From Methanofervidicoccus sp. A16 (GTDB taxonomy: Archaea; AGJL01; Methanococci; Methanococcales; Methanococcaceae): 64,000 bases of DNA. This document shows, one piece after another, positions 1-64,000 of the stretch. The stretch lies in contig NZ_CP022242.1 of the NCBI RefSeq assembly GCF_003351865.1, positions 372,001 to 436,000 of the forward strand, given 5' to 3'. Made by a program: the position numbers and the translations under genes. Positions within the stretch are counted from its first letter, which is position 1; every line of letters begins with the position of its first letter. Under the pieces are notes generated by a model. It was not told the origin of the DNA. It was given only the letters and a program-made list of their open reading frames with translations, and made no database searches.

Positions 1-427
1 TAATATATTTAGAACCTAAGAGATAAAGCATATTTGAATGTTTTTTATAATTTAAGAATTCACCATAGATCGTTGGAGATACTATTATATCTGCATTATA
101 CTGTAATCTATTATAATCATCAATTACTATTACTATATTATTATTTTTTTTTAAAGTTGAATATACTTTCCCCGGAGCTAAATACGAGTCGATTATTAAA
201 ATCGAATCTTTCATTAACTTTGCATTTTTAATCCAATTTTCAATTTTATACTGGATATTTCGATTTTTCAGGAATTCATCCACTTTTTTATCTCCATTAA
301 CTATAAGAACAGGTTCTAGATCATACTCTTTAAATGCCTCATACAACGCCAAACATCTTGTGATATGTCCCAAACCTATTTCAGACCCTCCTTCTGTTAA
401 AATTATAACTTTATTTTTACTTATCAT
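1..427 (-). CDS. pseG: PseG-like UDP-sugar hydrolase (pseudaminic acid pathway), 3' end cut by window edge
   Basis: Read directly from the minus strand: ATG at 427-425, then 142 codons to the window edge with no stop. The N-terminus has a Rossmann-like strand followed by the motif GSEIGLGHITRCLAL, typical of PseG (UDP-2,4-diacetamido-2,4,6-trideoxy-beta-L-altropyranose hydrolase, GT-B fold). An IIDSY motif follows near residue 72. PseG removes UDP before the sugar condenses with phosphoenolpyruvate. It starts 4 bp after the pseF stop, so it is the fourth gene of a pseB-C-F-G operon. The C-terminal half is outside the window. The identification rests on the motif plus gene order. Confidence 0.85.
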   Translation of the reverse strand, partial: MISKNKVIILTEGGSEIGLGHITRCLALYEAFKEYDLEPVLIVNGDKKVDEFLKNRNIQYKIENWIKNAKLMKDSILIIDSYLAPGKVYSTLKKNNNIVIVIDDYNRLQYNADIIVSPTIYGEFLNYKKHSNMLYLLGSKYI

Positions 428-431
428 ATAT

Positions 432-1277
432 TTATTCACCCTGATTCAGATATTTTCGTAAAATATTAGCAGCAGTTTTTAAATCCTGAAGTTCCAATAT
501 TTTTATGGCATCTATTACCTCCTCTTTCTCTGAAATATAGATTTTCTTCTGTTGAATCTTTTTATTTATCAGTTTAAGCCAGGGTTTTTCCTTGAAGAGT
601 CTTATGATATCCTCTAAACCAAATAATTCATTTTTAGTATATAGATAGTCATAAACTGAACATAACAGAGCATAATCTTCCTCAGTATCTAAGGTTATTC
701 TTATTGTAGGATCTGTCAAGTGAGATGGAGCCCTGATATTCATGAGTCTGTATCTAGAATTTGGATTCTTATATATATAAGGAGTAACATGTTCCCGTTC
801 AAATGTTCTTGTTGCATTAAAGTACGCTTCCTTAAGGCATTCAAAACTAAAAACTTCTACGTCCTGCCCTCTAGGGAAAGTATTTTCCAAAGTATTTGAA
901 ACATAATCTACATTATTATCGATATATTTTTTAATAACCATATCAATTACATTTGGATCTATACATGGACAATCACTTGTTATACGAACAATAACATCAA
1001 CTGAAAATTCTTTTGCGGTATGGTAATAACGGGAAAGTACATCTTTTTCACTACCTCTAAAAATTCCTACATTCATTTTTGTTGCAATATCTACAATTCT
1101 CTCATCTTCTGGTTTTGTTGTAGTTGCCACAATAACCTCATCTGCAAGTTTTGAGACTTTACATCTTTTAATAACTTGTTCCAAAACTGTTGTTTTACTG
1201 TTGTATGGAAGAGGAAGTAGTACTTTCATCGGTAGGCGAGTTGAACTAGTTCTAGCCTGAATTATAATTCCAATCAA
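432..1277 (-). CDS. pseF: PseF/SpsF-like pseudaminic acid cytidylyltransferase
   Basis: A 281-residue protein starting MIGIIIQARTSSTRLPMK, the glycine/arginine-rich CTP-binding signature of SpsF/NeuA-type cytidylyltransferases. Further in is RITSDCPCIDP, the usual metal and sugar contact region. The family activates nonulosonic acids as CMP-sugars in the cytoplasm. The C-terminal 60 residues are charged and helical and look longer than the catalytic core needs. It lies 9 bp downstream of pseC and 4 bp upstream of pseG on the same strand. Sugar specificity (pseudaminic versus legionaminic) is inferred from neighbours. Confidence 0.82.
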   Translation of the reverse strand: MIGIIIQARTSSTRLPMKVLLPLPYNSKTTVLEQVIKRCKVSKLADEVIVATTTKPEDERIVDIATKMNVGIFRGSEKDVLSRYYHTAKEFSVDVIVRITSDCPCIDPNVIDMVIKKYIDNNVDYVSNTLENTFPRGQDVEVFSFECLKEAYFNATRTFEREHVTPYIYKNPNSRYRLMNIRAPSHLTDPTIRITLDTEEDYALLCSVYDYLYTKNELFGLEDIIRLFKEKPWLKLINKKIQQKKIYISEKEEVIDAIKILELQDLKTAANILRKYLNQGE

Positions 1278-1286
1278 CTTTTCACC

Positions 1287-2447
1287 TTAAGATTTAGAGT
1301 ATTTATTTATTACTTCAAAAAGAGTATTTTCAATGTAATTAATTTCCTCTTCAGAAAGTCCAGGAAATATTGGAATACTTAACTCCCTTCTGTAGAACTC
1401 CTCCGCTTTAGGACAAAGTCCTTTGGAGTATCCTAGTTTTTGATAGTAAGGATGCCAATATACAGGAATATAATGGACTTGGACAATTATTCCTTTTTCT
1501 CTTAACTCCCCGAAAATATTTACTTTTTTTGAATAATCTTTTAATTTAATTGGAAAAATATGCCAACTTGATTTTGCGTATTCCTTCTCAATGGGTAGAT
1601 CGAATAGTTCTACATCTGCGAAGTCATTCTTATATTTTTTAGCTATTTCTCTTCTTTCTTTAAGAAATCTCTCGATCTTTCTAAGTTGAGATAACCCCAA
1701 TGCACATTGAATATCAGTAATTCTGTAGTTATATCCAAGCTCATGCATTTCATAATACCAATCTCCCTCAGAGGAATTTAAAAACTTTCTTTTATCTTTT
1801 GTTATCCCATGCTGTCGAAACATGAGAAGTTTTTCATAAAATTCTTCTCTATTTGTACATACAGCACCTCCTTCCCCTGTAGTTATAATCTTCACGGGAT
1901 GAAAACTGAATATTGTCATATCCGCTAACGCTCCAATATTTTTTCCTTTATATTTTGCACCAAGGGCGTGGGCAGCATCTTCAATAAAGATCAGATCATG
2001 GTCTCTAGCGATATCTCTTATAACATCAATATCAACTGGATGTCCACTGTAATCCACTGTAGATATTAACTTTGTTTTTGATGTAATTTTCTGTTCAATT
2101 AAATTCGGATCTATATTTCCAGTGTCACTTTCAATATCGACAAAGATCGGTTTTGCTCCAAGATATAATCCTGCATTCGATGTTGCAGCAAATGTGTTAG
2201 GAGTTGTTATAAATTCATCACCATGAGATAATCCAGCAGCAAAGTATGCTGCATGTAAAGCTGCTGTTCCAGATGAAAAAACAACGCAGTATTTTGCCCC
2301 CACAAATTTAGATAATGCTTTTTCAAATTTTTCAATCATGGGTCCCTGGGTTATAAAGTCAGATTTAAGGACTTTAACAACTTCGTTAATATCATCTTCC
2401 TCTATCAGTTGTCTACTATAGGGAAGAGATCTATTCAACTTCCACAT
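1287..2447 (-). CDS. pseC: PseC-like UDP-sugar aminotransferase (PLP, DegT/DnrJ/EryC1 family)
   Basis: 386 residues, the normal length for this fold-type I aminotransferase family. Visible features are the N-terminal substrate/cofactor region SSGTAALHAAYFA (about 58-70), the PLP-contacting EDAAH (156-160) and the Schiff-base lysine K186 in SFHPVKIITTGEGG. In the pseudaminic acid pathway PseC aminates C4 of the keto-sugar made by PseB. Its ATG overlaps the end of pseB by 17 bp, which implies translational coupling. DegT-family members are hard to separate by substrate; assignment as PseC rests on the pseB and pseF/pseG neighbours. Confidence 0.87.
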   Translation of the reverse strand: MWKLNRSLPYSRQLIEEDDINEVVKVLKSDFITQGPMIEKFEKALSKFVGAKYCVVFSSGTAALHAAYFAAGLSHGDEFITTPNTFAATSNAGLYLGAKPIFVDIESDTGNIDPNLIEQKITSKTKLISTVDYSGHPVDIDVIRDIARDHDLIFIEDAAHALGAKYKGKNIGALADMTIFSFHPVKIITTGEGGAVCTNREEFYEKLLMFRQHGITKDKRKFLNSSEGDWYYEMHELGYNYRITDIQCALGLSQLRKIERFLKERREIAKKYKNDFADVELFDLPIEKEYAKSSWHIFPIKLKDYSKKVNIFGELREKGIIVQVHYIPVYWHPYYQKLGYSKGLCPKAEEFYRRELSIPIFPGLSEEEINYIENTLFEVINKYSKS

Positions 2448-3453
2448 ATTTTATCATCTCCTTTAACTCTTCAACTGTTAACCACCGATCATTTTTATCA
2501 CTTCGATATACAAAACCTTCTGGAACCTTTGGTAATCCTTTCCATCTGTTTAAATCCTTCGTTTCAAATTCGAACTGTGGAAGGATTATATAGATTGTTC
2601 TGTTATTTTCCAGATCTTCAAATATTACAGTGTTTCTAGCTTCATCCTCACTTATAAGAGTTTCATGAAGTTTTTCTCCGGGACGTATTCCAATTATTTC
2701 AAATTCACAGTTTGGACAAATAGCTTTTGCTAAGTCAACAATTCTCATACTGGGAACCTTAGGAACAAAGACTTCTCCACCTACAGACTCCTTTAAAGCA
2801 AATAATACAAGGTCAACAGCCTCATCTAATGTAAGCCAAAATCTTGTCATTCTAATATCAGTTATCGGTAACTTCTTTTCACCTCTTTTAATTAACTCCA
2901 AAAATAGAGGTATTACGCTTCCCCTACTTCCAACTACGTTTCCATACCTTACCACAGAGAAAGTAGTATCTTTTTTACCTACGTATGAATTTCCAGCTAT
3001 AAATATTTTCTCAAGTACCAACTTTGTAGCCCCATATAAATTTATTGGATTTACTGCCTTGTCTGTAGAGAGTCCTACAACTTTTTTAACTCCCATATCA
3101 ATTGCAGCGTCTATAATATTTTGTGCTCCTATAATATTTGTTTTTACAGCTTCAAATGGGTTATATTCTGCCACTGGAACCTGTTTAAGGGCTGCTGCAT
3201 GAACTACATAATCAACTCCATCAAATGCCCTATAAATTCTATCCCTATCTCTAACATCTCCAATAAAATACCTAATTGGATATTTTTCAGGTGGAAATTT
3301 TTTTCTCATTAAATATTGTTTATATTCATCCCTGCTAAAGATTATCACTTTTTCTGGTTCAAATTTCTGAAAAATTCTTTCAGTAAACTTTTTTCCAAAA
3401 GATCCTGTTCCTCCTGTTATTAGAATTACCTTACTATCTAAAAATCCTGACAT
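2431..3453 (-). CDS. pseB: PseB-like UDP-N-acetylglucosamine 4,6-dehydratase
   Basis: 340-residue extended short-chain dehydrogenase. The NAD(P) glycine motif GGTGSFGKK is at 14-22. The active-site set is D131-K132 and Y140xxxK144 in NLYGATK, the arrangement known from FlaA1/PseB, which both dehydrates and epimerises C5. It is the first gene of the pse operon: an AT-rich gap (3454-3513) separates it from the upstream WbqC-like gene, with an AGGAGGTG ribosome binding site just before the ATG. It makes the 4-keto sugar used by PseC. Confidence 0.9.
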   Translation of the reverse strand: MSGFLDSKVILITGGTGSFGKKFTERIFQKFEPEKVIIFSRDEYKQYLMRKKFPPEKYPIRYFIGDVRDRDRIYRAFDGVDYVVHAAALKQVPVAEYNPFEAVKTNIIGAQNIIDAAIDMGVKKVVGLSTDKAVNPINLYGATKLVLEKIFIAGNSYVGKKDTTFSVVRYGNVVGSRGSVIPLFLELIKRGEKKLPITDIRMTRFWLTLDEAVDLVLFALKESVGGEVFVPKVPSMRIVDLAKAICPNCEFEIIGIRPGEKLHETLISEDEARNTVIFEDLENNRTIYIILPQFEFETKDLNRWKGLPKVPEGFVYRSDKNDRWLTVEELKEMIKYVEVE

Positions 3454-3513
3454 TGTTAAACACCTCCTTAATAATAAAGTTAAATTAATATTAATATATT
3501 GTATTATATAAAT

Positions 3514-4236
3514 TTAAGTTCTCGGATCTCTTTTAAGTGCATTTTTCTCACCTTCTCTTATTACTTCCAAAGATCTATCTCCCATATTAAATAGTAGGTC
3601 AATAATTGAAAGATAGGGAATAAATTCCCCATACAATTGTGGATAAACAGGATGGTTAAATTCAAACCAATATAATTTAATTCCAGCCTTTTTGAACTTT
3701 TCAGGTTCTATGTATGCCTTGGCTCCAGGACCAGAGATGTATTCATCGGCACCTATTTTGTTTAATATATTTATCAATCGATCTGTTTTTTTACCTTCTA
3801 CATTTAATTGAGATGAGAATATAAATTTTGTAGAATCAAGTCCAAGTAATTTACATATTTCTTTAATTATTGTAACATTCAAATCCACTATGTATTCCCA
3901 TCTTCTTTTATAGAATTTTTCAAAAACATCAGAATAGTCTTTAAAGTAAGGTGCTCTAGTATAGGCATAAAATATGGATTTCCAATGTTTTTTAGCCCAA
4001 TTCTTATTGTTATTTATTTTTACTTCATTTATCTTTTGTCCAAATTTTTTCATGACAGGGACTGTCAGCCAGATCCAATTACCATTTGATATTTTTATTC
4101 TATTTCTTTGTTGCCATGAACTCCCTACAAATTGAACATCATCATAAAAAACAAAAACATCTGCTATATCTATTAGTCCAAAGTATCCTATCCATGGTAA
4201 ATACATCGGCTGTAATATAACTACTCTCATAAACAC
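3514..4236 (-). CDS. WbqC-like protein of surface polysaccharide clusters
   Basis: 240 residues. The N-terminus VVILQPMYLPWIGYFGLID and then VFYDDVQFVGSSWQQRNRIK-like sequence are hallmark motifs of the WbqC family, which is common in O-antigen and nonulosonic acid loci. The biochemical role of the family is poorly defined; transfer or activation of an amino-acid or acyl group on a sugar has been suggested. The start MFMR could instead be the second ATG, two codons in. It overlaps the upstream methyltransferase gene by 10 bp, so the two are co-translated. I infer decoration of the glycan made by the neighbouring genes. Confidence 0.78.
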   Translation of the reverse strand: MFMRVVILQPMYLPWIGYFGLIDIADVFVFYDDVQFVGSSWQQRNRIKISNGNWIWLTVPVMKKFGQKINEVKINNNKNWAKKHWKSIFYAYTRAPYFKDYSDVFEKFYKRRWEYIVDLNVTIIKEICKLLGLDSTKFIFSSQLNVEGKKTDRLINILNKIGADEYISGPGAKAYIEPEKFKKAGIKLYWFEFNHPVYPQLYGEFIPYLSIIDLLFNMGDRSLEVIREGEKNALKRDPRT

Positions 4237-4904
4237 ACCCTTGGATCTCTATAAATATATATAGTGTATTCATATAATTGATAGTCATGTCTTATTACAA
4301 ACCATCTACTCAAATTTTTAACACAAAATGATATAGTATTTCCAATTGGAGAATAATATAGATCTTTATCTTCCCAATCCACATATTCCGTCATAAAATT
4401 GACAGCAATACCTTTTCTACAGAGTTCCCAAAGTTTTGTTAACGTTGTTTTTATCCAAGTTTCATGTATCTCTTTGTCAGTATCAAGTTTGAGATTAAAG
4501 ACTCCACTAATAAGAACATAATCGAAATAATTATAATAATTTTTATCAATATTTTCTTTCATAATATCAATAACCTTAAATTTCCCATCAGAATGTCTCT
4601 TTTTAGCAATTTTTATCATTTTTTCTGAGATATCCCATCCATGATATTCGCAGTTAATTTCCTGTTCCTTTAAGTAATCGAAGAGAAGAGCGTTACCACA
4701 ACCAAAATCTAATACTCTTTTACCATTTAGATCGTCAATTTCTGTCAAAATTTTAAATCTTAACCATGTTTTCTCCTTTCCTCTCCAGTGAACTGCTTCT
4801 GGAGAATTAGGATCATGCAACATTAAATGATTCTCGTATTCTTTTTTTAATCTATTAATATGATCTCTTAGTTTTTTATTTAGAGAGACTTTAGTAGTTT
4901 CCAT
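4227..4904 (-). CDS. SAM-dependent class I methyltransferase, sugar-modification context
   Basis: 225 residues with a central Rossmann methyltransferase core: motif I VLDFGCGNALLFDYL around 64-78 and a post-I acidic strand (YHGWDISEKMIKIA). An N-terminal helical region of about 50 residues precedes the core. No paralogue-specific motif reveals the substrate. It is first in an apparent operon with the WbqC-like gene and lies head-to-head with the GIY-YIG gene. Context suggests methylation of a sugar or sugar-linked group; this is inference. Confidence 0.72.
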   Translation of the reverse strand: METTKVSLNKKLRDHINRLKKEYENHLMLHDPNSPEAVHWRGKEKTWLRFKILTEIDDLNGKRVLDFGCGNALLFDYLKEQEINCEYHGWDISEKMIKIAKKRHSDGKFKVIDIMKENIDKNYYNYFDYVLISGVFNLKLDTDKEIHETWIKTTLTKLWELCRKGIAVNFMTEYVDWEDKDLYYSPIGNTISFCVKNLSRWFVIRHDYQLYEYTIYIYRDPRVCL

Positions 4905-5033
4905 TTTATCACATTTAATTTTCTCTTTTTACCATAAATGGAAAGAGTATTTATTACTACATAATTTTCTATATCATTTATTACGATATACTATTTATAA
5001 TAACTTTAATTTAATTTATAAATAATAAAATAG

Positions 5034-5046
5034 AAAAGTTTAAATG
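5034..5046 (+). promoter_or_regulatory. Probable TATA/BRE promoter for the GIY-YIG gene
   Basis: AAAAGTTTAAATG lies about 48 bp before the chosen ATG at 5094, with a purine-rich BRE-like stretch (AGAAAAG) next to the TATA-like TTTAAA. The spacing fits a short leader that carries GGGAG. Confidence 0.4.
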
Positions 5047-5093
5047 TATTAATACTATAGGTTTTTACCAGATAATATTAGTTGGGAGATAAA

Positions 5094-5495
5094 ATGGATC
5101 TAAGAAATTATGGATTTGTAAAGGTTGGAAGATGGAAGTTAAATGAAAATATTAAAAGCGGAATAGATTTCGAACTTATGGATTTTAAGGAAGAAAGAGT
5201 AATTTATGCTTTTGTAGTAGATGGTGAAACTAAGTACATTGGAATTTGTGAAAGTAGTAAAAGGACTCTTGAAGATAGAATGATAAAGTTCAAATACTCG
5301 CAGGGAGGGGGAACAAATAAACGTATTGCAGATGAGATTAAAAAATGTTTAGAAAATGGAAAAACTGTAGAGATATTCGCATTAAAACTTGAATTAGTAG
5401 TACAATATAAAGGTTTAGAAGTTGATCTTATAAGAGGGCTAGAATATCCTTTAATTGAAAAACTAGATCCTGAATGGAACATAATGAAAAACTAA
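5094..5495 (+). CDS. Small GIY-YIG family nuclease-like protein
   Basis: 133 residues from the ATG at 5094; an in-frame TTG lies four codons earlier, but GGGAGAT directly before the ATG acts as its ribosome binding site. The middle reads VIYAFVVDGETKYIGICESS, matching the two strands of a GIY-YIG core, with an arginine about ten residues later (EDRMIKF). The C-terminal GLEYPLIEKLDPEWN resembles the metal-binding glutamate helix and the Pro-x-W-N ending of single-domain GIY-YIG enzymes. It is the only plus-strand gene in a minus-strand glycan island. Substrate unknown: repair, restriction or mobile-element roles are all possible. Confidence 0.72.
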   Translation: MDLRNYGFVKVGRWKLNENIKSGIDFELMDFKEERVIYAFVVDGETKYIGICESSKRTLEDRMIKFKYSQGGGTNKRIADEIKKCLENGKTVEIFALKLELVVQYKGLEVDLIRGLEYPLIEKLDPEWNIMKN

Positions 5496-5545
5496 ATTCT
5501 AAATATGTCAGATAAATTTTTTCTTCTAAGTACTAGTAATATTTA

Positions 5546-6790
5546 TTAAGCCCTTAAAAACAACAGAGTAATAAACAATATCACAACAATACTATATATA
5601 ACCCTTGCCATAACTGCCCCAAACAACCCGTAATAAAACACCCCTATAAAACTCAACATTATAAGTAATAATGCAGAGAAAGTATTAAACTTATTTATTA
5701 ACTCCCTCTTCTTTTCCTTTATTAGATAATTGTAAGGTAGCAGATACAGAAAATTTATAAATGTTAAACTGTACAACAAACTGAGCCAGGTATATTCGAA
5801 GTACTTCGGATAGAATATATAATAAACTATTGGAGCAACCACTATATAGACACATATAAGTCCTATTATCATAAGTAAAAATTTTTTAAAATGTATCAAC
5901 ACATCCCTTTTACTTAGGTTAGATGACGCCATCTTTGGTAGTATCAGAGGACTAAAGGTATTAACTAACAACTCAAATTGACTAGGTAATGTCATAATAA
6001 CCCTAAATATCGCTAAATCAGAGAAATTTAAAAAATGTGCTATAATTAAACTATCAAAATTAGCAGATATTCCCGATAGAACCATCGATTTACTTATATT
6101 TTTTCCAAATTTTATACTTGAAAGATCTACCTTATTACGTTCAATAAAATTTTTTACATAGAATATACTAAAGTATCCACAAATTAAGATCTGAGATAAC
6201 ACCGTTATCAACACTATCCAAAATACAGATCTTGTAATAAGAAGAAAAATAATTACAAATAAGGTGGATAAAACTGCAAAAAGAGAGGTTATTTTCGCCA
6301 GTATATCAAATCTCTTTTTCCCGTTAAAAAAATAACTGTAATATCCTGATATTGAATAAAAAGGAAAAAGAGAAGAAATAATTACAAAAATAATAGACAG
6401 ATCAAAATTACCTATGTAGTATTCATAAACCGATACTACTAAAAGGAACAAACTACCTATCCAACTGTATTTAAAAACCTCCCTAAGTGCCTTAAAGTAA
6501 GTACCCTCATATCCCTTTGTAACAGCCTGCACTACTGCAACTCCCATCCCAGGTAGGGCGAAGATACCTGCAAGGATTAAAATAGTCATTACAAAGTTAT
6601 ACTCTCCAAAGGATTCTTTAGATAACATATTTGCCAACATTACACTTAATAAAAAACCCTTTATAATTAAAAAAATTCTACTAACCCCTAACCAAAATCC
6701 CCCCTTTATAAAGTAGGGCAGATCCAACCCTACCTTCGTGGAGTATCTCTTTGCCAACAAATACACCCTCTCCTTCAACTTCTCTATCAT
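5546..6790 (-). CDS. Wzx-like polysaccharide flippase (MATE/MOP superfamily)
   Basis: 414 residues, strongly hydrophobic, with about 12 predicted membrane spans and a short cytoplasmic N-terminus, the layout of Wzx/RfbX-type lipid-linked oligosaccharide flippases. The segment FIKGGFWLGVSRIFLIIKGF near 28-47 is the usual amphipathic start of span 1. It presumably moves a lipid-linked glycan across the membrane for S-layer or archaellin glycosylation. It follows the glycosyltransferase gene by 2 bp, so the two form one transcription unit. Confidence 0.85.
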   Translation of the reverse strand: MIEKLKERVYLLAKRYSTKVGLDLPYFIKGGFWLGVSRIFLIIKGFLLSVMLANMLSKESFGEYNFVMTILILAGIFALPGMGVAVVQAVTKGYEGTYFKALREVFKYSWIGSLFLLVVSVYEYYIGNFDLSIIFVIISSLFPFYSISGYYSYFFNGKKRFDILAKITSLFAVLSTLFVIIFLLITRSVFWIVLITVLSQILICGYFSIFYVKNFIERNKVDLSSIKFGKNISKSMVLSGISANFDSLIIAHFLNFSDLAIFRVIMTLPSQFELLVNTFSPLILPKMASSNLSKRDVLIHFKKFLLMIIGLICVYIVVAPIVYYIFYPKYFEYTWLSLLYSLTFINFLYLLPYNYLIKEKKRELINKFNTFSALLLIMLSFIGVFYYGLFGAVMARVIYSIVVILFITLLFLRA

Positions 6791-6792
6791 TC

Positions 6793-7971
6793 CTATCCCT
6801 TAACTAAATCCCTTAAAATCTCCTTGTATCTCTCCACCGATACCTTCCAGTTAAAGTTCTCCTCTATAAACCTCCTGGCATTCCTACCACATTGAACCAT
6901 TAACTCCCTACTCTCAATAAACTCCATTACACCCCTACATATCTCCTCTGGACTGTTATCCTTTAAAAGTATCCCAGTTTTCCTATCAACTACTACCTCA
7001 TCTCCCCCCTCGTAGGGACTGGCAACAACAGGTTTTCCACAGCACATAGCCTGAAGTAGAGATGTAGAGAGACCCCCACCCCTATAAGATGGATGGATGT
7101 ATATATCACAACTTTTAACTATCCCTATAGCCTTCTTAAAATCCTTCCTTCCAGTGAAGTATATCCCTTTATTAAGATACTCCCCTGACAACTCTTTAAG
7201 ATACTCTAGATCCTCCCCATATCCAACTATTATTAACACAGTTCTATCCCTTATCTCCTTAGGAAGAATTTTATAGCTTTCGATTAAGTTATCCACTCCC
7301 TTCCATTTATATAATCTACCGACAAAACATAGTTTTATCTTATCTTTAAATCTCTCTTTTATCTCCCTATCCTCAGGTATGTTCTCTATCTCTTGGATCT
7401 CTATACCTCGATATATCACTGGAATATCAAGATCATCTAAAAAATTCTCCAAAATAAATTTTTTAACAGATTTCGATATAGCTATTACACAGTCAGATTC
7501 TCGAAATATCAACTTCCCTATAGTTTTATCGTATATATAGGCTATCTTGTTCGTTAATCTACTGCTTACATTAACAAAGGCACTACCATGCTCTACATGT
7601 ACAAGTTTTACCCTGGATAACCTAAGTTTCGCAAAGAGAAATCCTAACAATGTATTTGAGAAAAATCTCGTTCTCGTCATTACAACATGGAAGTTTATTT
7701 TATACAGACTGAAAAACATCCTCCAGAACTTAATACTTAGTATATTGGGAACTGGATAATTTGAAATCACCTCAAAGGCTGGATACCTATATACCTTAAC
7801 GTTGTTGTATCTAACTTCAAATTCCTCGTATTTTGGAATATTTGGGGCGAAGATATAAATATTAAACTCTTTATCTTCAGATAGGTATTTAACAAATTCA
7901 TCAACATGGGTTTCCAATCCTCCTACATGAGGTACATAATATCCTGGAAAGATGATAAGGTTGATGGTCAT
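6793..7971 (-). CDS. GT4-type glycosyltransferase (GT-B fold)
   Basis: 392 residues. N-terminal FPGYYVPHVGGLETHVDEFV is the acceptor-domain signature of GT4 enzymes (glycine-rich loop plus helix). The C-terminal domain begins near 209 (KLCFVGRLYKWKGVDNLIES) and carries the nucleotide-sugar region GGGLSTSLLQAMCCGKPVVAS. The usual E-x7-E pair of GT4 enzymes is replaced here: the first Glu by Gly and the second by Gln. The protein is otherwise intact. ATTAAGGGAAATT before the ATG supports the start. It probably adds a sugar to a lipid-linked glycan on the cytoplasmic face. Confidence 0.85.
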   Translation of the reverse strand: MTINLIIFPGYYVPHVGGLETHVDEFVKYLSEDKEFNIYIFAPNIPKYEEFEVRYNNVKVYRYPAFEVISNYPVPNILSIKFWRMFFSLYKINFHVVMTRTRFFSNTLLGFLFAKLRLSRVKLVHVEHGSAFVNVSSRLTNKIAYIYDKTIGKLIFRESDCVIAISKSVKKFILENFLDDLDIPVIYRGIEIQEIENIPEDREIKERFKDKIKLCFVGRLYKWKGVDNLIESYKILPKEIRDRTVLIIVGYGEDLEYLKELSGEYLNKGIYFTGRKDFKKAIGIVKSCDIYIHPSYRGGGLSTSLLQAMCCGKPVVASPYEGGDEVVVDRKTGILLKDNSPEEICRGVMEFIESRELMVQCGRNARRFIEENFNWKVSVERYKEILRDLVKG

Positions 7972-8132
7972 AATTTCCCTTAATTATTAGTATAAGATTA
8001 TGGGTTCCTAACAGCGATGATTTTAACTCCTTTATATTAAGAATCTCATCAGGAGAGGGGTAATTAGAAAGTTCTTTTTTAATTATTATCATTATTATAA
8101 GTCTAATATTATTATAAAAATAGTGATTATCT

Positions 8133-8648
8133 TTAATCAAATCTATACTTTTTAAAATACCTCACACTAACCACCATCATTACTATCACACATATTACTA
8201 CCTGAACAATAGACACAGGCACCTTAACGGTAAAAGGTTCATCTATCCTAACGCCATCTAAAACGTAATAAGGATAATACCTCCTTTCAGGATCAGCCCT
8301 TAAATTCATCCCCTCTATCCTCAAGGTGTTGCTCCCGTTATTTATACAATCTGTAACATCTATCTTTACTCTCTTCACATCCCATGTAAAACCTCTACCT
8401 CCTCCTCCAATAGTACATATTAACTTACCATTTAGATAGATCTTAACCCCCATACCTTTATCTATATTCCCGTAATGCTCAAAGGTAAGGTTGTAAGTAT
8501 AATTCTCCACCTTATCTATCTGGAAGTTGTAGGCCTTACAATTCTCTTTGTAATTTATCTTTATATAGCCAAAGTTGTAGGCGGATATTCCATCTATTAC
8601 TAAAAGGAGAATGAATACCAGTAAAACACTTCTATTCAGAGAGAGCAT
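8133..8648 (-). CDS. Secreted, membrane-anchored protein with a beta-sandwich-like ectodomain
   Basis: 171 residues. An N-terminal hydrophobic segment (about 7-23) ends in a likely signal peptidase site near SAYN. A mostly beta ectodomain contains NGSNTLRIEGMN and several asparagine sequons. A C-terminal span (about 145-162) is followed by basic RYFKKYRF, so the body faces outward. The pattern 'NG.NTLRIE' is typical of jelly-roll carbohydrate-binding folds, but I cannot name a family. It follows pyrK by 18 bp and is probably co-transcribed with hisI-pyrK, although its function seems unrelated. Confidence 0.6.
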   Translation of the reverse strand: MLSLNRSVLLVFILLLVIDGISAYNFGYIKINYKENCKAYNFQIDKVENYTYNLTFEHYGNIDKGMGVKIYLNGKLICTIGGGGRGFTWDVKRVKIDVTDCINNGSNTLRIEGMNLRADPERRYYPYYVLDGVRIDEPFTVKVPVSIVQVVICVIVMMVVSVRYFKKYRFD

Positions 8649-8666
8649 ATACTTCCTCTTTCAATA

Positions 8667-9455
8667 CTAAATCAATACCTTACTACCACTCTCATCTCTC
8701 TTATATTTTCCAAACTCACTTATATACTTTAATCTATCTCCCCAGAACACAGGACCATCCCTACATACACAGAGACCCTCATCATCTAAGGCACACTGGC
8801 CACATAGACCGATCCCACACTTCATATACCTCTCTAAAGATACCTGAACAGGAATATTATATCTTTCTCCAATCTCCACCACCTTCTTCATCATCAACTC
8901 CGGCCCACAGGTTATTATAAGATCAAACTTACTATCCTCCCTCAACAACTCTTTCAACTTCCCAGTTGTAAATCCCCGATAGCCTACACTTCCATCATCT
9001 GTACATAGGAGCACCTCACCACATCTCTTAAACCTATCTATAAATAGCAACTCCTCCTTACTACGTGCCCCAAGTATCGTAGTTACCTCGAAACCTTTTC
9101 TTGAGAACTCCTCCATGGCAGTTATAACAGGTACAGCCCCAATGCCTCCAGCAACTCCAAGTATTTTATCTCCCAAAGGTTCAAAAGATGATCCATAAGG
9201 TCCTCTGACTCCTATAAGATCTCCCTCCCTCAAGTTGTGCATAGCCTCTGTAAATCTACCAACCTTAGCAACTGTAAAACTTCTATCGGAGGAGTACCCA
9301 AAGGGTTTTTCATCTACACCTGGAAGCCACAACATAGCAAACTGCCCAGGTCTAAATTTAAACTTCCTATCTAAGATGAAGGTTTTTACAGTTGGAGTTT
9401 CAACTACTATCTCTTTTATTTCACAGATCTCTGGCCTTTCCATTATCTCCCGCAT
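8667..9455 (-). CDS. pyrK: Dihydroorotate dehydrogenase electron transfer subunit
   Basis: 262 residues with the ferredoxin-reductase layout: FAD region [13 protein letters not shown] (about 35-47), nucleotide-binding [16 protein letters not shown] (101-116), and a C-terminal [2Fe-2S] cluster with C213, C218, C221 and C229. PyrK passes electrons from dihydroorotate dehydrogenase (PyrD) to NAD in pyrimidine synthesis. The gene overlaps the end of hisI by 35 bp. A second ATG at codon 5, closely preceded by GGGAG, is an alternative start. PyrD is not in the window. Confidence 0.9.
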
Positions 9456-9807
9456 CTCTATTTTTCAGATCCACCTTGTAGTGAAAACAAGAGTAATATC
9501 CCTCATGACATGCAACCCCTTTCTGCTCAACGACGAAAAGAAGTGCATCCCCATCACAGTCTCTGTAGATCTCCTTTACCTTCTGTATATTACCACTTTC
9601 CTCTCCCTTCTTCCAGAGTTTCTTTCTACTTGTAGAGTAGTAGTGCATATAGCCAGTTTCAAGAGTCTTTTTCAACGCTTCCCTGTCCATAAATGCCGTC
9701 ATTAGTACATTTTTATTCTCATCGGTAGTTATTGCTATTATTAGATCCTTTCCATCTATCTTTCTAAACTTTAAGTTTAACTCCTTAATGATTTTATCTA
9801 CATCCAT
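9421..9807 (-). CDS. hisI: Phosphoribosyl-AMP cyclohydrolase
   Basis: 128 residues, the length of the stand-alone archaeal HisI. It contains [13 protein letters not shown] (about 60-72), the metal residues D85 and D87 in DCDGDALL, and zinc cysteines C84, C100 and C107 ([11 protein letters not shown]). It opens the purine ring of PR-AMP in histidine biosynthesis. It is first of a hisI-pyrK pair with overlapping ends. No HisE domain is fused, so phosphoribosyl-ATP pyrophosphatase must be encoded elsewhere. Confidence 0.93.
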
Positions 9808-9947
9808 GTTATCCCAATTGAAGAATATTCATGTTATTCTTAAATTTTAATTAGGATATATTATTGTGATTAATGTATACACGTTAAAGTTAGTTATGAC
9901 TCCAATCTTTTTTTCTTTTCTATAATCTTTATATAATAGTTATTCAA

Positions 9948-10042
9948 AATATTTATATATACTAAAAATTATAATTATTGATAAAAACATAATATAAAAT
10001 TATAATGTTTAAAATAAATGTGTTAATCATGTTGGAGGTGAT
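9948..10042 (+). promoter_or_regulatory. Promoter and strong ribosome binding site of the pilin-like gene
   Basis: A consensus-like TATA element ATTTATATAT (9951-9960) with an AT-rich BRE just upstream lies about 95 bp before the ATG at 10046. GGAGGTGAT (10034-10042) is a near-perfect anti-16S match immediately before the start. Together they predict strong expression. Confidence 0.6.
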
Positions 10043-10045
10043 TAT

Positions 10046-11602
10046 ATGAAAATGTGCAAAATTAGGGGGCAGATATCTTTAGAGTTAATAATGCTGATAC
10101 TTGTAGCATTATTAGGTGCAGTTGTGGTAGGAGTTACTATACCCAATAATTTAGTTAATATAACAAGTGTAGAGGATACTAAAGAGGTGGTATTTGAGGG
10201 GTTTATAAGAGGAGGAGGTACTCCTGTATCTTTTAGTGGAGGTAACAACCCTTCAAACAGTGATACGATAGGGAATTCTAATGCTGTAGACAATTCCACA
10301 ACAATTGTAGATCACAATACTTCAAACAATGGTACAATAGACAACAATAGCACAGAGGATTCTAATACTGAAGACAATTCTACGGTAGTATTGCCAGATT
10401 TAATCCCAGTAGAATTAATAGTACAGTATGAGAATGGTAGTGAAATCACAAGATGTGGTAGATGTGGATATAGACATGGACAAAATGGCAAACAAAACAC
10501 AGGAAAGAACCACTGTCAATGTTCTCATAAACATAGGCACCACAACAATGATCAGATAGTCAAAATTATAGCAACTATTGAAAATCAGGGAGGTAATATA
10601 AGTAGTCCATTTGATGTAGCCCTGATGATAAATAACAAAATCGACCAGATAAAAACCAAATCAGACATTAACAGTAACACCTGGACTATAAAATTTGATG
10701 GTATAAAAGTATCAACTAATAAATGTTGGGGGAAATGTCACGGACGTGGAAAAGGATGTGAACATAATTGGAAAAACTGTAAAAATAAAAACTGCGATAG
10801 AGAAGTTAACTATACTTTTACAATCATTGTAGATTATTCCAATACAGTAAATGAATCTAATGAAAATAATAATAAATTATCAGTAAACTGGAATATAAGA
10901 GAAAACGGTGAAAACAGTAACAATGATAGCAATTATAATTATAATGATAATAATACAGCCATTATCATTGGAGGTAGAGCTGAAAGTCTAACTGTAATAC
11001 TTAGTGGTACTAGTGGGGTAAATATGGGATCTGGAGTAATACCAAATGCAAAATCATTATCGGGATACGTAGAAATCAATAATAAGAACATTACAAATGC
11101 TCAAAAGATATTCTTCAATGTGAAAGGAAATATATCTGGAAAAATAAATATAAATGGAAAAAGGATGTTGCATTTGGGAAACTTGTCTGAAATTGGTACT
11201 TTAAATCTGACATTAAATGGAAATTCTAGTTTGAGTATAATAAATGTACAACGAATAGAAAATATTAGAATTGATGGAATTAATGGTAGTACGAAGTTCA
11301 CAACATTAAACGCTAATATAAATACTATGGATATAGGAGGTATGAATGGAAATACAAATTTAATTTTTGATAGTGTATATATAGATATGTTAAGGATTGG
11401 TGGAATTAATGGTAAAGCAAAATTAACTATTAAAAACTCTGATATAGATAGATTGGAGATTGGTGGAATTGGTGGTAGTGCAAAACTAATTATCAAAAAT
11501 TCCTTTATAAATCATGTAGTAGTTGGTGGTGGTGTTGACTTAATAAACTCAAGACATGTGAAAATTATAAACTCCACAATCGATGGACAAAGATATGATT
11601 AA
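10046..11602 (+). CDS. Class III signal peptide (pilin-like) surface protein with CARDB-like domain, Cys/His clusters and repeat tail
   Basis: 518 residues. The N-terminus MKMCKIRGQISLELIMLIL is a class III signal peptide: basic stretch, G8, then Q9xS11xE13 and a hydrophobic helix, as in Methanococcales pilins processed by EppA-type peptidase. An Asn/Ser/Thr-rich, sequon-rich linker (about 64-115) follows. Residues about 116-285 resemble a CARDB beta-sandwich ending DYSNTVNESNENNN, interrupted by two inserts: C137, C140, C157, C159 with several His, and C227, C231, C238, C245, C250 with His. From about 430 there are four 21-residue repeats of the type LRIGGINGKAKLTIKNSDID, suggesting a beta-helix. 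Probably an assembled or anchored surface adhesin; metal binding is inferred from the clusters only. Confidence 0.78.
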   Translation: MKMCKIRGQISLELIMLILVALLGAVVVGVTIPNNLVNITSVEDTKEVVFEGFIRGGGTPVSFSGGNNPSNSDTIGNSNAVDNSTTIVDHNTSNNGTIDNNSTEDSNTEDNSTVVLPDLIPVELIVQYENGSEITRCGRCGYRHGQNGKQNTGKNHCQCSHKHRHHNNDQIVKIIATIENQGGNISSPFDVALMINNKIDQIKTKSDINSNTWTIKFDGIKVSTNKCWGKCHGRGKGCEHNWKNCKNKNCDREVNYTFTIIVDYSNTVNESNENNNKLSVNWNIRENGENSNNDSNYNYNDNNTAIIIGGRAESLTVILSGTSGVNMGSGVIPNAKSLSGYVEINNKNITNAQKIFFNVKGNISGKININGKRMLHLGNLSEIGTLNLTLNGNSSLSIINVQRIENIRIDGINGSTKFTTLNANINTMDIGGMNGNTNLIFDSVYIDMLRIGGINGKAKLTIKNSDIDRLEIGGIGGSAKLIIKNSFINHVVVGGGVDLINSRHVKIINSTIDGQRYD

Positions 11603-11981
11603 AATTGCCATTAATTTAAATTTTTATTTAAATTTTTAACTATTTATTATTAAATACTAACTTCAGTTCCTACTGAAGCATAGTATAAGAAAAAAGAGAA
11701 AATAAAATTCTTTACTTATACTATTTTATTTAATTTTCCAAAGTTTATAGAAAATTTTGTTATTATATTTTTACTTCCAATTTTGATGGACATAATATTA
11801 AAAATCTTTTAAAATCTTAAAAAATAATATATATTGATAATAAATATATAATAAATAGATAGCGCTCCTCTACAATTCAATAATTTTTTGGAAACTGCAC
11901 CATACTTTTCAATAAAATAGAGTGTGTTATTATAAATTATTAATAACATATTTTTAATCCCTTACAATTTCTAAATAAGGA
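11603..11981. other. Gene-free AT-rich gap with one short hairpin
   Basis: 379 bp between convergent genes. The one structure I can support is CTTCAGTTCCTACTGAAG at 11661-11678, a perfect 7-bp stem with a 4-base loop about 60 bp past the stop of the pilin-like gene. It has no long T-run directly after it, so a terminator role is only possible. The rest is low-complexity A/T sequence. Confidence 0.45.
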
Positions 11982-12512
11982 TCATCTCTGCCCCTTTAAA
12001 AATGGTTTATGCATAAAGTGAAGTGCCAGTGCAAGCATCAGTATACTTCCTGCGAGATACATCATCTCCATGGGACTGGAGTAATCAATATCCATAACCC
12101 TTTTAAAGAACCCAATGATTAAAACCATTATTACAACTTTACCAAGTTTATCCTTAAGTTCATCTAAACTGTGAATTGCCAAGATCTTACTTTCCTCATC
12201 TTTCCTATCGTCTATCTCACTGATAAAAAGTTCATAGATACCAAAGGAGAATATTAACATAACTACTGCAACTAGATAGAGATGTACTGCACCGATGATC
12301 TTCTCAATCAATAACTCGTGAAAATTTAAAGGACGATAACCTCCAAAAAAGAACATATACACTTTTTCACTAATTACAACAATATCATAACTGGCTATAA
12401 GGAATAGGGAGATACTTCCAATCAATCCAAATATAACAGCCAAGATAGCAATCAACCTACATTTCCAGAGAGTTCCTTCAAAAATAACCTCTAAAATATT
12501 TCTCTTTTTCAT
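11982..12512 (-). CDS. YqhA/UPF0114-like integral membrane protein
   Basis: 176 residues with four hydrophobic segments (about 16-43, 72-92, 126-142 and 151-168) and a charged cytoplasmic loop (FISEIDDRKDEES) between the second and third. The FSFGIYELFISEID region matches the conserved FSGYENFVSQLD motif of the UPF0114 family (E. coli YqhA), whose function is unknown. AGGTGAGG precedes the ATG. It is a monocistronic gene with no functional clue from neighbours. Confidence 0.7.
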   Translation of the reverse strand: MKKRNILEVIFEGTLWKCRLIAILAVIFGLIGSISLFLIASYDIVVISEKVYMFFFGGYRPLNFHELLIEKIIGAVHLYLVAVVMLIFSFGIYELFISEIDDRKDEESKILAIHSLDELKDKLGKVVIMVLIIGFFKRVMDIDYSSPMEMMYLAGSILMLALALHFMHKPFLKGQR

Positions 12513-12649
12513 AACCTCACCTTTATTATACCCTATAACATAACATTTTAAATATAAATAAAAATAATAATTATTAAAATAATGAGTAAAAATAACAAAA
12601 AAAAATTATAAACAAAAAAGGCAATTAAATAAAAATGGCAGAAACTCCT

Positions 12650-12720
12650 AAGGAGAAGATTTAACAGAAATCCCCCTGTTTCTCCTGTGCTCAGTGTAGC
12701 AAGGAATAGAGTTATATTCT
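12650..12720. repeat. D-family intergenic repeat, copy D1
   Basis: About 71 bp containing TTTAACAGAAATCC, TTTCTCCTGTGCTCAGTGTAG and GGAATAGAGT, matching copies at 15585-15660 and 16866-16938. It sits in the gap 12513-12901. Sequence left of it is A-rich on the plus strand and sequence right of it T-rich, the same arrangement that surrounds the B and C cores. No ORF spans it. Confidence 0.55.
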
Positions 12721-12901
12721 ACTTTTCCACCTGCTATTTATTCTTTATTATTTAAGAACTTTTATTTTTTATTATAATTATTCTTCTTTTATTATTTTTG
12801 TGATATTCTCACTGGTTGTTTATTAATTTAAATACTTTGTTTATTACTATATTAATAATAGACTTTTTACATCAATATCTTTTATTCTTTTTGGTGATCC
12901 T

Positions 12902-13669
12902 ATGAAATCTCAAAAAGACGTAAAGATCCTAATAATGGGAGGTACAAAGGATGGTATCGAGATATCCAAAAGGTTAAAGGAAATGGGATTCTATACTATC
13001 ACAACTACAAAAACAGATTACGGTAGTAAGTTGGCAGAGAAGTACTCAGATACAGTTATCTCCAGGGAGAGTACAGATAAAACCCTCAAAGATATAGTGA
13101 AGGAGTACAACGTCTCTATCTTAATTGACGCCACCCATCCCTTTGCAGTTAACGCCTCCAAGAGAGCCATAGATGTCTCAAGGGAATGTAATATTCCTTA
13201 TATAAGGTATGAACGTCCCCAGAGGAGATATAAAGACGCTATTTATGTGAGAGACTTTGAAGAAGCCTCAAAAATGGCAGTGAAACTAAGTAGTAAAAAC
13301 ATCCTCTACCTTGGAGGGATTAAAAACTTAAAAACTGTGGTAAAGGTGATAGGAAAGGAGAGATTAATTGCCAGGGTACTCCCAATCTCAGTACCTGAGG
13401 CTCTGAAGTTGCTACCTTCTAAGAATGTAATAGGTATGGAAGGGGTATTTTCAAAGGAGTTGAACAAGTATATCCTTTTAGACTACAACTGCGACGTACT
13501 TATTACAAAGGACAGCGGTGATAGTGGGGGACTGAATGAGAAGGTTCTAGGTGCTAAAGAGGCTGGTGCAAAGGTGATAATTGTAGAGCGTCCTAAATTG
13601 GACTATCCTCTACTATTTCACAGTATTGAAGATCTTTTAGACTATGTAAAAAACCTCATTTCCAGTTAG
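12902..13669 (+). CDS. cbiJ: Cobalt-precorrin-6A reductase
   Basis: 255 residues starting with a dinucleotide-binding motif ILIMGGTKDGIEISKRL and including DATHPFAVNASKRAI (about 76-90) and IRYERPQRR, all typical of the CobK/CbiJ family. A late glycine stretch SGDSGGLNEKVLGAKEAG is the family's C-terminal signature. It reduces cobalt-precorrin-6A with NAD(P)H in anaerobic cobalamin (here coenzyme M methyltransferase cofactor) synthesis. A second cobalamin gene, cbiG, lies at 48 kb, so the pathway genes are scattered. Confidence 0.9.
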   Translation: MKSQKDVKILIMGGTKDGIEISKRLKEMGFYTITTTKTDYGSKLAEKYSDTVISRESTDKTLKDIVKEYNVSILIDATHPFAVNASKRAIDVSRECNIPYIRYERPQRRYKDAIYVRDFEEASKMAVKLSSKNILYLGGIKNLKTVVKVIGKERLIARVLPISVPEALKLLPSKNVIGMEGVFSKELNKYILLDYNCDVLITKDSGDSGGLNEKVLGAKEAGAKVIIVERPKLDYPLLFHSIEDLLDYVKNLISS

Positions 13670-14169
13670 AGGACTATCTCTTTTAGTAATTTAGGAATAT
13701 TTAATTTAGAAATATTTAAGAAGAGTTTAATTTTTTACTTTTATAATAATAATTATAATAACTATGGAGATCGATAACAAATAATTAAAAAAGTAAAAAA
13801 GGTAAATGAGTACCTTACTATATCAATAATAATTGAGATGAGTTAGTATAATATATTAGTAGAAAGGGTAGTAATCTTAAATTTCCCTCGCCTGACAACA
13901 TTAGAATTTTACTCTTTTAGAGGATATGAGAATTTTCTATTTGGTTATGACTCTAACAGTCTCTCTTTTTTACTTAAATATTTATATACCACTTCAATGG
14001 GAATTAAGGTTTAATTTTATCAATATGCTTTGGATAATTTTTAACTAATAAACCAAGTTATCAAATAATCTTATATGTCACTATAAATATTCTAAAAAAT
14101 ATTAAAATTTAATTATTAATAAACAGATTATTAATATCTTTTTAATTACTTATTTATGGTGTAATTATT
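13670..14169. other. 500-bp gene-free gap with one A-motif
   Basis: AT-rich gap between cbiJ and the Cys-rich gene. A minus-oriented A-motif (TCAATGGGAATTAAGGTTT) occurs at 13991-14013; no plus-oriented partner was recognised. Around 13881-13955 is a less AT-rich stretch without clear pairing. No convincing ORF on either strand. Confidence 0.45.
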
Positions 14170-14523
14170 ATGATAGATCTGGCTAAAAAACATTTTAAAA
14201 AGGTCATAGAACTCTGTGGAGCAAACAGAGACTGTAAATACTATCCCTGTCATTTTGATAATCAAGTGTGTCTCTGGTGTTTCTGTCCCTTCTATCCCTG
14301 TTATGACGAGGAACTTGGGGAATTCGTTACAAGAAAAGATGGCAAAAAAATATGGAGTTGTGTAAAGTGCTCCTGGATACATAGGCCTGATGTTGCCTGT
14401 GAAGTTTTGAGGGAGATCTTAGAAGTTACAAAAGATAAAAATACAACAGAGGCCCTAAATGTCTTTGAGAACAGGGAGTTGCTTATGAAGATTATGAAAA
14501 GGGTTAGGGAAAAATTTCACTAG
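14170..14523 (+). CDS. Cysteine-rich small metal-binding protein (PF04071-like)
   Basis: 117 residues with ten cysteines: C16, C22, C27, C34, C37, C39, C44, C64, C67 and C77. The core CKYYPCHFDNQVCLWCFCPF and the later WSCVKCSWIHRPDVAC match the pattern of the cysteine-rich small domain (Pfam 'zf-like', PF04071), a probable metal-binding domain common in methanogens and often near cobalamin genes. A helical tail follows. GGTGT lies before the ATG. It ends 8 bp before methanogenesis marker 12, implying one operon and perhaps a joint function. Confidence 0.72.
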   Translation: MIDLAKKHFKKVIELCGANRDCKYYPCHFDNQVCLWCFCPFYPCYDEELGEFVTRKDGKKIWSCVKCSWIHRPDVACEVLREILEVTKDKNTTEALNVFENRELLMKIMKRVREKFH

Positions 14524-14531
14524 GTGTTCCA

Positions 14532-15512
14532 ATGATCACAGTGGGAATAGACCATGGAACTTCTGGTATTAAGGTATGTATCAGGGAAAATGGTAAAAAT
14601 ACTTTTTTTGTACTCTCCCGTAGTGAGATAAAGAATAGATCTTTCATAGAGGAGTTAAGTAAGTACGTAGATCCTAATAAAATAGATCTTATCTCCGTGT
14701 GCTACTCCATGGGAGATGGTATAGACAGGATACTTCCAATAGAGAAGGTAAAAAACAGGGGTGTAGTTAGTATAGAAGGTGCTGGAGAGAAGATAGGAGG
14801 AGGGACCAAGGTATTTGATGAGATAAAGGAATCTAATATCCCTGCAGTGGTAATCCCTGGACTCCATAGAGGTGTTAAATGTCTAGATAGGAGATTCAGG
14901 GCTCTCTACTCCCATATAGCCTCTCCTGAAAAACTCTGTATGGCCTATAGTGCTTACAAGATATTTCAACTTCGGGATTTCATCCTATCGGATATATCAT
15001 CCAATACTGTTACCTTAATTGTAAGGGATGGAAAGGTATTTGGAGGTTTTGACGCCTGTATTGGAGCAGTGGGATTACTACATGGACCTATAGATTTGGA
15101 GATGATAAGGGAGATCGACAGTGGGAGGATAACCGCCAATGAAGCATTTTCAACTGGAGGCATAATAAAGATAATAAGGGACAGGTATAGAGGTGTGGAG
15201 AATACATTGGAGGAACTTCTCAAGTGTTATAAAAAAGATGGGAGGTGCATCCTTGCAGTAGAGTCCCTAATTCTTAGTGTAGCCATGGAGATAAACGCCC
15301 TTATGATACTAAATCCCAGTAGAAATGTAGTACTCACAGGATCCCTTGTCAACATTAAGGAATTTGCCATCCCAGAGAGGTTAAAGGAGTACATAGACGG
15401 AAACTTCTATTTACTAGAGGGGGAGAGTGGTGCCCTTGGAGGTGCTCTAATTGCAGAGGATATATTGAAGGGTGTGAGGAATATCTTAGGTGTAGAGGTA
15501 GATTATAGGTAG
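14532..15512 (+). CDS. Methanogenesis marker protein 12 (ASKHA-fold, kinase-like)
   Basis: 326 residues. The N-terminal GIDHGTSGIKVCI is the phosphate-1 motif of ASKHA ATPases/kinases; DGIDRILPIEKVKNRGVVSIEGAG and the C-terminal VLTGSLVN plus GESGALGGALIAEDILKG complete the fold (phosphate-2/adenosine regions). The overall match is to the methanogenesis marker 12 family, found almost only in methanogens and distantly related to butyrate kinase-like proteins. Substrate unknown. It is paired with the Cys-rich gene at 14170; both are probably co-transcribed. Confidence 0.8.
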   Translation: MITVGIDHGTSGIKVCIRENGKNTFFVLSRSEIKNRSFIEELSKYVDPNKIDLISVCYSMGDGIDRILPIEKVKNRGVVSIEGAGEKIGGGTKVFDEIKESNIPAVVIPGLHRGVKCLDRRFRALYSHIASPEKLCMAYSAYKIFQLRDFILSDISSNTVTLIVRDGKVFGGFDACIGAVGLLHGPIDLEMIREIDSGRITANEAFSTGGIIKIIRDRYRGVENTLEELLKCYKKDGRCILAVESLILSVAMEINALMILNPSRNVVLTGSLVNIKEFAIPERLKEYIDGNFYLLEGESGALGGALIAEDILKGVRNILGVEVDYR

Positions 15513-15584
15513 TTATCTTATTTTTCACTAATAATTATAACAGATAAAGATAATTAAAAAAATAAAAAATATAAAAAGGAAAAA

Positions 15585-15660
15585 CCTAAGAAGAAAGTTA
15601 ATAGATACTTCAACTCCTTTCTTTAGTGCTCAATTAAGTTAGAAAGTATGTAGTGAGATC
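15585..15660. repeat. D-family intergenic repeat, copy D3
   Basis: Aligns with D1 and D2 through AAGTTAATAGATACTTC, CCTTTCTTTAGTGCTCAA and GAAAGTATGTAGTGA. It is the most divergent of the three copies. It lies just left of element 1 in the same gap. Confidence 0.45.
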
Positions 15661-15724
15661 CTTAACCTGTATTAAACCTATTCTAGTTTTTATTTTTAAG
15701 ATATAATAAAAAATAATTATAATA

Positions 15725-16073
15725 AACCTCAATTCCTATCAAAGTAGTAATTTAAAAGGAATTATAATAATATTATTAATAAAAAAACAATTTATTAAAA
15801 TTAAAAATGGAATGAAATCTTATAAATTGCTATAAATCATATTGAAGATGTTTCTAAACACCGGATAGGATGGAAAAATTCTATCATAATATAAAATACC
15901 TATCGTTGTAGTTAGCAGATATTCGGAGAATCTCCTTCAATATTCAGAAATAGAAGAGAAATATTATATTTATTATTCGGGATAGATGGTTTTATTTTTT
16001 GAAGGTTTCTTTTATTATTTTTTATCTTTCTTATTGTTAAATTATTATTTTTTATAATGAGAACTAGGTTAAC
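15725..16073. repeat. Inverted-repeat element 1 (A+ / C core minus / A-)
   Basis: Plus-oriented A-motif at 15725-15756 (CTCAATTCCTATCAAAG) and minus-oriented A-motif at 16055-16073 (ATGAGAACTAGGTTAA) enclose a diverged, minus-oriented copy of the C core at about 15845-15993. Key C matches are ATTCGGAGAATCTCCT and TATTCGGGATAGATGGTTTT. A hypothetical 69-residue ORF here starts inside the IS end and is not credible. Confidence 0.55.
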
Positions 16074-16109
16074 GATAAAAGTTATAAATAGAATATTAAT
16101 AAAAAATTT

Positions 16110-16815
16110 GGACCTGTCCACTTAACATAAACACCACCTCAGTTTATTATAATACAGAACAAATAACCTACAAAAGAAGTTCCAGTTTCTAACAGGATTT
16201 TTAGCATTAATAGAGCAGAAAAAGATCTTTACCCTCTGCTTCAGAGAAGAAAACACCGATTCTATCAAACTCCCCCGCCCAAAAGTCTGATGTTCAAAGT
16301 TTAAATTAAGACTTTTTAGAGCACTAATTAGCCATGGGGCTTTATCTATAAGGAATTTAGGCTCACCCCTACAGTACTTCAGTACTTTCTTTACAAAGGA
16401 CCTCGTAATTAGATGATTCCTTATTGTATAGACTCTCATTAAAATTAATTCATTCCTCTCAACATCTACAGCTGAATAAACGTAATAGTGCTTCCCGCCA
16501 CCTTTAACAACAGTTTCATCCACCGCTATTAGATCTCTTTCTCTTTCCTCTGTTGTAATGGATAATTCTTCTTTAAACTTATTTATCCAGTTCCAAACTG
16601 ATGTTTTTGAGACTGGATAAATCTCTGAAAGAATTCTGGCAGTCCTTCTTACTGAAGATGTCTGAATGTAGGTTGCAATGGCGAGTGTTTTAATTTCTAT
16701 GGGTATTTTGTTCCTCTTAAAGATTTTTAATTCCTTTATAATATCTTTTACTCTTAGCATAATAGTATCTTATGTACATTGTTATATATGATGTTTGTTT
16801 TATGTGGACAGGACC
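16110..16815. mobile_element. IS6-like insertion sequence, about 706 bp
   Basis: Terminal inverted repeats of 27 bp at 16110-16136 and 16789-16815 match at 22 of 27 positions (left end starts GGACCTGTCCAC, right end finishes GTGGACAGGACC). They bracket one transposase gene. The flanks (AAAAATTT on the left, GTATACAT on the right) show no 8-bp target duplication, so the copy is old, has recombined, or the duplication has decayed. Size and layout match small IS6-family elements of Methanocaldococcus. Confidence 0.82.
16122..16760 (-). CDS. IS6-family-like DDE transposase
   Basis: 212 residues. An N-terminal helix-turn-helix (SSVRRTARILSEIYPVSKTS, about 35-54) precedes a DDE catalytic core: D in LIAVDETVVKGGGKHYY, D in FLIDKAPW, and E in SLIESVFSSLKQRVK. 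The stop codon lies within the left inverted repeat, as is common in compact IS elements. The frame is intact and of normal length, so the enzyme may be active. Confidence 0.86.
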   Translation of the reverse strand: MLRVKDIIKELKIFKRNKIPIEIKTLAIATYIQTSSVRRTARILSEIYPVSKTSVWNWINKFKEELSITTEERERDLIAVDETVVKGGGKHYYVYSAVDVERNELILMRVYTIRNHLITRSFVKKVLKYCRGEPKFLIDKAPWLISALKSLNLNFEHQTFGRGSLIESVFSSLKQRVKIFFCSINAKNPVRNWNFFCRLFVLYYNKLRWCLC

Positions 16816-16865
16816 GTATACATATACCATAAATATAATAATAAAAGTGGTAAAAATCTATTAAA

Positions 16866-16938
16866 TAAAGAAGTTAACAGAAATCCTAACCTATTTCTCT
16901 AGTGTTCAATGTAGTTCATGGAATATAGTCATATTTCT
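16866..16938. repeat. D-family intergenic repeat, copy D2
   Basis: Shares AAGTTAACAGAAATCC, TTTCTCTAGTGTTCAATGTAG and GGAATATAGTCATAT with D1. It starts 50 bp to the right of the insertion sequence. Left flank A-rich, right flank T-rich on the plus strand. Confidence 0.55.
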
Positions 16939-17081
16939 TTTTTACTAATTTATTTTTTTCCTGTTTAATGTTTTTAATATAATTCTTTATATTTTTTATA
17001 ATTATTATTTGAAATCTTCGATAGAGTTATTATTTATTCAATAAGGTTTTAGATATACCTATAACCCCTTAGGTATCAAAT

Positions 17082-18395
17082 ATGAAAAATGTGGCACTTA
17101 TATATCCAAATAAGTTCAAAGGAGGCATCTCCTGTTTAGCTATGCATGTCCTCTATTATCACCTTAATAGGTATAGGGATATCCATTGTGATATGTACTT
17201 CTTAGAGAACTACTCCCAGATAAAGAATAAAGACGCTATAATCATTACCCTACAGTACGAGAACGATTACTTCAACGTAGTAAGAATAGTAGAGGAACTT
17301 AAAAGTAAAAATCCAGAAGCCATCTTTATTGGAGGAGGTCCCTGTAGTATGGCCAATCCTCTACCCCTAAGTGATTTCTTCGATGTATTTGTAATAGGGG
17401 AGATCGAAGGTACAGATATTATGTACCGTCTCATTAACAGAGAGACAGATGTAGAGGGAGCCTATTTTCCAGAGTATCATGGTAGAAGTAGGGAGGACTT
17501 CAAGGGTATAAAGAGGGTGTATCCCAAGAAACTTGGTATTGAAGACTATCCGATAAAACAGTTTACTCACCCTTCAGGGGCCTATGGAAAGGCATATCTC
17601 TTAGAGATAGGGAGAGGTTGTCCAAGGAGATGTAAGTTCTGTATGGCTAGAGGTATATACTACCCTCCTAGATTTAGGAAATTAAAGGATCTCACCTATC
17701 TTGTAGATGAGGGATTAAAATACACAGATGCTGAGAAGGTAGCACTTATATCCCCCTCAGTTGGGGACTATAGGTATATAATAGATCTATGCCAGTATAT
17801 AAGGAACAATTACAATATTCAAATATCTCCCTCCTCATTAAGGGCAGATACTATAAGTGAGGAACTTTTGGAAGTACTTGATATTAAAACCTTAACTATT
17901 GCACCAGAGGCAGGGAGCGAGAGGTTAAGAGACTATATAGGGAAGGACATATCCAGTGAAGATATAGAGAGAGCCTTGGAAATTGCGAAAAAGAGAGGGA
18001 TTGAAGGAGTAAAACTTTACTTTATGGTAGGATTGCCTACAGAGGAAAGGGAAGATATTCAGGAAATAATAAACCTCTCTAAAGATGTTAAAGAGAAGTT
18101 TAGGAGAGTATCTGTAAGTGTGAATCCATTTATTCCAAAGCCTTGCACAGAATTTGAGAGGGAACCATTTAATATGGAATCTAAAAGTACTATTAAATAC
18201 ATTGAGAAATCCTTGAAAAAATACGGTATCCAGGTTAGTTATGAGAATTTCAACTCTATGGTTGTTCAGTGTGTTCTATCTAGGGGAGATGCCTCCCTTG
18301 GAAATTTAATAAAGGAATATAATAAACCTAACCAACTACTTAGATATCTGAAGAAAAAGGAACTTCTAGATAGATATTTGGGAGCACTGAAGTAA
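17082..18395 (+). CDS. Radical SAM protein with N-terminal B12-binding-like domain
   Basis: 437 residues. Residues 1-150 form a Rossmann-like domain (VALIYPNKFKGGISCLAMHV, then FIGGGPCSMANP and FDVFVIGEIEG) like the cobalamin-binding domain of B12-dependent radical SAM enzymes, but without a clear DxHxxG lower-ligand motif. The cluster motif is CPRRCKFC (CxxxCxxC) near 182-189 in LEIGRGCPRRCKFCMARG. The TIM-barrel core continues with LTIAPEAGSERLRDYIGK. Substrate unknown; it resembles a methanogen-restricted family related to M. jannaschii MJ0865 (from memory, not verified). Monocistronic. Confidence 0.82.
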   Translation: MKNVALIYPNKFKGGISCLAMHVLYYHLNRYRDIHCDMYFLENYSQIKNKDAIIITLQYENDYFNVVRIVEELKSKNPEAIFIGGGPCSMANPLPLSDFFDVFVIGEIEGTDIMYRLINRETDVEGAYFPEYHGRSREDFKGIKRVYPKKLGIEDYPIKQFTHPSGAYGKAYLLEIGRGCPRRCKFCMARGIYYPPRFRKLKDLTYLVDEGLKYTDAEKVALISPSVGDYRYIIDLCQYIRNNYNIQISPSSLRADTISEELLEVLDIKTLTIAPEAGSERLRDYIGKDISSEDIERALEIAKKRGIEGVKLYFMVGLPTEEREDIQEIINLSKDVKEKFRRVSVSVNPFIPKPCTEFEREPFNMESKSTIKYIEKSLKKYGIQVSYENFNSMVVQCVLSRGDASLGNLIKEYNKPNQLLRYLKKKELLDRYLGALK

Positions 18396-18510
18396 AAAAA
18401 TATAATAATTCATTAATTAACTTTTATGGTAGTCAGAAATATAAAAAATATTTAAATTAAAAATTATAACAAAAATTAAAATGAAAATAAAAATTTAAAA
18501 TTAAAGTTAA

Positions 18511-18828
18511 TACCCTAGTTCCCATCAAGACTGTGATTAGAAGAATAATAAAAAAGTAATAAAAATCTTAAGAGGAATAATAAAATAAACCTTAATTCTC
18601 ATCAAAGTGATGATTTAAATAAATAAAAATAACATAAAAATAATAATATTAATAATAGCAACTGTTAAGAAAGATCTGCTCCACTCCCATAGTATTTTAA
18701 AGCACCCTAGGAGAGATTATTTACCTCTTATTTTGATTTTAATACTTCCTTTTATACTTTTATTTTTATATATTATTTTATAATTTTTGTTATTCTTATT
18801 AGAATTTTTTGATGGGAATTGGAGTTAT
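18511..18828. repeat. Inverted-repeat element 2 (A+ A+ / B core minus / A-)
   Basis: Plus-oriented A-motifs at 18511-18540 (CCCTAGTTCCCATCAAGA) and 18589-18618, a minus-oriented B core at 18652-18717 (ends GCACCCTAGGAGAGATTAT), and a minus-oriented A-motif at 18803-18828 (TTTTTTGATGGGAATTGGAG). It fills the gap between the convergent radical SAM and moeA genes. Confidence 0.65.
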
Positions 18829-18921
18829 TATGTCCTTTTAAACTATATAATAAAAAAGAAATTTTTTAGAATTTCTTATTTTTATAATTATAATTTAATT
18901 ATTATTTTATTTATCAAAGAG

Positions 18922-20133
18922 TTAAAATAGATAAACCTTTACATAATCTCCTTTTTCATAACCCTCTATATTTTCATCCACTATTATATACCCATCCCCA
19001 TCTTTAAGAGAGGAGAGTACTCCACTCCCCCTGATCCTTAGAGGCTCAACGTAGGTTCTACAGTTTTCACTGACTAACTTTACTCTAACTATATCTGTCC
19101 TTCCTGGTGTTGAGGGCACACCTCTCTTCAGTGGTAGATATACAGATCTTCTACTTTTGAAGTAATTTCTGAAGAACAGCTCAAACTGTACCACTGCAGC
19201 AACTGGATACCCTGAGAGTATATAGAGAAGCACCTCTTTATCCTCCAAGGAGCAACTTCCAAATCCGAAAGGTTTTCCTGGTCTTATCTGTACTCCGTGG
19301 ATTATCAACTCTCCAATATCTTTAACAACTTCAATAGTATAATCCCTATCTCCCACCGACGTGCCTCCAGTGGTAATTACTATATCGTTTTCTTTCATGG
19401 CCTTCAATAGAACTTCTTTTATCTCTTCTTTATCATCTCCTACACTTTTATACATCTTTGGAGTGAATCCCAACTCTTTTATTAGAGCGTAAAACATGGG
19501 AGTGTTAGAATTTATTATATACTTTTTCCTCTTCAACTCCTCTGTACTGGTGAAATCCTCCAGATCTATTAATTCATCCCCTGTGGATATTATCCCAATA
19601 CTTAAATCATAAACTCTGATATGTCTTATACCTAAGGAGGAGAGCATTCCTATATGGTAAGGAGTAATAACCTCTCCCTTTTTAACTATCAGATCTCCCT
19701 TCTTAATATCTTCTCCTACTTTGGATATATTCTCATAAGGACGAACTCCTTTTCTGATCTCTACAAATCCATCTCCTTCTATACAGTACTCTTTCATTAC
19801 CACTGCATTTACGCCCTCAGGTGTTGCCATCCCAGTGGATAACTTAACACATTGACCATTTCTAACAGGTGTATTGGAATCCTCTAGAAGATCTAGTATT
19901 ACAGGATTTATTTCAGAGGCTCCAAAGGTATCCTCTGCTATTACTCCGTAACCATCCATGGCAGATCTGTTGAACATAGGTAGATCTTCAGGAGACGCTA
20001 TATCTTCCGAGGATATTTTGTTATAAACTTCGTATATAGGAGTTAATTTGGTCCTTTTTTCGATTAATTTTTCCAGCATTTTAAATACTATGTCTCTGGC
20101 TCTTTTATAAGGTATCAGATTCTTCAAAAGCAT
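18922..20133 (-). CDS. moeA: Molybdopterin molybdenumtransferase (MoeA)
   Basis: Start set at the ATG at 20133 because GGTGAAAATT precedes it; an upstream in-frame ATG at 20145 contains that site. About 403 residues with MoeA landmarks: MFNRSAMDGYGV, GVNAVVMKEY, IISTGDEL, the MoCF-binding loop TTGGTSVGDRDYT, and IRPGKPFGFG. It inserts Mo or W into the pterin dithiolene cofactor. Methanogens need this for formylmethanofuran dehydrogenase. A tungstate-type uptake gene begins at the right edge of the window. Confidence 0.92.
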   Translation of the reverse strand: MLLKNLIPYKRARDIVFKMLEKLIEKRTKLTPIYEVYNKISSEDIASPEDLPMFNRSAMDGYGVIAEDTFGASEINPVILDLLEDSNTPVRNGQCVKLSTGMATPEGVNAVVMKEYCIEGDGFVEIRKGVRPYENISKVGEDIKKGDLIVKKGEVITPYHIGMLSSLGIRHIRVYDLSIGIISTGDELIDLEDFTSTEELKRKKYIINSNTPMFYALIKELGFTPKMYKSVGDDKEEIKEVLLKAMKENDIVITTGGTSVGDRDYTIEVVKDIGELIIHGVQIRPGKPFGFGSCSLEDKEVLLYILSGYPVAAVVQFELFFRNYFKSRRSVYLPLKRGVPSTPGRTDIVRVKLVSENCRTYVEPLRIRGSGVLSSLKDGDGYIIVDENIEGYEKGDYVKVYLF

Positions 20134-20529
20134 AATTTTCACCATTGTGATGAAAAAATAATAAGAGTAGTTAAGTAGATCCTAATAGTATATAATATAA
20201 CTTAGAATAAGGATAGTATCATATTCTTCTGAAAAGTACTATAGATTCTTAACTAGAAAAGACTACAGATTTTACATATTTTACTGGTATTTTAGAATAT
20301 CTCAAGAACGACGACGAAATTTATTCTTTATTATATATCTAACAATTTTTAAATTTATTTATTTTTAATTTTTATAATTTTTACGTGATATGAATAGTTT
20401 TTATCTGTTAAATATAATTTTATAATATTAAGTAACAACACTACTTAACGAAATCTATACACACATATTTTATCCTAAATTAGAAAAAGATCCATCCATG
20501 TCTTATCATTAACATTTAAAAGGGATAAT
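20134..20529. other. 396-bp divergent promoter region
   Basis: Gap between the divergent moeA and mtnA genes. AT-rich with TATA-like stretches on both strands; I see no A, B, C or D repeat and no ORF worth reporting. Confidence 0.4.
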
Positions 20530-21516
20530 ATGGAAAAAGATACTCTAAAACCTATAATATGGGATGATAAAAACAGTCAACTTATCCTCATAGATCAGAG
20601 AAAACTGCCCCATAAGTTGGAGTACTTCATATGTAATAACTACGAGGACGTTGCCTTTGCCATCGAGGATATGGTTGTAAGGGGCGCCCCTGCAATAGGG
20701 ATAAGTGCAGCCTACGGGATGGCACTTGCAGAGATAAAGGGAGAGGATATTGAAAAAGCGTATCATAGGTTAAAAAACACGAGACCTACTGCTGTAAATC
20801 TATTCTGGGCTTTGGATAGGTGTATGAAGGCTTACAATAGCAACAGATCCATCCTTGATGAGGCGAAACTTATCCATGAAGAGGATAAAAAGGTATGTAG
20901 GAGGATAGGTGAAATAGGGGAGAGGGTTATTGAGGATGGAGATACTGTACTAACCCACTGTAACGCTGGAGCCCTTGCAACCTCTGCCTATGGAACTGCC
21001 CTAAGTGTTATAAGGTTTGCACACTATAGAGGAAAAAATATAAAGGTTATAGTTGATGAAACGAGGCCAAGATTACAGGGAGCAAAGTTGACAAGTTTCG
21101 AATTAAAGTATGAGGGAATCCCAGCGAAGATAATAACTGATAATACAGCAGGTTTTTTGATGAAAAGAGGGATGATAGATAAGGTTATAGTTGGAGCAGA
21201 TAGAGTTTTAAGGGATTATACAGTTTTCAATAAGATAGGTACCTATTCCCTGGCTATACTTGCCAAATATCATAACATACCCTTCTATGTAGCCTCTCCA
21301 ACATCAACCTTTGACTCTAAGAGTTCTATAGAGGATGTGATAATCGAGGAGAGGGATGAGAGGGAGGTACTCTATATAGATGGAGTGAGGATAGCACCTG
21401 AAGGTATGGGAGCCTACAACTACGCATTTGATATAACTCCCTTTGAGTTGATCACCGGGATCATTACAGAGAAGGAGATAATATACAACGAAGAGGATAG
21501 TAGGATAAAGGGTTAG
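20530..21516 (+). CDS. mtnA: S-methyl-5-thioribose-1-phosphate isomerase
   Basis: 328 residues, full-length member of the MtnA/eIF2B-like family. Visible motifs: RGAPAIGISAAYGMALA (51-67), NLFWALDRC (90-98), catalytic Cys144 in THCNAGALAT and Asp224 in VGADRV, then NKIGTYSLA. It converts the aldose phosphate from methylthioadenosine salvage to the ketose; in methanogens this feeds a deoxyadenosine/methylthioadenosine salvage route. The loop after GADR (VLRDYTVFNKIGTY) differs from the more usual IAANGDVANKIGTY, perhaps an archaeal subtype. Monocistronic. Confidence 0.88.
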   Translation: MEKDTLKPIIWDDKNSQLILIDQRKLPHKLEYFICNNYEDVAFAIEDMVVRGAPAIGISAAYGMALAEIKGEDIEKAYHRLKNTRPTAVNLFWALDRCMKAYNSNRSILDEAKLIHEEDKKVCRRIGEIGERVIEDGDTVLTHCNAGALATSAYGTALSVIRFAHYRGKNIKVIVDETRPRLQGAKLTSFELKYEGIPAKIITDNTAGFLMKRGMIDKVIVGADRVLRDYTVFNKIGTYSLAILAKYHNIPFYVASPTSTFDSKSSIEDVIIEERDEREVLYIDGVRIAPEGMGAYNYAFDITPFELITGIITEKEIIYNEEDSRIKG

Positions 21517-21677
21517 TTAAGTTCATCAATACTTTCAACTTATAATTGGATGGATTAGAAAAATGATAGTAATAAAATTAAAAATAATAAAAAAATAATT
21601 TAAGAGTAAAAAATCCTTATAGAAAAAATTAACAAATCTTATATTTGTCCAACTATTCAAATAATTTAAATTTTTTC

Positions 21678-22087
21678 TACCCTAATTCCCATCAAAAAAT
21701 TCTAATAAGAATAACAATAATTATAAAAATAAAACAATAATAACTACCCTACTTCCCATCAAAAGGATAGTTTAAAAAAATAATAAGAATTATAAAAATA
21801 ATAAGATAAAAAATAAGAAAAAATTAAAAATAAAAACTTCTATTAATTCCGGATACAGAAATTTTAAAAATAAGATTGGAGGAGAATGATCCCATATATC
21901 TTCTAATACATGAATTCAGAATAAGATCTCATAATATTATCTAAGGGTTCAGAAGATCCTAAGGATATTTAAGAGTTTTTATATAGATTTTATACTGATT
22001 ATTTTAATCATGTTTTTATTTAACAATTATTATTATTTTTCATTTTTTCATAGTTCTTTTAATCACTACTTGGTAAGAACTAACGTT
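21678..22087. repeat. Inverted-repeat element 3 (A+ A+ / C core plus / A-)
   Basis: A-motifs at 21678-21710 (CTACCCTAATTCCCATCAAA) and 21743-21776 (CCCATCAAAAGGATAGTTTA), the C core in plus orientation at 21832-21965, and a degraded minus-oriented A-motif at 22060-22087 (CTTGGTAAGAACTAACGTT). It fills most of the 660-bp gap between convergent genes. Confidence 0.68.
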
Positions 22088-22179
22088 AAATTTTTTCTAT
22101 TTTCTGATTTTTAATTAAATTTTTTATAATTATTATTATTTTTATATGTCCATGATTTATGACATTTCCTATCAAAAAT

Positions 22180-23058
22180 TTAAATATGCACCTCCTTTAA
22201 CTTGCTCTTAGCCTTCCTCTTGAGGTAGTAGTTACCAAGGATCCCTGAGATAAAAGGTAGAGGAGTACCGATATACAGCAATCCACTGAACATTGCAAGG
22301 ATCTTCTTATAAAACGGTATATCTAACTCATTCCTAAAGAACAGAGATTTAAGAAGTTTCTTCTCAGATTCGTAGACTATCTTATAACTCCAGAGTATTA
22401 TATCCCAGAGAGGTGTAGGACTACCGCCGTAGGTAGTTTTTCTATTTACAATTGCTTTATAGAGGTCGTCCTTAGAGGTTCCCTCGAAGTAGGTACGTCC
22501 ATTACCTACCATCTTTGCCAAATGTGCATCACTATTTCCTATGAAGGCAACAGGTTTCTTGTGGTAGTTTTCCATAACCTTTTCAAGGGCTATGTTGTTA
22601 ATTATGCCGTCTCTGTGGTAGGCGTTAAATACCTCTACACCGTCTAGATCCAACTGAAATATCTTATCTCCCAGGGCATGACAGATAGGACTGTAGGGAT
22701 GAGGTGCTATTGCTAAACCTCCCTGTTCATGGATCAACTCTATAGTCTCCTCTGCAGAGAGTCCCTTAGGAATCTCCTCATTTAAGTACAATCCTATAAC
22801 TTCCCCATCCTTAGTCATTATCTCGCTTCCAACAACAACCTCTACCCCAAACTCCCTCTCAAGTTTCTGAGTCTCCAGCCCTCCCCTTATTGTATTGTGA
22901 TCTGTAACTGCTATAACACTGAGACCCTTTTTCTTGGCGTACTTCATAACGTTCCTAGGTTCCTCTACAGAGTCTGGAAACTTCAACCCCATATACTTCA
23001 TTATACCTGAATATTTGGTGTGGATATGTAGATCTCCCTTTGAATACTCCTTCTCCAT
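22180..23058 (-). CDS. PHP-domain metal-dependent phosphoesterase-like protein
   Basis: 292 residues. Metal motifs of the PHP fold: GDLHIHTKYS (8-17), AVTDHNTIRGG (about 49-59), the glutamate in VVVGSEIM, IAPHPYSP, and GNSDAHLAKM. A C-terminal extension of about 80 residues holds a hydrophobic segment (MFSGLLYIGTPLPFISGILG) that could anchor it in the membrane, followed by a lysine-rich tail. Substrate unknown; PHP proteins include phosphatases and nucleases. It is 10 bp downstream of the nnrE-nnrD gene on the same strand. Confidence 0.78.
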   Translation of the reverse strand: MEKEYSKGDLHIHTKYSGIMKYMGLKFPDSVEEPRNVMKYAKKKGLSVIAVTDHNTIRGGLETQKLEREFGVEVVVGSEIMTKDGEVIGLYLNEEIPKGLSAEETIELIHEQGGLAIAPHPYSPICHALGDKIFQLDLDGVEVFNAYHRDGIINNIALEKVMENYHKKPVAFIGNSDAHLAKMVGNGRTYFEGTSKDDLYKAIVNRKTTYGGSPTPLWDIILWSYKIVYESEKKLLKSLFFRNELDIPFYKKILAMFSGLLYIGTPLPFISGILGNYYLKRKAKSKLKEVHI

Positions 23059-23068
23059 CGTATCCCTC

Positions 23069-24592
23069 CTATTTAAACATACTTAGTACCTTGGGAATAC
23101 ACTCTATGAGATCCATAGGTGTGTAGTAGTATCCCTTTTCACTTAACAGCATATCCCCTGCATATCCATTTATATAAACTCCACAACATGCAGAGATAAA
23201 CCCATCATTCTTAGAGAAGAGAGCACCCACTATACCACAGAGTACATCTCCAGTACCTCCTACAGTCATCCCTACATTACCAGTTTTGTTTATCTTTATC
23301 TTTTCACTGTTAAAAACTATGTCGTATCTACCCTTTAAGAGTATGGTGGATTTTATATCCTCCAACGAAGTAGGATCTTCAAGATCTATTCCCATATACT
23401 CAAACTCCCTCCTGTGAGGAGTAAATATAAAGTTCTCCTTAAACTCAAAATCCCTGTAGTCTATAACCTTTATAGCGTCTGCATCTATCACTACCTTCTT
23501 ATCTCCGATCTCATTCAGATATCCATTTACAAACTCTTTAGTATCATCATTTGTCCCTAAACCACTTCCCAGAATTACTACATCATAACCTCTGGAGAGT
23601 TCCACAACCTCATCTATACAATCTCCACCTAAATAATCTCCCTCAACCTCATAACCTATAAGATGAGGATAATTCCTCAGAGCCTCTATGGTAGGTTTAA
23701 CTGAAACTACTGTTGTTAGATCTACGATCTTTGAGGATGCCAATGCAGAGAGTATCGGTGCACCAAAGTACCTCTTAGAACCTCCTACTACTAAGACCTT
23801 CCCATTCTCACCTTTATGGGAATTAGGATCCCTCTTAGAGAGGGCGTACATATCTCCCCAACCTACCACATAGTGGGCTACTGTAGGAATGCCGATCTTT
23901 TTAATTACCGTTTTATTAACGTCATTCTCCATCTTGTTCCTGTGGAAGGTTACTATTAAATCTCCTTTTAATCCCTTAGTCTCAACATCTACAGATACTA
24001 TTTTAACATTCCCTTTACATCTTAATCTATTTAGGCTATCTACTAAGGTTTTAAAGGGCTCCCTAAGTTCCCCCTTAATGCCAGTTCCAAGGAGGGCGTC
24101 TATAACGATTATATTATCCTCTCTGTTATTCTCAATCTCTCCTATTACTTCCAATATCCCTTCTATACATGGCGCCTCTCTAATATCAAGTCTAAAATCT
24201 AACTGAACTATATTTTTCAGTATCTTAAAGTTCTCCCCTGCCTCGTAGGTTTTTATAAACTCCTCTCTCCCAAGGAGTACAACTGTTAAAGTATCCTCAA
24301 AACTACAGTAATCTGTTAGATGACGGACTGCTGCAAACCCATCTCCCCCATTATTCCCAAGACCACAGAATACGTATACTCTATTTTTAGAGTCCCTCCT
24401 TAGATACTTTGAAACCCCCTCTGCAACAGATTTTCCAGCATTTTCCATTAGAAGTATCTTAGGAATGCCTAAGTATTCACAGTTGTTATCTACTATATTC
24501 ATTTCCTTTGGAGTGATATACTCCCTAAATTTCTTACTGTAGTACTCCCTTAAAAGTTTGTAGAATATCTCTAAATTATCCATAGGGATCAT
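23069..24592 (-). CDS. nnr: Bifunctional NAD(P)H-hydrate epimerase / ADP-dependent dehydratase
   Basis: 507 residues. The N-terminal epimerase (YjeF-N) shows LGIPKILLMENAG (36-48) and GLGNNGGDGFAAVRHL (about 75-90). The C-terminal ribokinase-like dehydratase shows GKVLVVGGSKRYFGAPILSA, GSGLGTN, VIDADAIK, FTPHRREFEYMG and the nucleotide motif GGTGDVLCG. Together they repair hydrated NAD(P)H. The fused layout is usual in archaea. Two ATGs (codons 1 and 4) are equally plausible starts; neither has an obvious binding site. First gene of a pair with the PHP protein. Confidence 0.92.
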   Translation of the reverse strand: MIPMDNLEIFYKLLREYYSKKFREYITPKEMNIVDNNCEYLGIPKILLMENAGKSVAEGVSKYLRRDSKNRVYVFCGLGNNGGDGFAAVRHLTDYCSFEDTLTVVLLGREEFIKTYEAGENFKILKNIVQLDFRLDIREAPCIEGILEVIGEIENNREDNIIVIDALLGTGIKGELREPFKTLVDSLNRLRCKGNVKIVSVDVETKGLKGDLIVTFHRNKMENDVNKTVIKKIGIPTVAHYVVGWGDMYALSKRDPNSHKGENGKVLVVGGSKRYFGAPILSALASSKIVDLTTVVSVKPTIEALRNYPHLIGYEVEGDYLGGDCIDEVVELSRGYDVVILGSGLGTNDDTKEFVNGYLNEIGDKKVVIDADAIKVIDYRDFEFKENFIFTPHRREFEYMGIDLEDPTSLEDIKSTILLKGRYDIVFNSEKIKINKTGNVGMTVGGTGDVLCGIVGALFSKNDGFISACCGVYINGYAGDMLLSEKGYYYTPMDLIECIPKVLSMFK

Positions 24593-24784
24593 TTTTTTAA
24601 TTTATGTTAAATATTTTAGTTGGGATAGTTTTTATAGTTTTCTTAAAGGATTAATTTTGTATAATATCTTTTACTAAATTAATGAAAATAAAAAATAAAA
24701 AAATAAGATCTAAATAACCTGGACGTCTGGAGAAAAAACTAATAATTCCCTCGTTAACAGAGGTTCTATTATAAAGTTTATAAT

Positions 24785-25030
24785 ACTACCCCAATTCCCA
24801 TTAAGATAGTGATTAAAAATATATAATAATTATTATTATGATAAAAATAATAAAAGTTTTAAGAGGAATAATATAAAAGGAATAAAATTCTGATAGATGT
24901 AAAAATATAACCTTTTTTGGACACACTGAAAAACAAGTAGGATTACTTTTTAATTTTTAGTTTTTATTCTTATTTTTTATTTTATTATTATTTTTTATAT
25001 TATCACGTTGGTGGGAACTAGGGTTTATAA
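24785..25030. repeat. Inverted-repeat element 4 (A+ / A-, no recognised core)
   Basis: Plus-oriented A-motif at 24785-24818 (CCCCAATTCCCATTAAGA) and minus-oriented A-motif at 25005-25030 (TTGGTGGGAACTAGGGTTT), about 220 bp apart. The centre holds GGACACACTGAAAAACAAG near 24919, which I could not match to B, C or D. The right motif ends 14 bp from the 3' end of the CBS gene. Confidence 0.55.
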
Positions 25031-25043
25031 TACTCCATTTTAA

Positions 25044-25415
25044 TTACTTAAGGGATCTGAAATACTTCAAAAGATCAAAAACTGAGAGTGTACCTACTAC
25101 CTCCCTATTTTCATTAACCACAGGATAGCCTACAACCTCCTTCTTTATCATCTCCTCTATTAAATCCTCAAAGATCTCTTCATCCTCCTCTAACACCTTT
25201 ATCTCATCGATATAGAGCATGAGATCCTCCACCTTTGAATGTTTACATCCCACCATTAGATCCAGGGCTCTAACCCATCCCTCAAGTTTCCCATCTTCAA
25301 CTACTGGAGCGTAGGTTTTGTTCTTTCTATACATCAACTCAATAGCCTCCCCTCCCACCATATCGGGAGACAGTGTTATAAAATCTCTATTCATTATCTC
25401 TTTAACCTTAGGCAT
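25044..25415 (-). CDS. Two-CBS-domain protein
   Basis: 123 residues made of two CBS repeats: VKEIMNRDFITLSPD...YAPVVEDGKLEGWVRALDLM and EDLMLYID...GYPVVNENREVVGTLSVFDLLKYF. Such stand-alone pairs (Bateman modules) bind adenine nucleotides and act as energy sensors or regulators. No fused effector is present and the neighbours give no partner. GAGGGT precedes the ATG. Confidence 0.85.
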   Translation of the reverse strand: MPKVKEIMNRDFITLSPDMVGGEAIELMYRKNKTYAPVVEDGKLEGWVRALDLMVGCKHSKVEDLMLYIDEIKVLEEDEEIFEDLIEEMIKKEVVGYPVVNENREVVGTLSVFDLLKYFRSLK

Positions 25416-25630
25416 CTTTACCCTCGGAATTTTTTGTTATTAATAAGAAATATACAGTGTATCGAGTCTTTCCTACTCTATTTAGTATTTAAGAGTATCT
25501 TGAAGAGATTAATAAATAATAATAATCTGGATTACTTTTTCATATAACTTCCTTTAAATAACAATGATATTTTTTATTTTTATGATTTTATTTATTTTTT
25601 AACTTTGTTTTTAATATTATTTTAATATTT

Positions 25631-26219
25631 AACTCTAATTCCCATCAAAAAATCCTGATAAGAATAGCAATAATTATAATAAAAAAGTTAATTATAATAA
25701 AAATATAAAAAGAAGATATTAAAATCAAAATAAGAGATAAATAATCACCTCCTAGGACGCTCTAAGACACTATGGAAGTGGAGTAGATCCTTCTTAGCAG
25801 GTTGCTATTATTAATTTTGTTAAAAGTATTATATTTTAATTATAACCTTAGTTCCCACCAAGGAGTAATTAAAAAATAATAAAAGATAATCAATATAATT
25901 ATAAATCATAATGAAAATAATCAATATAAAACCTATTCTTTTAAAGATCTTTCCGAACCTTTAGGTAAGATAGAAAATCATATTCTGATATCCACTAATT
26001 AGAAGGTATTCAGAGGATCATTCTCCTCCAATCTTCTTTTTAAAAATGTTATATCTGGGTTATAGAAGTTTTTATTTTAAACATTTTCTTTATTTTTTTA
26101 TCTTATTATTTTTTATAATTATTTTTATTATTTTTTAAACTATTCTTTTGATGGGAAGTAGGGTTTTAATTATAATTTTTATTATTTAAATCATTACTTT
26201 AATGAAAATTAAGGTTTTA
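25631..26219. repeat. Composite inverted-repeat element 5 (A+ / B plus / A+ / C minus / A- / A-)
   Basis: The largest gap (25416-26311) contains A-motifs at 25631-25664 (plus), 25844-25873 (plus), 26133-26169 (minus) and 26186-26219 (minus). A B core in plus orientation lies at 25745-25812 (CCTCCTAGGACGCTCTAAG). A C core in minus orientation lies at 25941-26073. The two plus motifs precede the two minus motifs, as if one element had inserted into or beside another. The flanking genes are divergent. Confidence 0.68.
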
Positions 26220-26311
26220 ATATCTATAATAATCATTTATTACTTTATTAAGATCATTTCGATAATTGTTTATCCAAATATTGTAAAAATTCTCTATTAA
26301 AGGTGAAAACG

Positions 26312-26983
26312 TTGAAGGTGGCTGCACTCTACTCTGGAGGAAAGGATTCTGCATATGCCCTGTGGTGGGCGCTACATCAAGGCTGGGACGTTAAGTACTT
26401 AGTAAATGTAGTACCTGAAAACAGAGAGAGTTATATGTTCCATGTTCCCAATGTAGAGTTAACAGAGTTAGTCTCCCAGAGTACAGGTATCCCCCTTGTA
26501 AGGGTATATACTAAGGGAGAGAAGGAGAAAGAGGTACTGGATCTAAAGAGAGCCTTAGAGAAGTTGGATATTGATGGAGTGGTTAGTGGGGCGATTGCAA
26601 GTGAATACCAGAGGAGGAGGATAGACCACATATGTGAGGAGTTAGGTATAAGGTCCTTCGCTCCACTCTGGCACAAGGACCAGGAGTTGATACTTAGAGA
26701 TGCTGTCAAGTTCTTCCAGTTTAAGATCGTCAGTGTGTCTGCATACGGGTTAGGGAAGGAGTATCTTGGAAAAACTATCGATGAGAACAATCTCCAAAAG
26801 TTAATAGAAGTTATGGAGAGGTATGGGATAAATAAAGCCTTTGAGGGTGGAGAGGCTGAGACCTTTGTCTTCGATGCACCTTACTTTAAAAAGAAGATAG
26901 TTGTAGTAGATTACGAGATCCTCTGGGATGGAAGATCTGGAGTTTATATAGTCAAAGAGGCCAAACTAGTTGATAAGTACTAA
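26312..26983 (+). CDS. dph6: Diphthine--ammonia ligase (Dph6), PP-loop
   Basis: The start is placed at TTG 26312 because GGTGAAAAC (26302-26310) serves as its binding site; the frame is also open to a GTG at 26303. About 223 residues beginning [16 protein letters not shown], the PP-loop ATP motif. Later landmarks are [23 protein letters not shown] and [15 protein letters not shown], the conserved C-terminal signature of the family. It amidates diphthine to diphthamide on elongation factor 2. It overlaps the zinc-ribbon gene tail-to-tail by 4 bp. Confidence 0.9.
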
Positions 26984-27306
26984 CATAGAGTCCTATGGGA
27001 TGCTGGGATACTGAGGGTACTGTTACAGTTGGGACATTGAATTGTAGTTTCCCCAGATTTGTAGTTTGCCTCAAAGGGTTTTTTACAGTTAGGACACAGC
27101 CATATCCTCTTGGAGGTTTTCACACATTCTCCAATATCGCCAACTGTTGGATACCTTTCACAGGATCTATCGCTGTTGTCCTTCTTATACCTAAAAAAAG
27201 ATTCAACTGTACTTAGATATAGATTTACAGTAGATTTGTTTATACACTCCTCCCCACCACATATGGGACAGAGGATTTTTAACTCCTTTTTATCTTTAGT
27301 ACTCAT
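26980..27306 (-). CDS. Zinc-ribbon protein of unknown function
   Basis: 108 residues with nine cysteines before the C-terminal one: C13xxC16, C21, C49, C61, C71xxC74 and C91xxC94. The pairs C71/C74 and C91/C94 flank a short beta-hairpin and form a classical zinc ribbon; C13/C16 starts a second possible site. The middle is charged with no recognised motif. It could be a small nucleic-acid or translation-associated protein, but nothing here proves that. The 4-bp tail overlap with dph6 leaves no room for a separate terminator. Confidence 0.62.
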
Positions 27307-27587
27307 GATATAACCTCACTGGAAATAATATTACTGATATTTTATCTATTACAATAGTTTATAAATACTTTGTTTAGAGACTGCATATAGTAAAAATCTG
27401 ATAAAAACAATTTTCCTAGAATTGAGCATTTCATATTTTTTATTTTTAATTAATTATTATTTTTTTAATAATAATTTTTACTTTTAACTTTTATATATAA
27501 TTAGAAGTAAGTTTACCATTTTTATAGGATTACTTTATTATTACTGACAATCCAATAAATACCTTTCTTTTATTATGGTGAAAAAAT

Positions 27588-28415
27588 ATGATCTACTGTT
27601 TAGGTCCTAAAGGAAGTTACTCTGAAATGGCTGCTAAAATATTCTCTAAAATCCTGGGAAAAAATACTATAGTATGTTGCAACTCTATATACGATGTTTT
27701 TCAGGCGTTAGAAAACAGTGAAAATGACGCTTATGGTGTTGTACCATCTGAGAACTCCATAGAAGGATCTGTATCTCTTACCCAGGATCTACTATTGGAG
27801 TTCTACGACAAGATCAGAATATATGGAGAGTTGGATATAAATATTAATCACTGTCTAGTGGGATATAACAAAGAAAAGATAAAGAGAGTATACTCCCATC
27901 CCCAGGCACTTGCCCAGTGTAGAAAGTATATAAAAAAGCATGGTTGGGAAGTTGTGCCAGTATCCAGTACCGCCAAGGCTGTTAAGTTGGTTAGATCTCT
28001 AGGAAGTGAAGAGGTTGGAGCAATTGCCTCAAAGGAGGCTGCTAAACTCTACAATTTAAAGGTCCTTGAGGAGGGAATACAGGATTACAGAAACAACACC
28101 ACAAGGTTTATACTTATTGGAAGAAAAGGATCAAAGTTGGAGTTAAAGGGAGATGAGACGAAAAAATCTACAGTTATAGTAAAACTGATAGAGGATAGGC
28201 CAGGTGCTCTATACGAGATATTAAAGGTATTCAACGATTTTAAGGTCAATTTAACGAGGATAGAGTCAAGGCCCTCAAAGGAGGAGTTGGGCAACTATAT
28301 ATTCTACATCGACTACATAACTCCTGACAATGAGGAGGATCTTATAGAGGCGTTAAAGAGGCATGTGGCATATATAAAACATTTAGGAAGTTATAGGGTT
28401 TTTAGTAGGGGTTGA
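27588..28415 (+). CDS. pheA: Prephenate dehydratase
   Basis: 275 residues with a catalytic domain (LGPKGSYSEMAAKIF at 4-18, VPSENSIEGSV, NNTTRFILIG with the essential Thr-Arg-Phe) and a C-terminal ACT domain starting near STVIVKLIEDRPGALYEI, including ESRPSKEELGNYIFYIDY for phenylalanine feedback binding. It makes phenylpyruvate for phenylalanine synthesis. Archaeal stand-alone form without a chorismate mutase domain. GGTGAAAAAAT precedes the ATG. Confidence 0.94.
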   Translation: MIYCLGPKGSYSEMAAKIFSKILGKNTIVCCNSIYDVFQALENSENDAYGVVPSENSIEGSVSLTQDLLLEFYDKIRIYGELDININHCLVGYNKEKIKRVYSHPQALAQCRKYIKKHGWEVVPVSSTAKAVKLVRSLGSEEVGAIASKEAAKLYNLKVLEEGIQDYRNNTTRFILIGRKGSKLELKGDETKKSTVIVKLIEDRPGALYEILKVFNDFKVNLTRIESRPSKEELGNYIFYIDYITPDNEEDLIEALKRHVAYIKHLGSYRVFSRG

Positions 28416-28483
28416 TCTATTTTTTAAGGGATGCTATAATCAAGTATCATTAAACTAATAAAAATAATAAAAAGAATAATTAA

Positions 28484-28715
28484 AATCAGAATGATAGTTT
28501 AAAAGAATTAAATAAAAATAAAAAATAATTATATAAAATTAAAAACTTTTCTAATCAAAAGTTAATAAAGAAAGTTAGATGAAATTATTATATTTACTTT
28601 TTTATCTCCATTATTTTTATTATGGTTATTATTTTTATTATTCTTCTAATTACAATCTTGATGGGAACTGAGGTTTATTCTTATTTTTTATTAAGATTTT
28701 TGATAGGGAACTTAA
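28484..28715. repeat. Inverted-repeat element 6 (weak A+ / A- A-)
   Basis: A weak plus-oriented A-motif remnant (ATCAGAATGATAGTTTAAAA) at 28484-28503, a clear minus-oriented motif at 28645-28677 (CAATCTTGATGGGAACTGAG) and a weaker one at 28690-28715 (TTTTTGATAGGGAACTTAAA). No B, C or D core is visible. A 76-codon frame through the right arm is low-complexity and not a gene. Confidence 0.45.
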
Positions 28716-28878
28716 ATAGTAAAAAATTAAAAAAAACAAAAGAGTGTAAAAGATTCTGTTATAACAAATTATTATCTTTTAACCGGCAAATATTTACTCC
28801 TTTTAACAATTTTAACATTTATAGAGATTTTAGACGTGTTATTTCAATATAGTGAAAACCAAAAATAAAAATTTTTAA

Positions 28879-30210
28879 TTACAAACCTCCATCTAACTTA
28901 TTTACAATCTCTTTAATCTCCTCTACCTTCTCCTTCATGATCTCCTCAGTATCTCCCTCCAAGTTCAACCTTAGGAGAGGTTCAGTGTTGGAGGGCCTTA
29001 TGTTGAACCACCAACCTTTACAGTACACAGAGAGTCCATCTAATTCCTCTATTTCACAGTTCTTATATATCTCCTTCAGTCCCTCCAGTATCCTTCTCTG
29101 ATCCTTTACCTTGAAGTTTATCTCGCCACTGTGGTAGTACTTCTTATACTCCCTCCATATCTTTGAGAGAGGTTCCCCTCTCTCCTCCATAGTGGACAGT
29201 ATGTAGTTTAAGGCGATTAAGGGACCTTCGAAGTATCCTATCTCCTTGAAGTAGAAGTGATTTGAAAGTTCCCCTGCAAACTCCCCATCTATCTCCTGCA
29301 TAAGTTTCTTTATAAAGTAGTGTCCCACCCTACTCTTTACAGGAATTCCTCCGTATCTCTCTATTACCTCGGGAACAACCTTACTACACCTTAGATCGTA
29401 TATTATCTTTACCCCCTCCTTTTCCCTCAGTATCTCCCTGGATATTATGGCAGTGATCATATCCCCCTGGAGAACATCACCTCTCTCATCAACTATACCT
29501 ATTCTGTCCCCATCTCCATCGAAGATTATCCCAATATCACAGTTGTTATCCCTTACAGTTTTTATAATATCCCTTAGACAGGAGATCTTCAAGGTATCAG
29601 GTTGATGTGCCGGAAAGGTTCCATCTGGGTAGTCGTTTATAAATATATGGTCCTTCAACAACTCCTCCAGTATCTCCTTCTCTACAATGGAGGTACTGCC
29701 GTTGGCAAAATCAACTGCCACCTTTATATCGTAGGAATTACACCTCTTTAAAAAGAATCTCTTATACTCCGATGAGACATCAACCTTTAACTCCTCTAAA
29801 TCTATCTCCTCAACTTCCCTCCTTTGGGAATCTTCTAATTTCTCCTTTTTAAATATTGGCTTTATCTCCTCTACTGGAGATATAGGGAGTGCATTCCTAT
29901 CACACATTTTAAAACCTGTATACTCTGGAGGGTTGTGAGAGGCAGTTATAATTACTCCTAAGTCATATCTATTCCTTGTGCCGAAGTACATAAGGGGCGT
30001 AGATATGGTACCTCCGTAGGATACCTTACCTCCAGATTCCATTATACCAAATATAAATGGTTTCAGGAGTTCCTTTGAACCTATCCTTACATCGTTGGCG
30101 ACAAGTATATTCTTGTATCCCTCTCCTAGAACTCTACCTAAGGAGTATGCAAAGTTCTCATCTAGTTGTTCCCTAAATATGCCCCTTATATCATAGGCTT
30201 TAAATACCAA
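28879..30210 (-). CDS. Phosphohexomutase (phosphomannomutase/phosphoglucomutase family)
   Basis: 443 residues. Start is TTG with GGTGATACC before it. Family landmarks: AYDIRGIF (5-12), the phosphoserine loop TASHNPPEYTGFKM (about 90-103), the metal loop DGDGDRIGIVD (about 230-240), the sugar loop GELSNHFYFKE and the phosphate loop RPSNTEPLLRLN. It interconverts hexose-6- and hexose-1-phosphates, supplying sugar nucleotides for glycans. Which hexose (mannose, glucose, glucosamine) cannot be decided from motifs; AYDIRG is the archaeal ManB-like type. Confidence 0.86.
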   Translation of the reverse strand: MVFKAYDIRGIFREQLDENFAYSLGRVLGEGYKNILVANDVRIGSKELLKPFIFGIMESGGKVSYGGTISTPLMYFGTRNRYDLGVIITASHNPPEYTGFKMCDRNALPISPVEEIKPIFKKEKLEDSQRREVEEIDLEELKVDVSSEYKRFFLKRCNSYDIKVAVDFANGSTSIVEKEILEELLKDHIFINDYPDGTFPAHQPDTLKISCLRDIIKTVRDNNCDIGIIFDGDGDRIGIVDERGDVLQGDMITAIISREILREKEGVKIIYDLRCSKVVPEVIERYGGIPVKSRVGHYFIKKLMQEIDGEFAGELSNHFYFKEIGYFEGPLIALNYILSTMEERGEPLSKIWREYKKYYHSGEINFKVKDQRRILEGLKEIYKNCEIEELDGLSVYCKGWWFNIRPSNTEPLLRLNLEGDTEEIMKEKVEEIKEIVNKLDGGL

Positions 30211-30357
30211 GGTATCACCTAAGTACTGAGAATATTAAATTTATTATTTTTATTTTAATATTTATAAAATGGGAGAAAGATTTTTTCTTAATTTTTATAA
30301 ATATTATTATAATCATTATTTTTATTATTTGAATAACAATTCTATTACAGGGATAAA

Positions 30358-31512
30358 ATGCTAAAAACTGAAAACCTCTCTGTTGGATATGGTAACTACA
30401 TTGTAGTAGAAGGCATAAACTTAGAGATAAAGGAGAGGGAGATACTCTGTATAATAGGACCTAATGGAGCGGGAAAATCTACACTTCTAAAGACCATAGC
30501 CACATATTTAGAACCTAAGGGAGGAGTTGTCTATTTAAACGGTAGAAATATTCACAGGTTATCTCCCAAGGAAATTGCAAGGGAGATGTCTGTAGTACTA
30601 ACCGAGAGGGTTAATCCAGGTAATCTAACTGGGTACGATATCGTTGCTATAGGTAGACATCCCTATACAGATATATTTGGAAGATTAAGTGAGAGGGATA
30701 GGGAGGTAATAGAGTACGCAGCGAAATCTGTAAATGCAACACATCTGTTAAGTAAGAACTTCTTTGAGATGAGTGATGGAGAGAGGCAAAAGATAATGAT
30801 AGCGAGAGCCCTCGCCCAGGAACCTAAGGTACTCATATTAGATGAACCTACAAGTTTTCTAGATGCAAAACATAAGATAGAACTAACTATACTACTTAGA
30901 AAACTTGCAATAGAGAACAACTTGGCGATAGTGGTTACACTACATGATATAGAGTTGGCCCTTAGGATAGCAGATAAGATGGCTCTTATTAAAGATGGTA
31001 GAATTATCGCCTATGGATGTCCAGAGGATGTCATGAAGAGGGAGGTTGTAAATAATCTTTACGATTTGAAGAGTGCAAACTACAGTGAGGTGTTGGGATA
31101 CTTCGAGTTGAAATCCTCTGGGAGGAGGAACTGTAAGGTATTTCTAATATGTGGAGGGGGCACAGGTGCCAATGTAATGAGGTTCCTCGTTAAAAATGGA
31201 TACAAGGTGGCTGTTGGAGTACTCCATAAAAACGATATAGACTATACAGTTGCTGAAACTATGGGACTGGAGATAGTGGAGGAGGAGCCTTATAATCCTA
31301 TATCCCAGAGGAGTTATGAGAGGGCATTAGAGGAAATCAGATCCTCCGATGTTATTATATATACAGATTTTCCCCTTGGAGAGATGAATAAGTTAAATAG
31401 GGAACTTGTGGAGGAGAGTATAAAACTTGGTAAGTACATGATAAAGTACGATGGATGTGTGGAGAGGTTGAAGGAAAGGTTAAATGAGTATTATAACTAT
31501 TCTAACCTCTAA
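30358..31512 (+). CDS. ABC transporter ATPase of the cobalamin/iron-chelate class with C-terminal domain
   Basis: 384 residues. ABC domain: Walker A GPNGAGKST (34-42), signature MSDGERQK (138-145) and Walker B VLILDEPTS (158-166), followed by the switch histidine in VVTLHDIEL. The sequence YLNGRNIHRLSPKEIAREM is typical of BtuD/FepC/FhuC subunits. Residues about 255-384 add a second alpha/beta domain starting VFLICGGGTGANVMRFL that is not part of the ABC fold. No permease or binding-protein gene is adjacent. It probably energises vitamin B12, corrinoid or siderophore uptake. Confidence 0.85.
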   Translation: MLKTENLSVGYGNYIVVEGINLEIKEREILCIIGPNGAGKSTLLKTIATYLEPKGGVVYLNGRNIHRLSPKEIAREMSVVLTERVNPGNLTGYDIVAIGRHPYTDIFGRLSERDREVIEYAAKSVNATHLLSKNFFEMSDGERQKIMIARALAQEPKVLILDEPTSFLDAKHKIELTILLRKLAIENNLAIVVTLHDIELALRIADKMALIKDGRIIAYGCPEDVMKREVVNNLYDLKSANYSEVLGYFELKSSGRRNCKVFLICGGGTGANVMRFLVKNGYKVAVGVLHKNDIDYTVAETMGLEIVEEEPYNPISQRSYERALEEIRSSDVIIYTDFPLGEMNKLNRELVEESIKLGKYMIKYDGCVERLKERLNEYYNYSNL

Positions 31513-31666
31513 CAGTTTATATATTTTGTATTTTCTGTAAGTGTTATAGTTTTTATATTAATGTTTATAATAGAAATCTTTATATAATATTCTTTTAATT
31601 ATTTAAAACATTCAAAAAATTTTGAATGTTCTATATTTTTTAAACAAAAGTATTACCTGTGAAACT

Positions 31667-32134
31667 ATGGAGGAGATCAAAGAGACAATTATTGAATTAT
31701 TCTCCGATATTGCAGAGATACATGGACATAGTAGATCCCTTGGAAAGATCTACGCAATTCTCTACCTCGCCGACAAACCTCTCTGTATAGAGGATATAGT
31801 TAAGGAGTTGGGGATGAGTAAGGGAAATGTAAGTATGAATCTGAACAAACTTGAGGAGATAGGTCTTGTTAAAAAGATCTGGATAAAGGGAGATAGGAGA
31901 AACTACTACAGATGTGTGGGAGGTTTCTCCTCCTACAAAGATATCGTTAAAAGGAAGTACGAGACTATCTCCAGAGCCTGTGATAAGTTGGAGAAGTTAA
32001 AAAAGAAGTACAATATTGGTGAAAATGACAGTATCTCTAAAAAGTTGAAACGTATTGAACGTATGAGAGAGGTGTCAAGGAGAGTGTTGGAGGTGCTTGA
32101 GGAGATAGATAAAGATCTCGGTGAAGAGATATGA
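31667..32134 (+). CDS. GbsR/MarR-like winged-helix regulator
   Basis: Start placed at ATG 31667 (GTGAAACT precedes it); an in-frame TTG lies 45 bp upstream. About 156 residues: a winged helix (KIYAILYLADKPLCIEDIV, then ELGMSKGNVSMNLNKLEEIG as recognition helix, wing KGDRRNYYRCV) and a C-terminal helical coiled-coil dimer region. It resembles the GbsR-type regulators adjacent to RND transporters in Methanocaldococcus (MJ1563/MJ1562 pair, recalled). It overlaps the transporter start by 4 bp (ATGA), so it probably autoregulates this operon. Confidence 0.82.
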   Translation: MEEIKETIIELFSDIAEIHGHSRSLGKIYAILYLADKPLCIEDIVKELGMSKGNVSMNLNKLEEIGLVKKIWIKGDRRNYYRCVGGFSSYKDIVKRKYETISRACDKLEKLKKKYNIGENDSISKKLKRIERMREVSRRVLEVLEEIDKDLGEEI

Positions 32135-33273
32135 TCGAAGATATACTGAGAAAAATTGCTATCTTTTCAGAGAGAAGGCCCTTCCTTATGTTAGTGATCA
32201 TTTTAATAATCACTATCTTTGCAGGGATAGGGGCAACGAAGGTTAAATTTCAAACAGCCTTTGAGAAAATGCTCCCACAGGATAATCCTGTTATAGAGAC
32301 ACTCTACGAGGTAAGAGACAACTTTGGAGGTACAGATATTATATCCATCTGTATAAAGTTGAAACCTTCAGATAGTTCAGATAAGGTGAATGACATAAGA
32401 GATCCTAGGGTTCTAAGGTATATAAAAATTCTAGAGGCTGATCTGGAGGAAATAGATGGTATTACAGGTGTAAATTCTCCTGTGGATGTTATAATTGAGA
32501 GAAATAACGGGACTGTTCCCAATGACATAGAGACTGTAAAGGAGATCTACAACTCACTGCCAGAGGATGCTAGAAATGGAATTTTCAATCATGACTACTC
32601 CATGGTTGTGGTAAATGCCTACACAGATGCAGGAGGAGATCAGGAAAAACTTATGGAAGTTATGAAGGACATCTATCAACGAATTGAAGATTCACCTGTC
32701 CCTCCTGGTATTGAGGTAGTATGTACAGGTACTCCTCCTATGAGAAGACTTCTGGATAATCTTATGAGGGAGAGTCAGATATTCACAACCTTAATCGGTG
32801 GAATAGGTGTATTAATTGTACTCTTCTTCTACTTTAGGAAGCCCCTCTCCACCATCATGCCCCTGATACCTATAGTAATAGCGGTGATATGGACAGGAGG
32901 TGCTATGGGATTACTTGGCATCCCTGTAGATATGGCGACTGCAGGTATAGGTTCCCTACTCCTCGGTATAGGTATAGACTACGGTATTCACCTTATGCAC
33001 AGGTACGAGGAGGAGCGTAAGAAGGGGAGGGATGTGGCAGAATCTATAGAAACCGCAGTTGTAAGTACTGGGATGGCTGTGATGGCCACTACAGCAACGA
33101 CAGTTGCTGGTTTCTTAGCCCTTGTAATCGCCCCTCTACCTATGATGGCAAACTTAGGTAAGGTATGTGCATTGGGTATAACCTTCTGTATGATCTGTGT
33201 AATCACTCTACTTCCAGCACTCCTCGTCATCGAGGAGAGGTATATACTACCCCTGTTTAAAAAGGAGAGGTAA
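32131..33273 (+). CDS. Half-size RND (HAE3/MMPL-like) transporter
   Basis: 380 residues. One span near 16-35, an extracytoplasmic loop of about 180 residues, then five clustered spans (about 218-372), half the usual 12-span RND layout. Span 4 region holds GSLLLGIGIDYGIHLMHRYEEER, the acidic motif used for proton coupling in RND/SSD proteins. No frameshift or second half follows, so it likely works as a homodimer. It lies between the GbsR-like regulator (overlapping start) and a COG1361-like surface protein. Substrate unknown; hopanoid/lipid or small-molecule export are known roles in the family. Confidence 0.82.
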   Translation: MIEDILRKIAIFSERRPFLMLVIILIITIFAGIGATKVKFQTAFEKMLPQDNPVIETLYEVRDNFGGTDIISICIKLKPSDSSDKVNDIRDPRVLRYIKILEADLEEIDGITGVNSPVDVIIERNNGTVPNDIETVKEIYNSLPEDARNGIFNHDYSMVVVNAYTDAGGDQEKLMEVMKDIYQRIEDSPVPPGIEVVCTGTPPMRRLLDNLMRESQIFTTLIGGIGVLIVLFFYFRKPLSTIMPLIPIVIAVIWTGGAMGLLGIPVDMATAGIGSLLLGIGIDYGIHLMHRYEEERKKGRDVAESIETAVVSTGMAVMATTATTVAGFLALVIAPLPMMANLGKVCALGITFCMICVITLLPALLVIEERYILPLFKKER

Positions 33274-33285
33274 TTAGGTGATACT

Positions 33286-34848
33286 GTGATATCTAAGAGA
33301 GGTTTTGGAGTACTGTTGATACTGATGATAATAGTAATTACAAATGTAGAGGCTCTAAGTTTAGGAGAACTTCAATACTCCCCTGAAGTTATATACCCTG
33401 GAGATGATGTAGATCTCTGGATCAAGGTAACTAACAACGATGAGAAGGATTTAAAAAATATAGAGGTGTCTATTAAACCTCACTATCCCTTCGAGTTGAG
33501 ACAGGTTAATCCCAAGAAGGGAACCGCAGTAATACATCACCTGAATCCTGGGGAGAGTGATATAGTATACTTTAAACTTCACATAGATGAAAGTGCAATA
33601 TCGAGAGAGTATAGACTGGATATAACAGTTTCCTACGACAAGATTGAATATGATAAAGGAGAGGAGATAGTAACTCACTATAATTGGACAAAGGTATACT
33701 ACATTCCCGTTTATGGTACTCCAAACTTTGAGATAGAATTAATTAATAATTCTCCATCACTTACCCCTGGAAAGACAGAGAGGATCTCACTTCTAATATA
33801 CAATAAAGGTACTGGGAAGGCTAAAGAGTGTACCCTATCCATCGGAGGTAATCAGTATATATCCCCTGTTGGTAGCACGAAATTTTACCTAGGTACTGTT
33901 AAACCCCAGGGGAGAAAACTTATAAACCTAAGGTTATACACCAATGGAGGCACACCTGAGGGGACCTATATTATCCCTGCAACTCTATCCTGGATAGATG
34001 AAGGAGGTAAAGTGAAAAGTGAAAACATAAACATAGGACTGACTGTTAAGGGAGATGTTCTATTAGGTGTCTCAAATGTGATCACCACTCCAAGGGAGAT
34101 CAAGCCTGGAGATACCTATGTAAGGATAGATGTTACAGTGACCAACAACGGCCATGGGGAAGCAAAGGATGTAAAAGTACATCTAAAAACCTCCTACCCA
34201 TTCCGGGACAGTTGGAGTAGTGCAAACTTTAAAGGTATTGGAACACTGAAGGGAGGGGAGAGTAAAACTGTCTCATTTACTGTAGATGTTGATAAATCTG
34301 CCACCTCTAAGCATTACAAGGTTCCCATCTATATGGAGTACTTAGATGTATTCAACAGAAGACACAACACAACAGAAACCATAGATATATACGTTAAATC
34401 AAAACCAGTACTTGAGATCCTCTCAAAGGAGTACACTGTAAAGGCAGGAAAGGATAATATACTTCTGATAACTGTAAAGAATGTAGGTAATGAAAAGGCG
34501 GAAGGAGTAAGGATAACTGCCATTAGAAACAGTGCCCAACCTTTTGACTATCCTAAGAAAAGTGATACAGTAGGTACATTAAACCCAGGAGAAAATGGAA
34601 CTGGTGCCATCGTTGTCAGTGTAGATAGAGATGCACTACCTAAGGAGTACATTATTACCCTTGAGATAAGGGCAATTGGAGATAGGGATAAGGGAGATAA
34701 CAACGTCTATATTACTCAGAAGAGTATAAAGGTTAAGGTTGAAAAAGGAGGAGGTGGGATACCTCTTCTCTTGTATTATGGAGTTATAGGGATGATAGTG
34801 GCAGGAGGAATGATTTATTATTTCAGGGAAAATCTAGATAAAAACTAA
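33286..34848 (+). CDS. COG1361-like secreted protein with C-terminal anchor
   Basis: 520 residues from GTG 33286 (GGTGAT lies just before). Signal peptide at about 7-23 (VLLILMIIVITNVEA), then at least four tandem beta-sandwich repeats of CARDB/NEW3 type, recognisable by VTNNDEKDLKNIEVSIKP, IYNKGTGKAKECTL, VTNNGHGEAKDVKV and VKNVGNEKAEGVRI, each followed by G-x-LxPG. One C-terminal span (about 495-513) and a short basic tail. Third gene of the regulator-RND operon; it may be the extracytoplasmic partner of the half-size transporter. Confidence 0.8.
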   Translation: MISKRGFGVLLILMIIVITNVEALSLGELQYSPEVIYPGDDVDLWIKVTNNDEKDLKNIEVSIKPHYPFELRQVNPKKGTAVIHHLNPGESDIVYFKLHIDESAISREYRLDITVSYDKIEYDKGEEIVTHYNWTKVYYIPVYGTPNFEIELINNSPSLTPGKTERISLLIYNKGTGKAKECTLSIGGNQYISPVGSTKFYLGTVKPQGRKLINLRLYTNGGTPEGTYIIPATLSWIDEGGKVKSENINIGLTVKGDVLLGVSNVITTPREIKPGDTYVRIDVTVTNNGHGEAKDVKVHLKTSYPFRDSWSSANFKGIGTLKGGESKTVSFTVDVDKSATSKHYKVPIYMEYLDVFNRRHNTTETIDIYVKSKPVLEILSKEYTVKAGKDNILLITVKNVGNEKAEGVRITAIRNSAQPFDYPKKSDTVGTLNPGENGTGAIVVSVDRDALPKEYIITLEIRAIGDRDKGDNNVYITQKSIKVKVEKGGGGIPLLLYYGVIGMIVAGGMIYYFRENLDKN

Positions 34849-34849
34849 A

Positions 34850-35180
34850 TTACCCTAATTCCCATCAAAAAATTCTAATAAGAATAACAATAATTATAAA
34901 AAATAAAAATATAAAAAGAAGTATTAAAATTATTGAAATCAAAACAAGAGATAAATAATTTCTCCTAGGACGCTCTAAGATACTGTAGGGATAAAGCAGA
35001 TCCTCCCTAACAGTCTGCTATTATCAACTTTATTATTTTTTTTATTATCTAAATCTTACTTTGATGGAAATTAAGGTTTATTTTATTATTATTCCTCTTA
35101 AGATTTTTATTATTTTTTTATTATGATTATTATTTTTATTATTATTTTTTTAATCACAATCTTGATGGGAACTAGGGTAT
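34850..35180. repeat. Inverted-repeat element 7 (A+ / B core plus / A- A-)
   Basis: It starts 2 bp after the stop codon of the preceding gene. A-motifs: 34850-34882 plus (TACCCTAATTCCCATCAAA), 35048-35080 minus, 35150-35180 minus (CTTGATGGGAACTAGGGTA). B core in plus orientation at 34961-35024 (TCTCCTAGGACGCTCTAAG). The outermost left and right motifs are inverted repeats matching at 17 of about 19 positions. Confidence 0.68.
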
Positions 35181-35268
35181 AATATTTATTCATTACTTTT
35201 ATTGTCATTATTATTTTTATATAAGTTCAAGATTTTATTAGATAATAACAAAAAAATCTGGTGAGTAA

Positions 35269-36428
<1,160 letters not shown>

Positions 36429-36457
36429 ATTGTTTTAAATTTTAAACGATGGATAGG

Positions 36458-36469
36458 TTTTTATAGGAT
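36458..36469 (+). promoter_or_regulatory. TATA-like element for the structured RNA/TRAM transcript
   Basis: TTTTTATAGGAT lies 30 bp after the ribC stop, so transcription would begin near 36488, just before the GC-rich structured region. Preceded by a purine-containing BRE-like GGATAGG. Confidence 0.45.
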
Positions 36470-36495
36470 GAAAACAACAATAGATAAAAACACTT

Positions 36496-36612
36496 CTGTG
36501 CGGGGAGTTGGGCCCCCCTAAGTGGAGTCGAGGTTCTACGGAATAAGACTCAAGTCCATTTATGAGAGGGTAATGGAATATCCCATTACCTTCGTAAATG
36601 GACAGGCCCATA
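36496..36612 (+). ncRNA. GC-rich structured RNA, predicted three-way junction, upstream of TRAM gene
   Basis: Base composition jumps from AT-rich to GC-rich. Helices read by eye: P1 TGGGCC (36509-36514) with GGCCCA (36605-36610); P2 GAGTC (36525-36529) with GACTC (36547-36551), containing TTC-TACG-GAA with a UNCG-type tetraloop; P3 GTCCATTTA (36554-36562) with TAAATGGAC (36595-36603), then GGTAATGG (36569-36576) with CCATTACC (36583-36590). P1 closes both arms. An alternative hairpin GGGG (36502-36505) with CCCC (36515-36518) would disrupt P1. It ends about 28 bp before the TRAM start, so it may be a leader RNA or a stand-alone RNA. Family not recognised. Confidence 0.68.
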
Positions 36613-36639
36613 AATAGCGTATGAAATATGGTGAATAGA

Positions 36640-36852
36640 ATGTCATTCAATAGTCAAAGAAATAATAGAAAAATACCTGTAGTTGAGGGGAAGGAGTATA
36701 AGGTAACAATTGAGGACATGGGAAGAGGAGGAGATGGAATAGCAAGAGTAGAAGGATTTGTTGTTTTTGTCCCCAATACTACAAAGGGAGAAACAATTAC
36801 AGTTAAAATAACTGCAGTAAAGGATAGATTTGCCTTTGGAGAGAGGGTATAA
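36640..36852 (+). CDS. TRAM-domain RNA-binding protein
   Basis: About 70 residues from ATG 36640 (GGTGAATAGA precedes it; an in-frame ATG 12 bp upstream contains that site). Nearly the whole protein is one TRAM beta-barrel: YKVTIEDMGRGGDGIARVEGFVVFVPNTTKGE...VKITAVKDRFAFGERV. Single-domain TRAM proteins in methanogens are abundant RNA binders with RNA-chaperone properties. The structured RNA directly upstream suggests autogenous control; that is inference. Confidence 0.88.
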   Translation: MSFNSQRNNRKIPVVEGKEYKVTIEDMGRGGDGIARVEGFVVFVPNTTKGETITVKITAVKDRFAFGERV

Positions 36853-36896
36853 TATATCCTTTAAATTCTCTTTTTTATAATTTTTTATTTTTTATT

Positions 36897-36958
36897 AGGC
36901 ATCAGATTTTAGAAGTTTCTCATCCCCATTCAGCCGGGGACAACTTCATCATCTGCCT
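36897..36958 (-). ncRNA. C/D box sRNA (2'-O-methylation guide)
   Basis: On the minus strand: C box ATGATGA (36952-36946), 12-nt guide AGTTGTCCCCGG, D' box CTGA (36933-36930), C' box GGGATGA (36926-36920, one mismatch to consensus), 14-nt guide, D box CTGA (36905-36902). A 5-bp terminal stem AGGCA/TGCCT (36958-36954 with 36901-36897) closes the kink-turn. By the N+5 rule the D' guide would direct methylation of a G in CCGGGGACAACU and the D guide a U in AUUUUAGAAGUU. It lies between convergent genes. Nop5 and fibrillarin, its protein partners, are encoded at 50-52 kb. Confidence 0.86.
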
Positions 36959-36969
36959 GGAACTTAGTT

Positions 36970-37509
36970 TTAATTAGGTATATACTCCTCTAAAACGTTG
37001 AGGAGATCTTTTATTAACTTTTTCTCATTTACAGCATCTAGTTCAAAGTTAGATCTGATTATAGCATACGTATTAACATTGTTTATACTTATAGGTAATA
37101 TATGGATATAATAATTTTCAAATTTAATAGATATTTTTTTAGGTTTATTCTTCGATAACTTATGAGTACGTTGAAATAGAGCACTGTACTTTGCAGAGAT
37201 TTCGTCAGGATTTCTAATTGTAGATACTATAGGAAGTCCCTCTTCGGAGGTTATAGTTATACTTGTTACATCATTCTCCAATGCCACTTCTATAAGGTCG
37301 AACTTATTTGATAACTTTTCATTACTGATATTTATACTTTCAGTCGTATATCTTTTTAATTCTAACAAACTATTAACGATTTCATCTTCAAGTTTCTCTT
37401 TTTCTAACAATCTCTCCTTTTCTTTTTTAATAGTATATATATACCATCCTAACATTATTACTACCAAACCTATTAAAAAAAGTATAAGAAATAAAAATAT
37501 AGAATCCAT
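36970..37509 (-). CDS. Membrane-anchored roadblock/LC7-like protein
   Basis: 179 residues: one N-terminal span (about 4-27), a charged helix likely forming a coiled coil (30-75), then an alpha/beta domain starting VTSITITSEEGLPIVSTIRNPDEISAKYSALFQR that resembles roadblock/LC7 domains, which pair with small GTPases. It follows the DUF2226-like gene by 8 bp. AGGTGC precedes the ATG. Probably forms a membrane complex with its neighbour; the domain match is by pattern only. Confidence 0.6.
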   Translation of the reverse strand: MDSIFLFLILFLIGLVVIMLGWYIYTIKKEKERLLEKEKLEDEIVNSLLELKRYTTESINISNEKLSNKFDLIEVALENDVTSITITSEEGLPIVSTIRNPDEISAKYSALFQRTHKLSKNKPKKISIKFENYYIHILPISINNVNTYAIIRSNFELDAVNEKKLIKDLLNVLEEYIPN

Positions 37510-37517
37510 AATAGCAC

Positions 37518-38723
37518 CTATTTTTGCACTATCTCAATATTTATCTTTGGATTTATCTCTATAACATACTGAGATAGTATATCTTCTATATCTTTTTTAA
37601 TTTTTTCTACCTTTATATTTCTAAATAATCTCCCACGATAGAATATAAATCCAAGTAATGATTTAGGTATTATTTTTATGTTGCAGACACAATGGTACCC
37701 CTCGTTATAATATACCTCCATATCTATCTCAAAACTTTTTACATACTTACAACTTTCTAAATAAGAACGTATTTTTTCCTCTAGATCTTTTTTAATGCCT
37801 TCTAATTCTTCATAGGATGGCTCAAAAACATTTTTAATAAGATTTTCTATAGATTCTTCATCTGGTAATGTAATGTTAAGTTTCTCTAAAAGTTTCTCTT
37901 TATCAAGAGGTATCTCTTCCTCTATTTCTTCTATTTCTTCGCTTATTTCTTCTTTGGTATCTTCTATGTCGTTATCCTCACTAATTTCATCATCTTCTTT
38001 TAACGATTCGATATCAACTAGTGCCATCTGTGGATAGTATTCTATAAGTATCTCTACTTTATCTTCATTGTATTCAAAAATATCAACTACAATATCGGGA
38101 TAGGATAAAAGTTTTTTAATCATGAAACATGCCTCTTTACCAAATAGAACTTTGTTGTTATACTCATAAGCGGCCAGTATAGGTGTTTTATCTTTATACA
38201 CTATATAGCCCTTTTTATATCCATCTTCATCCTTTTTAAATATCTCCACTAGTGTATATCCTTTCAAGTAATCAGTATATTCCTTTCCCACATTCATCTT
38301 TAAAGGTTTACCTTCAGGTATCATCAATACTATATCGTAATAGTGGAACTTTTTTTCAGATTCTACTTCTTTTTCAGAACTTTTTTTCACGTCTTTACTT
38401 AAAAACATCTCTTTGTATACATCCATCATCGTATTTAATTTTTCTATAGGATATTCATATACCTCTATTATAGGTTTGTTATTTTTCATCCTCTCTATGT
38501 ACTCTATAGCCTTGTCTCCAAAGGCTTCTATATCGTTATAGTTGTAGTAGTAACCAACAACAACTCCATTTTTCAGAAAGATATATCCCTCTTCAAAGCC
38601 TTTATCCCTCCTTATTGAAAGTTTAATATATCCCGTAAAATCCTTTAATTCTTTCAGTATTTCATCTACATTTTTATCTTCCACTATTTTAATTAATTTT
38701 CCCTCTATAATATATACTGTCAT
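37518..38723 (-). CDS. DUF2226-like protein with duplicated N-terminal domain and acidic linker
   Basis: 401 residues. Two similar alpha/beta repeats: about 1-112 (KNVDEILKELKDFTGYIKLS, then EGYIFLKNGVVVGYYY and AFGDKAIEYIERM) and about 125-235 (DYLKGYTLVEIFKKDEDGYK, KGYIVYKDKTPILAAYEYNN, FGKEACFMIKKLL). A Glu-rich linker (240-275) leads to a C-terminal domain with a YHCVCNIKI pair of cysteines. This fits the archaeal DUF2226 family, function unknown. GAAGGTGAAG lies before the ATG. Operon with the roadblock-like gene. Confidence 0.62.
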   Translation of the reverse strand: MTVYIIEGKLIKIVEDKNVDEILKELKDFTGYIKLSIRRDKGFEEGYIFLKNGVVVGYYYNYNDIEAFGDKAIEYIERMKNNKPIIEVYEYPIEKLNTMMDVYKEMFLSKDVKKSSEKEVESEKKFHYYDIVLMIPEGKPLKMNVGKEYTDYLKGYTLVEIFKKDEDGYKKGYIVYKDKTPILAAYEYNNKVLFGKEACFMIKKLLSYPDIVVDIFEYNEDKVEILIEYYPQMALVDIESLKEDDEISEDNDIEDTKEEISEEIEEIEEEIPLDKEKLLEKLNITLPDEESIENLIKNVFEPSYEELEGIKKDLEEKIRSYLESCKYVKSFEIDMEVYYNEGYHCVCNIKIIPKSLLGFIFYRGRLFRNIKVEKIKKDIEDILSQYVIEINPKINIEIVQK

Positions 38724-39202
38724 AATACTTCACCTTAAAGAAGATCATTATATAATGTTTATTTATAATTATTTTAGTATGTTTTGATTTTTCCGTTAGT
38801 AGCGAATTTCATTATTGTTAATTTTTTGTGATATTGTAATTATAAACTCTTAATAAATAAAAATAGTAAATTTATAACCTAGTTTACCTTATTCTACTAT
38901 AACGTAATAAATAATATTTATAAAAATTAAAAAATATTTAAATTTTTAAATTAAAAACAAATCTCTAAAATTAAACAGAGAAAGATAGCTAGAGAAAGAA
39001 TACCTTCCCGAAAACTTTTGAAAAACTTACTTCTAAATTATAATTATAAGTTAATAGGACCTAACAATAAGTGAATCTCATCCTCCAAGTAGTATATAGG
39101 TTATACTAAAAAAAAGGATAACATAAAGAATTTTTAGACTATTTTATTTTATACACATAATAATCTAGTAAATACTACTAAAAAACAAGAACGGTAAAAA
39201 TT
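38724..39202. other. 479-bp gene-free gap
   Basis: Divergent promoter region between the DUF2226-like and ACT-domain genes, AT-rich throughout. A less AT-rich stretch at about 38990-39105 (contains AATACCTTCCCGAAAACTTT) may be a decayed C-type core, but the similarity is too weak to claim. No ORF or RNA supported. Confidence 0.35.
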
Positions 39203-39856
39203 ATGGAAATAGGGCTAACGTTGATAGCACATAATAGAGTAGGTACCTTACATAGAGTAACAGGTATTATTTCAAAGTTAGGGGGAAATATAACCTATAC
39301 GCAGCAGTTTATAAGAAACGATGATACTGGACTGATCTATATGGAGATAGAGAATATAGAAGATAAGGATAACCTCTTAAATACTTTAAAAAATTTAGAG
39401 GGAATAATAGAGGTAGAGATCCACTCTACCCTTAAAAAGATCTTTGGGAAGAGGATAATAATAATAGGAGGAGGTGCTCAAGTCTCCCAGGTCGCCTTAG
39501 GGGCGATAATAGAGGCAGATAGACATAACATCCGAGGGGAGAGAATAAGTATAGATACTATCCCTATAGTTGGAGAGGAGAATTTAGCCAATGCAGTGCT
39601 TTCAGTTGAAAAACTTCCAAGAGTAGGATTGTTAGTTCTCGCTGGATCCCTTATGGGTGGGAAGATAACTGAAGCTATTAAAAGACTGAAAGAGAGAACT
39701 GGTATTTATGTTATCTCCTTGAAGATGTTTGGTAGTGTTCCTAAGGTGGTAGATCTAGTGGTAACTGATCCTGTACAGGCTGGAGTAATAGCAGTGATGA
39801 CAGTTGCAGAGACTGCAAAATTTGATATTAATAAAGTTAGAGGGAAGGTTATCTAA
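39203..39856 (+). CDS. ACT-domain protein of unknown function (DUF5612-like)
   Basis: 217 residues. N-terminal ACT domain (IGLTLIAHNRVGTLHRVTGIISKLGGNITYTQ) about 1-75, then an alpha/beta domain with a glycine-rich loop (RIIIIGGGAQVSQVALGAIIEAD) and a second conserved region LLVLAGSLMGGKITEAIKRL. The combination occurs widely in methanogens as an uncharacterised family; the ACT domain suggests amino-acid binding. No operon partner: the chemoreceptor gene is convergent. Confidence 0.75.
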   Translation: MEIGLTLIAHNRVGTLHRVTGIISKLGGNITYTQQFIRNDDTGLIYMEIENIEDKDNLLNTLKNLEGIIEVEIHSTLKKIFGKRIIIIGGGAQVSQVALGAIIEADRHNIRGERISIDTIPIVGEENLANAVLSVEKLPRVGLLVLAGSLMGGKITEAIKRLKERTGIYVISLKMFGSVPKVVDLVVTDPVQAGVIAVMTVAETAKFDINKVRGKVI

Positions 39857-39863
39857 GTATTGA

Positions 39864-41699
39864 TTATACTCTGAACTTACTTACATTCTCGGAGACCTCT
39901 TCTGATATCCTAGCAAGTTCCTCGATAGCCTTACTGACCTCCTCAACAACTCCATTCTGCTCTTCAGCACTAGCGGTCAACTCTTCTGCAGTTGCTGCAA
40001 ACTCCTCAGAGATAGAGGCGATATCTTGGACGTTTCTGAGGGCGCTGTGGATGTTGTTGTTGGACTCTTCAGCATGTTCCTTAATAACGTTTATCTTCTC
40101 CAACGCAGTATAGGCACCATCCTTGATCTTGAGGAATGCACTATTTACCTCATCTATTGCAATAACTCCTTTGTCAACCTCATCCTTTCCAGTTAGACCT
40201 AGATCTACAGTTTTCTCAATCTTACTCTGTATCTCTGAAATGGTTCTCTTAATATCGTCTACAGACTTCCCGATCTCCTCCGCCAGGGACTTGATCTCAC
40301 TTGCAACAACTGCGAAACCTCTCCCAGCCTCTCCGGCCCTGGCAGCCTCTATGGAGGCGTTAAGGGCCAGGAGTCCAGTTTGCTCTGCAATGTCTTTAAT
40401 GAGTACTGTAATCTCGTTGATCTTCTTACTCTCCTCTCCAAGTTCCTGGATGGCCTTACCTAACTCGTCTATTACATTTGCGATATTCTGCATGGTTGTT
40501 ATTGCATTTTCTACCTTCTTTACACCCTCCTCTGAGTAGTTACTTACTTCCTCTGCAGCCTTTACCCCTTCTTCTGCACTCTGGGCTGTGTTCTCAATTA
40601 ACCTGGTAGTGTCCTCCAACTCCTGAGAGATGTCCTGGAGTTTTGTGGACTGGTCTGTGGCTGCAGTGGCTACCTGGGAGGCTGCGTCTGCCACCTGGTC
40701 TGAGATCTCCTTTGCCTTTTCTGCTTCTTCTTTAAGTCTGTCAATTTCATCGTTTAGTCTGTCTATATGGTCTCTTAAGTCTTTAATAAGTTGTGCTACG
40801 TTTTCCACTGCTTTGTTAATCGTATCTCCTATGAGTTTAAACTCACCTACTTCTTTCATTCTAACGGTGAAATCTCCATTAGCCAAACTATTCATAACCT
40901 CAGATATTCTATCAAACAGATTTCTTAATTTTTCTTCTTTCTCCATTTCTTTCTCCATATCTTCTCTGAGATTATTAAGCACCTTCAGTATGTTATTATA
41001 TATTTTTCCTATTTCATCATTGTAGAACCTCACTTTAGGCTCCACGTTATAGTTCCTATTGGCCATTTCGTCGGTGATCCTATCTAACTCTTCCAAATGC
41101 CTAATAACAGTTCTTCTGATAAATACTATAGAGACGACTGCTATTAAGAGTCCAGCAATACCTCCCATAGTAAGCATATTGTCCAATAAGGACATTTCTT
41201 TTTCTATCTCTTCAGTGTACATCCCTACAGCCTTATGCATTTCAGCGAATATCTCCATATTATGATCTTTTATATATTCCAATGCCTCCTTAAACTCTGG
41301 ATCACTAGGATTCTTTGTGTAGATTATTTTAACCTTCTCATAGAATGGATCCCAGAGTTCTTTAACTTTAAGTAACTGTTGTTTGATATTTTCTGGAGCG
41401 GGAGGAATTCCTCTCTCAGGGTTGCCGTTAATTAGATCCTTTAGGGTCTTATCAAACTCCTCTGCACTTTTCATCATTTTTTCTTTATATTCTAAATGTC
41501 CCATACTAACCATAAGTGCATATTTCGCTGTATTTACTACTAACGTTCTCTGCTTTCCTGCAACACCTACAATCCTCCCATCTTTTATTATGTCTTTACT
41601 CATTACAATAGCAAAAGCAGCAATACTTAGAAAGATGATAATTAATAGAGCCATGCTGATGCATAGTCTTGTTTTTACAGACATATTGCTGAGTTTCAT
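39864..41699 (-). CDS. Methyl-accepting chemotaxis protein with PilJ-like sensor
   Basis: 611 residues. Spans at about 11-32 and 178-197 enclose a mostly helical sensor with [21 protein letters not shown], like the PilJ-type N-terminal domain. Then HAMP (about 200-255), a second HAMP-like stretch, and a long coiled coil. The signalling hairpin tip contains [37 protein letters not shown] (key residues [13 protein letters not shown]). GAGGTGACCT before the ATG. It would signal through CheA/CheW to the archaellum; no che genes are in the window. Confidence 0.9.
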
Positions 41700-42055
41700 A
41701 GGTCACCTCTTCTATATTATATAGTCAAATGGTGTAATCAAATTCATAAATATTCAGATATATAGGGACCTAGTTTTATAAACATTATGATAAATATACA
41801 TTACTAAAAAATTCGACATTTTAAATTATATCCTTTTAAATTATATCCTTTCCACCTTCCAGAAAGAGAATAATAAAATATCCCACCTCCAATACATTTC
41901 TATGGGTACGGGAGGAACAGATTCTGAATAAATTATCTATTTTAGACTTTAGAAGTGCATCAGGGATTTCATCCCCTCATCTAAATTATTTTTATTTTTT
42001 ATATAAATTATTTATAAATATTTTTATATTTTTAATGTAAAAAATTAAAAAAGAG
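41700..42055. other. 356-bp gene-free gap upstream of the chemoreceptor gene
   Basis: Between rpl14e and the chemoreceptor gene, both on the minus strand. It contains an inverted pair CCACCTCC (41883-41890) / GGGAGGAA (41919-41926) and, at 41950-41990, a hairpin TTTAGA/TCTAAA around GGGGATGAAATCCC on the minus strand. These may be leader structures of the chemoreceptor mRNA. No gene supported. Confidence 0.35.
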
Positions 42056-42292
42056 TTATTTAAGAAGACCTGCTGCATCCAATGCCAATTTAACCTCTTC
42101 AGTTGAGGCTCCTTTTTTGATATCTACCTTCTTCTCAGTTGGCTCTATGTGTTTTATATTACATCTTCTCCTTTTGACATTTCCATCTACTAGTACAAAG
42201 TTTTTATCTATTACATCTACTATAACGCAGATTTTTCCTGCCTCTTTTCCCATTGTTTTAACACATACTCTTCCCACTTCAATTGCTGCCAT
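42056..42292 (-). CDS. rpl14e: Ribosomal protein L14e
   Basis: 78 residues from ATG 42292, chosen because GGGTGAAAAA precedes it; the frame is open to a GTG nine bases upstream. Sequence [19 protein letters not shown]...[30 protein letters not shown] is a full archaeal L14e (KOW-type SH3 barrel), a large-subunit protein absent from bacteria. Its start lies 14 bp inside the end of cmk, as part of an L34e-cmk-L14e operon. Confidence 0.94.
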
Positions 42293-42842
42293 TTTTTTCA
42301 CCCTTTCTATTTTTTAAACTATCTATACATTTACAGATGATACCAAATACACCCTCTACATCCCAGCGGGATGTATCTATAACTATGTGATATATAGAGA
42401 GATCCTCTAGATCTATGTTGTATATCTCTTTATAACGTTTTTTCTCACTTTTTTCTCTCTCTATCATTTCAGATAAGGATGTTTCTATATCCTTATTTTC
42501 CCTCTCACTTACCCTCTTACACCTAACCATTGGAGGTGCCTTTAGCCATATAGAGAGTGTAGGTTCTATGTTATATCTCTTCAATATCCATGCAGCGAGT
42601 CGTCCCTCCAATATTACATTCCCCTCCTTTGCAATTTCAACCTGTTTGGCGTCTATTTCCCTGTCTATCTCTGGATGTTCCTCTGCATATTTACTGAACT
42701 CTGAGAGATCCATGTTCATCTTTTTAGCCATCTCTCTGAAGATAAACCCTGCACATACATGTTTCAATCCATACTTTTTGGCTATTAACTTAGATATCGT
42801 TGTAGTTCCACTGCCAGGAGGTCCCCCAATGGTTATTATCAT
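42279..42842 (-). CDS. cmk: Cytidylate kinase, archaeal type
   Basis: 187 residues. P-loop [16 protein letters not shown] (6-21), CMP-binding region [15 protein letters not shown], and the [27 protein letters not shown] segment typical of the short archaeal CMP kinases. Phosphorylates CMP/dCMP. It sits between rpl34e and rpl14e, an arrangement conserved in Methanocaldococcus, with a 14-bp overlap to rpl14e. Confidence 0.93.
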
Positions 42843-42853
42843 CTAAACACCTA

Positions 42854-43129
42854 TTACAGTTGTAAGTTCCTTGCCCTCTCTATCATCAGTCTTTTTAAGC
42901 ATCTTGGACAGAGGTAGCCACCGTATGGTCTTTCAGGTCTCTTCTCTGTTTTAGACAGTTTTCTAATCTCAGATGGCCTACCCCTTGGGACACCATTCAG
43001 AATAGCACCACATTGAGCACACTTTGCCTTAGAGGGCTTTCTCTTCCTGTAGTGAATTAGTGTTCTATTACCAGGTCCTCTTTTGAAGATCTTCTTTAAA
43101 GATCTCGATCTATACCTTGGAGCAGGCAT
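42854..43129 (-). CDS. rpl34e: Ribosomal protein L34e
   Basis: 91 residues, highly basic. [19 protein letters not shown] at the N-terminus and zinc motifs [10 protein letters not shown] and CPRC identify archaeal/eukaryotic L34e. First gene of the L34e-cmk-L14e operon; GGAGGT precedes the ATG. Confidence 0.95.
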
Positions 43130-43277
43130 ATAAATGACCTCCTAAATGTTGTTAAAAATTATAATAAAAAAATTTCTCTAATAGTAAAAAATAGTAGTGG
43201 TATATATCTTTTACTTAATTAAAAATATTCCACTTAAAAAAGGGTATTTGCTCATATTATTTAAATCTTTCCCTATA

Positions 43278-44288
43278 ATGATACAGAGGGAGATATTGAA
43301 AGAGATAGACATTAAGGAATTAAAGAAGTACTGTAATCCGTCCTATCTTACCATTAGAAAGGATAAGATCATTGTAAACAGTAGAAGATTGGCAAAACTG
43401 TCTAAGGCAAAAAAAGAGAAAATAGAAAAAAAATTTAAGATACCTGTAATATACTCCAAAAGTTACGAGTTAATATCCCAAAAGATGGGGAGGTATGTAT
43501 CGAAGTACCGTATAATAACACCAAGGGACACATTGGTAGTAGGTTTAAGTGGAGGAAAGGATAGTTTGGCACTACTTCACCTTTTGGAACCATACAGACG
43601 TAGATTTGGGGTAAAGATATATGCAGTTACTGTAGATATAAATGTTGGAGGTATTAGGCCCTGGCATCCTGAAAACAGTAATGTGAAAAAGATAATAGAA
43701 CACTGTGAGGCCCTGAATATTCCTCATCGAATAATATCCTTCCATGAAGATGTAGTTAAAATGTCTCAACTACTCTCAGATAACTCTACAGGTATTGTAT
43801 ACTCCCCCTGTTTCTCCTGCTCCATCGTTAGAAGATACGTCTTAACCAATTTTATTAAGGAGTTGATAGAGGAGGAAGATATTGAAAGGGATAAGATAAA
43901 GATATGTTTAGGGCACACTTTAGAGGATAACTCGGATACTATATTGGCAAATATCTTTAAGGGAGATATTATAAGAGTTCTAGAACCTATCAGAGATTTT
44001 GAGGAAACTACCTTTGACTTTAAAGAGTTCAGACTTAAACTACAGAGATGTACTATAATAAGACCTCTACTAAGTGTTTCAGAGAAAGACATCTTAAAGG
44101 CACTAGATGAGTGTAGTATTCAGTACTATAAAGATAAGGAAATATGTCCCTACAGTAGAGATAGAGGAGATAGTATAAGAAGGAGATGCCATGAGATCTT
44201 AGAGAACCTTGAGAAAGATGTTAAGAACATAAGGGAAATGGTAGTTTCATCTGTGTTGAAGTCTATAGAGTATTATAGAGGTAGGTAA
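43278..44288 (+). CDS. TtcA/Ncs6-like tRNA thiolation PP-loop protein
   Basis: 336 residues from ATG 43278; an upstream in-frame GTG at 43197 would add 27 hydrophobic residues with no family match. PP-loop VVGLSGGKDSLALLHLL, the catalytic CFSC pair in YSPCFSCSIVRRY, LGHTLEDNSDTILANIFKGD, and the late cysteine ICPYSRDRGDSIRRRC match the TtcA/TtuA/Ncs6 superfamily, which thiolates tRNA using an Fe-S cluster. The N-terminal 90 residues are unusual: a basic, helical region ending KIPVIYSKSYE. tRNA position modified is uncertain. Confidence 0.8.
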   Translation: MIQREILKEIDIKELKKYCNPSYLTIRKDKIIVNSRRLAKLSKAKKEKIEKKFKIPVIYSKSYELISQKMGRYVSKYRIITPRDTLVVGLSGGKDSLALLHLLEPYRRRFGVKIYAVTVDINVGGIRPWHPENSNVKKIIEHCEALNIPHRIISFHEDVVKMSQLLSDNSTGIVYSPCFSCSIVRRYVLTNFIKELIEEEDIERDKIKICLGHTLEDNSDTILANIFKGDIIRVLEPIRDFEETTFDFKEFRLKLQRCTIIRPLLSVSEKDILKALDECSIQYYKDKEICPYSRDRGDSIRRRCHEILENLEKDVKNIREMVVSSVLKSIEYYRGR

Positions 44289-44314
44289 GGAAATTCCATT
44301 TCATAGGTGAAACT

Positions 44315-45070
44315 ATGGATAATATAAAATACATCGACGCCCACTGCCATTTAGAGGATAAAAAATTCAATAAAGATAGAGAGGAAATTATAAACGCCTG
44401 CAAAGAAAGAAATATAGAGGTAGTTACAAGTGGTGTAGGTATTGGAGGTTGTAAGAGAGCCTTAGAGATCAAAAGGAAGTATCCCGATATCCACCTTACC
44501 TTAGGATTTCACCCTCACAGTGTAAGAGCAGATGATAAAGTTGTAGAAGAAGTATACAATATAATAAAAAATAATGAGAAGCAGATAGTCGCAGTGGGAG
44601 AAATAGGTTTGGATATAAGGGATGAAAACCTTCCCCGACAAAAAGAATTATTCCAGAGGTTTATATCCCTATCTGAGGAGTTAGGTAAACCTATAGTAGT
44701 TCATGGGAGAGGGCTGGAAAGAGAGTGTTATAATATTATAAACAACAGGGTAGTATCCATGTTCCACTGCTACAGCGGGGATGAGAAACTTGCAAAAGAG
44801 TTGATAGAGAATGGACACTATATATCTATATCGACACTTATCTGTATCTCTCCACACCATAGAGACCTTGTTAAAAATTTAGACCTTGAAAATATTTTAG
44901 TTGAGACAGATAGCCCCTATCTCTCCCCTGTAAGAGGAGAGAAAAATACGCCCCTCAACGTTATAAAGGTAGTGGAAGGGATATACAATATAAAAAAGGA
45001 AGAAGGTTATACATATGAAGAAATTGTTAAGTTGATCTACAAAAATTCAAAGAGATTTTTTAATATATAA
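44315..45070 (+). CDS. TatD-family metal-dependent hydrolase
   Basis: 251-residue TIM barrel. Metal motifs: YIDAHCHLED (about 5-14), LGFHPHSV, VAVGEIGLDIRD, VVHGRG and the Asp in VETDSPYLSP. TatD proteins are divalent-metal hydrolases, several with 3'-5' DNase activity. GGTGAAACT precedes the ATG. It follows the TtcA-like gene by 26 bp, probably co-transcribed. Confidence 0.87.
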   Translation: MDNIKYIDAHCHLEDKKFNKDREEIINACKERNIEVVTSGVGIGGCKRALEIKRKYPDIHLTLGFHPHSVRADDKVVEEVYNIIKNNEKQIVAVGEIGLDIRDENLPRQKELFQRFISLSEELGKPIVVHGRGLERECYNIINNRVVSMFHCYSGDEKLAKELIENGHYISISTLICISPHHRDLVKNLDLENILVETDSPYLSPVRGEKNTPLNVIKVVEGIYNIKKEEGYTYEEIVKLIYKNSKRFFNI

Positions 45071-45135
45071 AGTGTTTATTATTTCAAAAATAATTTAAAA
45101 ATTATAATTATTATAAAAATAGATTAATAAAAATT

Positions 45136-45190
45136 AAATGTTTTCTAAACATAGGATAAAGAGAAAACTCTTCAATTTCTATCAGGATCT
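45136..45190. repeat. Fragment of C-type core (C5)
   Basis: ATGTTTTCTAAACATAGGAT followed by AATTTCTATCAGG aligns with the inner end of the minus-oriented C copy of element 1 (ATGTTTCTAAACACCGGAT). Only the first 50 bp or so are present and no A-motif flanks it. Confidence 0.35.
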
Positions 45191-46224
45191 TAGATCCTTT
45201 TATTCACCTTCACATCTAACACTATGACGTACTCCCTTGGGGCGTAGGATTTTACTATTCTTTTTCCCAATACTTCATAATCACATTTAGATTCAAATAT
45301 CTTTTCTGCACCTTTAAAATCTTTATCTATGGTGTAGTAGTGAATAATTCCTCCATCCTCTACAATATCCAGTGCCTTATCTACGAATTTATAGGAGTAC
45401 TTGGGCAAGTTCATAATTACTCTGTTTCCAGATACATCTACATTCCTGACGTCATCCAATATAGGCACGATTTTATCTTTAACTTTGTTTAACTCTATAT
45501 TTCTCTTAAGTAGTTCTATTGCATAGGGATTTATATCTATAGCATATACCTTTTTAGCATTTCTACAGGCTATTGAAAAGGGCCCAACACCACAGAACAT
45601 ATCTACTACAACATCCTTCGGAGATGTCATCTCCATTATTCTCTTTCTCTCCCAGCCCAGACGAGGAGAGAAATATACCTTTTCCACATCTACCCACAGT
45701 CTATAACTGTTTTCTTTGTAGAGTGTAAGAGTGTTGTACTCTCCAGCAAGAAGTTCCAACTTACGGATTCTATAATCCCCCTCAATACTACTCTTTTTCC
45801 TGAAGACTGTTTTAATAGAAGGTATTAACTTCAAGGCATTTTCTCCAATTTTCTTTCTAGTGTCCTTATCTACCTCTTCAGATATTTGAAGTATGACTAT
45901 ACTTCCTATTACATCGTATGAGAGCGATACCCATCCTTTCTCTATCTCCTCTTTGAAATTATTAAGGAGATACTCCCTAAAACTCATTTCTTTTTTACTA
46001 CCTCTCCTCCTTTGAAATTCTTCATCTTTCACTTCCAAAAACTCTATATTGCCAAAAAGGGATCTTAACTCATCCTCTAATGTAGGCTCTAAGGTATCAA
46101 TAAGAGGTATATATAGGGCATCTCCTACCCTCTTTATCTTGTACTCTCTATTTAATAATCCCTTATCTAAGAGACATCTTCTTACCTTTTCACCCTCCTT
46201 CCTATCCACCTTACAGCAGTACAT
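45190..46224 (-). CDS. trm5: tRNA (guanine37-N1)-methyltransferase Trm5
   Basis: 344 residues. The N-terminal D1/D2 region precedes a class I methyltransferase domain: VVDMFCGVGPFSIACRNAKK (motif I), VYAIDINPYAIELLKRNI (post-I), ILDDVRNV, and VIMNLPKYSYKFVDKAL carrying the Trm5 NLP motif. It methylates N1 of G37 next to the anticodon. GGTGATCCT precedes the ATG. Methanogens may have two Trm5 paralogues; which one this is cannot be told. Confidence 0.9.
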   Translation of the reverse strand: MYCCKVDRKEGEKVRRCLLDKGLLNREYKIKRVGDALYIPLIDTLEPTLEDELRSLFGNIEFLEVKDEEFQRRRGSKKEMSFREYLLNNFKEEIEKGWVSLSYDVIGSIVILQISEEVDKDTRKKIGENALKLIPSIKTVFRKKSSIEGDYRIRKLELLAGEYNTLTLYKENSYRLWVDVEKVYFSPRLGWERKRIMEMTSPKDVVVDMFCGVGPFSIACRNAKKVYAIDINPYAIELLKRNIELNKVKDKIVPILDDVRNVDVSGNRVIMNLPKYSYKFVDKALDIVEDGGIIHYYTIDKDFKGAEKIFESKCDYEVLGKRIVKSYAPREYVIVLDVKVNKRI

Positions 46225-46668
46225 AGGATCACCTGGAAGTTATATAAGAACAGGAACTAGATTAACTTTAGCTTTTTGATTTATAGGCTCATTTCTCTAT
46301 CTAAATGAATAAACTCCTTCTTATTATAGTAATAATTAATTAAAATATTATAAAATATTAAAAATAAAAAAGAAAAAAAATTGAAATTGTTTACTTAAAA
46401 TATTTTAGTGTCCAAAATCTAATAAAGCCCATATCCAGAAGAGAATAGATAATCCCTAAATTAATTATTCAACATTTATTTATTTCAACAATTCTTTTTT
46501 CAATATTTTATTTTTTATTATTAATTAATGTTTTTATAATTAATTAGTAGTTTTTTATCATTTTTTAATAGATTAAAGTTTTTTCATGTTTACAAAATAA
46601 TAAATAGTAAAAAGTTGCTAATATTCTTCTATAAGGAATTATAAAACCTACTGTATGGAGTTGAGATA
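46225..46668. other. 444-bp divergent promoter region
   Basis: Between trm5 and the stomatin-like gene. A-rich on the left third and T-rich in the middle, with GTCCAAAATCTAATAAAGCC near 46413 in between, a layout like the repeat elements, but no A, B, C or D match strong enough to claim. Confidence 0.35.
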
Positions 46669-47493
46669 ATGACTTGGTTTTGGCTACTTGTTGGTCTAAT
46701 TGTTCTATATATTGTTATAAAATCTATAGTTATAATAAATCAGTATGAATCTGGATTGGTATTCAGACTGGGAAAAGTATCCAGATTACTACGCCCTGGA
46801 GTAAATATAATAATACCTTTTATAGAGTATCCTGTTAAAGTAGATATGAGAACGAAGGTTATAGACATACCACCTCAAGAGATGATTACAAAGGATAATG
46901 CAACGGTCTCAATAGATGCTGTTATCTACTATAGGGTTGTAGATGTAAAAAGGGCACTGTTAGAGGTTCAAGACTACGAATACGCCATAATAAACCTTGC
47001 CCAGACTACACTTAGGGCAATCATAGGTAGTATGGAGTTGGATGAGGTACTAAATAAGAGGGAGTATATAAATTCAAAGTTGTTAGAGACCTTAGATAGA
47101 GATACAGATGCCTGGGGTGTTAGGGTTGAGAAGGTAGAACTTAGGGAGATAGAACCTCCAGAGGATATTAAAAATGCAATGACTCAGCAGATGAAGGCTG
47201 AGAGGTTAAAGAGAGCGGCAATCCTTGAGGCGGAAGGAGAGAAACAGAGTAAGATATTAAAGGCAGAGGGAGTTGCCGAAAGTTTAAGGATCGAGGCTGA
47301 GGGACAGGCTAAGGCTATAAAGATAGTTGCAGAGGCAGCACAGCAGTACTTTAAAAATGAGGCCCAACTCTACAAGGCTCTCGAGGTTGCCAATACAGTA
47401 CTTAAGGATAATAGTAAGTTTGTCATCTCTGAGAGTGTGTTAGATGTTGCTAAGAACCTACTGAAGAGTAGGGAAGAGGGTAAAATAGGTTAA
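46669..47493 (+). CDS. SPFH/stomatin-like membrane protein
   Basis: 274 residues. N-terminal span (about 3-22), band-7 domain beginning [19 protein letters not shown] with [34 protein letters not shown], then a helical coiled-coil region rich in Ala/Glu/Lys ([19 protein letters not shown]). Typical stomatin/SlpA type that oligomerises on the membrane. The usual partner, an NfeD-type protease/scaffold gene, is not adjacent. Confidence 0.88.
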
Positions 47494-47605
47494 TCGAGGA
47501 TCTCGATAAAAATAATAAAACAATAATAATTAAAAAAAATAAAGAAATTTGAAACAAAAAATAATTAAAAAGAGCAACTCTTCTCCGTTATTTTTATTAT
47601 TTTTT

Positions 47606-47918
47606 ATACTCTAGTTCCCATCAAAAGGATAGTTTAAAGAATAATAAAAATAATTATAAAATAAAATAAAGAAAAGGTTTTAAAATAAAAAACTTCTATT
47701 ATCCCAGATATAGCATTTTTAAAAAGAGATTGGAGGGATAGTCCTTTGAATACCTTCTAATATAGTGATATCAGATAGGATTTCTTATCTCTATCTAAGT
47801 GATCAGAAAGATCCTTATAGTTTAATGGTCTTATCTGATATTTTAATCGTGATTTTTATTATAATAATTATCATTTTTACTGTTCTTTTAACCACTACTG
47901 ATGGGAACTAAGGTTTTT
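47606..47918. repeat. Inverted-repeat element 8 (A+ / C core plus / A-)
   Basis: Plus-oriented A-motif at 47606-47640 (ACTCTAGTTCCCATCAAAAG), C core in plus orientation at 47691-47821 (AAACTTCTATTATCCCAGAT ... TGAATACCTTCTAATATAG ... GATCCTTATAG), minus-oriented A-motif at 47886-47918 (CTACTGATGGGAACTAAGG). The simplest complete example of the family in the window. Confidence 0.7.
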
Positions 47919-48047
47919 TATATTTTTTTAAGAAAGTTTTATTTTATTCTAATTATTTTTATTTTTTAATAATTTTTATACATTTCTATAATATTTCCCG
48001 TTGTTATGGTTTATTTTTTAATTACAATTATAGAGAGATGAATAAAC

Positions 48048-49028
48048 ATGATAAAAATAATCTATATCACCGAAAAGGGGAAAACTCTAGCTAAAAAAAT
48101 AGAGAATATCTTAAAATACTATAGATATCTTTCCTCCACTTACTACTTAAAGGATTTTCAGATAGAGGGAAAGGAGAAGGGATTTATCTTTATAATGGCA
48201 GTAGGTATTGTAATAAGAAAGTACATAGAAGAGATAAAGGAGGATAAAACAAGAGATCCCTTTGTAATAGTTGTAGATGAAAATGGTAAGTATGTAATTC
48301 CACTACTATCCAACCACCTTGGAGGAGGTAACTACTTCTCCAAGTTACTAGAGGGAGAGTTAGGAGGAATGGCAGTACTAACTACTGCAACTGATACGAA
48401 CAACAAAGTTGGTATAGATGAACTCTCCAGAATGTATTTCTTGGAAACTCCTAAAAGGGAAGATATACTTAGAATAAACAGAAAGATTTTAGAGGAAAAG
48501 GTGGATCTCTACCTACCGAGAAATTGGAAGGTAATTGATAGAAGGATATATAACACCTATAACGTACACCACCACGATAGAGATTACATAGTGGTAGATG
48601 ATGTAATACTCCCTAAGAAGTACCTTGTAGTAGGATTAGGATGTAGAAAAGGAATTGAAACCTGGAAGGTATATTGGACAGTTAAAAAGGCCCTCTATAT
48701 AAGGGATATACCTCCCTGGAGGGTGGATGGATTTGCGACTGTGGATATTAAGAGAAATGAGAGGGGGATATTGGAGACTGTGGAGAGGTTGAAGGGGAAA
48801 CTTTACACCTTCACAAGAGAGGAGATAATGGATATCTATAAAGTAAGAGATGACCTAGAAAAATCTCCATTTGTATTTAAAAGTTTAGGGATCTATGGAG
48901 TATCTGAGCCTGTATCTATCCTAGGAGTATCGAAGTTAAAGGGAGATAATATTGATCCTCGAGGTGTAGATCTTATACTTAGAAAGTTTAAAAATAGAGG
49001 AGTTACAGTTTCTATAAGTGTAGGTTAA
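48048..49028 (+). CDS. cbiG: Cobalt-precorrin 5A hydrolase
   Basis: 326 residues. N-terminal domain with IFIMAVGIVIRKY and DENGKYVIPLLSNHLGGGNYFSKLL (the CbiG signature PLLSxHxGG), a middle linker, and the C-terminal YLVVGLGCRKGIETWKVYWTVKKAL domain with ILGVSKLKGDNI. It opens the delta-lactone ring of cobalt-precorrin 5A, losing C2 as acetaldehyde. The gene overlaps the PP-loop gene tail-to-tail by 4 bp. Confidence 0.92.
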   Translation: MIKIIYITEKGKTLAKKIENILKYYRYLSSTYYLKDFQIEGKEKGFIFIMAVGIVIRKYIEEIKEDKTRDPFVIVVDENGKYVIPLLSNHLGGGNYFSKLLEGELGGMAVLTTATDTNNKVGIDELSRMYFLETPKREDILRINRKILEEKVDLYLPRNWKVIDRRIYNTYNVHHHDRDYIVVDDVILPKKYLVVGLGCRKGIETWKVYWTVKKALYIRDIPPWRVDGFATVDIKRNERGILETVERLKGKLYTFTREEIMDIYKVRDDLEKSPFVFKSLGIYGVSEPVSILGVSKLKGDNIDPRGVDLILRKFKNRGVTVSISVG

Positions 49029-49798
49029 TGTTGAGACAGTACTTCCAAAATATTCTTTAATCCCTCTCCACTATCTATTACCTGGGCCCTAACCTCCCTT
49101 AATATCCTTTGGATGGTAAATTTTTTATTTCTTTCATACCTATGGGCGATCCTTAGGAGGGGGCAGGTATATTTCCGTTTTATCTCTATACCTACAGTTT
49201 TTAATATTTCCCTACACTGATTCTTAGTTAAGGAGAGAAAGGATGGCATGTTTATCCTTATTGTATCTTCCTCTTTTACAACAGAGAGATAACCAGTTGA
49301 TAACATATCACCGTATATAATATATTTAATACCCTTATCCCTGGCGTAGTTTAGAATACTCTCTTCTATCCTTTTATGACATCTGCCACAGGGATGATAC
49401 CTTCCCTCTAAAGTACCTAATCTGATATCCTCAAGATCTATCTCTATAAATCTATGGGTTATTCCCAACTTCTTCACTAGATTGGATATCCTACTCTTAT
49501 CTTCCTCCTCCATTATAGTAGGTGAGTAGATGGTAACTCCTACTACATTAAAGATCCTCTTAGAGATAATGGTAGATGCAGTACTATCTACACCTCCACT
49601 GAATGCCACAACAGCTCTTTCCTTTTTACTACTGTCCTCATTATGTATATACTCTAAAAATTTCTCAAAATCCCTACTAAATGATAGGAGCAACTTTAAC
49701 CTGTTGTAGATTTGAGGATCTAATACTCCACTACTGTAAAGATTTTCTAGGTTTTTCATGGAAATTTTTAGTCTAATATCCCTTACCTCTGAATACAT
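49025..49798 (-). CDS. PP-loop ATPase of the COG2117 type
   Basis: 257 residues. PP-loop VVAFSGGVDSTASTII, followed by CGRCHKRIEE (CxxC), YIIYGDMLSTGYLSV and a late Cys in KRKYTCPLLRIAHR. This fits the archaeal COG2117 family, annotated as a thiouridylase-related PP-loop protein but not characterised. The three cysteines suggest sulfur transfer or metal binding. The N-terminal 50 residues are helical without a motif. Confidence 0.75.
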   Translation of the reverse strand: MYSEVRDIRLKISMKNLENLYSSGVLDPQIYNRLKLLLSFSRDFEKFLEYIHNEDSSKKERAVVAFSGGVDSTASTIISKRIFNVVGVTIYSPTIMEEEDKSRISNLVKKLGITHRFIEIDLEDIRLGTLEGRYHPCGRCHKRIEESILNYARDKGIKYIIYGDMLSTGYLSVVKEEDTIRINMPSFLSLTKNQCREILKTVGIEIKRKYTCPLLRIAHRYERNKKFTIQRILREVRAQVIDSGEGLKNILEVLSQH

Positions 49799-50030
49799 AG
49801 TATCTCCTAAAAATTTCTATTAAATTTATATATAAAATCTTAGAAAAGAGTGTTATATTGAGGAATAAATTATCAGAATAAAAAATATGAAGAGGTTAAA
49901 AAATAGGAAATTATAATAATTATATTCAAGAGTGGCAATAAGGAAATTTTTGACTGGATATATTAATTATCATTAAAAAAATAATATTGAATAAATTCTT
50001 GTAGTGATAATAAAAACCCTATTTTTCTTT

Positions 50031-50090
50031 TAAATATATAAATATTTATTTTAGTATTTTCATTCCCACATAGAAAACAACGGTGATCTC
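50031..50090 (+). promoter_or_regulatory. Promoter and ribosome binding site of nop5
   Basis: TATA-like TAAATATATAAATATTTATT at 50031-50050 lies 41-60 bp before the ATG at 50091, and GGTGATCTC directly precedes the start. Confidence 0.5.
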
Positions 50091-51335
50091 ATGTACTATC
50101 TGATATTCACATCTTACGGTGCCTTTCTCCTAGATTATAATGGAGATCTAAGTTTGGAAAACATAAAATACTATAAGATATTCCCGGAAGAGGATATACC
50201 TAAGATTATGTACGACCTTAGAAGGGGAAATCTACAGATAGTTGATAAGTTGAAGGAGGAGTGGAATCTAAAAGACGGTGAAAAGGTTATAGTAGAGTAT
50301 TTAGAGGAGGAGCCTACAACTCCAGGGAAATTCGTAAGAGAGAACGTCTACACTCTCGGTAAGAGGTACGGCGTCTTTAACAGTTATGAGGAGTTTATAG
50401 AAAAAACTAACCTCTGGACAACTGAACTCACTAAACTCCTGATGAAGGAAGCCTCTGAGAGAAAGGATAAATTAATAATCCAAACAGTAAGTGCACTAGA
50501 TGACTTAGATGAGACACTTAATCTATTCTCCGAGAGACTTAGGGAGTGGTACTCCCTCTACTTCCCAGAGATGGACAAAATTATAAAGAAACATGAACTC
50601 TATGCAAAGTTAGTATCTCAGTTTTTAAAGAGGGAAAATTATACCAGGACTAAGTTAAAGGAGTTTTTACCTTCAAAAACAGCTAAAATTCTATCTAAAG
50701 CGGCAAAGAGTTCAATGGGTGCAGAGTTATCTGAGAGGGATCTTTCCATTATAAAAGAGTTTGCAGATCAGATAATATCTCTTTACAACTTAAGAGATAA
50801 ATTAGTGAAGTATCTGGAAGAACTGATGGAGGAGACTGCACCTAACTTAACAAAGTTGGCAGGACCTTCCCTAGGTGCAAGACTTATAAGTTTAACTGGA
50901 GGATTGGAGAGACTGTCAAAACTACCTGCCTCTACAATACAGGTTATCGGTGCTGAGAAGGCACTGTTTGCACATCTGAGATTAGGTGCAGATCCTCCAA
51001 AACATGGGGTTATATTTCAACACCCTCTTATTCAAAGTTCTCCCTGGTGGATCAGGGGAAAGGTTGCAAGGGCCCTTGCCTGTAAGTTGGCGGTAGGAGT
51101 TAGGGCAGATGTATTTGGAAACTACATAGCAGATGAACTTCTTGAAGCCCTTAATAAGAGGGTTGAGGAGATAAAGAGGAAGTATCCTGAACCGAGGAAG
51201 AAAACTTCAAAGAAAAGAAAAGAAAAAAAAGAAAAAGGTAAGAAAAAGAAAAAAGAAGATAAAAAGAAAAAGAAAAAAGGTAAAAAATCGAAGAAGGGAA
51301 AGAAGGTAATAGGAAAGACATCCTCAAAATGGTGA
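50091..51335 (+). CDS. nop5: C/D box RNP core protein aNop5
   Basis: 414 residues: N-terminal fibrillarin-binding domain, a long coiled coil (about 120-245), and the C-terminal RNA/L7Ae-facing Nop domain with AGPSLGARLISLTGGLERL, VIGAEKALFAHLRLG and HGVIFQHPLIQSSPWWIRGK. A Lys/Glu-rich tail of about 50 residues (from about 364) ends the protein, as in other archaeal Nop5. With fibrillarin and L7Ae it forms the box C/D methylation complex. Followed by flpA 4 bp later. Confidence 0.95.
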   Translation: MYYLIFTSYGAFLLDYNGDLSLENIKYYKIFPEEDIPKIMYDLRRGNLQIVDKLKEEWNLKDGEKVIVEYLEEEPTTPGKFVRENVYTLGKRYGVFNSYEEFIEKTNLWTTELTKLLMKEASERKDKLIIQTVSALDDLDETLNLFSERLREWYSLYFPEMDKIIKKHELYAKLVSQFLKRENYTRTKLKEFLPSKTAKILSKAAKSSMGAELSERDLSIIKEFADQIISLYNLRDKLVKYLEELMEETAPNLTKLAGPSLGARLISLTGGLERLSKLPASTIQVIGAEKALFAHLRLGADPPKHGVIFQHPLIQSSPWWIRGKVARALACKLAVGVRADVFGNYIADELLEALNKRVEEIKRKYPEPRKKTSKKRKEKKEKGKKKKKEDKKKKKKGKKSKKGKKVIGKTSSKW

Positions 51336-51339
51336 TACT

Positions 51340-52020
51340 TTGAAAGTTAGGGAGATCTTCGATAACGTATATGAGATAGATACAGGTGATGGTGTTAGGA
51401 GGATAGGGACAAAATCCCTAGTTCCCTCCAAGAGGGTTTATGGGGAGAGGGTAGTTAAGATAGAAGGGGTGGAATACAGAATCTGGAATCCCAACAAGAG
51501 TAAGTTGGCAGCTGCCATATTGAAGGGACTTAAGGTTATGCCCATAAAGAGAGGTTCAAAGGTGCTCTACTTAGGTGCCTCCGCAGGTACTACTCCTTCC
51601 CATGTTGCAGATATTGTGGAGTACGCACCTGTATACTCTGTGGAGTTCTCGCCGAGGATAATGAGGGAGTTCTTAGAGGTATGTAAGGATAGGAAGAACC
51701 TTATACCTATACTGGGAGATGCCAACTTACCAAATACCTACAGTAATATAGTTGAGATGGTAGATGTGATATACGAGGACGTCGCCCAGGTGAATCAGGC
51801 TGAAATACTTATCAAAAATGCTAAGTGGTTCTTAAAGGAGGGGGGATACGGTATAATAGCCATAAAGGCTAGGAGTATAGACGTTGTAAAGGATCCCAAA
51901 GAGATATTTAAGGAGCAGAGGGAGATACTGACAGAGGGAGGTTTTAAGATAGTGGATGAGGTGGATATTGAACCCTTTGAGAGGGATCATGTGTTGATGG
52001 TAGGCATCTGGCAACCCTAA
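51340..52020 (+). CDS. flpA: Fibrillarin-like rRNA/tRNA 2'-O-methyltransferase
   Basis: 226 residues from TTG 51340 with GGTGAT just upstream. Class I methyltransferase: VLYLGASAGTTPSHVADIV (motif I), YSVEFSPRIMREFL, PILGDANLPNTY, DVIYEDVAQVNQAEILI and YGIIAIKARSIDV, the full fibrillarin signature set. The catalytic partner of Nop5, guided by C/D box sRNAs such as the one at 36.9 kb. Operon nop5-flpA-PHP. Confidence 0.95.
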   Translation: MKVREIFDNVYEIDTGDGVRRIGTKSLVPSKRVYGERVVKIEGVEYRIWNPNKSKLAAAILKGLKVMPIKRGSKVLYLGASAGTTPSHVADIVEYAPVYSVEFSPRIMREFLEVCKDRKNLIPILGDANLPNTYSNIVEMVDVIYEDVAQVNQAEILIKNAKWFLKEGGYGIIAIKARSIDVVKDPKEIFKEQREILTEGGFKIVDEVDIEPFERDHVLMVGIWQP

Positions 52021-52029
52021 GGTGGTAGT

Positions 52030-52686
52030 GTGAGATACGACTTCCATACCCATACAGTTTTCAGCGATGGAGAGTTGATACCTTCAGAACTTGTAAGGAG
52101 GGCAATACTACTTAACCATACAGCCCTGGCTATTACAGATCATGGAGATGCAAGTAATTACAAGGATCTAATAGAGAAGACAATATTAGCGAGGGAGGAG
52201 TTGAAGAGGTACTGGGATATAAGGGTAATTGTAGGTATTGAACTTACCCATATACCTCCTAAGTCTATCCCGAAGATGGCTAGAAGGTGTAAAGATGTGG
52301 GGGCTGAGATCGTTCTAGTCCATGGAGAGACAATAGTGGAACCTGTGGAGGAGGGAACGAATTACTACGCCTCTATCTCCGAAGATGTGGATATCTTAGC
52401 CCATCCAGGACTGATAGACAGGGAATGTGCAGAGAATATAAAGGAGAATAATATATTCTTGGAGATCACATCGAGGAAGGGACACTCTCTAACAAATGGA
52501 CATGTGATGAACGTTGCAAGGGATTTCAATATACCTGTTGTGATAAATACAGATACTCACAGTCCCTCGGATCTTATAGATGTGAATTTTGCAAGGAAGG
52601 TAGGTTTAGGTTGTGGGATGGGTAGAAAGGAGTTGGAAAATGCTTTATATTATTATCCTAAGGAGTTGTTGAAGAGATTGATTTAA
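52030..52686 (+). CDS. PHP-domain phosphatase-like protein
   Basis: 218 residues from GTG 52030 (GGTGGT upstream). PHP metal motifs: YDFHTHTVFSDGE (3-15), LAITDHGDASN, VGIELTHI, ILAHPGLID and NTDTHSPSD. Similar to histidinol-phosphatase-like PHP proteins of archaea, though it is shorter than true HisK-type enzymes. Third gene of the nop5 operon; no functional link to RNA modification is evident. Confidence 0.82.
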   Translation: MRYDFHTHTVFSDGELIPSELVRRAILLNHTALAITDHGDASNYKDLIEKTILAREELKRYWDIRVIVGIELTHIPPKSIPKMARRCKDVGAEIVLVHGETIVEPVEEGTNYYASISEDVDILAHPGLIDRECAENIKENNIFLEITSRKGHSLTNGHVMNVARDFNIPVVINTDTHSPSDLIDVNFARKVGLGCGMGRKELENALYYYPKELLKRLI

Positions 52687-53193
52687 TATACTTCCGTAAT
52701 AATATGAAACATCTGTTCATCTGTTAATAAAAGTTGCTAGGATGTTTAATTTTTCTCTTCTCTCAATATGACTCTATAAATATCAAAGATAGAAGGTAAT
52801 TATTTTTTCCAGTCGATGGATTGGTAGTTCCCATCAATATAGTTCTGATGTGCCACTAAGGAGTAAGATGGCTAAAAAAAGAAAGATGTAGTTAGTTTTT
52901 ATAATATACCATCATCTACTTATTTTCTACTTCAGTATATAAGTATTTAAGTGGATCTACAAGAGAGAATTTTATATTATTTAATTAATCTTATTAAAAT
53001 AAATAATTAAGAATTAAGAAAATTATTACTATAATAACAAAATTAAAAAATCCTATCTGGAATATTTACGATTCTTTTCTATTTGAATAATTTTTTGTTT
53101 TATTATAGAATAAAAAAAATAAAGTTTTATTATTAGCAAAATATCCTACTGGTTTTAGAACGGTACTCTTAAAAATACCTTGGAGGAACGATA
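52687..53193. other. 507-bp gene-free gap with one A-like motif
   Basis: A plus-oriented A-like motif at 52822-52850 (GGTAGTTCCCATCAATATAG), no minus partner. The region 52687-52890 is less AT-rich than usual gaps here; an RNA gene is possible, but I found no C/D boxes or paired helices. The right part is plain AT-rich promoter sequence. Confidence 0.4.
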
Positions 53194-54042
53194 ATGAACG
53201 TAAATATAAAAGATATACCTATTACAGATAATCACATTCATGTAGACAGTAAGAGAGGTTACGGTGCTGAAAAGGTGGCAAAAATATTTAAAAATGCTGG
53301 AGGAAAAACTCTAATATTACTGAATAAACCCTCTTTTACAGGTGATTTAATCGCTCCCATGGATACGTTGATAAGGGATATAGAAACTATAAAGAAAAAG
53401 GTTGAAGGGGTACAAGTATATGGATTGGTAGGGGTACATCCCTGTGAAATCACCACTATGGTAGAGAGGGGAAAGAGTTTAGAATATATTAAAGAGAAGG
53501 TTATAGAAGCCTTAAACTATGCCAGAAAACTTGTAGAGGAGTATGAATTCTTAGTTGGTATTGGGGAGGTTGGAAGGCCCCACTTTAAAGTAAGTGAGGA
53601 TGTATGGAAGATCTCCAACGAGATACTCTTATACTGTATGGAGATGGCCAGAGATATTGGATGTGCTCTACAGATCCACGGGGAGAGTGCCTCAGAGGAG
53701 CAGTTCAGGGAATTTAGGGACATGGCGAGATCTGTAAATCTGAACCCTGAAAAGGTTATAAAACACCACTGTGGAGATAACGTATTGGAGGGAGAAAAAT
53801 ACGGGATTTTTCCTTCTATTATGGCCTCTAAACCAGTTGTTGAGGCTGCAAAAAAATCTCTAAGGTTTGTAATGGAAACTGATTATATTGACGACTTAAG
53901 ACGTCCTGGAGCAGTTTTAGGAATAAAGACAGTTCCAAGAAGAACAAGAAAACTTTTAGAGATGGGTATAATTGACGAGGAGGGTGCCTATAAAATTCAT
54001 AAGGAAAATATTGAAAAACTTTATAACATAGAGCTGGAATAG
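53194..54042 (+). CDS. COG1099-like TIM-barrel metal hydrolase (TatD-related)
   Basis: 282 residues. Metal site motifs: ITDNHIHVDSKRGYG (about 10-24), GVHPCE, GIGEVGRPHF, ALQIHGESA, VIKHHCGDN and METDYIDD. This fits the archaeal COG1099 predicted hydrolase family; the final PRRTRKLLEMGIIDEE segment is conserved in it. Activity undetermined. GGAGG precedes the ATG. Confidence 0.82.
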   Translation: MNVNIKDIPITDNHIHVDSKRGYGAEKVAKIFKNAGGKTLILLNKPSFTGDLIAPMDTLIRDIETIKKKVEGVQVYGLVGVHPCEITTMVERGKSLEYIKEKVIEALNYARKLVEEYEFLVGIGEVGRPHFKVSEDVWKISNEILLYCMEMARDIGCALQIHGESASEEQFREFRDMARSVNLNPEKVIKHHCGDNVLEGEKYGIFPSIMASKPVVEAAKKSLRFVMETDYIDDLRRPGAVLGIKTVPRRTRKLLEMGIIDEEGAYKIHKENIEKLYNIELE

Positions 54043-54335
54043 GTTTTTATAATCCATAAGAAAAATATTGGTATTAAAAATAAAACTACTTTCTATTAGA
54101 ATTTTAAAAATATTATTATGATATAATAATATTAATTATGGAAATAATAAGATATTTTAGTCTCAATAATTTTTAATATAACGGGACTCTGTTAACGGAA
54201 GGATTTTAACTCTTTTTCTCTTTTTCTCTATAAGATAAATAATATAAAAAGAATTTTTTATTCCCTCTATTATTTTATAAATATTAAATTTATTTTTGTT
54301 ATTAATTATTTTTATTTTAAAATCATCATCTCCTT

Positions 54336-54521
54336 TTAACCTCTTTCTTCTTTAACTTCTTCACCCTTTTTAGTCTCTTCTTCTTTGATCTCTTCTTTTT
54401 CTTCTTCTAACTTAGATATTTCTTTTTTTATGTCCTCTGAGATTTTTGTCGCGGAAGAAATTGCAGCAACTTTCATTAATGCATCTAATTTTTTACTTAA
54501 TTCATTAATTTTTTCCATCAT
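54336..54521 (-). CDS. Small charged coiled-coil protein, hypothetical
   Basis: About 61 residues if it starts at the double Met at 54521; an ATG 45 bp upstream adds a Lys/His-rich stretch of less coding character. EKINELSKKLDALMKVAA forms one helix, followed by a Glu/Lys repeat tail. No family recognised and no clear binding site. The composition could arise by chance in A-rich DNA, so it may not be a real gene. Confidence 0.4.
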   Translation of the reverse strand: MMEKINELSKKLDALMKVAAISSATKISEDIKKEISKLEEEKEEIKEEETKKGEEVKEERG

Positions 54522-54648
54522 TATATTTTTATGTTTTAATTTTATAATAAGATTAAAATGTAGCATACCTTAGATATAGTTTTTAACAATATATTTATAG
54601 TTGTAAGTATATTAATTATATTTAATAATTACCAAAATGGGAGATAAT

Positions 54649-57240
54649 ATGAATGTAAAAGTAGTATTTATACTCCTATCCCTACTTGCATTGACTACTG
54701 TCCAAATATATGGAGAAAACTTAAAAATAGTGGATGTATGGACCTCAAATGTTTTATTAGGAGTATCAACAGATACTACAGAGTACCGTATAGATCCTAA
54801 AATAACACCAACGATTCTTGTTAAAGTATTTAATGGAGATTCCTATCAACATGATGTTATCTTAGAGGTTAAATCTGATGAAGGTAGTAGTTGGAGATCC
54901 TCCCTTGTGCCAATACCACCACGTAGAGAGGAAGTTATATCTGCAGAGTTGGAATTTAAGGAGTTTGGTGTCCATACTGTTCATATATCTCTATTAAGTA
55001 AAGATGGAAAGGTTCTAGCAAGTAAAAAAGCCACTATAGCCGTAGCCAATCCAATAGATATTGTAAATATATCCTGTGATGATTCGTTTATCAACGAGTC
55101 AGAACCAGATGTCGAGGTATGTAATTCTCCCTGGTTTACAGTAACCCTGAGAAATAACAAATACTCTCAATCAGACTACAACGTTGAAGTATGGATTGCA
55201 GTGGTATCACAAAATTTCAACAAAGACGCCAGTAAATACCCTAATGATAAAGAAGTGCTCTACTATGGGAAGAAAGACAGTAAAGTAATATATTTAGCAA
55301 AAGGCAGTGAACGTGAGATAAAATTTAAAATACCTCCTATAACAAGTGAAGAGGATACTGTAAAGATCCAGGTTCATATCAACGTCTCTGGGGTACATGA
55401 CTACGCCGATGGACCAGCATATACTAAAATTAGTATAACTGATGGATACAAAGTTAAATACTCACGGGAGGCGCAACATAAGAAGTTTTCTTATCCAGTG
55501 TCTCTTAATGAATTTCAAATAGTGACCACTCTAAATGAAGATGTTATAGATATTCTAGAGGATTATTACAGAACTAATAACATAGAAGATGTTGAATTAG
55601 AGAAACTGATAAAAAGCCGTAATTATGAAAATAACAAAGTTTTACCAAGGATCTACCTAAAAGATGATCCCTATCTAGTTATTACTAAATTAAAGTTAGT
55701 AAATAAGTTCAACGATAAGTCCTCTGTATTAGTAACTCTTGAAAGTAACGTTGATAAGAATATAGAAAAAGTAGAGTTGGATAAGTTTGAAGTTAAGGAA
55801 ATATATCTGCCTATATTACTTAAATACCCTGAAAATAAATTAAATGTATCTGTGCAGTCAGGCATATATAAATGCAGTAAGGAAAATTCGAATATTAAGC
55901 CGATTCCAGTCTCTCCAGTTTATATAGAAAGTATTGAAGTTGATAAAGGAGATGGAATTTATAGATCTATAGGAGATAACTACTACGTAGATTTGTTTAT
56001 CAATAAAAATTGTACCTTAAAGATAACTTTAAAAAATTGTTATAATAAAGCACTTTCAGGAAACCTCACAGTTGATGCTTTAGATTTAAAAGACGATATA
56101 ATAGAATGTCCTTCAAGACTTTCGTTTAAAATCAGTCCTCATGGAAAAACGACTCTCTATTTCCCAATATCATTCAATACGCCTGTAAAGGGAGATATAA
56201 AATTTACAGTGAAAGCTAACGGAGCATTAACAAGCCACTCCAAAATATTACATTTTGATGTAAATAACATTAAAGTTGATATTAAATATATTAGCCCCTA
56301 TAGAGTCAAAGTAACATTATTGAACAACGAACCAAAATACACCAATCTCCCTGTACCTAGTTATGAGAATAAGTTTAGAGTAATCTTTAGAAATTTCATG
56401 GATAAAGATATAAGTATATATACATGGATAGTGGTAAGAGGGGAAGGTGACGAATTTAAGGGGTCCACAGGTAAAAAATTTATACACATTCCATCAAAAG
56501 GAGAGAGATCTGTTGATTTTAAACTTAAATTTGATGAAGGATTTAAAGGATACCTACAAGTTTATCTCGCTCCTGTAAATCACTCCAATCTAACACTAGT
56601 AGTAACTAAGTATATTACTGTATATAGTCCTCTATCTATAGAAAAATTAATATGTAATAATTCTAAGGTCTACGGAGAAATAGGTTATAGTCATCCATAC
56701 CCAAAACCTATATTTTACAGGTACTGGTATATAGTGGAAAAAGATAATGAAAAGGTGCTTGAAAGTAAAAAATACGGTAAAGTGATATATCCTGGAGAAG
56801 TTGATAAGATAAAGTTTGAACTCCAAGATCTTGAAGACTCTGAGTACATCCTAAGATTTTTTGTAGAGATCCCTGACTTTGTAAAAGTAAATAATACTAA
56901 CTATCCCATACTATTAAAGAGATCTATTAAAGTATTTATCAATACTACAGAAAATACAACTAACCTAGAGAATAATACCATACCCCTTATATACAACGGA
57001 AGTGTACATAACAACACTACAGAAAATATACTTTTAATCACAAATGAAACAGAAAATATATTCAATCTGGTGAATAACAATATATCTATTATATATAATG
57101 AGAGTGAAATGATAAAAGAAGTAATTGAAAATATATCAGATATCATAAAAGAGAATAAAACACCAAAGGGGATAATAGAGACAATATTTACTTCTATAAT
57201 GGGAGCAATAGAAAAAATACTATCCATGTTGGGACTTTAA
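54649..57240 (+). CDS. Large secreted surface protein with beta-sandwich repeats and sequon-rich tail
   Basis: About 863 residues from ATG 54649 (GGGAGATAAT upstream; an earlier in-frame ATG contains that site). Signal peptide (VVFILLSLLALTTVQIYG), then a long extracellular region of COG1361/CARDB-like beta domains (e.g. ILVKVFNGDSYQHDVILEVK; VTLRNNKYSQSDYNVEVWIA). Residues about 770-835 are rich in Asn-x-Thr/Ser sequons (TENTTNLENNT, NNTTENILLITNETEN), then a helical hydrophobic end (IFTSIMGAIEKILSMLGL). Likely S-layer-associated. It precedes the DNA polymerase gene by 31 bp. Confidence 0.75.
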   Translation: MNVKVVFILLSLLALTTVQIYGENLKIVDVWTSNVLLGVSTDTTEYRIDPKITPTILVKVFNGDSYQHDVILEVKSDEGSSWRSSLVPIPPRREEVISAELEFKEFGVHTVHISLLSKDGKVLASKKATIAVANPIDIVNISCDDSFINESEPDVEVCNSPWFTVTLRNNKYSQSDYNVEVWIAVVSQNFNKDASKYPNDKEVLYYGKKDSKVIYLAKGSEREIKFKIPPITSEEDTVKIQVHINVSGVHDYADGPAYTKISITDGYKVKYSREAQHKKFSYPVSLNEFQIVTTLNEDVIDILEDYYRTNNIEDVELEKLIKSRNYENNKVLPRIYLKDDPYLVITKLKLVNKFNDKSSVLVTLESNVDKNIEKVELDKFEVKEIYLPILLKYPENKLNVSVQSGIYKCSKENSNIKPIPVSPVYIESIEVDKGDGIYRSIGDNYYVDLFINKNCTLKITLKNCYNKALSGNLTVDALDLKDDIIECPSRLSFKISPHGKTTLYFPISFNTPVKGDIKFTVKANGALTSHSKILHFDVNNIKVDIKYISPYRVKVTLLNNEPKYTNLPVPSYENKFRVIFRNFMDKDISIYTWIVVRGEGDEFKGSTGKKFIHIPSKGERSVDFKLKFDEGFKGYLQVYLAPVNHSNLTLVVTKYITVYSPLSIEKLICNNSKVYGEIGYSHPYPKPIFYRYWYIVEKDNEKVLESKKYGKVIYPGEVDKIKFELQDLEDSEYILRFFVEIPDFVKVNNTNYPILLKRSIKVFINTTENTTNLENNTIPLIYNGSVHNNTTENILLITNETENIFNLVNNNISIIYNESEMIKEVIENISDIIKENKTPKGIIETIFTSIMGAIEKILSMLGL

Positions 57241-57271
57241 ATTACACTCTTAAATATTTTGAAGGGAAAAC

Positions 57272-59050
57272 ATGTTAGAGGATTTTTTAAATATTGAGGT
57301 TCTACTAACTCCTGAGTCCTATCATAGAATAAACAGTATGTCTGAAAAAGAAAGAAAAAACTTACTAGAAAAAATTAAAGAATTTAAAAATATAAATGAT
57401 ACATTTATATTATTAGATGATTTCTTTTTAAATATTTTTTTAAACCATAATTTAGAGGAGATTATAAAAACATATCAAAAGTGCAACTTTTTAAAGTATT
57501 ATGTAGGAAATGGAGTGGATGATGGAGAGGTGGAAATCCTGGAAGGTAGTATTGAAGAGGTTTTTGATAGTAGTTCATCATCTACCACTGAGATAGTCAA
57601 TAATACTGTATCTAATGTCATAGAAACTAATAATAATAGTATTACAGTTGAATATACATCAACAGAAGTAATAGATAAGACTCATGATACCTTACTTAAA
57701 ATGGAGGAAGAGCGGAAAAAAAGAATATCCGAGATAAGATCTATAAGAAATAGTATAAACCGTAGAATAAACTATGTAGCCAAGGATATAGAGAGTAAAA
57801 TAAAAGTGTATAAAGAATGGGACATTACAGGTAAATCAACATGTGAAGGTACTATAGAGGATTTTATAAAGTACTTTAGGGATAGGTACAACAGGATAAA
57901 AGGCATGATAGAGAGAAAGGTAAAAAGGAAAGCATATCCCTTGGAAAAGTTGTACAAGATGAAAGGAAAGAGTGATGTATTTATTGTGGGAATAGTCTCT
58001 GATATAAGCACTACAAAGAAAGGACATAGGAAAGTAGAGATAGAGGATGAAAAAACCAGTATTTCGGTAATCCTGATGAAGGACAAGATAGCAAGGGGCG
58101 AACTACCTGACGATATACTACTCGATGAAGTTGTTGGATTCGTAGGATATGTTTCAAACAGTGGAGACATCTTCTTTGCAAATGAGTGTATAAGGCCAGA
58201 TATAACTCCAAGAACACCTAAGAGTATTGATGAAAAGATATATACCGCCTTTCTATCTGATATCCACGTAGGAAGTAAGGAGTTCCTGGAAAAGACATTT
58301 AGAAGGTTTATAGAACTACTAAACGGTAAGATAAGTAGAGGTATAGAGGAGAAGATCGTCAGTAGGTTGAAGTACATCTCTATAGCCGGGGATCTCATAG
58401 ATGGGGTTGGAGTATATCCTGGGCAGGAGGAGGATCTCTACGAGATAGATGTTATGGCACAGTACGCCGAGATTGCAACCTACCTGGAGGAGATACCTGA
58501 ACATGTACATATAATTATATCCCCTGGGAACCACGACGCTGTAAGACCTGCAGAACCTCAACCTGCACTACCTAAGAAGGTGTTGAAGTTATTTGACAGT
58601 TTAGACAACGTCACCTTTATAGGTAATCCCAGTTATGTAAACGTCCATGGATTGGATTTTTTAATATACCACGGTAGAAGTTTTGACGATATCGTGGGAC
58701 AGGTGCCCTCTGCTAGATATACAGATCCTCCCTCTATAATGAGGGAACTGTTGAAGAGGAGGCACCTATGTCCAACATATGGAGGTAGATGCCCTATAGC
58801 ACCTGAACATATGGATTACCTCGTTATCCATAAGGAGCCAGATGTATTCCACGCTGGACATATACATATAAACGGTTACGGTACCTACAAAGGTACTGTG
58901 ATGGTGAACAGTGGTACTTTCCAGGAACAGACAGAGTTCCAGAAGAAGATGGGTATCCACCCAACACCTGGGAGAGTACCTATCTTGGATATGTCCAGAA
59001 TGGGAGATGTATATATTGAGTGGGATAATGGGAAAATAACTATTGGGTAG
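57272..59050 (+). CDS. polB: DNA polymerase D small subunit (DP1)
   Basis: 592 residues. N-terminal disordered and Ser/Thr/Asn-rich region, an OB-fold near 230-300 (GIVSDISTTKKGHRKVEIED), then the Mre11-like calcineurin phosphoesterase domain: FLSDIHVGSKEFLEK, ISIAGDLIDGVG, ISPGNHDAVRP, LIYHGRSFD, HAGHIHINGYG and the C-terminal VNSGTFQEQTEFQKKMG. This subunit carries 3'-5' exonuclease activity of the archaeal replicative polymerase. Its 3' end overlaps the convergent YcaO gene by 11 bp. Confidence 0.94.
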   Translation: MLEDFLNIEVLLTPESYHRINSMSEKERKNLLEKIKEFKNINDTFILLDDFFLNIFLNHNLEEIIKTYQKCNFLKYYVGNGVDDGEVEILEGSIEEVFDSSSSSTTEIVNNTVSNVIETNNNSITVEYTSTEVIDKTHDTLLKMEEERKKRISEIRSIRNSINRRINYVAKDIESKIKVYKEWDITGKSTCEGTIEDFIKYFRDRYNRIKGMIERKVKRKAYPLEKLYKMKGKSDVFIVGIVSDISTTKKGHRKVEIEDEKTSISVILMKDKIARGELPDDILLDEVVGFVGYVSNSGDIFFANECIRPDITPRTPKSIDEKIYTAFLSDIHVGSKEFLEKTFRRFIELLNGKISRGIEEKIVSRLKYISIAGDLIDGVGVYPGQEEDLYEIDVMAQYAEIATYLEEIPEHVHIIISPGNHDAVRPAEPQPALPKKVLKLFDSLDNVTFIGNPSYVNVHGLDFLIYHGRSFDDIVGQVPSARYTDPPSIMRELLKRRHLCPTYGGRCPIAPEHMDYLVIHKEPDVFHAGHIHINGYGTYKGTVMVNSGTFQEQTEFQKKMGIHPTPGRVPILDMSRMGDVYIEWDNGKITIG

Positions 59051-60224
59051 ATCTCATTTTTCTAATTCTCTCCTTTGCCCAGGGAGATATTCTATCTCTG
59101 TCCATAGAGTAAACCTCCATCCTTGGTATTATAACCCTTACAGTATCCACTTCTGTTCTTTTCAGATCTACGTATATAAGTTTGTCAAAACCTGCCTCTA
59201 TCAATTTCTCCTTCAGTGTTTTTAGATCCTTCTTTAGATTATAACTTGCACAGTTCTCCATATCTTCAATATTCACAGTTTCTCTGTACTGGTACCACCT
59301 TCTGTGGATCCTCTTCATCCTCTCGTAACCTACCTTCCTTACTATATCTCCCCTTACAGTATCCTTTCTCTTGTTGTGAAGTTGAGTAGATCTACTTTGA
59401 GCCACCTCAGTTAGAGCCCTGATAACTGCAATCTCAGGGTGAAGATGACACCCTACACCTATACATAGGAGGGCAGGATCCCTCCACACTTCTTCATCAC
59501 ATATTGCCCCCACAGTGGGAATACCTACGTCTCCTGTTAGATCCTTAAGTATTACGTTTATATTGGCACTTTCAAACTTCTCCAGTAGTTCATGTATCAG
59601 AGGGTTTTTAGCACCTTCTACATCTATCCTCCTGTAGGTATTTCCAGATAGTTCTGCAATACTCCAGGCATCCCTCTCTATAACCTCAAGGGCTCCATGG
59701 AGGATGGCCTCGTATAGGTTATTACCAGAGGCTATACCGTTTGTATGACTTCTAAAGAGTTTTCCTCTGTAGGGATGGAATACTCCATCTGCAGGTACAT
59801 CTACGGTACACTGGTTTATGATGTCGAATCCCTCTATCCACTTAATACCTTTGATATCGTTTTTCTCTCCAAGGTATCTGTACATATCGAGAGGTAGAAC
59901 TAACTCCCTTATATCGACAGGATTATCAGGTTTATCTTTAAGTCTATCCTCGTCCTCTGGTTTCAACTCTGCAGAGTACCTCTCTATAGCCTCCATAGAC
60001 CCTGAAACCTTCGCCTGTATATCTGTAGGTCCCTTACCAAGATGGTAAACTATACCATCTTCAGTTATCCTCTCTACAGCATAAACTGGAATGCCCAATC
60101 TATCTAGGTGGTCTATTCTCTCTATTTCTTTAACCCCTACTTTATTGAGAATGGGACTTATTCTACTCCATGTTTCCTTAGGATGACATACTCTATAAGT
60201 TTCCAGTTTGTGAATTATGTCCAT
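59040..60224 (-). CDS. ycaO: YcaO-domain protein, methanogenesis marker 1 type
   Basis: 394 residues. YcaO ATP-binding motifs: LGKGPTDIQAKVSGSMEAIERYSAE (glutamates of SxxxExxER), TNGIASGNNLYEAILHGALEVIERDAW, and RALTEVAQSR. Matches the methanogen-specific YcaO family (marker 1). In methanogens YcaO, with or without TfuA, installs thioglycine in methyl-coenzyme M reductase; no TfuA gene is adjacent here. Convergent with DP1. Confidence 0.88.
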   Translation of the reverse strand: MDIIHKLETYRVCHPKETWSRISPILNKVGVKEIERIDHLDRLGIPVYAVERITEDGIVYHLGKGPTDIQAKVSGSMEAIERYSAELKPEDEDRLKDKPDNPVDIRELVLPLDMYRYLGEKNDIKGIKWIEGFDIINQCTVDVPADGVFHPYRGKLFRSHTNGIASGNNLYEAILHGALEVIERDAWSIAELSGNTYRRIDVEGAKNPLIHELLEKFESANINVILKDLTGDVGIPTVGAICDEEVWRDPALLCIGVGCHLHPEIAVIRALTEVAQSRSTQLHNKRKDTVRGDIVRKVGYERMKRIHRRWYQYRETVNIEDMENCASYNLKKDLKTLKEKLIEAGFDKLIYVDLKRTEVDTVRVIIPRMEVYSMDRDRISPWAKERIRKMRSTQ

Positions 60225-60447
60225 AATCTATCCCTAAAATTCGCTTTATCTCTTAAAAATTTAGTTGAAAAATATTAAAATTGTAAGATTATGCTATCCT
60301 GGATGAAAAAACTCAATAATAACAACTCCTGATAAAAATACCCATATAATGTTTGTATTTTAAAGTTACCCATTAATAAATTATTTATTAACAAATAATA
60401 AAACATCTCTTTAAAAAATAATAATTATTTTTATAATTATAATAACT

Positions 60448-60651
60448 TTACACTCCTTCCTTAATAATTAATATAGCATTAGTAGGACATCTACCAGTAC
60501 ATAACTTACAGTTGTGACAGTACTTTGTATCGTAAGCGTAGTACTTTTTGTCTTTATCTCTCTTCCATATCAAGGGACCTTTTGGACATACATCGTAGCA
60601 TCTTCCACATCCAATACATTTGTCCTTATCTACTATTATTTTTACAACCAA
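60448..60651 (-). CDS. fdxA: 2[4Fe-4S] ferredoxin
   Basis: 67 residues from TTG 60651 with AAGGTGATATC before it. Two cluster motifs: C12xxC15xxC18xxxC22P and C45xxC48xxC51xxxC55P, with a longer than usual loop between them (WKRDKDKKYYAYDTKY). Divergent from the Lrp-type regulator, 85 bp apart. In M. jannaschii the equivalent ferredoxin promoter is a known target of Ptr2, so the same control is likely. Electron carrier. Confidence 0.87.
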   Translation of the reverse strand: MVVKIIVDKDKCIGCGRCYDVCPKGPLIWKRDKDKKYYAYDTKYCHNCKLCTGRCPTNAILIIKEGV

Positions 60652-60736
60652 GATATCACCTTGAGGAAAAATTATAAAAAAGTATAAAAATTTTAATAAA
60701 TAATTTTATTAATAATTATTTATAGTTAGTGGTAGT
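60652..60736. promoter_or_regulatory. Shared divergent promoter, fdxA / ptr2-like
   Basis: 85 bp. A TATA-like AGTATAAAAA at 60681-60690 serves the plus strand; on the minus strand TTTATACTTTTTTATAATTT covers the same place, so the two core promoters overlap. Such overlap allows one regulator to control both genes. I could not find a full match to the published Ptr2 palindrome. Confidence 0.5.
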
Positions 60737-61159
60737 ATGGACGAGAAGGATATGAAAATACTTGAAATACTTATGAAGGACGGTAGGAAATCTTACACAG
60801 AGATTGCGAAAATGTTGGGTACCAGTGAGAGTTCTGTAAGGAAGAGGGTTAAAAAAATGGAAGAAGAGGGGGTTATTAAAGGATATAGAGCAGAAGTAGA
60901 GCCCTCTAAAATTGGATACAACGTAGTTGCATTAACTGGATTTGATACCAATCCAGAGGATTTCCTCACAGTTGCAAAGAAACTCTGTGAATTTGAAGAG
61001 GTAAAAAAGGTATGGACCTCTACTGGAGATCATATGATTATGACTGAAATCTGGGCAAGAGATGGTAGGGAACTATCTGAAATACTCTTTAACAAGTTAG
61101 GTAAAATAGAGGGTGTTAAAAAGATATGTCCTGCAATAATACTTGAAGAGTTGAAATAA
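60737..61159 (+). CDS. ptr2: Lrp/AsnC-family regulator, Ptr2-like
   Basis: 140 residues: N-terminal helix-turn-helix ([31 protein letters not shown], about 20-50) and a C-terminal RAM/AsnC effector domain with [14 protein letters not shown]. Length and the divergent ferredoxin neighbour match M. jannaschii Ptr2 (MJ0723), which activates transcription by recruiting TBP and targets rubredoxin and ferredoxin genes. The nearby hemerythrin, rubrerythrin and FprA genes fit such a regulon. Confidence 0.83.
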
Positions 61160-61160
61160 C

Positions 61161-61604
61161 TTATATCTCTACCATTTTATCAGGTACTTCAATACCTCTC
61201 TCCTTGAACCATTTGCCGTATCCATTTACATCCATATTCTTTATATGCATAATTAACCATCCAATTATAAAATTCAGTGCTTCGTTAAACTTTCTGTCAT
61301 CTCCCTTTTCAATCTCTGGAAGGAGGGTATCTACAAGATACCTAACAAAGAACTTATGCATCTTTTTATGATTCTCTAACTTCTCCTTAGGGTAGTTGTA
61401 TCTTTCCATAACCTCCTCTTCATGTTTAAAGTGTTTATCTGCGTAAGTAACTACAGTATCTATCAGTATCTTTTTTGCATCTTCTCTTTTTCCTTCCCTC
61501 ATTAGAGTATATACCTGATTTATCGTTTTTATAAGTGTTTTATGCTCTTCATCAAATGCCTCAATACCAGATTCAAAATCTTTACACCATTTTATTATTT
61601 CCAT
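61161..61604 (-). CDS. Hemerythrin-like oxygen-binding protein
   Basis: 147 residues, four-helix bundle with all seven di-iron ligands: H21, H58, E62, H79, H83, H120 and D125 (motifs DEEHKTL, KHFKHEEE, HKKMH, MHIKNMD). It probably binds or senses oxygen and delivers it to the neighbouring F420H2 oxidase or protects from it. Convergent with the Lrp gene, one base apart. Confidence 0.92.
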   Translation of the reverse strand: MEIIKWCKDFESGIEAFDEEHKTLIKTINQVYTLMREGKREDAKKILIDTVVTYADKHFKHEEEVMERYNYPKEKLENHKKMHKFFVRYLVDTLLPEIEKGDDRKFNEALNFIIGWLIMHIKNMDVNGYGKWFKERGIEVPDKMVEI

Positions 61605-61851
61605 ACTATCCTCTATATTTTAATTATACTTAAAAATAATAATAATTATTATTAATATATAATATAACCACTATTAAAGGTGGTGTAGATATCAATTAAA
61701 AATTTTAATAAGAACAATAAAATAGTACTGAAATAGTACTGAATTTTCCTATTTTTTAATTTTTGATAAAATAGCAGATTTGCTATAACAACAATTTTTA
61801 ATTATCAATAGTAGGTAATTCTACAATATTAAACAGTAAATCTATTATATT

Positions 61852-62280
61852 TTACTTAAAGTATCTCTCCAACAATCCCTTCAACATCATGGCATGTCTT
61901 GCCTCATCTCTACTTGATTCGTCAAAGTAGTCGTGGGCAGGATCTATATCTAATTCTTTAGCCTTCTTAGCAGCAGCCTTCTTTTCCTTGTTTGCCTTAC
62001 ACTCTCCTTCTAACATCATTTCAATGTTTTCCTTCAAGTTCTCAGAGATGATTCCGTTCATCTCTGCAAAGTGGGCTGCATGTTCAGCCTCTTCAAAGGC
62101 AATCCTTCTTAATACCTCTGCAACTTCTGGTAATCCTTCTCTTTCAGCCTGTCTTGCCATGGCCAGGTACAATCCCACTTCAGTACACTCTCCTTTAAAG
62201 TTAGCCTCAACTTCTTTCTCTAGATCTGTACCCTTTGTAACTCCTATTTTGTGCTCGTTTATCAACTCTACTTTAACCAT
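61852..62280 (-). CDS. Rubrerythrin-like diiron protein lacking rubredoxin domain
   Basis: 142 residues. Ferritin-like bundle with ligands in ECTEVGLYL (E31/E34), EEAEHAAHF (E64, H67) and DEARHAMM (E126, H129). The C-terminal rubredoxin domain of classical rubrerythrin is absent, so electrons must come from a separate rubredoxin or ferredoxin. Peroxide reduction is the expected role. A very strong GGAGGTGA precedes the ATG and a TATA element lies 55-65 bp upstream. Confidence 0.88.
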
Positions 62281-62333
62281 AGGTTTCTCACCTCCTTATT
62301 TCTTTTAAACAGTAAAAACAAAAATGATCAAAA

Positions 62334-62345
62334 AGTATATAAAGG
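62334..62345 (-). promoter_or_regulatory. TATA promoter of the rubrerythrin-like gene
   Basis: On the minus strand CCTTTATATACTT lies about 55-65 bp before the ATG, in the short gap after fprA. It shows that the rubrerythrin-like gene has its own promoter besides any read-through from fprA. Confidence 0.55.
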
Positions 62346-62359
62346 AAAATTAGATAAGA

Positions 62360-63589
62360 TTACAATTCCTTTATCTTAGCAGCCAGTCTCTTACCCATGT
62401 TGTAACAGTTCTCTAATTCATCTTTAGTTGGTACATAGTATAACTCGTAGGCATCAAGTACGTTGAAGCCACAGGCTTCTATTTCCTTCTTCAATACTTC
62501 AACTCCTCCACCGTTACCTCCCATAGATCCAAAGACTATTGCTAACCTCTTCAATCCTGTTCTGTTGAACTTCAATCCTCTTAGGTAGTATATTAGGTCT
62601 CCCATTGATGGGTATGGTTCGTCGTAGATTGTTGGTGCTCCAAAGAGTACTGCCTTACTGTCTAAGATATCCTTAACGATTTCACTTCTTTCATCTTCGT
62701 GGAGGAAGTACATTACTACCTCAATACCCTCGCTCATAAGTCCCTCTGCGAAGGCGTGAGCCATCTTCTGGGTGGAGTAGTGCATTGTGTCGTATACTAT
62801 TGTAGCCTTGTCCTTACACTTACCAGTAGCAAAGTTCTGGTAAGCCTCTATTACCTTCATTGGATCTGTCCATATCTGCCCATGGGATGGAGCAATCATC
62901 TTTATCTTCTCTAAGAGGCCTAAGTCAATAACCTCCTTGAACTTCTTCAGTACCAACTTGGAGAGTGGTGTAATCAGGTTTGCGTAGAACTTCTTGTTTG
63001 CATCCATCAGGACGTACTCTGGAATATCCTTGTCGAATCTCATGTGTGCTGGATAACAGAGGTGCTGACCAAATGCATCGTTTGAGAAGAGTATTCCTTC
63101 TTCAGCATAGAATGTGAACATACTGTCTGGCCAGTGGAGGAGTGGTGCCTCTAAGAATGTTAATGTTTTACCTCCAAGGTCTATACTATCTAGGGACTTT
63201 ACTGTCTTAAATGGAGCATCCTTTAAGGATGGGAAGTGCTTTTTCAACCCTTCAACTGCAACTTCTGTACAGTAGATTGGTGCCTCTGGGAACTTCTTGT
63301 GGATCTCTGGTAGTGCTCCAGAGTGGTCCTTCTCTACGTGGTTCTGTACGATTACATCTATCTTGAACTCTCTACCTTCCTTCTCAAAGGCATCCTTTAT
63401 TCTTCCCCACATTTGAGCAGAGGTTCCTGGATATGTGTTGTCTATTATAGCAACCTTCTCATCTCCAAATACCAAGTATGCGTTGTAGGTAGTACCCTTT
63501 AATGTGTATCCGTGGTACTTTCTAATATCCCAGTCCAATACTCCTACCCAGTATACTCCATCTGCTATTTTGACTGCATCTGCTTTCAC
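62360..63589 (-). CDS. fprA: F420H2 oxidase (flavodiiron protein FprA)
   Basis: 409 residues from GTG 63589 (GGTGATAAT upstream). N-terminal metallo-beta-lactamase-like diiron domain: H84xE86xDH89 ([13 protein letters not shown]), [28 protein letters not shown]-terminal flavodoxin domain from about 260 ([43 protein letters not shown]). It reduces O2 to water with F420H2. Upstream of the rubrerythrin-like gene on the same strand; together with hemerythrin they form an oxygen defence island. Confidence 0.95.
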
Positions 63590-63754
63590 ATTATCACCTT
63601 TTGTTCATTTTACAGTTAATTCTATTACTCCTACACCTATATTAATTTAATTATCCGTATCTCGTCTAGATCCCATGTTTTCAGTACGACTTCGATATTA
63701 TGTTTTAAATTTTTCTGTTAAAATTATTCTGTTAATATCCGAAAAAAAAACAAA

Positions 63755-63768
63755 AAATATTTATATCA
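63755..63768 (+). promoter_or_regulatory. TATA promoter of the tungstate-type binding protein gene
   Basis: AAATATTTATATCA with an A-rich BRE-like stretch directly upstream, about 70 bp before the ATG at 63835. Confidence 0.5.
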
Positions 63769-63834
63769 TTAATATACATTAACTTTATTACAATAATTAA
63801 TTACATTTGATTAACCTATAATAGTAGGGATATT

Positions 63835-64000
63835 ATGAAAAGGAGTGTTTTGATAGTATTAGGTATAGTATTACTGATCACAGGAAGTCTTCTCCTGTAT
63901 AACTACCATACTCAGAGTAAGGCTAGATACCTTACAATCTCTACTACAACAAGTCTATACGATACCGGTCTCCTAGATATTATAGCAGAAATATTCAAGA
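63835..64000 (+). CDS. Tungstate-type ABC transporter substrate-binding protein, 5' end only
   Basis: ATG at 63835 preceded by GGGATATT; 55 codons reach the window edge. Signal peptide with hydrophobic core (LIVLGIVLLITGSLLLY), then YLTISTTTSLYDTGLLDII. The TTTSxYDxGLLD motif is characteristic of TupA-type tungstate-binding proteins. Tungsten supply would fit MoeA at 19 kb and the needs of formylmethanofuran dehydrogenase. Confidence 0.75.
   Translation, partial: MKRSVLIVLGIVLLITGSLLLYNYHTQSKARYLTISTTTSLYDTGLLDIIAEIFK

Follow-up and report, generated by a model that had tools for sequence, protein, structure and literature searches.

A class III signal-bearing CARDB protein of methanogenic archaea with a putative metal-binding insert and an exchangeable tail

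The gene at positions 10,046-11,602 of the window (the whole stretch of 64,000 nucleotides that was analysed, from the marine, heat-loving methanogen Methanofervidicoccus sp. A16) is best read as encoding an archaeal modular adhesin, a pilin-like protein cut by EppA, with a metal-stabilised A-B hairpin and an exchangeable tail, a reading to which we assign a probability of about 55%. Under this reading, EppA would cut a pilin-like precursor, and the N-terminal helix would then anchor the protein in the membrane or in the pilus, where it would be incorporated into the filament as a minor subunit, probably at the tip or surface. A flexible, glycosylatable stalk would bear the CARDB sandwich and a beta-solenoid tail. 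C137, H161, the Cys or His at 166 and a further Cys or His that differs between species would be the ligands by which the base of the beta-hairpin formed by insert 1 binds a single soft transition metal (Zn, Ni, Fe or Cu). Insert 2, which shares that end of the sandwich, would either add ligands or be merely a flexible sticky loop. Such a metal site may stabilise the hairpin and/or help the protein adhere to cells or to surfaces rich in metal, and the tail would be the exchangeable recognition part.

A large class III protein and its gene

As the initial annotation had it, the protein is headed by a class III signal peptide (Table 1). Its leader, MKMCKIRG/QISLE, follows the EppA rule of Methanococcus maripaludis, which has Gly at -1, Gln at +1, Glu at +5 and a leader of 5-13 residues (PMC3875500). 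The match of PF04021 to residues 7-31 remained below the cut-off of 23.7 bits in hmmscan (E = 9e-4, 19.5 bits) and exceeded it, with 24.2 bits, when the genome was searched. The same genome encodes the EppA equivalog NF053826 (472.2 bits, cut-off 450), FlaK (NF040695) as a separate gene and, according to the PF04021 genome search, small class III pilins elsewhere, so that processing of the 518-residue protein is plausible. That class III signals normally lead small pilins had been part of the earlier description, and needs to be qualified, as large ones of 200-299 residues are already known in M. maripaludis (PMC3875500).

Table 1. Features of the gene and of the encoded protein, in window coordinates.
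Feature	Position	Strand	Basis
Shine-Dalgarno-like GGAGGTGA, 5' of the ATG	10034..10041	+	Direct sequence reading
Open reading frame, 518 residues, ATG start	10046-11602	+	Open reading frame, translation
Class III signal peptide MKMCKIRG, residues 1-8; predicted cleavage between G8 and Q9, Glu at +5	10046..10069	+	PF04021 and EppA rule (PMC3875500)
Hydrophobic pilin N-terminal helix, residues 9-31	10070..10138	+	AF2 model, helix 12-27
Asn/Ser/Thr-rich linker, residues 32-115, many N-glycosylation sequons	10139..10390	+	Composition; pLDDT <50
CARDB Ig-like domain, residues 116-285, strands A, B, C, C', E, F, G, two inserts	10391..10900	+	PF07705; Foldseek 3idu/2kl6
Insert 1, residues 134-168, A-B loop, CxxC...CxC and histidine run	10445..10549	+	AF2 strands, profile alignment
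Ligand-like conserved positions: C137 (10454-10456), H161 (10526-10528), H166 (10541-10543)	10454..10543	+	Column counts, shuffle control
Insert 2, residues 223-251, E-F loop, five Cys, positions not conserved	10712..10798	+	AF2 strands, column counts, shuffles
Beta-solenoid-like tail, residues 309-518; swapped or fastest-diverging part	10970..11599	+	AF2 short strands, divergence
Four 21-residue repeats, residues 412-495, 6-12/21 identical pairwise	11279..11530	+	Pairwise comparison

The AF2 model of the window protein, calculated from an alignment of 10 rows only, has pLDDT values below 50 over residues 24-112, and the N-terminal helix is its sole ordered pilin part. N-glycosylation sequons number 20 in the whole protein, against a mean of 11.8 after shuffling. 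The protein had no match in NCBIfam or in PHROGs, and no relative of it was found on the viral contigs searched. A DNA-level artefact was rejected, since nine genomes keep the frame open and dN/dS in the inserts is below 0.4 in the nearest pair.

Profile searches of 394 genomes, in which the class- and phylum-level searches returned the same 36 genomes, found the insert-bearing CARDB in nine, always as a single copy: three genomes belong to the genus of the window, and the other six to a single genus in the same order and a different family. The rest of the 394-genome sample, including the other genera of the window's own family, yielded no insert-bearing CARDB. A class III signal precedes the insert-bearing CARDB in all nine, and is present in all ten members of the alignment. 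The four other CARDB proteins of the window's genome start with Sec-type signals, and the other CARDB domains of the order, some of them at N-terminally cut loci, are without both inserts.

The neighbours of the gene in the window are phosphoribosyl-AMP cyclohydrolase, UPF0114 and CbiJ, and within the window the gene does not lie in a pilus operon, which speaks against the preferred reading, as does the fact that the large pilin-like proteins of M. maripaludis are dispensable for piliation (PMC3875500). In four genomes of the other genus, the gene lies next to genes for another class III protein, a small pilin-like protein and a surface protein with multiple PKD domains; divergently arranged loci of this kind (L077:4432-10772, L078:1-6253 and L080:1-6374) combine two or three class III-like proteins with a multi-PKD protein of the surface, about 1000 residues long. 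Three further genes of the window were recorded on their own account: a conserved cysteine-rich protein of 117 residues (14170-14523; PF04071, 92.9 bits), found near cbiJ in several relatives; an IS240-type DDE transposase (16122-16760), a relative of which lies next to the adhesin gene in L086; and a secreted-looking protein of 171 residues (8133-8648) that has no Pfam match and is conserved in L085.

Two inserts in a CARDB domain and their cysteines and histidines

The CARDB-like sandwich with two inserts that had been described from the sequence is borne out. PF07705 alone fell below its cut-off of 22.7 bits in the window protein (E = 3e-4, 21.4 bits) and exceeded it when summed over neighbouring stretches of the frame (29.8 bits), and it reached 46.4 bits in the relative L003. 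The top Foldseek matches were 3idu and 2kl6, both of the CARDB of PF1109, with TM values of 0.63-0.83 to the target for 3idu. Finally, the AF2 strands follow in the order A (119-128), B (170-180), C (189-195), C' (198-205), E (212-222), F (252-262) and G (277-285). Because the inserts fall between the corresponding strands of this model, they were placed in the A-B and E-F loops. By profile alignment, insert 1 takes up about 43 positions against 10 residues in the solved CARDB 2l0d, and insert 2 about 31 against about 4. In an Ig-like fold, one end of the sandwich carries both the A-B and the E-F loop.

In the window protein, neither insert reaches a pLDDT of 50. A model of the L003 CARDB domain made from nine aligned sequences shows insert 1 as a hairpin (18-27/35-41), with a pLDDT of 87 at its end, the block that contains the conserved His. 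The low pLDDT of the hairpin tip and of the whole of insert 2 (below 50 here too) counts against the preferred reading.

The CxxC...CxC and histidine run of insert 1 and the five cysteines of insert 2, as first described, were confirmed. Cysteines occupy positions 4, 137, 140, 157, 159, 227, 231, 238, 245 and 250, and the histidines of the inserts positions 144, 156, 161, 163, 165, 166, 232 and 240. As Cys4 leaves with the signal peptide, the mature protein has nine cysteines, all of them within the inserts. Cys and His together make up 17 of 71 insert residues and 5 of the 447 outside (hypergeometric p = 5e-12 for the window protein), and the same enrichment recurs in each of the nine members, with p values of 2e-3 to 8e-15.

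The two inserts differ in how these residues are conserved. The position of C137 holds Cys in seven of the nine members and that of H161 His in all nine, and position 166 is Cys in seven and His in one, which makes Cys or His in eight, with neither in L008. Where a zinc-ribbon or zinc-knuckle site would have two fixed pairs of Cys/His ligands at the base of a hairpin, three Cys/His positions of insert 1 are conserved and a fourth differs between relatives; the hairpin was modelled in L003 only. As a control, the insert residues were permuted within each of eight sequences and realigned, and columns with at least six Cys/His were counted. The observed count was reached in 1 of 300 shuffles for insert 1 and in 47 of 300 for insert 2, in a control that leaves the kinship among the sequences in place. 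Conservation of the Cys/His positions among homologues, on which the initial annotation had staked its proposal, therefore stood for insert 1 and failed for insert 2, which retains its composition alone and is variable and partly of low complexity: its cysteines range from five down to none, two relatives having none, and some relatives carry dipeptide-like repeats (YRYRYGYGDGY, HQYQNHG). Between the window gene and L002, which form the nearest pair, dN/dS was 0.21 in insert 1 and 0.37 in insert 2, against 0.67 in the B-E core and 0.62 in the tail, values that are rough because the regions are short. In this pair the inserts are under purifying selection.

Part of this pattern would also be expected if the inserts were polar, flexible and hypervariable loops for recognition or glycosylation, whose Cys and His have no specific ligand function. 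The repeats of insert 2, its lack of positional conservation and its low pLDDT fit such loops, as does an enrichment in Q, N, H and Y in several members. However, the invariant His and the near-invariant Cys and Cys/His positions of insert 1, the enrichment of Cys and His in every member, and the stronger constraint on the inserts than on the B-E core in the nearest pair argue against this explanation, which we consider improbable. Insert 1 is probably metal-binding in character, to judge from its residues, and C137, H161 and the Cys or His at 166, seen across two families, would form the putative site. The proposal that the inserts are metal-binding segments is upheld to this extent, and insert 1 alone carries it. 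Against the metal site weigh the variable fourth ligand, L008 with neither Cys nor His at 166, and L013, which keeps the invariant His and has one Cys in both inserts combined.

The same cysteines might instead crosslink the two protruding loops in disulfides at high temperature, the histidines being incidental. The strand order, which brings both loops to one end of the sandwich, makes such crosslinks geometrically possible, insert Cys totals are even in four members (6, 4, 8 and 8), and disulfides have been proposed for cysteine-rich pilus components of Thermoproteales (PMC4858521). Five of the nine members, however, have odd totals, with nine in the window protein and in L002, three in L005, seven in L008 and one in L013, and what is invariant is a His rather than a Cys. 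The habitat of hydrothermal methanogens, strongly reducing and sulfidic water, also tells against disulfides, and we regard them as an unlikely explanation. It is because of the odd Cys counts, the invariant His and the exchange of Cys and His at position 166 that a soft-metal site is favoured over a pure disulfide arrangement.

The initial annotation had also entertained an Fe-S cluster or heme in the inserts, and with it a pilus tip for extracellular electron transfer. The clustered CxxC and CxC motifs of the window protein and its pilin-like carrier had invited this idea, which we find scarcely credible. The window protein lacks CxxCH, and no fixed set of four Cys exists across its relatives; the CxxC of insert 1 reads CxxY in the nearest relative, L002, and is absent in most; the Cys-poor L013 keeps the signal peptide and the insert-bearing CARDB; and no redox gene is linked across relatives. 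The Fe-S/heme reading was rejected, as the conserved ligands are missing, and electron transfer is likewise not supported.

Module presence and tail replacement among relatives

The tail, which had been called beta-helix-like, does consist of regular short strands in the AF2 model, with pLDDT values of 69-93 in blocks of 10 residues from residue 311. The description of its four repeats as near-identical did not survive pairwise comparison, in which they share 29-57% of their residues, and we regard them as solenoid repeats. DUF2807 (PF10988) matched the tail of L007 weakly (residues 136-243, E = 6.5e-4, 19.9 bits against a cut-off of 24.2) and did not match the tail of the window protein itself, and a match of the tail to the leucine-rich repeats of InlJ (E = 2e-4) was set aside as one between repetitive sequences. 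The viral fold library yielded nothing with E <0.001, and there is thus no sign of a viral origin for the tail.

The CARDB module and the tail differ between relatives. At the same site upstream of cbiJ, L085 (4599-5465) has signal, linker and tail and lacks the CARDB domain, and the CARDB domain is also absent from L086 (4659-6233), at the site held by L077 and L078 in their genomes. Between L083 (2468-4009) and L080 (4764-6374), DNA identity is 95-99% across the CARDB module, drops to 52-65% in the tail and is back at 82-99% downstream; with flanks about 95% identical around a divergent tail, the tail has been replaced. The window and L084 share 76-91% before the tail and about 60-64% in its first part; large gaps lie in between, and identity in the neighbouring genes is 81-94%. 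Between L077 and L078, it is the linker and the first half of the CARDB domain that diverge instead. No silent tail copies were found in the window genome, where the search gave one match.

A further reading takes inserts and tail together: the A-B hairpin and the E-F loop would make up one composite soft-metal site, at the outward-facing end of the pilin-borne domain, that binds metal-sulfide minerals (or passes electrons to them), and the tail would be swapped by recombination between species so as to change the partner recognised, which would make the protein a diversifying pilus adhesin dependent on metal. We think this quite unlikely. The preferred reading, with a metal-stabilised hairpin and an exchangeable tail, is the one compared below with systems already described.

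Comparison with known systems

Solved CARDB domains of Pyrococcus furiosus PF1109 (3idu, 2kl6) and Methanosarcina acetivorans MA_4588 (2l0d) share the Ig-like fold according to Foldseek and profile comparison, and 3idu is titled as a di-metal complex; these domains differ from the one described here in being without the inserts and their Cys/His clusters. For the tail, a likeness in repetitive beta architecture is found in DUF2807 (PF10988), the beta-helix of head GIN adhesins. The VARTIG proteins of Thermococcales are likewise archaeal surface proteins whose Ig domains are related to CARDB and whose C-terminal region recombines, but they are far larger, belong to dedicated variable islands, and have been reported with neither a class III signal nor Cys/His inserts (PMC8416519).

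Within the same order, MMP0600, MMP0601 and MMP0709 of M. maripaludis obey the same signal rule, are larger than ordinary pilins, although shorter than the present protein at 200-299 residues, and are encoded outside the main pilus cluster (PMC3875500). Methanocaldococcus villosus, also of this order, adheres to black smoker material, an ability ascribed to its flagella (PMC5871681).

A parallel in plan comes from bacteria, where modular pilins with metal-dependent adhesion are already known. In PilB and PilC of Streptococcus sanguinis, too, an adhesion-type module is grafted onto a pilin N-terminus that has a class III signal; in PilB this is a vWA module with a metal-binding MIDAS, and such modular pilins are thought to sit at the pilus tip (PMC8179133). 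The present protein has the same modular plan, in that a class III pilin N-terminus is joined to modules that are not specific to pili (the CARDB domain and the beta-solenoid tail). It differs in its archaeal class III signal (PF04021), in carrying CARDB and a beta-solenoid instead of vWA or lectin modules, in that no globular pilin domain is seen ahead of its linker, and in that its putative site would hold a soft metal through Cys/His, in contrast to the oxygen ligands for Mg/Mn in PilB. If the preferred reading is true, the protein would be a counterpart, from heat-loving archaea, of the bacterial modular pilins, built on Cys/His and not on oxygen ligands and with a tail replaced between close relatives. 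It would then show how these methanogens diversify their attachment to surfaces, and offer a testable candidate for the attachment of such cells to vent surfaces rich in metal.
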